Part shown: positions 1 to 31,501 of the stretch, one piece after another | How positions within the stretch are numbered: position 1 is the stretch's first letter | Layout of the letters: the number at the start of each line of letters is the position of its first letter | Assembly (NCBI RefSeq): GCF_023715505.1 | Contig: NZ_JAMBOH010000041.1 | Location: 1-31,501 of the forward strand | Origin: Neobacillus cucumis | Lineage (GTDB): Bacteria; Bacillota; Bacilli; Bacillales_B; DSM-18226 | Direction of reading: 5' to 3' | DNA: 31,501 nucleotides | Position numbers and translations under genes: made by a program | The notes under the pieces: model-generated | Told to the model about the DNA's origin: nothing | What the model saw: the letters and a program-made list of their open reading frames with translations, nothing else | The model's database searches: none

Positions 1-994
1 TTTCATATGAAGACGGTGCTGAGCCTTCCAAGCAATACGTTGTGCTTCAGGATCTTGACCTTCTTGCCGTTTAAGTAATTCACCTTTAAGAGAAGGTCGA
101 TGACGATAAGACCAACAGATTTCTACACATGGAACGCCGAACCTGAGAATTTCCCGTCTTAGTAATAGAACCTTGCCAACGATTTGATCCACTAGAGTAT
201 TCTTTAGGAACGAGTCCAGCATAGGACATCAGTTGTCTTGGGTTAGAAAAGCGAGAAAACTGTCCGATTTCAGCTACTAAAGTAACGGCAGTGACCTCTG
301 CGACACCTCTCAAAGTTTGAAGTGCTTGAATTACAAGTGCATGTTCACTTTGAAGAGCTTCTTCATGGATTTGAGCTTCGATTCGTTTCATACGATCTTC
401 AACTACATTGATTGCATGTAGGTATTCTTGAAAAACAATACGTTGGGAAGTTCTTTCAAATGTTAATCGTTTTAACCATTCGCGATGTTTGACAGACCAA
501 TTTCTAACCCCTTGAGGGGGACGTATTTCATGACGAAGTAAGAAGTGAACAAGTCTCTGACGAGAACTTTGTAAATCCTCACGAGCATCATGACGAGCAC
601 GAATTAAGTCTCTCAATGCTTCATGGTCTTCATCTGGAACCCAAACAGAAGTAAGCTCTCCAGCACGAAGTAGCTGAGCTAATCTAATTGCATCCCTTTT
701 GTCTGTTTTTACTCGATCTCCTGAACGCTTTGGAATAAGGGTAGGTGCTACAACCATACATTCTATGTCCATAGATAGAAGTAATCGGTAGATTCCGTAT
801 CCAGAAGATCCAGCTTCATAACAAACTAATAGATTTTTAGGATCGCCTAAACTTTTCATTAATTTGCGAATGTTTTCTGGTTTATTTGGTATGGTACCAT
901 GAAATCTAGGCTCTCCACGACCTGAATCAGCAATCGCAACAGCAATAGTATCTTTAGAGGCGTCTAAACCAACAAATTTTTGTACATCCTTCAT
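1..994 (-). pseudogene. IS110-family transposase, frameshifted and cut by the window edge
   Basis: DNA recombinase of the IS110 family. The N-terminal DEDD RuvC-like domain is visible: D11 in VGLDASKD, E60 in CYEAGSSG, and D98 and D101 in KTDKRDA. The C-terminal transposase_20 region includes the GSITKTGNSQVRR segment. That frame stops at 86 after an aberrant tail (RNLLVLSSSTFS). Reading one frame over from about position 127 to the window start restores the expected family C-terminus (WSYRHRP, then KRQEGQDPEAQRIAWKAQ), so a single extra base near 127 breaks the gene. The start at 994 has AAGGAG nine bases upstream. The true end lies outside the window. The frameshift is seen directly; whether it is programmed, mutational or a sequencing error cannot be decided here. 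Confidence 0.9.
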
Positions 995-1000
995 AATAAT

Positions 1001-1091
1001 CGGCTCCTTTTCGTGTGTAGCTCTACACTTGGTTTTGATTTGGGTAGTAACATTATGACCAAGTGCAACCTACGTTAAGCGATGGGAGCCG
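1001..1091 (-). other. structured leader upstream of the IS110 transposase (bridge RNA or RBS-masking hairpin candidate)
   Basis: On the minus strand CGGCTCC (1091-1085) can pair with GGAGCCG (1007-1001). Inside it CACTTGG (1065-1059) can pair with CCAAGTG (1032-1026), and GTGTAG-AG-CTACAC (1028-1015) forms another stem that competes with it for three bases. The right arm of the outer stem contains the ribosome binding site GGAG of the transposase. IS110-group elements are known to encode a bridge RNA in the non-coding end before the transposase, and other transposons hide their ribosome binding site against read-through. Both roles fit; neither is shown. Confidence 0.35.
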
Positions 1092-1375
1092 TTTCGTTCA
1101 TTATGACTAACGGGTGCATTTGTTTAAGAAGAATAATAATAACTATGGACATTAATTAGGGTTTCAAGTACTTCCAATATCGTTCTCCTGTAAAGGATCT
1201 TAGTGTTGTTAAGGGATGTACTTACAGTCTTAGTAACAGCGACAAATATGTAACGGAGATATTTATTCGATACACTCTCAGTTGTAGAGGAGCTTATTTG
1301 TTGGTCGTCATTATCAATTGAAAACAAGTTGGTGGGATAAATACTTTTAGGTTATGCGGGTTACTGACTATGAAA

Positions 1376-1453
1376 ATACCCCACCCCTGTCCCCAGAAAA
1401 CAAGATTATTCTTGATTCTAGGGACAGAGGAAGTAGTATTTATCATGGGGTAT
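1376..1453. repeat. nested inverted repeat
   Basis: Three nested complementary pairs are seen: ATACCCCA (1376-1383) with TGGGGTAT (1446-1453), CTGTCCC (1387-1393) with GGGACAG (1421-1427), and CAAG (1401-1404) with CTTG (1411-1414). The 3' side has a longer spacer, so the structure is asymmetric. There is no T-tract that would make it a normal terminator. It could be a small repeated extragenic hairpin or the remains of a mobile element. Confidence 0.45.
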
Positions 1454-1519
1454 ATACTTTAGTGCAAAGCTGGGAACCCGGATGATGCTGCTGTTTAATA
1501 CCTGAATTTCTTCACCTTG

Positions 1520-1708
1520 TCATTTGCTTTTAAAGCATATGCAGTTTCGCCCGCATATATCGTGACAAGCACCGTTGGCCGTAACCAATCGAAACTCCAC
1601 CGAACCGTTACTTGCAAGGAGCCGTTCCCGCTCCCTCTCCAGCAATCCGTTCCAAACAGCAGAAAGACCTTGACTAATGATTGCTAGTGCTGATTTTCTT
1701 TGTCGCAT
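1520..1708 (-). CDS. small hypothetical protein (62 aa)
   Basis: I do not recognise this protein. Its ATG lies nine bases after AGGTGA, an acceptable ribosome binding site, which also contains the stop codon of an upstream open stretch, so translational coupling is possible. The product has a basic start (MRQRKSALA) and a cysteine-rich tail (CHDICGRNCICFKSK) with no clear membrane segment. The tail could bind a metal or be chance. It lies in an accessory region between an IS110 element and an OLD nuclease and may be a gene remnant. Confidence 0.25.
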   Translation of the reverse strand: MRQRKSALAIISQGLSAVWNGLLERERERLLASNGSVEFRLVTANGACHDICGRNCICFKSK

Positions 1709-2053
1709 TGGCTCAGCTCACCTGACCTCTTTTTTAGCGTGACTTAAGGGCGCTCCCACGGCTATGTTTTTCTCCGGTTTCTCTTCTGTCGGAACCGGCA
1801 AGAGACGGCGTTTTTTTACAGAGGTTGCAGCTCTGACCCATTCGGGATTTAACTCTGTCGTAAATACAACCTTTTGAGAAATAAAGTACAAGATTTTATT
1901 AGAGCATTTTAATATCAATGAAATGTAATTGGAAAATAACAAAAGTAAAACTATTAATAACTCAAGATGAGAGGACCAAAAGGTTGCTTTTTAAATAAAA
2001 GGATATGATTTTTTGTAATAGATAGTAAAATACTGGATTAGGAGGTAATGTTT

Positions 2054-3865
2054 ATGAAACTAACAAATCTAACTATCAGAAATTTTAAAGGCATTAAGGA
2101 ACTAACTATAGACATAGAAAACATATCAATAATTATTGGCCCTAATAACTGTAGTAAGAGTACAGTATTAGAAGCATTGTGTAAGTTTGGATCCAGCGAC
2201 ACAATGCTGGAAAAAAACCTTTATCATAGACACAACACTTCTAATCCAATTAGTTTTCATGCTACTTTTTCAGATTTAACAGAGGAAGAAATAAATCTTC
2301 ATGGTATTAGAGCGTCGCTTCATGGACCAACCGGAAAGTTTATTGTAAGGGCGGTATATCGTTTGGGAGAAAAGGTAGAACGTGCATCAAAACTCTCAGG
2401 AAATGAGGAACACGACCTCGGAAGCGAAGGCTGGGATGGAAAAATGGGAGGGGGGAAAAATGGAACCCATTTTTTAAGCGCGTTTCCCGAGGTAATCTAC
2501 ATACCAGCGGTTAAAAATGCCAATGATGATATAAAAGATTCTTCTCCTTATATGAAAACCTTGTACGCTTTGTATAAAGATGTTATTCGAGGACTAGATG
2601 AATATAAAGAAGCTAAAGAGAAAACACAGCTATTACAAGATAAAATCAATTCACATGATAACGAAAAAATCAAATTCTTTGAGGAAGAGGTGCAAGGTTT
2701 CTTAAAAGAAGTTACTTCAACCAAAATTAGATTTAATGTGGACGTCAACCCGCTGGACGAAATAGTGAGTACTTCCTTAAAACCTAATTTTGACTTTAAT
2801 GGGCTAGAAACTATGCTGTCGCACCAGGGTAATGGAGTGCAACGGACATTTATGCTTTCGATACTTAAAGGGTTTAAGATGTACATGAAAAAATACCAAG
2901 GAGAGGAGAAAGGAGTAAATCGCCCTTTAATAATTGCTATTGAAGAACCCGAGTTATATCTCCATCCTCATCTTGCAAGAGTTTTTAAGGAAACACTCTA
3001 TAGCCTGGCAGATGAGGGTTTCTTTCAAGTTTTGGCAACATCCCATTCACCAAATTTCATTGATTTAGCTAAGCCGCACAGGACATTAGCTAAGCTTTCG
3101 TTGAATGAGGATAAAAATGTTGTAGTTAGTCAGGTGAACTCGGATATTTATGGCTTACCGAGTCATGAAAAAGATAAATTTCAAGCATTATTAAGATTTA
3201 ACCCGTATGTTAATGAAATATTTTTTGCCAATAACGTAATTTTAGTTGAAGGCGATACCGAAGTTGTTGCATTAAAAATAATCGGTGAAAAGCTAGCTAG
3301 TAGTGGAGACTTGGATAGTGAAATTTACAATAGAACATCTGTGGTAAACTGTGCAGGGAAAGGCACAATGTATGTCGTATTGAACGTCCTCAATAACTTT
3401 GGAGTTCAATATACCTGCATACACGATTTCGATATGACTGAACGCAATAAAAAAGGAGAAATAAAGACAGTAGCAGCGCTTAAAAAGGTACTAACTTTAA
3501 ATCATAAAATTGAGAGGCTATGCGATATAAAAGGTAACAAAAAGTTTGTTTTTCAATATACATTTGAGGAAGAAATGCCGCCGGATTATGAAAAAGGAAG
3601 TTCCAAGTCGTTTGCTGCCTATGAATATCTACAGGGGAAAGAACTCCTTGAAATGCCTCAAAGGCTTTTGAATATCGTAAAATCAGCATATGGTATTCAG
3701 CTGCAACAGGAACTTGATCACAAAAACTCCACTGTTTTAGAGTATTATAATTGGGATAACTTGAATCAAGCCAAATCCGAATGGGTTCCGCCGGATGACT
3801 CAGAATTTATTATTGCTGTTTGGAAAGGGCTTGAAGAGCAAGAGCAACCTGAACCGGTTGTATAA
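2054..3865 (+). CDS. OLD-family ATP-dependent endonuclease (AAA ATPase + TOPRIM)
   Basis: Predicted ATP-binding DNA nuclease of the OLD (overcoming lysogenization defect) family, 603 aa. The ABC/SMC-like ATPase starts with the strand LTIRNFKGI and a Walker A at residues 29-37. Walker B is IAIEEPELYLHPH (E297, E298), followed by an H-loop in ATSHSPNF. The TOPRIM domain shows E399 in LVEGDTE and D458/D460 in HDFDMTE. Walker A reads GPNNCSKST, with serine at residue 34 where glycine is normal. The ATG at 2054 is preferred over 2048, because GGAGG lies eight bases before 2054 and only three before 2048. No UvrD-like GajB partner, reverse transcriptase or AriB-type gene follows, so it fits the stand-alone class 1 OLD rather than Gabija, OLD retron or PARIS. 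A phage-defence role is inferred from family and accessory context. Confidence 0.85.
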   Translation: MKLTNLTIRNFKGIKELTIDIENISIIIGPNNCSKSTVLEALCKFGSSDTMLEKNLYHRHNTSNPISFHATFSDLTEEEINLHGIRASLHGPTGKFIVRAVYRLGEKVERASKLSGNEEHDLGSEGWDGKMGGGKNGTHFLSAFPEVIYIPAVKNANDDIKDSSPYMKTLYALYKDVIRGLDEYKEAKEKTQLLQDKINSHDNEKIKFFEEEVQGFLKEVTSTKIRFNVDVNPLDEIVSTSLKPNFDFNGLETMLSHQGNGVQRTFMLSILKGFKMYMKKYQGEEKGVNRPLIIAIEEPELYLHPHLARVFKETLYSLADEGFFQVLATSHSPNFIDLAKPHRTLAKLSLNEDKNVVVSQVNSDIYGLPSHEKDKFQALLRFNPYVNEIFFANNVILVEGDTEVVALKIIGEKLASSGDLDSEIYNRTSVVNCAGKGTMYVVLNVLNNFGVQYTCIHDFDMTERNKKGEIKTVAALKKVLTLNHKIERLCDIKGNKKFVFQYTFEEEMPPDYEKGSSKSFAAYEYLQGKELLEMPQRLLNIVKSAYGIQLQQELDHKNSTVLEYYNWDNLNQAKSEWVPPDDSEFIIAVWKGLEEQEQPEPVV

Positions 3866-3991
3866 AGACAAAGGATTTCTACCGATAACTCTTGTGTTAC
3901 TGCACTGCGGTCCCAACTGTAAATGGCCGGACCAAAGCACTCACCATCTCTAGTGTTGCCACATACAATCAACACATGTGGAATGTGTAAC

Positions 3992-4024
3992 AAAAGCGAT
4001 GCATATAAAATTTGCATCGCTTTT
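3992..4024 (+). terminator. intrinsic terminator after the OLD nuclease
   Basis: AAAAGCGATGCA (3992-4003) pairs perfectly with TGCATCGCTTTT (4013-4024) around a nine-base loop, and TTTTGTTA runs at its 3' side. It lies 127 bases after the nuclease stop. Confidence 0.75.
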
Positions 4025-4061
4025 GTTATAAGAATCATCAACTCGATTTCATCATTGACCG

Positions 4062-4090
4062 GCTAACAACATGCTAACATTTTGCTAACG
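4062..4090 (+). repeat. three direct GCTAAC repeats at 11-base spacing
   Basis: GCTAACA (4062-4068), GCTAACA (4073-4079) and GCTAACG (4084-4090) start exactly 11 bases apart, so they face about the same side of the helix. Phased repeats of this kind serve as binding sites for regulators, integrases or replication proteins. Which protein would bind here is unknown. Confidence 0.4.
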
Positions 4091-4496
4091 AACTACAATA
4101 AATCACAGTAAATCTAGGTTAAAGATGTTACACGCAGCACCTGCAGAATGCGGATTCTATGCGACTTTCTTCTAATGCGGTTAAAAATGTTACAGCATAA
4201 AACTATATGGGCGGCATGATGTAATTAGAGTAAATCTCTGTTATCGTTATATCAAAGTTTTACCGGTAAAAGTTATTATTTGCCCTCGTTCTCTAAACAT
4301 GAAAAAAAAGAAAAGATATTATTTGAGAAGGTCTTCCATCTGTTTGCTAAAACGGTTGGGAGGCCTTTTCTTTCATATTGGTGCTCATAGGGTTGGATTA
4401 AGACCATTGGAGATAAAGAGAGAGTAACGCAGGTATCCGTCACTTGTACTAGATAATGCACTTAAGCAGGTTCAGTGAACCTACGCAAACACTTTT

Positions 4497-4510
4497 TTTA
4501 ATTACAAAAA
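4497..4510 (+). promoter_or_regulatory. shared AT-rich motif, copy 1 (upstream of the sensor kinase operon)
   Basis: TTTAATTACAAAAA. Closely similar words stand at 7003-7016 and 8271-8284, ahead of the permease unit and the malic enzyme. It may be a binding site of the response regulator encoded at 6270-6977, which is inference; the composition is AT-rich and all three copies follow T-rich stretches. Confidence 0.35.
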
Positions 4511-4573
4511 GCGTCCAGCCATTTTCAAGTATTATAATAAACTTAGATAATTGCTAATTCGATAATTTATGTT

Positions 4574-4613
4574 AAAGGCTGCTTACAGCTCGTTTATGAG
4601 CTTGGCGGTCTTT
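4574..4613 (+). terminator. terminator-like or attenuator hairpin in the kinase leader
   Basis: AAAGGCTGC (4574-4582) pairs with GCGGTCTTT (4605-4613) with two G-U pairs. An inner stem AGCTC (4587-4591) with GAGCT (4598-4602) sits inside it, and TTTTGTCATTTT overlaps the 3' arm. It lies 59 bases before the kinase start, so it could end upstream transcription or act within the leader. Confidence 0.45.
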
Positions 4614-4672
4614 TGTCATTTTATTTATATGTCTTATACATACTATTATTATGATAAAACCTGGAGGAGATC

Positions 4673-6277
4673 ATGAGGAAAGGCAAATTTAGTTTACAAG
4701 CCATTATAATTATATTTGTATGCATTGTCGTCGCTTTATCACTTGGAATAACGGATTTAATAATAAGCAAAAGAATTACCTCCAGTGTCGAAGAGACACA
4801 GAAAGAAAAAGCCCTCAATGTTGCCAGGATGATTTCCCTAAGCCCGCTGGTGATTAATGCTTTAGATGGGACAACTAGTCGTACGGTAGTACAAGATTTT
4901 GCCAATCAAGTTAAAGATAAAACGAATGTTAACTTTGTTGTGGTTATGGACTTGAAAGGAATCCGTCTTTCCCACCCGGATCCTAGTGAAGTGGGGAAGC
5001 ACTTCAGGGGAGGAGATGAAGGGCCTGTTCTTAAAGGAAAGGAGTATGTTTCCATTTCAAAGGGAACTCTCGGTCGATCCATGCGGGCATTTACTCCAAT
5101 AAAGAATTCACATGGAAAACAAGTCGGTGCGGTTGCTGTAGGAATTTCTTTAGAAAACGTTACAAAGGCGGTACATAAAGCACGGATTGGGATCGTTATT
5201 GGGACGTTAATCGGAATCCTAATAGGGGTAATCGGTGCAGTGGGCCTGGCACGGTACATCAAAAAAATCCTTTTAGGACTCGAGCCATTCGCTATTGCTA
5301 AGCTGCTTGAAGAGCGTAGTTCCATGCTTCAGTCTGTGCGTGAGGGAATAATAGCCATCGACCAAGAAGGGAAAATCACACTTGTAAACAGGGCAGCGAG
5401 AAAGCTTTTTAAGAGAGCCGGGCTTGAAGGGAACCCTATGGGTATGAACATTGAAGCTTATTTGCCAGAGACTCGGTTAACCCGCATTATAAAATTGGGT
5501 GAAAACGAATTGGATCAAGAACAAAACCTGAATGGGGTGACCATTTTAGTAAACAGGGTTCCGGTGGTTGTGGATAATGAGCCGGTAGGAGCAATCGCTA
5601 CATTCCGTGATAAAACCGAAGTCCAATTGTTGGCCGAACAGCTCACAGGTGTGCGTAACTATGCGGATGCTCTCCGTGCCCAGGCACATGAGTTTATGAA
5701 TAAACTTCATGTCATCCTTGGCCTGGTTCGAACTGAACAATATGATACACTTGCTGCCTATGTGAGTGAAACGGTTAACCACCGGAAAACAGAAATGGGT
5801 TTTGTAACGAAGAAAATTCAGGACCCTGTTCTTGCTGGATTTTTAATTGGCAAACTAAGCTTTGCCAGAGAATCAGGTGCTTCTCTATCATTTGATTGTG
5901 TAAGTAAACTTCCCAAGCCTGCAAACTCGGAAATCACACATGAGCTGATAACCATCATTGGAAATCTCTTCGATAATGCAATGGAGGCGATTGCGGACAG
6001 TCCAAACAAAAAAGTCGACCTTACACTTGATTATGCAGAGGATATTTTAACAATTGAGGTTAAAGACACAGGGATGGGGATGACGACATCACTCCAAAAC
6101 AAAATACTGGATAAAGGGTTTTCTACGAAAGGAGAAAACCGTGGGTTCGGGTTATATCTTTTGGCACAGGCAATTGAAAGACTGGAAGGGGACATGATTA
6201 TTTCGTCCAAGCCTGGAAAGGGAACAAATTTTGCTGTGTATATACCTTATAAAGCAGAGGATGAATACGATGATTAA
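4673..6277 (+). CDS. sensor histidine kinase, DcuS/CitA/MalK type
   Basis: Membrane sensor kinase, 534 aa, of the family that senses extracellular di- or tricarboxylates. In order: TM1 (about 8-30), an extracytoplasmic Cache/PAS domain (about 35-165, with VVMDLKGIRLSHPDP), TM2 (about 170-195), a cytoplasmic PAS (about 210-315), an SpoOB-type dimerisation segment with the likely phosphoacceptor H339 in QAHEFMNKLH, and a HATPase_c domain with an N-box (NLFDNAMEAI), VKDTGMGM and GFSTKGENRGFGLYL. The start has GGAGG eight bases upstream. Its 3' end overlaps the response regulator by eight bases. The downstream permease and malic enzyme genes suggest malate or a related acid as signal; in B. subtilis the similar MalK/MalR pair responds to malate. 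The exact ligand is inferred. Confidence 0.92.
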   Translation: MRKGKFSLQAIIIIFVCIVVALSLGITDLIISKRITSSVEETQKEKALNVARMISLSPLVINALDGTTSRTVVQDFANQVKDKTNVNFVVVMDLKGIRLSHPDPSEVGKHFRGGDEGPVLKGKEYVSISKGTLGRSMRAFTPIKNSHGKQVGAVAVGISLENVTKAVHKARIGIVIGTLIGILIGVIGAVGLARYIKKILLGLEPFAIAKLLEERSSMLQSVREGIIAIDQEGKITLVNRAARKLFKRAGLEGNPMGMNIEAYLPETRLTRIIKLGENELDQEQNLNGVTILVNRVPVVVDNEPVGAIATFRDKTEVQLLAEQLTGVRNYADALRAQAHEFMNKLHVILGLVRTEQYDTLAAYVSETVNHRKTEMGFVTKKIQDPVLAGFLIGKLSFARESGASLSFDCVSKLPKPANSEITHELITIIGNLFDNAMEAIADSPNKKVDLTLDYAEDILTIEVKDTGMGMTTSLQNKILDKGFSTKGENRGFGLYLLAQAIERLEGDMIISSKPGKGTNFAVYIPYKAEDEYDD

Positions 6278-6977
6278 TGTAATGATTGTCGAAGATGACC
6301 CGATGGTAGCAGAAATCAATAAACAATATCTTGCTAAAATTGATGGGTTCCGGTTGGCCGCAACAGTCCATTCAGTAGCGGAAGCCATCCGACTTTTGGG
6401 AAAGAATGATATTCAGCTCATTCTGCTGGATATTTTTATGCCGGGGAAGCAGGGCCTAGAGCTGTTAGCGTACCTTCGGAAAAATGACTTTGAAATTGAT
6501 GTCATCATCATTTCAGCGGCTTCAGATCTTGATAGAATTAAGAAGGCATTAAGGTATGGTGTTGTCGACTATTTAATTAAGCCCTTCGAGTTTGAACGGT
6601 TTAACGCTGCACTTGCTACCTACCTTGAGCAAACTCGGTTCATTGATAAACAGAATTCGGTTAGTCAGCAGGAGCTTGATAACTTACTTTTGCATAGAGA
6701 CGAAGCGGTTATAGTAGAAGAACTGCCAAAGGGGTTAACGAAGGATACCTTAAAGCAGGTATGGGATGCGATTCAGGAATTGAAGGACGGGCCTTTTTCT
6801 ACGGATGAAGTAGCAAATGTTGTAGGAATATCAAGGGTCTCGGCAAGAAAGTATCTTAATTTTTTAAAGGAGTTAGGAATCCTTGAAGTTAAGGTTATCT
6901 ATGGAACGGTCGGAAGGCCTGTATACCAGCATGAATATAACAAATTTAAAGAGCACTTAATAAAAAACTTTCTGTAA
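6270..6977 (+). CDS. response regulator, DcuR/CitB/MalR type
   Basis: Cytoplasmic partner of the preceding kinase, 235 aa. The receiver domain shows acidic residues VEDDP (8-11), phosphoacceptor D54 in LILLDIFMPG and the conserved lysine in DYLIKPF (about 104). The C-terminal part carries a helix-turn-helix of the CitB/DcuR subfamily (FSTDEVANVVGISRVSARKYL). I place the start at the ATG at 6270 (MINVMIVEDDP), inside the kinase stop region and after AGAGG, rather than at a start 39 bases upstream, because receiver domains begin right at this strand. The overlap with the kinase gene implies coupled translation. It probably activates the permease unit and malic enzyme downstream. Confidence 0.92.
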   Translation: MINVMIVEDDPMVAEINKQYLAKIDGFRLAATVHSVAEAIRLLGKNDIQLILLDIFMPGKQGLELLAYLRKNDFEIDVIIISAASDLDRIKKALRYGVVDYLIKPFEFERFNAALATYLEQTRFIDKQNSVSQQELDNLLLHRDEAVIVEELPKGLTKDTLKQVWDAIQELKDGPFSTDEVANVVGISRVSARKYLNFLKELGILEVKVIYGTVGRPVYQHEYNKFKEHLIKNFL

Positions 6978-7006
6978 GTAGTTTTTGAAACTGCTTACTT
7001 TTTTTA
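6975..7006 (+). terminator. intrinsic terminator of the two-component operon
   Basis: TAAGTAGTTT (6975-6984) pairs with AAACTGCTTA (6988-6997) with one G-U pair and a three-base loop, followed by CTTTTTTTATTT. The left arm begins with the response regulator stop codon. Confidence 0.85.
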
Positions 7007-7067
7007 TTTACAAAAAGAATTATTAAACTTTCATAATCTATGAAAGCGATTTATATGGGATTATGAT
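7003..7067 (+). promoter_or_regulatory. probable regulated promoter of the permease unit
   Basis: Motif copy 2, TTTATTTACAAAAA (7003-7016), is followed by an inverted repeat CTTTCAT-AATCT-ATGAAAG (7028-7046) and a good -10 box TATGAT (7062-7067). The hexamer 17 bases upstream of the -10 is TATGAA, a poor -35 lying in the right arm of the inverted repeat. That layout fits activator-dependent transcription, plausibly by the response regulator encoded just upstream. The boxes are seen; the regulator is inferred. Confidence 0.45.
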
Positions 7068-7099
7068 ACACATGTAGAAAGACAAAGGGGGATTAAAAT

Positions 7100-7177
7100 A
7101 TGGCAAAGCCAGCTAGAAAATTGGAATCGCTCCCAACACTTATTGGAGAAATCGGTAAAAATGGTAGTAAAAAATAA
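7100..7177 (+). CDS. small ORF (25 aa) ahead of the permease gene
   Basis: Starts MAKPARKLESLP and ends KNGSKK. The ATG lies seven bases after the strong ribosome binding site AAAGGGGG, and the frame stops 44 bases before the permease ATG. The peptide is basic and has no membrane segment. It may be a real small protein of the permease unit or a translated leader. I do not recognise a family. Confidence 0.45.
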   Translation: MAKPARKLESLPTLIGEIGKNGSKK

Positions 7178-7221
7178 TCGCTTTTTTGCAAGATTAAAAA
7201 ACTATTTTAGGAGGATTCAAC

Positions 7222-8190
7222 ATGCAAATTCCAATTAAGAAAACGCTTGATAAAATTCCAGGTGGTTTGATGGTTGTTCCACTTTTTTTAGGGGTATTGA
7301 CGAATACATTTTTTCCGCAGGTTTTACAAATTGGAAGTTTTACAACAGCATTATTCAGTAAAGAAGCATCATCAACCATTTTGGCATGTTTTATGTTTTT
7401 AATCGGTTCCCAAATTAATTTCAAATTAGCACCAAAGGCATTGAAAAAAGGTGCACTATTATTAACAGGAAAATTTATTGTAGGTGCTGGTATAGGTTTA
7501 GCTGTAGCTATGTTTTTTGGGCCTGCCGGAATACTAGGATTATCACCATTAGCCATCCTTGCAGCATTATTAAATGCTAATGGCGGGTTATATGCTTCTC
7601 TTGCTTCATCGTATGGTGACGAAACAGATGTAGGCGCATATGCTTTATTTTCTTTAAAAGATGGTCCATTTTTCACATTAGTGGCATTAGGTGCATCCGG
7701 CCTTGCTACCATTCCTTTTCAAACACTTCTAGGAGTATTAATTCCAATTGTTATCGGAATGATTTTAGGTAATATTGATCCTGATATGAGGAAGTTTCTT
7801 GGAAGCAGTAAATTATTATTAATCCCATTCTTCTCATTCCCATTAGGTGCCGGAATGAATCTTTCAACTATTGTAAATGCTGGAGGTCCTGGGATATTAC
7901 TAGGATTAATCGCTGCCTTCACTGGAATTGGAGCTTACTTCCTATTGAAGTTATTTAAAGAAAACCCAATCGTTGGTTTAGCAACAGGGTCAACTGCAGG
8001 AAATGCGGTAGCTACACCAGCTGTTGTGGCCGCAGCAGATCCGACCTTAGTTGCAGTAGCATCTTCAGCTACTGCACAAGTTGCCGCGGCATGTGTCATC
8101 TCTGCCATCGTCTGTCCGCTTATTGTAAGCTATGTATTTAAAAGGTCTGAAAAGAAAAAAGCGAAACAATCGATTGCAAGGGCAGCCTGA
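7222..8190 (+). CDS. KdgT-family permease (2-keto-3-deoxygluconate type)
   Basis: Integral membrane transporter, 322 aa, with about ten hydrophobic segments. The N-terminus (TLDKIPGGLMVVPLFLGVLTNTF, read in two overlapping parts) and the later NANGGLYASL and STAGNAVATPA segments are typical of the KdgT family, whose known members import 2-keto-3-deoxygluconate with protons. The start is supported by AGGAGG at normal spacing. No KDG kinase or aldolase gene is near. Instead it lies between a DcuS/MalK-type two-component system and a malic enzyme, so malate or another carboxylate is a reasonable alternative substrate. Family is confident; substrate is open. Confidence 0.85.
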   Translation: MQIPIKKTLDKIPGGLMVVPLFLGVLTNTFFPQVLQIGSFTTALFSKEASSTILACFMFLIGSQINFKLAPKALKKGALLLTGKFIVGAGIGLAVAMFFGPAGILGLSPLAILAALLNANGGLYASLASSYGDETDVGAYALFSLKDGPFFTLVALGASGLATIPFQTLLGVLIPIVIGMILGNIDPDMRKFLGSSKLLLIPFFSFPLGAGMNLSTIVNAGGPGILLGLIAAFTGIGAYFLLKLFKENPIVGLATGSTAGNAVATPAVVAAADPTLVAVASSATAQVAAACVISAIVCPLIVSYVFKRSEKKKAKQSIARAA

Positions 8191-8232
8191 TAAAAAGGTA
8201 ACGTAAATTTTATATACGCAAAAAAGTGATAG

Positions 8233-8276
8233 ATTAAACAAAGTAGTCAGCCGTTTTACTGTCTACTTTGTTTAAT
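8233..8276 (+). terminator. terminator-like hairpin after the permease gene
   Basis: ATTAAACAAAGTAG (8233-8246) pairs perfectly over 14 bases with CTACTTTGTTTAAT (8263-8276). The 3' arm is T-rich, but no long T-run follows. The third copy of the shared motif starts inside the 3' arm. Confidence 0.65.
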
Positions 8277-8284
8277 TACAAAAA
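8271..8284 (+). promoter_or_regulatory. shared AT-rich motif, copy 3 (upstream of malic enzyme)
   Basis: TTTAATTACAAAAA, identical to the copy at 4497-4510 over 14 bases, followed here by AGAGACATTAAA (compare AATTATTAAA after copy 2). It lies 122 bases before the malic enzyme start. Confidence 0.35.
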
Positions 8285-8333
8285 AGAGACATTAAATTAA
8301 AAAAACTAGTTTGATAAGGAAAATGTTATTAAC

Positions 8334-8361
8334 ATGGGAGGATAGCAATCTATGTTCCCAT
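8334..8361 (+). promoter_or_regulatory. leader hairpin before malic enzyme
   Basis: ATGGGA (8334-8339) pairs with TCCCAT (8356-8361), with an inner ATAG/CTAT pair around CAAT. The hairpin lies 44 bases before the start codon. It has no T-tract and matches no riboswitch that I know. It may affect messenger stability or be chance. Confidence 0.25.
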
Positions 8362-8405
8362 AATGGTCCGAGTAGTTATTTTTAAGAAAGAAAGAAGGAA
8401 ACACC

Positions 8406-10121
8406 ATGAATGTACCTGAGAATGTGATTATTACAACGTTAAAAGGAAAAGAGGTTCTCTCTAATCCTTTTTTGAATAAAGGAACGGCTTTTACGAAAGA
8501 GGAAAGGGAAGGCCTTGGACTCGACGGTCTTTTACCTCCCCAAGTGCTCACCCTTGATGAACAAGTAAATAGGGTATATGAACAATATTCGATGCGGACG
8601 ACGAATCTATTTAAACACGGTCTGCTCTATGATTTATATAACCGCAATGTTGTTCTGTTTTACCGACTGTTGAAAGAACACCTAGCAGAAATGCTTCCAA
8701 TTATCTACACACCTACTGTCGGTGATGCGATCCAGTCATACTCCCATAGCTACCGCCGTCCAGGAGGTTTATATCTTTCTATTGATGATCCTGCGGGCGT
8801 GGAGAAGGCATTCTATAATCTTGGACAGCCCAAAAATGGCATTGATTTAATCGTTGTTACCGACTCAGAAAGCATTCTGGGAATTGGTGACCAAGGGGTA
8901 GGCGGTATTAATATTGCGATTGGTAAGCTTGCCGTGTACACAGCGGCAGCTGGTATTGATCCAAGCCGTGTTCTGCCAGTCGTGTTGGATGTGGGTACGA
9001 ACAATCAGGCTTTGATTGCCGATCCTATCTATATTGGCAACAAATTCGCCCGTGTCCGCGGTGAGCGTTATGATCAATTTATTGATTTATTCGTTCAGAC
9101 TGCAAGAAAGTTTTTTCCAGAGGTTCTAATTCACTGGGAGGATCTTGGCAACGTGAATGCGCGTAAGGTCTTAGACAAATACGGTGACAACATCCTTACC
9201 TTCAACGATGACATCCAGGGAACAGGGGCAGTGACCCTTGCTGCTGTTATGTCTGGATCGAAAGTAACAGGAACTGCTTTGAAGGAACAGCGTATTGTTG
9301 TCTTCGGACCAGGGGCCGCCGGCATCGGTATAGCTGACCAAATCTCAGATGCTATGGTTCTTGAAGGGCTGACAAGAGAAGAAGCTTATGATCATTTCTG
9401 GGCTATTGACTATCGAGGGTTACTAACGGATGAAACACCAGGTGTCCTGAACTTCCAGAAGCCTTATGTAAGAAAGGCGGAAGAAGTAAAGAACTGGGAT
9501 ATGAATGAGGATGGAATCATTTCATTAATGGAAGTCGTTCAGAAGGTGAAGCCGACCATCCTGGTCGGTACTTCCGGACAAGCCGGTGCCTTCACGGAGG
9601 AAATTGTGAAAGAAATGGCCAAGTATGTTGAGCGTCCTATCATCTTGCCTATGTCCAACCCAACTGCACTGACTGAAGCGTTGCCGGAAAACATAATTAA
9701 ATGGACAGATGGCAAGGCTCTAATTGCAACCGGCAGCCCTTTTGCCAATGTCCAATACAACGAGGTTTCCTATGAAATTGGCCAGTCAAATAACGCATTT
9801 GTATTCCCAGGTCTAGGCCTAGGAGCCATTGTGGCAAAAGCAGAAGTGATCTCAAAAGGCATGTTCGCAGCTGCTGCTTATGCGGTTGCAAGAATGTCTG
9901 ACTCCAGTAAACCTGGAGCATCCCTGCTGCCATCCATTGAAAAACTTCATGAGGTCTCAAAATACGTAGCCATTGAAGTAGTCAATGCGGCGATATACGA
10001 AGGAATTGCAAGAGCGGATATCCAAGATGTTGAGACTGCTATTGAAGATGCTATGTGGAAACCTGAGTATAAGGAAATCAAGAGTGTAGGGATTTGGACA
10101 AATATTCATTCCTATGCATGA
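8406..10121 (+). CDS. maeA: NAD-dependent malic enzyme
   Basis: Cytoplasmic oxidative decarboxylation of L-malate to pyruvate with reduction of NAD, 571 aa, close to the length of the large-subunit bacterial malic enzymes such as B. subtilis MaeA. The malic N-terminal domain has [15 protein letters not shown] and the signature [18 protein letters not shown]. Metal-binding acidic residues lie in [11 protein letters not shown]. The nucleotide-binding domain has [11 protein letters not shown] (near residue 301), and the tail has SNPTALTEA and TGSPF. The start has AGAAGGA at good spacing. It closes the module with the two-component system and permease, which would import and decarboxylate the acid. 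Related malolactic enzymes share the fold, but the intact GPGAAG motif and context favour malic enzyme. Confidence 0.93.
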
Positions 10122-10197
10122 TTAAATAGTTAAATAAAATGCCTGTACTCCTGGTAAAGGACCAAAATTCGGTATTCCAGACAGTACAGGCATTTTT
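10102..10197 (+). repeat. 3' end and terminator of malic enzyme, copy 1 of a dispersed repeat
   Basis: Positions 10102-10150 are identical over 49 bases to 18653-18701 behind the serine dehydratase gene, and the next 45 or so bases are clearly related. The repeat includes the last codons and stop of malic enzyme. Confidence 0.9.
10136..10197 (+). terminator. intrinsic terminator of malic enzyme
   Basis: AAAATGCCTGTACT (10136-10149) pairs perfectly with AGTACAGGCATTTT (10183-10196) around a long 33-base loop, ending in a T-run. The T- and A-rich arms would let it work on both strands. Confidence 0.75.
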
Positions 10198-10308
10198 ACC
10201 GTGAAGGATGAAATCGAATTTGAATTTGTTGAACTCCAAATGGTGTAGGTAAAGTATGAAAGAAGGTATTAAGATAAGATAGTGAAATTAGGATACATTG
10301 TTTTTGGG

Positions 10309-10344
10309 GGTCAACCTTCTCTCTTGGAAGTTTGGCCTTTTTTT
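10309..10344 (+). terminator. second terminator downstream of malic enzyme
   Basis: GGTCAACCTTC near 10309 pairs, with one mismatch and G-U pairs, with GGAAGTTTGGCC (10326-10337), followed by seven T residues (10338-10344). It is 112 bases beyond the first terminator, so it may serve a short transcript in between or act as back-up. Confidence 0.55.
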
Positions 10345-10363
10345 GATGATATGAATATTTAAG

Positions 10364-10395
10364 AGGAGATACTACGTTTTTAAGTAGTATCTCCT
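10364..10395. other. perfect 12-bp hairpin
   Basis: AGGAGATACTAC (10364-10375) pairs with GTAGTATCTCCT (10384-10395) around GTTTTTAA. No T-tract follows. It could be an operator-like site or an RNA hairpin of unknown role. Confidence 0.45.
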
Positions 10396-10633
10396 TTGTA
10401 AAGGTCCCCTGTATTACCCATGCTTTTTTCAATTGAAAGTAATTGCACCCGCGCGTAAATCCCACATGAGATAGGGTGAGGAAGGCAAACAATCCATTAA
10501 ACTACTTACGAAAAGTTGCAGTTTTCTCTCCTTTGATTTACTATTTAGTATGCTTTTCCATCATTATGCTTATATTTTAGTAGTTTGAGTTTGGTTTATC
10601 CCAAGTCACCTGCATTAAGTTTAGTTCCTAGTT

Positions 10634-10683
10634 AATACACTCTAGGCGTGTATTTAAAAGTCATGGAATCAATTTTAATTCCA
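10634..10683 (+). promoter_or_regulatory. two inverted repeats upstream of the AraC regulator
   Basis: AATACAC (10634-10640) faces GTGTATT (10648-10654), and TGGAAT (10664-10669) faces ATTCCA (10678-10683). They lie 53-102 bases before the start codon, where an autoregulatory site would be expected. Binding by the encoded protein is inference. Confidence 0.3.
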
Positions 10684-10735
10684 GGTTCTTGCTAGGGCAA
10701 CGCACATTTTTAATCCAGTCCTGAGGTGAATATTC

Positions 10736-13063
10736 ATGAACCGGCCAATAAAAGATGATTCTTATCAAATAAGTATACAAAACATTGAACATTACTCACA
10801 CCATATCCGTTTAGGAATTGAGATTCTTCTTATTATAAGGGGAGAAATTGAGGTCACGGTCAATCAACATTCCTTCCAATTATCCGAAAATGATCTTCTG
10901 CTTATTAATGCCAATGATATACGCTCTATTAAGGGGAATAAGGAGAATGTGGTCTTATCGTTACAAATCCCCTTGGATCTAATCGAGCCGCATTATCCGA
11001 ATATTCATGAGTGCTATTTTAACTGCAATTCATCCAAAGAGGGTAACGGGCTGTATCTGCTTTTTGATCAAATTCGCCAACTAATGGCGAAAATTTTGAT
11101 TGCCTATTATCAAAAGCAGGATGGAAGTGAGATCGAGATTAACGGACTGATTTTTCAGTTAGTTACACTGTTGATTCGAAATTTTAAAACAACACACCTC
11201 GGGAGTCATCAATTCACCGAAATGAAGGATGAAAGAATTAGAGAACTCCTGGCTTTTATCGAAAGAAACTATCGCAAACCGATATCATTGGAGGAAATCG
11301 CCAAGCAGCAGTATTTGTCTCTTTATTATTTATCGCGTTACTTCAAGCAGGAAGTTGGGGTTAGTTTCTCCCAATATGTCAAAAATGTCCGTTTGAAATC
11401 AGCGGTTCATGAGCTCCTGTATACCGACCATAACATTCTTAAGATCTCGCTGAATAATGGTTTTCCCAATGTGAAGGCGTTTAATAAGGCTTTTAAAGAA
11501 ATGTACCAGCAAACGCCTACTGAATATCGCAGCCTTCATAAAGTGGAACCTATGGATGTCGAGGAAATGAAACATGAAACGGAACAATATACTTTACTGC
11601 AATCGCCAAATTTTTTAATGGAAATCAGCAAGTATATTTCAGGAAATGAGAAGAGCACTACGCTGATGGAACCGGCTGCTTCAGCCGTATATGTGGACCT
11701 GCCGCAGGAGCCCATTTTTATCAAAGAAAAAGCCTTAAAGGTACTGGTGATTGGGCAGCTGGAATATGCTTTGCATGAAGAGGTGCAGGCAGACTTAAAG
11801 TTAATTCAAGAGGAACTTGGATTTGACTATATCTATTTTACGAACCTTTTTTCGGACAGCTTTGCGATGACAACGCCCCTCTATCAAATCGGTGGGCAAT
11901 TTTATCAGATGGATGCCTTGTTCACCCGCTTTCAGCAATTAGGGTTGGTTCCTTTCATTCGCGTAGAAGTTGAAAAGAAAGTGGATAGCAGCTCTGAATA
12001 TCTTAAAAAGCTTGATGAATTCTTACAGCACAGTCTTAGTTATTTTGGCAGTGCCTTTGTAGGCAAATGGCGGTTTGAATTGGTTTTCTCGGAATGGGGT
12101 GAAACAGCAAAGAGCTTTTATCAAGATTTTTATGAAACTGTTAAAAGGTGGGCTTCTGCCGCAAAAGTGGGTCTTCATGTGCCGTTTTCTTTAGGAAAGG
12201 CTATACCCGGTCCTGCGGATGACTTTATAAACCAAATTTCCGATCGTTGCGAGCTGGTCTGCTTCACCTGCAATCCGAATGAAGAAGTGGATTTTACCGA
12301 TATGGATAATCTTACTTTTGAAGGAGTAAAAAATTATGTAAAGAAAGCTTGCAGCAGATTAAAGGAATGCTTATCGTCTGCGGGTTTGGAGAAGATTCCG
12401 ATTTTTCTTACGGATTGGAATACGCTATATGGAAATACGATGGATTTAAGCGGCACCTTTTTCCGTTCAGCCCTTATTTTTAAAGAAATGCTGGATGCGA
12501 TGAAGGAACTTTCCGGTTTGGGGTTTTGGATTGATACCCACTCGCTGGAAAAAAATAATCTGGATCAAGACCATATTGCCATGAATGGGATTGCTCTCCT
12601 TTATTATTATCAAATTAAACGCCCTGCTTATTTTAATTTCCAGCTGATGGAAAAAATGGCCCTAAGGATTTTAGCTGAAGGTGAGGATTTTGTCATGGCA
12701 ATGGGGGAAAGCGGCTATCAATTGGCCGTTTATAACCCCTCCTATATCAATCCTTCTTATTCGGTCGAGAGCTTCTTTTTGCAATCCATCACGAAGGAAA
12801 AGAAAGTCGTGATTTCGGGTCTGCCGCCTGGACGTTACCAAATTCGCAAGCACATTCTTGATCAAAATAACGGAGAATTTTATATAAACTGGATAAATTT
12901 GCAGCATCAGGATATTTACGACCAGGAGGTCATTTCTTTTATCAAGCAGGGAACCCGCCCTGATCTGCAAATTTATGAGGAAAAAGTGGAAGCAGAGCTT
13001 TATTTACAATCCACCCTGACCTTTAACGCTTTTCATCTCTTTGAAATTAAGCCATTAAGTTAA
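10736..13063 (+). CDS. AraC-family regulator with C-terminal GH39-like domain
   Basis: Transcription regulator, 775 aa. An N-terminal cupin-like segment (about 15-110) is followed by a double helix-turn-helix AraC DNA-binding domain (about 165-270: ISLEEIAKQQYLSLYYLSRY, ILKISLNNGFPNVKAFNKAF). Residues from about 310 resemble a GH39 beta-xylosidase-type barrel with a beta-rich tail. In catalytic GH39 the acid/base lies in an NEP motif and the nucleophile is glutamate; here the first site reads FSEWGE (E453) and the second reads LTDWNTLYG with aspartate (D560), about the family spacing apart. The domain is therefore probably a ligand sensor. The start follows GAGGTGA. It stands just upstream of kbl-tdh in the same direction and is the natural candidate to regulate them, though its ligand may be unrelated. 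Confidence 0.85.
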   Translation: MNRPIKDDSYQISIQNIEHYSHHIRLGIEILLIIRGEIEVTVNQHSFQLSENDLLLINANDIRSIKGNKENVVLSLQIPLDLIEPHYPNIHECYFNCNSSKEGNGLYLLFDQIRQLMAKILIAYYQKQDGSEIEINGLIFQLVTLLIRNFKTTHLGSHQFTEMKDERIRELLAFIERNYRKPISLEEIAKQQYLSLYYLSRYFKQEVGVSFSQYVKNVRLKSAVHELLYTDHNILKISLNNGFPNVKAFNKAFKEMYQQTPTEYRSLHKVEPMDVEEMKHETEQYTLLQSPNFLMEISKYISGNEKSTTLMEPAASAVYVDLPQEPIFIKEKALKVLVIGQLEYALHEEVQADLKLIQEELGFDYIYFTNLFSDSFAMTTPLYQIGGQFYQMDALFTRFQQLGLVPFIRVEVEKKVDSSSEYLKKLDEFLQHSLSYFGSAFVGKWRFELVFSEWGETAKSFYQDFYETVKRWASAAKVGLHVPFSLGKAIPGPADDFINQISDRCELVCFTCNPNEEVDFTDMDNLTFEGVKNYVKKACSRLKECLSSAGLEKIPIFLTDWNTLYGNTMDLSGTFFRSALIFKEMLDAMKELSGLGFWIDTHSLEKNNLDQDHIAMNGIALLYYYQIKRPAYFNFQLMEKMALRILAEGEDFVMAMGESGYQLAVYNPSYINPSYSVESFFLQSITKEKKVVISGLPPGRYQIRKHILDQNNGEFYINWINLQHQDIYDQEVISFIKQGTRPDLQIYEEKVEAELYLQSTLTFNAFHLFEIKPLS

Positions 13064-13082
13064 AACTTAATGGTCTTTTTTT
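13051..13082 (+). terminator. intrinsic terminator overlapping the regulator stop
   Basis: CCATTAAGT (13052-13060) pairs with ACTTAATGG (13065-13073), followed by TCTTTTTTT. It separates the regulator from the kbl operon. Confidence 0.8.
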
Positions 13083-13119
13083 GTGGTTGAATGTGACCAA
13101 AATGTGAAGGAGGGCAAAT

Positions 13120-13173
13120 ATGGGTGATACATACAACAAAGATGGGAATGTAAATCGACAAAAAGCGATATAA
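13120..13173 (+). CDS. small ORF (17 aa) in the kbl leader
   Basis: Reads MGDTYNKDGNVNRQKAI. The ATG is preceded by a very strong ribosome binding site, AAGGAGGG, at good spacing. The ORF ends ten bases before the cre box and 93 bases before kbl. It lies upstream of the likely operator, so it may have its own short transcript or belong to a longer leader. It is not rich in threonine or serine codons, which argues against classical attenuation. Confidence 0.4.
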   Translation: MGDTYNKDGNVNRQKAI

Positions 13174-13183
13174 ACTAGGTATA

Positions 13184-13197
13184 TGAAAACGTTTTCA
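13184..13197 (+). promoter_or_regulatory. CcpA catabolite-responsive element (cre)
   Basis: TGAAAACGTTTTCA is a perfect palindrome and matches the cre consensus TGWNANCGNTNWCA at every position. It lies 69 bases before the kbl ATG. This predicts carbon catabolite control of the threonine degradation genes; repression is the likelier direction given its position near the gene. Confidence 0.85.
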
Positions 13198-13266
13198 ACT
13201 TAACTCTTCTTAATCGAGAATAGATAGAAATTTTCACTGAAAAGTTAATCGATGGAGGTTTATACG

Positions 13267-14457
13267 ATGTCAAGAAAAGTTTTAGAAGAGATATTAACTC
13301 CCCAGCTGCAAGAGCTGCATGAGAAAGGGCTATATAACGTCATTGATACAGTAGAGGGATCTAATGGCCCAATCGTGACAATCAATGGCAAAGAAGTCGT
13401 CAATATGTCGTCCAACAATTACCTTGGATTAGCAAACAATGAAAGATTAATCCAAAAGGCAAACGAAGCCACAAAACAGTATGGTGTGGGTGCTGGTGCC
13501 GTTCGGACAATCAACGGAACGATGACCATTCATAATGAATTGGAAAAAAGGATTGCCGAATTTAAGCATACAGAAGCGGCGATTGCATTCCAGTCAGGAT
13601 TTAATTGCAATATGGGCGCAATCTCGGCAGTCATGACGAAGAAGGACGCGATTATTTCTGATGAATTGAATCACGCCTCGATTATTGATGGCTGCCGTTT
13701 GTCCGGAGCAAAAATCCTTCGGGTCAAGCATCAGGACATGGATGATTTAAGGCGGGTTGCAAAAGAAGCAGTCGAAAGCGGCGCTTATGAAAAAATTATG
13801 TATATTACCGATGGTGTTTTTTCAATGGATGGGGATGTGGGAAAGCTTCCGGAAATCGTGGAAATCGCTGAAGAATATGGCTTGCTTACATATGTTGATG
13901 ACGCACATGGATCAGGCGTTATGGGCAATGGGGCCGGCACGGTTAAACATTTTGGCCTTTCCGATCAAATTGATTTTCAAATTGGAACGCTTTCCAAGGC
14001 CATTGGTGTCGTGGGCGGCTATGTGGCCGGTACCCAGCAATTGATTGATTGGTTAAAAGTGCGCGCCCGTCCATTCCTATTTTCAACTTCGCTGACACCA
14101 GGAGCTGCTGCTGCCTGCATTGAAGCGATTAACATCATGACGGAATCAACGGAGAGAGTCGATCAGCTTTGGGAAAATGGCCGCTATTTAAAAGAAGGCT
14201 TGAAAAACTTAGGGTTTGATATTGGCCACTCAGAAACACCGATTACGCCATGTATTATCGGAGAAGAAACATTAACGCAGCAACTTTCCCGCCGTCTAAT
14301 GGAAGAGGGAGTTTACGCCAAAGCCATCACCTTCCCGACAGTGCCGAAGGGAACAGGCAGGGTGCGCAATATGCCGACTGCAGCCCATACAAAAGAAATG
14401 CTGGACCAAGTGCTTGCTGTATATGGAAAAGTTGGAAAAGAGCTGGGCGTCATCTAA
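13267..14457 (+). CDS. kbl: glycine C-acetyltransferase (2-amino-3-ketobutyrate CoA ligase)
   Basis: PLP-dependent enzyme, 396 aa, that splits 2-amino-3-oxobutyrate with CoA into glycine and acetyl-CoA, the second step of threonine catabolism. Alpha-oxoamine synthase features are clear: [11 protein letters not shown] near the start, [13 protein letters not shown], the cofactor-contacting YVDDAHGSG and the Schiff-base lysine K244 in GTLSKAIG. I choose the ATG at 13267 (MSRKVLEE) rather than 13252, because the ribosome binding site GGAGG (13255-13259) lies inside the longer reading and at ideal spacing to 13267. The tdh gene follows after 109 bases and supplies its substrate, which separates Kbl from the related BioF and ALA synthase. 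Confidence 0.95.
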
Positions 14458-14566
14458 GTTTAGTCGATAAACAGGGGAGGGCCCCGTTTCCGGAATAGGT
14501 CCCTTCTGTTACAACTTGATACCATGTGTTCATTATATAAGGGAAATACTCAGGAGGTTGTTTACG

Positions 14567-15544
14567 GTGAAAAAAATTCTTGTGACTGGAAGCTTAGGTC
14601 AAATCGGTTCAGAGTTAACGTTGAGACTTAGGGAACTTTACGGAGAGAAAAATGTCCTTGCCACTGATGTCCGCCATGTTGATGGCAACCCAGTGGTGGA
14701 AAATGGTTTATTTGATACATTGGATGTGCTGGATGGAGAGAAAATGCAGAAGTTGGTCAATGACTATCACATTGATACGATTATCCATTTGGCAGCGCTG
14801 CTATCGGCAACAGCCGAGAAAAAACCGCTGCTAGCCTGGAATTTAAATATGGGCGGATTGGTAAATGCACTCGAGGTGGCGCGGAATTCCAATGCACAGT
14901 TCTTTACACCAAGCTCGATTGGCGCTTTTGGCCTATCTACGCCAAAAGATAATACGCCCCAGGATACAATCCAACGGCCAAACACGATGTACGGTGTCAC
15001 CAAAGTAAGCGCCGAATTGCTATGTGACTATTATTTTGCAAAATTTGGCGTCGATACCCGAGGCGTTCGCTTCCCTGGATTGATTTCCTACAAAACACAA
15101 CCGGGCGGAGGAACGACAGACTATGCGGTTGATATCTACTATGAAGCATTAAAGAACAAAAAATATACGTCCTATATTGCGCAAGGCACTTACATGGATA
15201 TGATGTATATTCCAGATGCGATTGATTCGATTATCAAACTAATGGAAGCGGATTCATCGAGATTAAAACATCGAAATGCCTTTAATATTACAGCGATGAG
15301 CTTTGAACCTGAAGAAATTGCTGCTTCCATCAGGAAATTTATACCGGAATTTACGATGGATTATCAAGTTGATCCAGTCCGGCAGCAGATTGCTGACTCT
15401 TGGCCAAACTCCATTGATGCGACCGCTGCCAAAGAGGAATGGGATTTTAATCCGCGGTATGATTTAGACCGTATGACAAAATCAATGCTCGAAAACTTAG
15501 CCAAAAAATTGGACATTCGATTTGGGGAACCTATATTGGTTTAA
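14567..15544 (+). CDS. tdh: L-threonine 3-dehydrogenase, short-chain (epimerase-like) type
   Basis: NAD-dependent oxidation of L-threonine to 2-amino-3-oxobutyrate, 325 aa. It belongs to the extended SDR/UDP-galactose epimerase-like group, not to the zinc MDR type of E. coli. The Rossmann motif is [10 protein letters not shown], and the catalytic pair Y142 and K146 lies in MYGVTK. Context with kbl makes threonine the substrate rather than a sugar nucleotide. I place the start at the GTG at 14567 because CAGGAGG lies nine bases upstream; an in-frame ATG 51 bases earlier lacks such a site. The preceding gap contains an imperfect GC-rich hairpin at about 14469-14510 that may modulate read-through from kbl. 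Confidence 0.93.
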
Positions 15545-15595
15545 AGGAAAGAATAACATCAAGAAGAATGGGTTTGAAAAATACAAGGGGAAAGA

Positions 15596-17008
15596 GTGAA
15601 GTTTATGTCAAAAAACCAGGAATTAAAGCGTGGGCTTAAGGCGCGTCATATTCAAATGATTGCTTTGGGTGGTACGATCGGGGTAGGTTTATTTATGGGT
15701 TCGACCAGTACAATTAAATGGACGGGTCCATCGGTTATGATTGCCTATGCAGTTGCCGGACTCTTCTTATTTTTCATCATGCGCTCGATGGGGGAAATGC
15801 TTTATTTGGAACCAACCACCGGTTCATTTGCTGACCTCGGCAATAAATATATCCATCCTTTGGCTGGCTATTTGACAGCTTGGAGCTATTGGTTCCAATG
15901 GATCACTGTCGGCATGTCGGAAATCATCGCTGTTGGTGCGTATATGCATTACTGGTTCCCACATCTGCCAACATGGGTCCCTGGGGTGGTCGCGATGGTG
16001 ATTCTGGGCGTTGCCAACATGATTTCAGTTAAAAACTTTGGTGAATTTGAATTCTGGTTCTCATTAATTAAAGTGTTAACGATTGTCTTCATGATTATTG
16101 CTGGTATTGGCATTATTCTCTTTGGGTTCGGAAATGGCGGCCATGCAATTGGATTTTCAAACATCTGGAAAAACGGCGGCTTTTTTACCGGGGGATTTAA
16201 AGGTTTCTTCTTTGCTCTTTCCATCGTTATCGGTGCTTATCAAGGGGTGGAACTAATAGGGATGACGGCTGGAGAGGCAGAAAATCCGCAAAAAACAATT
16301 ACACATGCTGTGAAAACCACCGTTTGGCGTATTTTAATTTTCTATATTGGTGCTATCTTTGTAATTGTAACTGTTTATCCTTGGAACCAGCTCAATCAAG
16401 TTGGCAGCCCATTCGTATCGGTTTTTGCTAAAATTGGAATAACGGCTGCAGCCGGTATTATCAACTTTGTCGTCATTACGGCAGCAATGAGCGGCTGTAA
16501 CAGCGGCATCTTCAGCGCCACACGAATGCTTTACGCATTGGCGAAAAATGGACAGGCACCAAAGATTTTTGCCAAATTATCGGAAAATAAGGTTCCTGTT
16601 TATTCAACCATAACGGTTTTAATAGGTTTGGCTATTGGTGTTGTGTTAAGCTATGTTGCACCGCCATCCATCTTTGTGTATGTTTACAGTGCGAGTGTAC
16701 TTCCAGGAATGATTCCATGGTTTGTACTGCTCATCAGTGAAATCAAATTTAGAAAAGTAAACGCTGTTGCAATGGAAAAACATCCATTTAAAATGCCTCT
16801 TACACCGTACAGCAACTACGCTACCATTGTATTTTTACTGGTTGTCCTTGTCGGTATGGCGATCAATCCAAGCACGCGCATCCCGTTAATCGCGGGAATT
16901 GGATTCCTTGCATTTATGACAGCCATTTTCTATCTGTTAAAAATGGAAAAACGTGTACCGTTAGACGAAGCCGAAAACGAAAAAGGCACCAAAACGAAAG
17001 CAGTATAA
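15596..17008 (+). CDS. amino acid permease, AAT/YbxG-like (probable threonine or serine uptake)
   Basis: APC-superfamily transporter, 470 aa, about 12 hydrophobic segments. The N-terminal signature KARHIQMIALGGTIGVGLF is typical of the amino acid transporter (AAT) family. Family-typical segments GAYQGVELIGMTAGEAENP and SGCNSGIFSATRMLY follow. The listed start is GTG at 15596, five bases after AAGGGG; an ATG three codons later (15605) is possible. Its place between the threonine and serine degradation genes points to threonine or serine uptake, and the B. subtilis relative YbxG is a threonine permease. It is 51 bases after tdh and likely co-transcribed. Confidence 0.9.
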   Translation: MKFMSKNQELKRGLKARHIQMIALGGTIGVGLFMGSTSTIKWTGPSVMIAYAVAGLFLFFIMRSMGEMLYLEPTTGSFADLGNKYIHPLAGYLTAWSYWFQWITVGMSEIIAVGAYMHYWFPHLPTWVPGVVAMVILGVANMISVKNFGEFEFWFSLIKVLTIVFMIIAGIGIILFGFGNGGHAIGFSNIWKNGGFFTGGFKGFFFALSIVIGAYQGVELIGMTAGEAENPQKTITHAVKTTVWRILIFYIGAIFVIVTVYPWNQLNQVGSPFVSVFAKIGITAAAGIINFVVITAAMSGCNSGIFSATRMLYALAKNGQAPKIFAKLSENKVPVYSTITVLIGLAIGVVLSYVAPPSIFVYVYSASVLPGMIPWFVLLISEIKFRKVNAVAMEKHPFKMPLTPYSNYATIVFLLVVLVGMAINPSTRIPLIAGIGFLAFMTAIFYLLKMEKRVPLDEAENEKGTKTKAV

Positions 17009-17034
17009 TATAAAGAAAACAGATGAAACAGGGG

Positions 17035-17067
17035 GACGGTTCTAATGCTTCATGCATGGGGACCGTC
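17035..17067 (+). other. GC-rich hairpin between permease and serine dehydratase genes
   Basis: GACGGTTC (17035-17042) pairs with GGACCGTC (17060-17067) with one G-U pair, followed only by TTCTTT. It lies 20 bases before the next start codon. It could be a weak terminator or a repeated extragenic hairpin. Confidence 0.45.
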
Positions 17068-17087
17068 TTCTTTGAGGGAGTGATACT

Positions 17088-18650
17088 ATGTCTTTCACGA
17101 GTTTAAGAGAAGTAATTGAACTAGCTAAGCAGCAAAATATAACGATTGCGGAATTAATGATCCAAACTGAAATACAGCAAAAAAGCATTCCACGGGAAGC
17201 GATTATCGAAAAAATGGCCGAGCAATTTAAGGTAATGGAAGAGGCTGTCCTTAGGGGGACGAAAAGTGCTGTCATGTCCCGTACCGGCTTGACCGGCGGT
17301 GATGGGTACCGACTTCACCAATATGCCGAAAATGGAAAATCTTTTATCAATCCCGTGACATTAAATGTTGCAGCCAATGCACTGGCCGTATCAGAGGTCA
17401 ATGCGACAATGGGCCGGATTGTGGCGACACCGACTGCAGGCTCAGCGGGAATCTTGCCGGCAGTACTCGTACACGCTCTGGACAGCGGAAAATTCCCCCG
17501 GGAGCGGATTGTACTGTCGATGTTCACGGCCTCTGCCCTTGGCTTGGTGATTGCCAATAAAGCCTCCATATCAGGGGCAGCCGGCGGATGCCAGGCGGAA
17601 ATAGGCTCAGCAACCGCGATGGCCGCTGGCACTTTAGTTGAGCTTGCCGGCGGCACTCCAGAGCAGGTAGGAAATGCCATCGGAATAGCTTTAAAAAATT
17701 CACTGGGACTAGTTTGTGATCCGGTCGCCGGGCTGGTGGAAATTCCATGTATCCTTCGGAACGGATTACACGCGATTACCGCCCAGGCTGCGGCAGATAT
17801 GGCGTTAGCAGGGGTGGTCAGCATCATTCCACCGGATGAGGTGATCCATGTGATGCATGAAGTCGGGCAGCAAATGCCTGAATCGCTAAGGGAAACCGGG
17901 ATTGGCGGTCTGGCAGGCACCCCGACAGGTAAAAAATTGAAGGCGCAGATTTTCAGCGAAAAGACAAGCGGCTGCGGGCCGGCCAAATATCAAAGCGCCT
18001 ATGAGATTATCGGCCCCGTCATGGTCGGTCCATCAAGTTCACATACAGCAGGTGCTGTCCGCATTGGCAACATAGCCTTTCAGCTGTTAAACGAAAAACC
18101 ATTATTTGCAAAGCTCTCCCTGATGGGTTCCTTTGCTGAAACGTATCAAGGCCATGGCACAGATTTAGCATTATTAGCAGGGTCTCTTGGGTTAACAACA
18201 ATGGATGAAGGCATTCCAAATGCGAAATCCATTGCCGAAGAAAATGGATTACAATACGAGTTTACGAAACGGGTGCTTGGAAGTTACCACCCGAATACGG
18301 TGTTAGTAGAATTATCAGGGGCAATGCGAACTGTAAAGGTATTGGCAAGTTCCTTAGGCGGCGGCAAAGTGGAAGTTCAAGAATTGGATGATTACCCATT
18401 AAAATTTTCCGGAGACCGACCAACACTTGTAATCCGCCATACCGATCGAAAGGGGGTTATTGCCGAGCTATCAGGATCTCTTTATCAAAAAGGGTTAAAT
18501 ATTGCCCGTATGGCGAATGAACGTTCAAAAATCAATGGTTCGGCGATAACGATTTGTGAAATCGACAATCAGATCGAGGGAAATCTCTTAACCATATTGA
18601 AAAAAGAAATTCCCATCATTGATGAAATATTATTAATTCAAACTAAATAG
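17088..18650 (+). CDS. sdaA: L-serine dehydratase, iron-sulfur type, alpha-beta fusion
   Basis: Deaminates L-serine to pyruvate and ammonia using a [4Fe-4S] cluster, 520 aa. The N-terminal part (about 1-295) is the alpha subunit, with the likely cluster cysteines C168 (AAGGCQAE), C210 (GLVCDPV) and C221 (EIPCILRN). The C-terminal part (about 300-520) is the beta subunit, with GPVMVGPSSSHTAGAVR and an ACT domain (TLVIRHTDRKGVIAELSG). B. subtilis keeps the two subunits as separate genes and E. coli SdaA is one chain in beta-alpha order, so alpha-beta order is the reverse arrangement. The start has GAGGGAG upstream. It completes a serine/threonine catabolic set; glycine from Kbl could reach it through serine hydroxymethyltransferase. 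Confidence 0.93.
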   Translation: MSFTSLREVIELAKQQNITIAELMIQTEIQQKSIPREAIIEKMAEQFKVMEEAVLRGTKSAVMSRTGLTGGDGYRLHQYAENGKSFINPVTLNVAANALAVSEVNATMGRIVATPTAGSAGILPAVLVHALDSGKFPRERIVLSMFTASALGLVIANKASISGAAGGCQAEIGSATAMAAGTLVELAGGTPEQVGNAIGIALKNSLGLVCDPVAGLVEIPCILRNGLHAITAQAAADMALAGVVSIIPPDEVIHVMHEVGQQMPESLRETGIGGLAGTPTGKKLKAQIFSEKTSGCGPAKYQSAYEIIGPVMVGPSSSHTAGAVRIGNIAFQLLNEKPLFAKLSLMGSFAETYQGHGTDLALLAGSLGLTTMDEGIPNAKSIAEENGLQYEFTKRVLGSYHPNTVLVELSGAMRTVKVLASSLGGGKVEVQELDDYPLKFSGDRPTLVIRHTDRKGVIAELSGSLYQKGLNIARMANERSKINGSAITICEIDNQIEGNLLTILKKEIPIIDEILLIQTK

Positions 18651-18652
18651 TG

Positions 18653-18750
18653 ATATTCATTCCTATGCATGATTAAATAGTTAAATAAAATGCCTGTACT
18701 CGTGGTAATTGGTCGAAGTTTCGATATTCCAGGGAGTGACAGGCATTTTA
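18653..18750 (+). repeat. copy 2 of the malic enzyme 3' end and terminator
   Basis: The first 49 bases (18653-18701) are identical to 10102-10150, including the last malic enzyme codons and its stop, here with no matching gene in front. The rest is related but diverged. The hairpin is kept: AAAATGCCTGT near 18687-18697 faces ACAGGCATTTT (18739-18749), so it probably terminates the serine dehydratase transcript. Apart from the stop codon (18648-18650) the dehydratase gene is not included. Confidence 0.9.
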
Positions 18751-19057
18751 TATTTAACTAGATTAAATGGAGCCTATCCATTTATAATATAAAACTTGTC
18801 CTCCTTTCTGTCCTCCGAGATTTTATATCACATTTAAAATAATTTAGTCGAACCTTTTTAAAATGATGATTTAAAGCCACTTTTATAAACGATTTCGTTT
18901 TATTCTATATGAAAATGACTGGGCGGCATGATGTAAGCAAACATCATAAAGCTTTACTTTAGATTTTTACATGCAATAAAAAAAGATAAATACTCATCCT
19001 TTTGCTTTAGTAAGTAAAAGGATGAGCTTTTTTTCAGATTTTCTCATTTATTAATGG
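18751..19057. other. intergenic stretch with second copy of a 17-base word
   Basis: The word TGGGCGGCATGATGTAA (18920-18936) also occurs at 4208-4224; here it runs into an inverted repeat ATGATGT (18928-18934) with ACATCAT (18941-18947). The stretch ends in a terminator hairpin. No gene is seen. Confidence 0.5.
18993..19033. terminator. bidirectional terminator between sdaA and the stress gene
   Basis: CTCATCCTTTT (18993-19003) pairs perfectly with AAAAGGATGAG (19016-19026), with a T-run on the plus side (19028-19034) and an A-rich stretch (near 18978-18985) that gives a T-run on the minus strand. It suits the minus-strand stress gene and late plus-strand read-through. Confidence 0.8.
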
Positions 19058-19939
19058 TTAGAGTCTATCAAGATCCACACGATTGTTATCGGTAGTAGTT
19101 TCATTAACTGAAGTATCGCCCTCTTTATTCACTTTTGCCTTTTCACGCTTGACATTTTCTGTTAATTGTTGGTTTTCCGTAACTTCCTTTTTGTTAATCA
19201 CCAGTTCTTCGGTTACAACAGGTTTCTTCGTAACTTCGACTCTTTCCTCGACAATTGGAACGCGAATGGTTTCATCATCGCCTATAGGTGTGGTTGTATC
19301 TGCTTCAGTCCTGTCCACTGCCCGTCTTTCGACGCTAACCTCTTCATGTTGTACGGGAACATTTAACGTTTGCTGTTCTTCAACCACATCTTTTTTAACC
19401 TCTACTTCACCTGTCTGAACTCGTCGTTTATTAACATCTAACTGTTCTTCGCGAAGCTTTATTGAGCGCTGCGAATCTGTGTCGAGAGTATCTTCTAAAT
19501 CCGTTTGTTCACTAGCAAGGGTTCCTCCGGAGACATCATCGGCAACACCAACATTACCTGATCCTTTTTCTTCACCAAGGAGCAGAATCATTCCAGCATT
19601 GAGATCATCTTGGTATTTTAGGGCATCTGCTTCCCTAATGCCCTGGGCGACCAAATGGTCGTAATGAGTAGTTCCGCTGTCATCATTTTGATACATTCGA
19701 TCCTCAAACGGGGTAAACAGGCTCGCTAAGAACCCAGGGTGTTCTTCTGTATGAGTCTCCCTCGTTGCACTTATCTCCTGAGAAGCCACGCCTGTTTCCT
19801 CTTCAATGGAAGAAGGAACAGCTGTTGTATTAGCAATAATCGACAAATCTTTTACAGAATATCCTTGTTTCTGAAATTCCTCTATGGCCCGAACCACTTC
19901 ATCGCTGGAGTTATAAACTCCTAATACTGTTTTACTCAT
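19058..19939 (-). CDS. ysnF: YsnF-like general stress protein (GSP17M + DUF2382)
   Basis: Soluble, highly charged protein of 293 aa. The N-terminal domain (about 1-110: TVLGVYNSSDEVVRAIEEF) is the general stress protein 17M type. The C-terminal part (about 155-270) is DUF2382, with repeated charged segments such as LREEQLDVNKRRVQTGEVEV and VPIVEERVEVTKKPV. The molecular function of the family is unknown. I choose the ATG at complement 19939 (MSKTVLG), because GGAGG lies at proper spacing before it and falls inside the five-residue longer reading. A sigma-B-like promoter lies upstream, agreeing with the general stress assignment. The gene is alone in its orientation here. Confidence 0.9.
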   Translation of the reverse strand: MSKTVLGVYNSSDEVVRAIEEFQKQGYSVKDLSIIANTTAVPSSIEEETGVASQEISATRETHTEEHPGFLASLFTPFEDRMYQNDDSGTTHYDHLVAQGIREADALKYQDDLNAGMILLLGEEKGSGNVGVADDVSGGTLASEQTDLEDTLDTDSQRSIKLREEQLDVNKRRVQTGEVEVKKDVVEEQQTLNVPVQHEEVSVERRAVDRTEADTTTPIGDDETIRVPIVEERVEVTKKPVVTEELVINKKEVTENQQLTENVKREKAKVNKEGDTSVNETTTDNNRVDLDRL

Positions 19940-19992
19940 AGTTATTGCCTCCATTTCTCTTTTTGTTTACTTATAAAGCTTACAAAGTATGC

Positions 19993-20018
19993 TTACCCAG
20001 CTTAATAACATTGGAAAC
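19993..20018 (-). promoter_or_regulatory. sigma-B-type promoter of the ysnF-like gene
   Basis: On the minus strand GTTTCC (20018-20013), a 14-base spacer and GGGTAA (19998-19993) match the sigma-B pattern GTTTAA, 12-15 bases, GGGTAT. It lies 54 bases before the start codon. Confidence 0.7.
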
Positions 20019-20186
20019 TAATTTTGTTGGCATGCTCTGACAACAAAAGCATGCAAAGGAGTAATCCTGATGTAAAAGTAGGATGCATGATTAGTTATCA
20101 GCCCCTAAAGAGAGAAGTCAATTAAAAAAGTTTGAATTTTAATTATTGTTTGATTACTATATTAAAAGAAATGGGGGAGTCAGCTA

Positions 20187-21074
20187 ATGAATGGCTTGAT
20201 GCTTTTTTTATGTATAATTTGGGGTTTTAATTTTGTGATTATGAAACAAGGAAATGGCGTGTTCCCACCTGTTTTGTTTGCTGCCTATCGGTTTTTGCTT
20301 GGGGCAATTGTACTTTTTGGGTTAACCTTTTTTAAAAAAATCCCGCTCCCAGGTAAACGGGAACTAAAGTGGTATATTTTATGCGGGCTGTTACAAACCA
20401 CTTATTTTAACATTGCCGTCCAAATCTCCTTAAATTATATAAGCGCGGGTCTTACATCTGTTCTAACCTATAGCATGCCATTGTTTCTTTCACTTATGGC
20501 TCATTATTTCATTCCTGGAGAGAAATTAACTACTAGAAAGACAGGTGGGATTCTGATTGGAGTATTGGGGTTGTTTTTAGCAATGGATATTCAGTTTGGA
20601 GAAACAATCTGGGCTCCGATTCTTGCATTAAGCTCTGCGATAACATGGGCGTTATCCAGCTTCATTTTCAAAACTAAATTACAAGGCTGTGATACAGTTC
20701 AATTTACTACATGGCAAATGGCTGCTGGAGCTGTTGGATTGTTCTTGTATTCTTTCAGTTTTGAACATGGCCAGTCCCATTGGAGTCTTATGGCTGTAGT
20801 ATACCTTCTATATTCCGGAATTTTGGCATCTGCATTAGCCTTTGTAATATGGTCTCATATTCTTTCTAAAATGAAAGCCAGCAAAGCATCGATTTCTTTG
20901 TTAATTGTACCTGTAGTGGGTACTCTATCAGGGGCTTTATTTTTAAAGGAAAATCTGAATGCCATTGCATTGCTAGGAGTAATTTTGGTACTTTCAGGAG
21001 TTTGGCTGGTAAATACAACAGGTACTGCCCGTATCACACTACATCTCTTAACAGGCAAAAAAAATAAGTGTTAA
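20187..21074 (+). CDS. EamA/DMT-family transporter
   Basis: Membrane protein, 295 aa, with about ten hydrophobic segments in two EamA repeats of five (about 1-140 and 145-285). The first repeat starts LFLCIIWGFNFVIMKQG and the second LALSSAITWALSSFIFKTK. Members of this drug/metabolite transporter group often export amino acids or metabolites; the substrate cannot be read from sequence. The ATG at 20187 has GGGGGAG at good spacing. It appears to be a single-gene unit closed by a strong terminator. Confidence 0.88.
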   Translation: MNGLMLFLCIIWGFNFVIMKQGNGVFPPVLFAAYRFLLGAIVLFGLTFFKKIPLPGKRELKWYILCGLLQTTYFNIAVQISLNYISAGLTSVLTYSMPLFLSLMAHYFIPGEKLTTRKTGGILIGVLGLFLAMDIQFGETIWAPILALSSAITWALSSFIFKTKLQGCDTVQFTTWQMAAGAVGLFLYSFSFEHGQSHWSLMAVVYLLYSGILASALAFVIWSHILSKMKASKASISLLIVPVVGTLSGALFLKENLNAIALLGVILVLSGVWLVNTTGTARITLHLLTGKKNKC

Positions 21075-21180
21075 AGATGAGAATAAATATTTAGTTTGTG
21101 TTAATTCTGTTTGTATTAAACGTCTATGAATATCTTTACCATACTAAAATAAGAACCAATTATGAAATGTCTATAATTAT

Positions 21181-21224
21181 GCAAAATAAAAACCCATCTC
21201 AAAAGAGAAGGGTTTTTATTTTGC
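21181..21224. terminator. strong bidirectional terminator after the EamA gene
   Basis: GCAAAATAAAAACCC (21181-21195) pairs perfectly with GGGTTTTTATTTTGC (21210-21224), extended inside by TCTC/GAGA after one A-A mismatch. Confidence 0.85.
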
Positions 21225-21306
21225 TCAAGCAGCTACCATTGTGGAAAATAAACCAGTTGGGGGCCTTTTTCTTATATTAATTTCAGTTTTCAAGTGGATT
21301 TGTCGA

Positions 21307-21336
21307 TGAATAATTCTTAACCATTTTACGATAATA
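21307..21336 (+). promoter_or_regulatory. sigma-G-like promoter of the germination operon
   Basis: TGAATA (21307-21312), a 17-base spacer and GATAATA (21330-21336) closely match the forespore sigma-G pattern TGAATA, 17-18 bases, CATACTA (-10 five of seven). It lies 31 bases before the first ger start codon and agrees with the forespore expression known for germinant receptor operons. Confidence 0.65.
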
Positions 21337-21367
21337 AAACAATAAGAGGAAAAAAGAGGTTACAGTA

Positions 21368-22855
21368 ATGTTTTTTAAAGAATCTACCACAATCTCTAAA
21401 AATTCAAACGAAAACCTAGAGAAACTAAAAGATGTTCTTTCCAACTGTGAAGATTTAAATATTTTTCCGTGGCAATATGGACCGGATTTAATGTATAACG
21501 CCTTCTCGGTTTATTTCGAGACATTGGTACAAGAAAAAAGCGTAAATTACATGAAAGAATCAATGCAGGATTTGGTACAACATGAAGTTGGTCCAGCAAC
21601 GATGATTAAACCGAAAGATGTCATAAAATTTTTCAGTCAGCATGGAATATCTAGTCAAAACGCTCTTCTTGTTGATAGCTTTGAGCAGGCGGTGGACAAC
21701 ATTTTACAAGGACACGTTGTCATTTTTTTTGATGGCTGGGACCAAGTGTTATCCTATGCTCAAGCAACCCAAATTAACACAAGGCAAGTCACTGAACCTG
21801 TCACGGAATCTGTGGTAAAAGGTCCGCGTGAAGGAACTGTCGAACAGCTACAAAGGAATATCGGGTTACTTCGAACACGATTACAGAACCCAAATTTTAA
21901 AATTGAAAAATTTAGAGCAGGAGGGGCTACCAAAACAGAGGTCGCCTTTGGCTATCTTGAGGGGAAAGTTGACACGGAAACGCTAGCAGAATTTAAAAAA
22001 AGGATCGAGGAGGCTAAAAAAGGAGACATTTTGGAAACTTCCTATATTGAGGAATTAATTGAGGATTCAACTTATTCGCCATTTCCCCAATATCGGTCTA
22101 CTGAACGTCCAGATGTAGCCATTTCTAGCTTATTAGAAGGGAAAATTATTGTAATGGTACAAGGTACCGGAACCATATTAATCTGCCCCGGATTATTAAC
22201 CGAATTCTTTCAAGCAAGCGAAGATTATTATCATCGTGTCGTGTTTTCATCATGTATTCGTCTGTTAAGAATTGCTGCGTTTTTTATAGCTCTATCATTA
22301 CCTAGTATTTATGTCGCATTAACCACATTTCATCCTGAACTCATACCAACCAACCTGTTAATGGCCATTCTTGATACTCGAGAAGGGCTCCCTTTTCCTG
22401 CTTTTGTTGAAGCAATCATCATGATTTTTTTCTTTGAATTACTCAGAGAAGCCGGCATACGTCTGCCAAGACCAGTTGGTTCGGCGGTAAGTATTGTTGG
22501 AGCATTAATAATTGGTGATGCCGCCATTACTGCTAACATTGCTTCCCCAATTATTGTTATTTTAGTGGCATTAACAGGTATTGCTTCTTTCTCTATGCCA
22601 CACTACAGCATCTCTATCAGTTTACGAATCCTTCAATTCCCTTTAATGATTTTAGCTGCTATTTTGGGGGGATTTGGAATTATGATCGGTTACCTGCTGA
22701 TAATGTTACATATTTCGCAGTTACGGTCACTAGGAACGCCGTACTTTAGTCCGCTGACTCCATTTAGACCGAAACAGTTACTTGATGTTTTAATTCGTGC
22801 ACCTCATAAAACATTGTGGGAAACTCCAAGAGTACGTGGTATGCGTAAGAATTAA
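21368..22855 (+). CDS. spore germination protein, GerA-type A subunit (GerKA/GerAA family)
   Basis: A subunit of a nutrient germinant receptor of the spore inner membrane, 495 aa. A large soluble N-terminal domain (about 1-280) holds family segments SVVKGPREGTVEQLQRNI, LLRTRLQNPNFK and YIEELIEDSTYSPFPQYRSTERPD. It is followed by four to six membrane segments (about 295-460) with LREAGIRLPRP and the tail FSPLTPFRP. The receptor binds germinants and triggers ion release. The start ATG lies after AAAGAGG. It is first in an operon with genes for C, small D and B subunits. The germinant is not predictable. Confidence 0.95.
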   Translation: MFFKESTTISKNSNENLEKLKDVLSNCEDLNIFPWQYGPDLMYNAFSVYFETLVQEKSVNYMKESMQDLVQHEVGPATMIKPKDVIKFFSQHGISSQNALLVDSFEQAVDNILQGHVVIFFDGWDQVLSYAQATQINTRQVTEPVTESVVKGPREGTVEQLQRNIGLLRTRLQNPNFKIEKFRAGGATKTEVAFGYLEGKVDTETLAEFKKRIEEAKKGDILETSYIEELIEDSTYSPFPQYRSTERPDVAISSLLEGKIIVMVQGTGTILICPGLLTEFFQASEDYYHRVVFSSCIRLLRIAAFFIALSLPSIYVALTTFHPELIPTNLLMAILDTREGLPFPAFVEAIIMIFFFELLREAGIRLPRPVGSAVSIVGALIIGDAAITANIASPIIVILVALTGIASFSMPHYSISISLRILQFPLMILAAILGGFGIMIGYLLIMLHISQLRSLGTPYFSPLTPFRPKQLLDVLIRAPHKTLWETPRVRGMRKN

Positions 22856-22879
22856 ATCACCTAAGGAAGATGGTAGACA

Positions 22880-24046
22880 ATGAATTCTATCTCCATGAAA
22901 GCTTTGCCTATTATGTTTTTATTACTATCTTTAACAGGTTGTTGGAATAGTAGGGAGTTAACGGATTTTGGCTTTATAATGGGGATTAGTTTAGATCAAA
23001 CAGAAGGTGGGGGCATTGAAATAAACGCACAAGTCTATTCACCTACAGAAACGACAGGAGGAATGGGCGGTGGGGAAAAATCCGCCTATACGAATATAAA
23101 AACAAAAAATGAAAGTGTTTTTGACGGAGTCCGTGACATCAATCGATACTTAGGACGTGTAGCCCGTTGGAGTCATATGCGTGTCATCTTAATTGGAGAA
23201 AAGTTTGCGAAGGAGCAGGATATCGGGGAGATTCTTGACTTTTTTAATCGTAATGAAGATGTCCGCCTCAATACCTTTGTTATTATCACGAATGGAAAAG
23301 CTGTTGACTATTTAACAGTAAAGCCGTTTATTGAACGAACAGTCAGTCAGCAATTACAAACGATTATTGAAAATTCAAACAAATATACAAGTAAGACCAT
23401 TAAAGCCAAAATGTTAGATATTGATGTGCAATTAAATAGTAAATCGAAAACAGCTACGATCCCATATTTTAAAATGAATGATGAAAAACCAAAAGCCCCC
23501 TACAGCAGCGGGGTGGCTATAATTAGTGAAGGAAGAATGGCAGAACACCTCCAACCGAGGGACGTACAACAAGTTCTTATGTTAATGAATGAGTTTAAAA
23601 GTGGAATTATTGAGTTTCCTTGTTTGGATGATGGGAGTCAAAAGACATTAAAAATGGAAACGCTTGAAACCTCCAAAATTAAAACAAAAATAAAGCCTAA
23701 TTTCTCCATGAAACCACCTGCTATTCACTTGTTTACTAAAATCGAAGGAACGATGGGTGAACTAAGATGTACTACAATAACCAATCTTGGAGAAGAAAAA
23801 AAGTTAGAAGATCATATAAAAAAAATAATCAAAAAGAATTTAGAATCAGTAATTGAGCGTATGCAGGAAGAGAAAGTGGATGTGTTGGGAATAGGGAATA
23901 AACTTTATCAACAAGACCCTGCCTTATGGAAAAGGTGGGAAAAGGAATGGGGTGACATTTTTGCCGACATACAATTTACCAGTGATGTTGAAGTAAATGT
24001 TAAAAGTACAGGCATGCCTATTGGCGAAAAAGTAACGGGGGAATAG
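22880..24046 (+). CDS. spore germination lipoprotein, Ger(x)C family
   Basis: C subunit of the germinant receptor, 388 aa, a lipoprotein on the outer face of the spore inner membrane. A signal peptide ends in the lipobox LSLTGC (cysteine at residue 21), followed by WNSRELTDFGFIMGISLDQ, the usual GerC start. The C-terminal part has ERMQEEKVDVLGIGNKLYQQ and WKRWEKEWGDIF, typical of the family. It begins 24 bases after the A-subunit stop, preceded by AAGGAAG. Confidence 0.95.
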   Translation: MNSISMKALPIMFLLLSLTGCWNSRELTDFGFIMGISLDQTEGGGIEINAQVYSPTETTGGMGGGEKSAYTNIKTKNESVFDGVRDINRYLGRVARWSHMRVILIGEKFAKEQDIGEILDFFNRNEDVRLNTFVIITNGKAVDYLTVKPFIERTVSQQLQTIIENSNKYTSKTIKAKMLDIDVQLNSKSKTATIPYFKMNDEKPKAPYSSGVAIISEGRMAEHLQPRDVQQVLMLMNEFKSGIIEFPCLDDGSQKTLKMETLETSKIKTKIKPNFSMKPPAIHLFTKIEGTMGELRCTTITNLGEEKKLEDHIKKIIKKNLESVIERMQEEKVDVLGIGNKLYQQDPALWKRWEKEWGDIFADIQFTSDVEVNVKSTGMPIGEKVTGE

Positions 24047-24048
24047 AC

Positions 24049-24291
24049 TTGGTTGAAAAAACTCTTGTTCTTGTGATCGTGAGCTTAGGTATTTTGGTTT
24101 ACGACGGTCCAAAATTAAAACAAACAAATCGTAGAGAACGTATCGTTTATGGGATATTGACGCTGCCCATCCTATACCTTAGTGTCATTTATGTGTTGGA
24201 TTTAGAATGGCCAACTTTAAATGACCCCGTTCAATTCCTTTTTTCAAAACCTGCCCATAAAATTGTCGAAGCTATAAAAGTAGCCATGTAG
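24049..24291 (+). CDS. small membrane protein, probable germinant receptor D subunit
   Basis: Protein of 80 aa with two hydrophobic segments (about 4-18 and 32-50) and a positively charged loop (KLKQTNRRER). It matches the size and topology of the small D subunits found in some ger operons, which modulate receptor activity. The start is TTG, two bases after the C-subunit stop, with GGGGGAA in the end of that gene as ribosome binding site. Position between the C and B subunit genes supports the assignment. Confidence 0.75.
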   Translation: MVEKTLVLVIVSLGILVYDGPKLKQTNRRERIVYGILTLPILYLSVIYVLDLEWPTLNDPVQFLFSKPAHKIVEAIKVAM

Positions 24292-24318
24292 CTGAATAGA
24301 TAGTAAGGAGAGAGTGAA

Positions 24319-25434
24319 TTGAAGAAAAGGGAAACAATAAGTTCTGGACAAATGGCGTGTTTATTTCTCTCTTTTATGCTTGGATCATCCTATATTAACA
24401 TCCCGCAGCCTCTAACGTTAGCAGCAAATAATGGAGCGTGGCTATCAGTCATTATTGCCATTGTTTATGGATTAGTTTTATTGTCATGTATTTTATATTT
24501 GTATGGTAAAAATCCAAATTGGACTTTAATCGATTATAGCAGGAAAATACTTGGAAAGTGGATTACGCTATGTATTTGTATTCCGATCCTGTTCGTGCTT
24601 TTTTTAATTCTTTCTTATATTGTTATTGATATAGGGGGATTTTTCACTACAGCAATGATGACGGAAACACCGGATTACGTATTTCATACTTTAATATTGC
24701 TGGTCGCAGCATTAACGGCAAGAGCGGGTATTGAAGTAATGGCAAGAATGTTTATTTTACTTCTTTGCTATTCAATCTTTTTTGCATCCTTAGTACTATT
24801 ATTGAATGTTCCAAATTATCACTCAGGATATCTCCTGCCAGCTTTTCCAGCAGGGATGAAACCAGTTATTCATGGTACTTATTCCATAATCGGTTTCCCA
24901 TATGGTGAACTAGTCCTTTTTTCATTTTTATTTCCATTCGTAAATAAGGAAAAGGCCAAGTCATTAAAAAAATATATGTTTTCAGCTTTTATGCTTCAAG
25001 GTTTTTTTATCATTACTTCTATTCTTTGCACGATTATGGCTTTAGGACCACTCTCAGGTACATTTAAATTTTCACTTTTTGAATTGGCACGTTTGGTTAA
25101 TATCAAGGAAATTATTACAAGGATCGAGGCTTTCATTGGAATTGCTTTGATTGTTGGTTCCTATATGAAAGCATCGATCATGCTGTTTGTTTTAAAAGAG
25201 GCTCTATCAAGAATATTAAAATTAAAGGATGAACGGATTATTATCTTTCCTGTTACGTTTATATCCCTCCTCTTAACACTTACGATGTTCAAGTCAGAGA
25301 CGGAGCATTTTGAAGCGACATTTATTATTTGGCCATTAGTTATTAGCACCCTTGTCGTTCTTCCGTTGCTTTTTATTACGATCCTTGCATTTTTTAGAAG
25401 AGAGAAAATAGAAGAAAAGGGCGATAGCATATAA
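24319..25434 (+). CDS. spore germination protein, GerB-type permease subunit
   Basis: B subunit of the germinant receptor, an APC-superfamily-like membrane protein of 371 aa with about ten hydrophobic segments. It begins ETISSGQMACLFLSFMLGSS, as in the GerAB/GerKB endospore permease family, and has SIIGFPYGELVLFSFLFPF. This subunit carries the germinant-binding pocket in characterised receptors. The start is TTG at 24319 after AAGGAGAG. It closes the operon, giving the order A-C-D-B instead of the classic A-B-C. Confidence 0.93.
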   Translation: MKKRETISSGQMACLFLSFMLGSSYINIPQPLTLAANNGAWLSVIIAIVYGLVLLSCILYLYGKNPNWTLIDYSRKILGKWITLCICIPILFVLFLILSYIVIDIGGFFTTAMMTETPDYVFHTLILLVAALTARAGIEVMARMFILLLCYSIFFASLVLLLNVPNYHSGYLLPAFPAGMKPVIHGTYSIIGFPYGELVLFSFLFPFVNKEKAKSLKKYMFSAFMLQGFFIITSILCTIMALGPLSGTFKFSLFELARLVNIKEIITRIEAFIGIALIVGSYMKASIMLFVLKEALSRILKLKDERIIIFPVTFISLLLTLTMFKSETEHFEATFIIWPLVISTLVVLPLLFITILAFFRREKIEEKGDSI

Positions 25435-25480
25435 AAAGAAGAAGCCAAGGCTTTTTAAAAGCACTTGGCTTCTTCTTTTT
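25433..25480. terminator. strong terminator of the germination operon
   Basis: The arms 25433-25449 (ends GAAGCCAAG) and 25464-25480 (starts CTTGGCTTC) pair perfectly over 17 bases around a 14-base loop, with A-rich and T-rich outer ends. Confidence 0.9.
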
Positions 25481-25623
25481 ATGCACTAACTTCTAGGAAT
25501 AACTGCGTAATTTACCTAATATGAATGAGGGAGAAGGTTTCGATAATTATTCATATAGAACATAATCGCTTAAGGTCAGATCTTTATCATAGATAAGCAT
25601 CGATAAAGGGATGTGAGAAGTCA

Positions 25624-27081
25624 TTGACGAAAAATTGGATTCCGCCAACTCCTTTAGAAAAGATGGCCAATACCGAATACGATGTTTTAATTATTGGCAC
25701 TGGTGCAGGAGGTGGAGCAGCTACTTGGAGATTATGCGAACAATGGGGAAAAAATGAAAAAAAAGTAGGTGTGGTTGAATCCGGAGACTTTTTGCTCCCG
25801 ACACAAGCAGCCAACATTCCTACAATGAATAGTGAACGTATGAACAAACTTCATGAGTATATATCAAAACCATTAGGTAAATTTAATCCCGAATTTCAGG
25901 GGGCAAAACAAGTTTTTGCTTTTGGTGGAAGAACTTTATTTTGGAATGCCATCACCCCGCGGCTTAATCAGTTTGAACTTGCCCAATGGCCTGTCATGGT
26001 TCAAGAGATGGACTCCTATTATCGAATCGCAGAAAGGGTAATGAATGTATCAAGAGAATATACAAAGGATTCCCAAATCACAGAAATATTGCTGAATAGG
26101 TTGCAAAGGAAAGGACTAACAGAGGCTGCTCCTTCTCCTATAGCTGCGGAGCTTGGTCTAGGTATTTATGGACAGGAGGGTTCAGATGTATTTTTTGGCG
26201 CAATCGACTTCTTTACAAAAGCATTAAATCACCGTCGGTTCGATTTAACTGTTAAAACTAGGGCCGTTCAAGTACTAGTTGATCATGGAAAAGTAGTTGG
26301 CGTAAAGGTCATCTCTTCAGATAAAAAAACTTATATTTTAAAAGCAAAGACCGTTGTATTGTCCGCTAGTACATTTGAAACACCTCGATTGCTCCTTCAC
26401 TCGGGAATTCAAGGGCAAGCCATCGGTCATTATTTAATGAATCATTCTTTTGTGTTAGCTACAGGAACAATAAGCCGTGACAAGTTTCCGGATCCTTTAG
26501 GAACGTTAAGCATGTTAATTCCTTCAACAAAGGAAAGGCACTATCAAATCCAGCTAAGAGGACCCAATCGTTATTTTTGGTATCAGCCGTACCAGACAAA
26601 ATCATTTCATCAGGAACTAGATATCCACTTCCTTTGTTCTGGGGAGGTTGAACCTAGATTTGAAAACAAGATTACATTAGATTCCTATAGAACGGATGAA
26701 TTCGGGGTACCGGAGATTCAAATACATTTTTCCTTTAGCGAAAAGGATAAAGCTATCATTCGTGAAATCGCTGGAGCAATTGAACAGATCTCTTCCATTT
26801 GTGGTATAAATATGACTTCGAAAACGGGCCAGCATTCTATCTGTCTAATGCCGCCGGGTGATCAAAATCATGACTCTGGAACCTGTCGAATGGGTAATGA
26901 TCCATCCACTTCTGTAGTCAACAGGTATGGGCAAATACATGGTGTTAAGGGACTATATGTGGCTGATAATAGTGTCTTTCCGTCCATCGGTTCAGCAAAC
27001 CTGACACTTACGACTGTTGCCTTAGCCATTCGAACCGCAGATTATATTATCCATCAGGATCAGGAGAGTGTCTTTACATGA
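25624..27081 (+). CDS. GMC-family FAD oxidoreductase (probable sugar or glycoside oxidase/dehydrogenase)
   Basis: Flavoenzyme of 485 aa. The FAD Rossmann motif is DVLIIGTGAGGGAATW (about 20-35); the FAD-contacting FAFGGRTLFWNAITPR follows, and the C-terminal part has NHDSGTCRMGNDPSTSVV and GLYVADNSVFPSIGSAN with the usual GMC histidine and asparagine regions. The start is TTG at 25624: the segment WIPPTPLEKM after it is conserved in the paralogue downstream, so a later ATG (25663) is unlikely. It overlaps the next gene by four bases (ATGA). Unlike the paralogue it reads SANLTLTTV instead of ANPTLTTV near the active site. A sugar or polyol substrate is inferred from the neighbour's TIM-barrel domain. 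Confidence 0.85.
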   Translation: MTKNWIPPTPLEKMANTEYDVLIIGTGAGGGAATWRLCEQWGKNEKKVGVVESGDFLLPTQAANIPTMNSERMNKLHEYISKPLGKFNPEFQGAKQVFAFGGRTLFWNAITPRLNQFELAQWPVMVQEMDSYYRIAERVMNVSREYTKDSQITEILLNRLQRKGLTEAAPSPIAAELGLGIYGQEGSDVFFGAIDFFTKALNHRRFDLTVKTRAVQVLVDHGKVVGVKVISSDKKTYILKAKTVVLSASTFETPRLLLHSGIQGQAIGHYLMNHSFVLATGTISRDKFPDPLGTLSMLIPSTKERHYQIQLRGPNRYFWYQPYQTKSFHQELDIHFLCSGEVEPRFENKITLDSYRTDEFGVPEIQIHFSFSEKDKAIIREIAGAIEQISSICGINMTSKTGQHSICLMPPGDQNHDSGTCRMGNDPSTSVVNRYGQIHGVKGLYVADNSVFPSIGSANLTLTTVALAIRTADYIIHQDQESVFT

Positions 27082-29393
27082 TAAAATTAACAGCTTTTGG
27101 TGATGAAATTTCGCCCAATTTGGAAATTCAAATGGATACTTTGGCCTCCGAAGGGATTTATTATATTGATTTACGTGGTCTAGGGGGAAAAAATGTTTTA
27201 CAACTCAGTGAAGAAGAGATAGCAGAAGTAAAAAAAAGCCTGGATATCCGTGGTTTTTGCATTTCTTCAATCGCTTCACCGATAGGGGTTAATAGTATAA
27301 CAGATGATTTTACTCCACAGCTTAATGATATGATGCGGGCGATTGATTTAGCCAAATATTTTGGTACACCATATATTCGGATTCGCTCTTTTATCATTCC
27401 TAAAGGGGAAAATCCTTTAAAATATAGAGCTGAAGTTTTAAGACGAATAAAAGAGCTGACAAGTATCGCTGAGCAGAAAAGTGTCATTCTACTTCTTGAG
27501 AACGATACGACCATGTATGGGGATACTGGGGGACGCACTCTAGATATTCTTAAAAGTATCCATTCCACTAACCTTCGTTTTGCGTTTGATCCGGCTAATT
27601 TCTTACGTTCTTCAGTGTTGCCAATGACACAAGCCTATCCTCTTGTAGAGCCATATATTTCTTACATTCATATGAAGGATGCTCGAAAGGATACTGGAGA
27701 AGTGGTTCCGCCTGGAGAAGGTGACGCTGAAATCATAAAATTACTCACTACATTAAAAGAGAGAAACTATTCCGGATTTATATCGATTGAACCAAAGGGT
27801 AGGCCAGGTATCGCAGATCGGGATTTCTTCTTGGCTGCAGCAAAATCCTTAAAAAGGCTTTTAAATAAAATAGGATTAAAATGGGATGAACATCCCTATC
27901 AGGATACGTACAGCCATTTTTCTAATTCATCCGCCATTTTAAAGAAACATGCTCCTTTTCCCCCTGCTTGCCCTCAGGTGATCTCACCGGAAACTGTTGA
28001 TTCCTGGATTCCACTCACCCCGTTAGAAAAAATGGCACAAACAGATTATGATGTGTTGATCGTAGGGAGTGGAGCAGGAGGAGGGGCGGCCCTTTGGCGG
28101 CTTTGTGATCAATGGAGAAATAAAGGAAAACGAGTAGGTATGATAGAAGCAGGGGACCTATTGCTGCCAACACATGTTGATAATCTCGGATTACTCTCCC
28201 GCGAACGTGCAGCGCAATACATTACTTCAATAACAAAACCACTTGGAAAAACACTTCCAGAGTTTTCGGGTGCAAAACAAGTTTTTGCACTAGGGGGCCG
28301 GACTTTACAGTGGGCAGCCGCTAGTCCGCGAATTCCTTCATACCTTATTTCACAATGGCCTATCCCCAAAAATGAGCTGAATATTTATTACAAAATCGCG
28401 GAACAAGTCATGAATGTGAATGAAACCTTTTCCAAGTCCAGTTACCCCACCCGAGTCATTCTAAACCGCCTTTGGGCAAATGGATTTATTAATGCAACAA
28501 GTATTCCTTTTGCTGTCGACATTACACCTACAAAATATGGCGCGATCCATTCCAACACAGTATTTAGTTCCATCCACTTCCTTGCAGAGGCTTTAAATTA
28601 TAGGTCATTTGATCTGGCTGTTAAGGCTCGCGCTGTTCAATTGCTTATCGAAAAAGGGAAAACAACGGGAGTTAAGGTGATGTCTCCGGATTTGAAATCA
28701 TACTGGATTAAAGCAAAAACGATTGTTTTGTCGGCAAGTACTTTTGAAACACCACGCTTGCTCCTTCATTCGGGGATTTCGGGTCCAGCGATTGGCCACT
28801 TTCTTATAGATCATTCTGCTTTAGCTGCAAATCCAATAATCAACCGTAAATTGTTACCAGAGGATTTGGGGAGGATTGGTATTTTGATTCCAAATACGAA
28901 GGAAAATCCTTATCAAATCGAATTTGGCATACCTGATACACCGCTTCAAGATGGGGTAGAGATGATCTTCCATGGTTATGGAAATGTAGAACCACGATTT
29001 GAAAACATGCTCTATCTTGATCCCCATCGGCGAGACAAATATGGAGTACCAAAGATTCAGGTTCATTTCAATTTTAGTTATAGGGATCGAGTGGTCATTC
29101 AGCAATTAACTGCAGGAATGGAACGGGTTTTTTCGTCCTTAGGATTCATTGAAGGTCGGCCTGACATTTATATGCGTGCACCCGGGGATGATAATCATGA
29201 GTCAGGAACTTGCCGTATGGGGAATGATCCTTATACTTCGGCAGTTAATAGATTCGGTCAAATTCACGGCATATCAGGACTTTATGTAGCAGATAATAGT
29301 ATTTTACCGACTCTAGGTGCAAACCCTACACTTACAACCGTTGCATTGGCCATTCGTACGGCGGATTATATAATTCACAATACAAATAATTGA
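27078..29393 (+). CDS. fusion: sugar isomerase/epimerase-type TIM barrel + GMC oxidoreductase
   Basis: One open frame of 771 aa. Residues 1 to about 270 form an AP-endonuclease-2/xylose-isomerase-like barrel with a likely divalent metal site E141 (LLLENDT), D171 (FAFDPANF), H198 (YIHMKDA) and E238 (SIEPKG). A linker follows, then from about residue 308 a complete GMC oxidoreductase beginning SWIPLTPLEKM and DVLIVGSGAGGGAALW and ending NHESGTCRMG and GANPTLTTVALA. The GMC half closely resembles the preceding protein from its first residues, so the barrel was joined to an intact GMC start. Sugar 3-oxidation followed by epimerisation or elimination on a barrel enzyme is known in glycoside pathways, so a coupled oxidation and isomerisation of a sugar, inositol or glycoside is plausible. 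Translation is coupled by the ATGA overlap. Confidence 0.9.
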   Translation: MIKLTAFGDEISPNLEIQMDTLASEGIYYIDLRGLGGKNVLQLSEEEIAEVKKSLDIRGFCISSIASPIGVNSITDDFTPQLNDMMRAIDLAKYFGTPYIRIRSFIIPKGENPLKYRAEVLRRIKELTSIAEQKSVILLLENDTTMYGDTGGRTLDILKSIHSTNLRFAFDPANFLRSSVLPMTQAYPLVEPYISYIHMKDARKDTGEVVPPGEGDAEIIKLLTTLKERNYSGFISIEPKGRPGIADRDFFLAAAKSLKRLLNKIGLKWDEHPYQDTYSHFSNSSAILKKHAPFPPACPQVISPETVDSWIPLTPLEKMAQTDYDVLIVGSGAGGGAALWRLCDQWRNKGKRVGMIEAGDLLLPTHVDNLGLLSRERAAQYITSITKPLGKTLPEFSGAKQVFALGGRTLQWAAASPRIPSYLISQWPIPKNELNIYYKIAEQVMNVNETFSKSSYPTRVILNRLWANGFINATSIPFAVDITPTKYGAIHSNTVFSSIHFLAEALNYRSFDLAVKARAVQLLIEKGKTTGVKVMSPDLKSYWIKAKTIVLSASTFETPRLLLHSGISGPAIGHFLIDHSALAANPIINRKLLPEDLGRIGILIPNTKENPYQIEFGIPDTPLQDGVEMIFHGYGNVEPRFENMLYLDPHRRDKYGVPKIQVHFNFSYRDRVVIQQLTAGMERVFSSLGFIEGRPDIYMRAPGDDNHESGTCRMGNDPYTSAVNRFGQIHGISGLYVADNSILPTLGANPTLTTVALAIRTADYIIHNTNN

Positions 29394-29458
29394 AACTGTT
29401 TTCGAAGAGGTATCAGGAAGGGTCTTAAAGCGGACAATCAGAAGTTTTGCGCGCAAAG

Positions 29459-29491
29459 AAGCACAACCAGCTTAATGAGCTGGTTGTGCTT
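29459..29491 (+). terminator. terminator-like hairpin after the GMC fusion gene
   Basis: AAGCACAACCAGCT (29459-29472) pairs perfectly over 14 bases with AGCTGGTTGTGCTT (29478-29491) around TAATG. The T-tract is short. Confidence 0.7.
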
Positions 29492-29622
29492 TAGATGTTT
29501 CTAGGCAGAAGATCGAGATTTACAAGCAAAATGATTGCCAGAGAATCAAACTGAGAGTTATATAAAAAATTAGTATCTAGTTAGTATTAATAAAAAAGAT
29601 ACAGCAGCAATATGTAACGCCG

Positions 29623-29650
29623 AAAGGTTACAGATTGGCTGGCCTTTTTT
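29623..29650 (+). terminator. possible weak terminator
   Basis: AAAGG (29623-29627) pairs with CCTTT (29643-29647), with an inner CAG/CTG pair, followed by a T-run to 29650. An alternative stem TGTAAC/GTTACA overlaps it. Confidence 0.4.
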
Positions 29651-29724
29651 GTTTATATCGCAGGGTGATATAGCTTGCAAATAAATCAAAAAACCCTCAT
29701 ATTTAATAGAAAAGGAGGCACGAT

Positions 29725-30432
29725 ATGCGACGTGATATACAACCGAATGAACGAGCATTCTCCTCTAAAGAAGTGGCTGAAGAAGTGGGGATTGCAACAC
29801 CTACAGTTCGAAAGTATGGCCAGATCTTAGAGCGAAATGGATATGAGTTTTTAAAAGATGGCGATCGGCGGATTTTTGTTCAATCTGACATCGGAGCGCT
29901 TATAGCGTTACGCGATACGGACAAGCCCCTAGACGATACAGCAAAGGAACTTGCGTATCAACAAAAGGAAAGAATCAAAGAATCCAGTGAAAAAGAGCTT
30001 GCCATACCCGATACATATGAAAACTTGCCCCAAGACCCCAATCAATTAAAAGAAATCTTAATGTTTCTAGTCAATGAAATGGCAGCTACCCGTGAAATGA
30101 ATGTCCAACTGACAAACGATATGTCTGAGCTTAAAATAACAGTTGCTCGGCTCCAGCAAGATCATCATGTAATAAGTTCTAGTATTGGGAATTCAGCACA
30201 AAGGACTCAAGCGAAAATTGAAAAATTAACGGAACAACAAAATGCATATTACGAAACATTGCTGCATCAAGAAAAAGAAAAAAGTGAATATTTACAAAAA
30301 GAATTACAAAATCTGCGGGATGAACAGAAAAAAGAATGGCTTTCACAAAATGAGTTTAATAAACGTTTAGAAGAAGTGATACAAAAGCCGAAAGAAAAAT
30401 GGGAGTGGCTTTTCTCGTTATTCCGAAAATAA
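29725..30432 (+). CDS. MerR-type DNA-binding protein with coiled coil and DUF3967 tail
   Basis: Protein of 235 aa. A MerR-like helix-turn-helix occupies about residues 10-70 (FSSKEVAEEVGIATPTVRKY, then GDRRIFVQSDIGAL). A long charged helical region (about 110-215) likely forms a coiled coil, and the tail KPKEKWEWLFSLFRK is typical of DUF3967 proteins, which are common on Bacillus plasmids and in accessory regions. The layout resembles RacA-like DNA-binding and segregation proteins; the function is unknown. The start has AAAGGAGG at good spacing. A degenerate partial copy follows immediately. Confidence 0.8.
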   Translation: MRRDIQPNERAFSSKEVAEEVGIATPTVRKYGQILERNGYEFLKDGDRRIFVQSDIGALIALRDTDKPLDDTAKELAYQQKERIKESSEKELAIPDTYENLPQDPNQLKEILMFLVNEMAATREMNVQLTNDMSELKITVARLQQDHHVISSSIGNSAQRTQAKIEKLTEQQNAYYETLLHQEKEKSEYLQKELQNLRDEQKKEWLSQNEFNKRLEEVIQKPKEKWEWLFSLFRK

Positions 30433-30443
30433 GGTGCCTTTAC

Positions 30444-30580
30444 GACATTAAAGGCTTATAGCGCTGCGCGATACGGATAAGCCCTTTGCCGATACACTAA
30501 AGATCTTGTCTATCAGAAAAAGATTAGATAATTAAATGGAACCTAGATTGCGATACCCGATACAAATGATACGTTGTCCC
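30444..30580 (+). pseudogene. degenerate partial copy of the MerR/DUF3967 gene
   Basis: This segment aligns with 29887-30030 inside the preceding gene. Read in the matching frame it gives LIALRDTDKPFADTLKIL against LIALRDTDKPLDDTAKEL in the intact protein, then breaks down. A later part, GATACCCGATACA at 30552-30564, matches the codons for IPDTY. No start, HTH or tail remains. It is the relic of a tandem duplicate or of a related gene. Confidence 0.8.
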
Positions 30581-30716
30581 GCTTAAAACAACCTTTCCCG
30601 GCTTCAACTTTCCTCGATTGTTCGACACTTCGGATTTATCATTATTCAAATTTCAACAAATTCCCGGGAAATATCTACAAATTCTGAATAAGTATCGACA
30701 AATATCCCTTGATGAA

Positions 30717-30732
30717 TGGGCGCATGATGCAA
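30717..30732 (+). repeat. diverged third copy of the GGGCGGCATGATG word
   Basis: TGGGCGCATGATGCAA resembles TGGGCGGCATGATGTAA (4208-4224 and 18920-18936) with one base missing and one changed. Read as codons with its flanks it gives SLDEWAHDARVSKPTLLEN, which looks like a short helix-turn-helix fragment, so this place may be a broken gene. Confidence 0.3.
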
Positions 30733-30798
30733 GGGTTTCTAAGCCAACATTGTTAGAGAACTAGTGAAAGCTATTCCTGCCTATTCTATAAACTTGTT

Positions 30799-31146
30799 GT
30801 GTATAAAATTACATTATTATTAAAAACCACTTTATCTGGCCGAGAACTAGGGACGGGGGAACGGTGGTTCCGCGGGTTATTAGCTCCTTTGGACATCGTT
30901 CCGGGTGTGAGCAGCTTAAGCAAATTTAGCAGCACCGTCCGTCTTGCAAATGCGGGCGATTCAAACAGTCAGTACGGCCTGAATACAGGTGTTAAAGCAT
31001 GTAGTCACAAGGCCGGTTGAAGTAGAGGCAGGAACAATTGCACCGTGGTTCGATGAATAAAGCAGGTCTTGGTATTCAGTAAGAATTTAGCGAATCTGAA
31101 AAAAATTAATAGGGCAAAAGGTGCTCAGAAGGGTCATCAAATATGA
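30799..31146 (+). pseudogene. remnant of a polymorphic (LXG/WXG-type) toxin C-terminus
   Basis: The open part 30799-31020 gives SGRELGTGERWFRGLLAPLD and IVPGVSSLSKFSSTVRLAN, a pattern of the pre-toxin (PT-TG) domain that joins secreted Bacillus toxins to their C-terminal toxic domain. That frame stops at 31020. About 60 bases later another frame reads KNLANLKKINRAKGAQKGHQI and stops at 31146, like a toxin C-terminus, so the part between is deleted or frameshifted. No N-terminal LXG domain precedes it. Its stop overlaps the following start as ATGA, the usual toxin-immunity coupling. The family call rests on motif recall. Confidence 0.55.
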
Positions 31147-31368
31147 GTAAAGATGAATTAATTAAGTTGTTGATTCAATCAAATATACTGGAGGATTTAT
31201 ATAGCTTAAATGGAGAACTTCCAAACGAAGCATTGTGCCTCAATAATGAAAAATGGAAAGTGGGAAGTATACTATAGCGAACGTGGTGTTAAATCACAAT
31301 TCGAAAAATTTGATTCTGAAGAAGTGGTATGTAAATACTTTTACAAAGATATTTTAGAAATGCTTTAA
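31143..31368 (+). pseudogene. immunity-protein-like gene disrupted by one extra base
   Basis: From the ATG at 31143 the frame reads MSKDELIKLLIQSNILEDLY and LNGELPNEALCLNNE, then stops at 31277. One frame over, from about 31253, it continues GKWEVYYSERGVKSQFEKF and ends VVCKYFYKDILEML with stop at 31366-31368. Removing one A from the five-A run at 31249-31253 would restore a single protein of about 74 aa. The small acidic protein, coupled to a toxin remnant, looks like the cognate immunity protein; I am not sure which Imm family. Slippage in the run or a sequencing error are both possible. Confidence 0.6.
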
Positions 31369-31501
31369 TTAAATAATTTCACTAGTGTTGCATTAAAAAT
31401 GTCGTAATTTTCAGTTTAGTCATCTTTCTTATTTAGAGCCAAAAAAGTAAATACCCAATCAAAGGTGGCTCCATCCATTTGGAAATTTATTTACAATTAG
31501 A

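Follow-up and report, generated by a model that had tools for sequence, protein, structure and literature searches.

The window, the whole 31,501-nucleotide stretch of Neobacillus cucumis DNA that was analyzed, carries two GMC oxidoreductase genes in tandem on its forward strand, to which all coordinates below refer. The first (25624..27081; start codon TTG) encodes an unfused 485-aa protein with Pfam matches to GMC_oxred_C (1e-24) and GMC_oxred_N (4e-13). The second (27078..29393) encodes a 771-aa chain in which an AP_endonuc_2 TIM barrel (Pfam residues 22-246, 2.1e-27) precedes GMC_oxred_N and GMC_oxred_C (residues 499-580 and 642-758), the architecture that a sequence-only reading of this DNA had described; both GMC domains score above the cut-off in both proteins. 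The two ORFs also lie where that reading placed them, the stop of the 485-aa gene overlapping the start of the 771-aa gene in an ATGA at 27078-27081. Over 475 columns, the GMC part of the fusion is 53% identical to the free GMC. The 771-aa chain divides into a barrel domain (residues 1-275; 27078..27902), a flexible linker (residues 276-307; 27903..27998), and a GMC half (residues 309-771; 28002..29390) with GSGAGGG at 330-336. Inspection by eye reveals no apparent signal peptide in the fusion, and the protein is probably cytosolic.

The upstream neighbors are germinant-receptor genes of the GerA, GerC, and GerB types (21368..25434; Pfam), and the gene order is identical in Bacillus sp. OV166 (locus L001), where the fusion is also present. 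A terminator-like hairpin (25434..25482; −27.9 kcal/mol, z −7.2) separates the gerB-like gene from the GMC genes; it was identified by eye and is absent from the terminator-scan output, and its counterpart in OV166 is weaker (−16.6, z −2.2). A second such hairpin, found by the scan, lies downstream of the fusion gene (29458..29492; −26.3 kcal/mol, z −7.0). Co-transcription of the GMC pair with the ger genes was considered, but the intervening hairpin, with its weaker counterpart in OV166, argues against it. Matches to sigma-70-type promoters in the region are at the level of shuffled background (27 vs. 27.3).

The barrel-GMC fusion is real. At least 11 further proteins contain both domains, with 97%-100% query coverage and 52%-86% identity among the 120 of 273 matches listed, so that the architecture of AP_endonuc_2 followed by GMC_oxred_N/C recurs in single chains; one of these homologs (P0013) lacks the extreme start. 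A profile search of genome contigs with the barrel alignment A3 recovered 80 loci from named genome records, five of them fused; a scan of genome contigs with a single protein as query gave no match. An assembly or frame artifact that joins two separate genes would find its only support in the window being a single contig, and we regard it as extremely improbable, since the same kind of one-frame junction occurs in other genomes and metagenomes. An AlphaFold2 model of the chain folds both domains confidently (mean pLDDT 89.2) on either side of a linker with pLDDT below 50; its pTM of 0.63 means that the placement of the two halves relative to each other is not predicted.

The barrel had been called complete, and its metal site is indeed in place within an AP_endonuc_2 domain of TIM-barrel fold: E141 (27498..27500; a ligand by family motif), D171 (27588..27590), H198 (27669..27671), and E238 (27789..27791). 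D171 and E238 are found in all 19 fused barrels and in all 117 unfused ones, and H198 in 16 and 116, respectively; position 141 is Glu in 12, Asp in six, and Lys in one of the fused barrels, and Glu in all 117 unfused barrels outside the clade. Completeness does not extend to K71, F103, C154, and H240, which unfused relatives keep in 117, 117, 114, and 117 of 117 cases and which are V, R, T, and K in the window barrel. Fused barrels as a group keep K71 in nine of 19, H240 in five, and C154 in none. The fused barrel may have lost the ancestral catalytic reaction and been demoted to binding substrate or product, stabilizing the chain, or contacting the partner GMC, with the GMC half as the sole enzyme: K71 and H240 occur together in all unfused barrels but in only five of 19 fused ones, and the strict E-D-H-E quartet in 116 of 117 vs. 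nine of 19. Over aligned codons, the barrel also has a dN/dS of 0.34 (0.21-0.53) against 0.16 for the GMC half (bootstrap P = 0.007), and four pairs of unfused barrels, although more divergent, give 0.07-0.14 (NG86). We consider demotion possible but rather unlikely. The relaxed quartet [ED]-D-H-E is kept by 15 of the 19 fused barrels (a ligand is missing in four even with Asp allowed at 141), and the window and OV166 retain the whole strict quartet. The barrel's dN/dS is clearly below 1, and its excess is partly a consequence of lower dS (0.25 vs. 0.41), the gap in dN being small (0.085 vs. 0.067). That such barrels became joined to two or more GMC lineages, as described below, further suggests a useful barrel activity.

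In the GMC half, H707 (29196..29198) and N749 (29322..29324) align with the His and Asn of 8qve and 7qf8 and are conserved in 82 and 81 of 83 family rows, in agreement with the earlier reading of this half as a GMC flavoenzyme. Pairs of this type are presumably catalytic in GMC glycoside and pyranose oxidases. The fold matches that of solved pyranose oxidases and glycoside 3-oxidases, and bacterial glycoside or C-glycoside 3-oxidases and pyranose oxidases (7qf8/7qfd/7qva, CarA, 7dve, and DaCGO1 8qve) have both fold and His/Asn pair in common with the window GMC, at 24%-25% identity in structure alignments. The first three, from Pseudoarthrobacter siccitolerans, we take to be PsG3Ox of PMC10646112. 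Unlike these oxidases, the window GMC is fused to a barrel and has a second GMC partner, and its activity is a prediction. The NCBIfam pyranose-oxidase equivalog TIGR02462 reaches only 92.1 and 85.4 bits against a cut-off of 544.9, so that C3 oxidation and glycoside use are predicted from the fold and a distant sequence relationship.

The WIP.TPLEKM segment shared by the two proteins had been read as a sign that the barrel was added to a duplicated GMC gene. This does not hold: W310 and P312 are present in 73 and 76 of 83 GMC family rows (six gaps each), and the segment is a hallmark of the wider family. In the tree, the two window GMCs fall in separate older lineages, A (fused) and B (free), and a local tandem duplication is rejected by the trees and AU tests. 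At paired loci the barrel sits on lineage A in Bacillus and on lineage B in Paenibacillus (a B-fused pair occurs in Paenibacillus alkaliterrae), the adjacent free GMC being of the other type in each case. AU tests, with groups named only after the first tree had been inspected, reject the hypothesis that the fused GMCs arose only once (P < 0.001), a single clade for the paired fused GMC parts, and likewise one for their partners. The two-GMC set noted in the window thus recurs: Pairing of GMC-A and GMC-B beside a barrel occurs at five loci, one of them a tentative link. Since relatives bear the same kind of barrel on the other oxidase, the barrel, fused GMC, and partner GMC seem to work as one unit.

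We give a probability of about 50% to the reading that the locus encodes a two-module flavoenzyme that converts a glycoside to a keto-sugar and then performs barrel chemistry, together with a second GMC enzyme. With FAD and His707/Asn749, the GMC half would oxidize one ring hydroxyl of a glycoside or free sugar, C3 being the likeliest site, and O2 or some other acceptor would take up the electrons. The resulting keto-sugar would then be processed by the chain's own metal-binding barrel, on the far side of the flexible linker of ∼32 residues, most likely by abstraction of the acidic proton adjoining the keto group, in beta-elimination, epimerization, or isomerization. The free partner of the other lineage could contribute a different specificity or form a heteromer. 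This proposal builds on the observed fusion, its recurrence, the folds, the conserved residues, and the A/B pairing by the barrel; the C3 position, the substrate, barrel action on the GMC product, and barrel catalysis we infer. Oxidation followed by barrel chemistry on the keto product, the logic suggested earlier, stands as the most likely one. Several features speak against this reading: the loss of unfused-invariant residues in most fused barrels, the raised barrel dN/dS, the TIGR02462 score far below its cut-off, and Asp/Glu at position 143. Also against it, a second GMC is missing from the ORFs ≥120 aa within up to 20 kb at three loci (L005, L006, and L138), and the AP_endonuc_2 neighbors of unfused GMCs at L093 and L118 belong to subfamilies other than that of the fused barrel (no kinship label at 1e-10 or 1e-4).

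Oxidizing a sugar and then acting on the keto product with a metal-dependent barrel has only recently been recognized as a way of cutting or remodeling glycosides, and separate proteins carry it out in the excerpts of PMC8563793, PMC10646112, and PMC10628242. As excerpted in the first two, CarA with the C-deglycosylation complexes likewise combines sugar C3 oxidation with a metal-dependent sugar-isomerase-like barrel; the complexes consist of separate proteins, an alpha TIM barrel working with a beta-sandwich beta subunit. Of the 19 ORFs of ≥150 aa in the window that were scanned with Pfam, none was recognized as a beta-sandwich partner. The barrel profile has no significant sequence match to chains named as C-deglycosylation subunits, which may nevertheless be related, and none so named is among the fold matches listed; one "xylose isomerase-like" chain, 8qvc, appears among the sequence matches at E = 0.74. 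The beta-eliminase AtOGE (excerpts of PMC10628242) and the hydratase AtHYD (entry 8ro4) apply the same fold and metal-site logic to 3-keto-glycosides or their products, as separate genes, in contrast to the window fusion. In AtOGE and PuCGE the catalytic His lies two residues after the first ligand (PMC10628242, excerpts); at equal spacing, fused barrels have Asp/Glu opposite AtOGE His134, the window residue being D143. The levoglucosan pathway (LgdA/LgdB1/LgdB2/LgdC) also proceeds by oxidation, elimination, and hydration with "sugar phosphate isomerase" proteins but, in the excerpt of PMC7676230, uses an NAD-dependent dehydrogenase rather than a GMC enzyme, and separate proteins. YcjR (6wn6), by its title a 3-keto-D-glucoside 4-epimerase, shares the fold at 16% identity to the window barrel and stands alone.

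The fused form had been singled out as unusual. It is a real and recurring fusion, but related bacteria also have ThuA-GMC fusions, such as P0107 of Effusibacillus, where the same GMC family carries ThuA in place of the barrel, and barrel and GMC genes that are adjacent but unfused. In six Paenibacillaceae genomes, taken in list order after gerA- and ThuA-like neighbors had already been seen at some of their GMC genes, 20 of 61 GMC genes lie near ThuA genes and 14 near AP_endonuc_2 genes, and 10 lie ≤5 kb from GerA (2.1 expected, P = 4e-5; by clusters, 8/44, P = 7e-4); all exceed expectation under uniform gene placement, which ignores metabolic-gene clustering and makes the P values optimistic. 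Some Paenibacillaceae have an expanded set of these GMC genes, which in them are linked to genes for ThuA, AP_endonuc_2, and germination proteins.

This linkage, the Ger genes directly upstream in the window and OV166, and a GMC gene immediately preceding a co-directional gerA-type gene at seven of 20 loci (three overlapping pairs among the 20) raise the idea of a spore-associated rather than catabolic oxidase set, formed within the spore or destined for it and processing a sugar at germination. LysM is also present on many of the GMC family members among the matches listed, and one LysM-GMC protein gives a weak hit to the SafA/ExsA spore-coat model (27.0 bits, under the cut-off of 67.85). We think this idea improbable: A terminator-like hairpin parts the ger genes from the GMC pair, the window proteins have no LysM by Pfam, the fused loci L002 and L003 adjoin two-component genes and L005 has a pectin-degradation neighborhood (PL11, GH2, GH28), and the expected counts presuppose uniform placement. 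More doubtful still is a broader picture of modular intracellular Bacillales glycoside oxidases with swappable front domains (LysM, ThuA, or AP_endonuc_2 barrel), one barrel lineage having joined at least two GMC lineages, which would be partly tied to germinant-receptor operons and, at about the time of sporulation or germination, would oxidize and remodel a glycoside or sugar signal, the fused barrel having evolved a new reaction.

Among titles and abstract openings in the literature, we found no description of such a fusion, this GMC family, or a GMC-germination link, absence being unproven. A natural fusion with reciprocal partner swap indicates which proteins belong together, and a single polypeptide offers a place to test the coupling of oxidation to barrel chemistry. 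In homolog P0010, despite the lack of a Pfam LysM match, a stretch in the linker zone can be aligned to P0018 at its LysM-bearing N-terminal part.

The two GMC oxidoreductase genes lie on the forward strand, and their ORFs and Pfam matches bear out the tandem arrangement, ATGA overlap and barrel-bearing second gene described in the sequence-only reading. The first (25624–27081) encodes a 485-aa GMC oxidoreductase (the partner), and the second (27078–29393) a 771-aa protein in which an AP_endonuc_2 barrel precedes a GMC oxidoreductase (the fusion). Hairpins flank the pair at 25434–25482 (−27.9 kcal/mol; identified by eye and by folding, absent from the terminator-scan output) and 29458–29492 (−26.3 kcal/mol, folding against shuffles), and for both, 0 of 200 shuffles were equally stable; the upstream one has a weaker counterpart in Bacillus sp. 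OV166 (z = −2.2). Since there are hairpins on both sides, the pair looks like a separate unit of two genes, despite the three germinant-receptor genes directly upstream on the same strand (21368–25434, +; Pfam). Elsewhere in the window, a glycosyl hydrolase family 39 domain shares one 775-aa protein (10736–13063) with AraC-type HTH and ligand-binding domains, and the part near the left end (86–3865) encodes an IS110-type transposase on the − strand as well as an AAA ATPase that bears an OLD-like TOPRIM domain.

The barrel-GMC fusion is real and recurrent. A search of 5.8 billion proteins, with scoring confined to the 7998 candidates that shared the most words, gave 273 matches. Among the 120 listed, 12 have both domains, including the window's own; the 11 others have 52%–86% identity at 97%–100% query coverage, their sources, where named, being Neobacillus, Salipaludibacillus, Paenibacillus, and Bacillota. 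A genome-contig scan by barrel alignment yielded 284 loci; of the 80 best, 75 are unfused and five carry the fusion (Bacillus sp. OV166, L001; Paenibacillus alkaliterrae, L002; Paenibacillus vietnamensis, L003; L005; and L006). The P. vietnamensis genome has four copies of the fusion. The full fusion nevertheless looks rare: Lower-bound counts put it in one of the 193 genomes searched in the L001 family (no more than five candidates scored in each, E ≤ 1e-60) and in two of the 394 searched in the L003 family (two candidates in each, E ≤ 1e-150). The fused architecture is discernible in database protein names, and among the papers listed by literature searches none announces it.

A tree of 83 GMC domains places the fused and partner GMCs in two lineages. 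Clade A (support 97/96) holds the window fusion's GMC half; those of other fused proteins, some on long branches (L001, P0003–P0008, and the unpaired copies L006 and L084 from P. vietnamensis); and the unfused GMCs that partner the fusions at L002 and L003. Clade B (99/97) contains the window's partner together with the GMC parts of three fusions, L002, L003, and P0011. By this placement the five paired loci combine A with B, the pairing of P0011 with the A-type P0020 being presumed from their contigs both being listed at 9399 bp. The barrel is attached to A in Bacillus (the window and L001) and to B in Paenibacillus (L002 and L003) and P0011. The fused GMC parts of P0010 and L005 fall outside both clades (92/92) on long branches, and L005 and P0013 (corresponding to L084) have sister barrels in the barrel tree, yet their GMC halves lie apart. 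In AU tests on a 33-row subset, with groups defined after the first tree was known, forcing the fused GMCs into one clade cost 180–437 log units over three selections and forcing the partners together cost 162; either single clade is rejected (P ≤ 0.0003).

On the barrel side, a quick tree unites 25 rows, 19 fused and six unfused (SH-aLRT 100), and requires at least five changes between the two states, although some of the six (P0130 and P0126, by eye) may be fragments left by contig ends or frame breaks. An unfused barrel (P0122), a B-type GMC with a LysM-like start (P0086), and an A-type GMC (P0019) look like an unfused three-gene form, a common contig being presumed from their equal listing at 9066 bp. 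The simplest account is a set of barrel, B, and A genes with two or more fusions of the barrel; recombinational exchange in place of repeated fusion would leave a similar pattern. The fusion and its paired GMCs stand as first read, and the history is richer than the addition of a barrel to a duplicated GMC gene: The barrel has joined either of two partner oxidases.

The proposed metal quartet E141-D171-H198-E238 (numbering of the window fusion) is intact in the window barrel. We compared 117 unfused barrels from outside the 25-row set with its 19 fused rows, the latter including an identical pair (P0009 and L006) and two rows truncated at the end of a contig (P0113 and P0123). By strict count the quartet is intact in 116 of 117 unfused barrels versus nine of 19 fused rows, or 15 if Asp is accepted at 141; the other four have Lys at 141 (one) or Ser (one) or Gln (two) at 198. 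K71 and H240 occur together in 117/117 unfused versus 5/19 fused barrels. Between the window and OV166, dN/dS is 0.34 for the barrel (95% interval, 0.21–0.53), 0.16 for the GMC half (0.11–0.23), and 0.17 for the partner (0.12–0.24). The higher barrel value is due in part to its lower dS (0.25 versus 0.41 in the GMC half; dN, 0.085 versus 0.067). Four pairs of unfused barrels, at larger distances, give 0.07–0.14. Together, residue counts and dN/dS ratios indicate that the fused barrel is maintained by selection and partly freed from ancestral site constraints. It may have altered chemistry or a binding role, and a working isomerase is putative. In the fused homolog P0008, Trp replaces the GMC catalytic His, so its GMC half may be inactive.

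Of 77 parsed barrel-family neighborhoods (72 unfused and five fused; L007, L047, and L067 left out), 40 have a gene of one AraC-type cluster no more than four ORFs away and 30 a gene of a Gfo/Idh/MocA cluster, labels being from one representative per cluster put through Pfam. For 61 GMC matches in six Paenibacillaceae genomes (G548, G565, G532, G542, G223, and G567), ThuA lies within 3 kb of 20 (0.7 expected) and AP_endonuc_2 of 14 (1.9 expected), with both together at none (hypergeometric P = 0.0016). Effusibacillus P0107 (736 aa) is a ThuA-GMC fusion. At L093 a barrel (Pfam), a GMC, and a Gfo/Idh/MocA-like gene (by eye) share a strand, the L093 and L118 barrels belonging to subfamilies other than that of the fused barrel; at L005 the fusion's neighbors are PL11, GH2, and GH28 genes together with one for a solute-binding protein. 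These neighbors suggest keto-sugar metabolism acting on glycosides of plant origin, a putative substrate class, and a two-enzyme logic of the fusion is likely. The available portions of four accounts assign sugar oxidation to GMC or Gfo/Idh/MocA enzymes and the cleavage to metal-dependent sugar-isomerase-like barrels (PMC8563793, PMC10628242, PMC7676230, PMC10646112); there, oxidase and barrel are separate proteins, whereas the window has them in one chain. In its available part, PMC9659204 reports expression of ten bacterial pyranose oxidase homologs, including those of Paenibacillus alvei and Domibacillus aminovorans, with activity figures for the Streptomyces enzyme only; in PMC10807413, none of six terms looked for turned up, among them Firmicutes and Paenibacillus.

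Of 20 fetched GMC loci, among which three pairs overlap, 10 contain Ger-type genes. In seven, all Paenibacillaceae (L121, L122, L124, L125, L127, L131, and L132), the GMC gene is directly 5′ of gerA on the same strand; at L134 and L136 GMC and gerA-type genes are divergent. A GerA match lies within 5 kb of 10 of the 61 GMC matches (2.1 expected, P = 4e-5), or 8/44 by clusters (P = 7e-4). This germination link is a lead that concerns the GMC family and not the fusion as such. ThuA-Aldose_epim fusion genes adjoin GMC genes at L125 (6988–8859) and L122 (6855–8837). Some Paenibacillaceae are GMC-rich: Fusion-profile matches, fragments and barrels counted, number 41 in G003 and 25 in G002, and GMC matches 19 in G548 and 22 in G565; a single one comes from G567.
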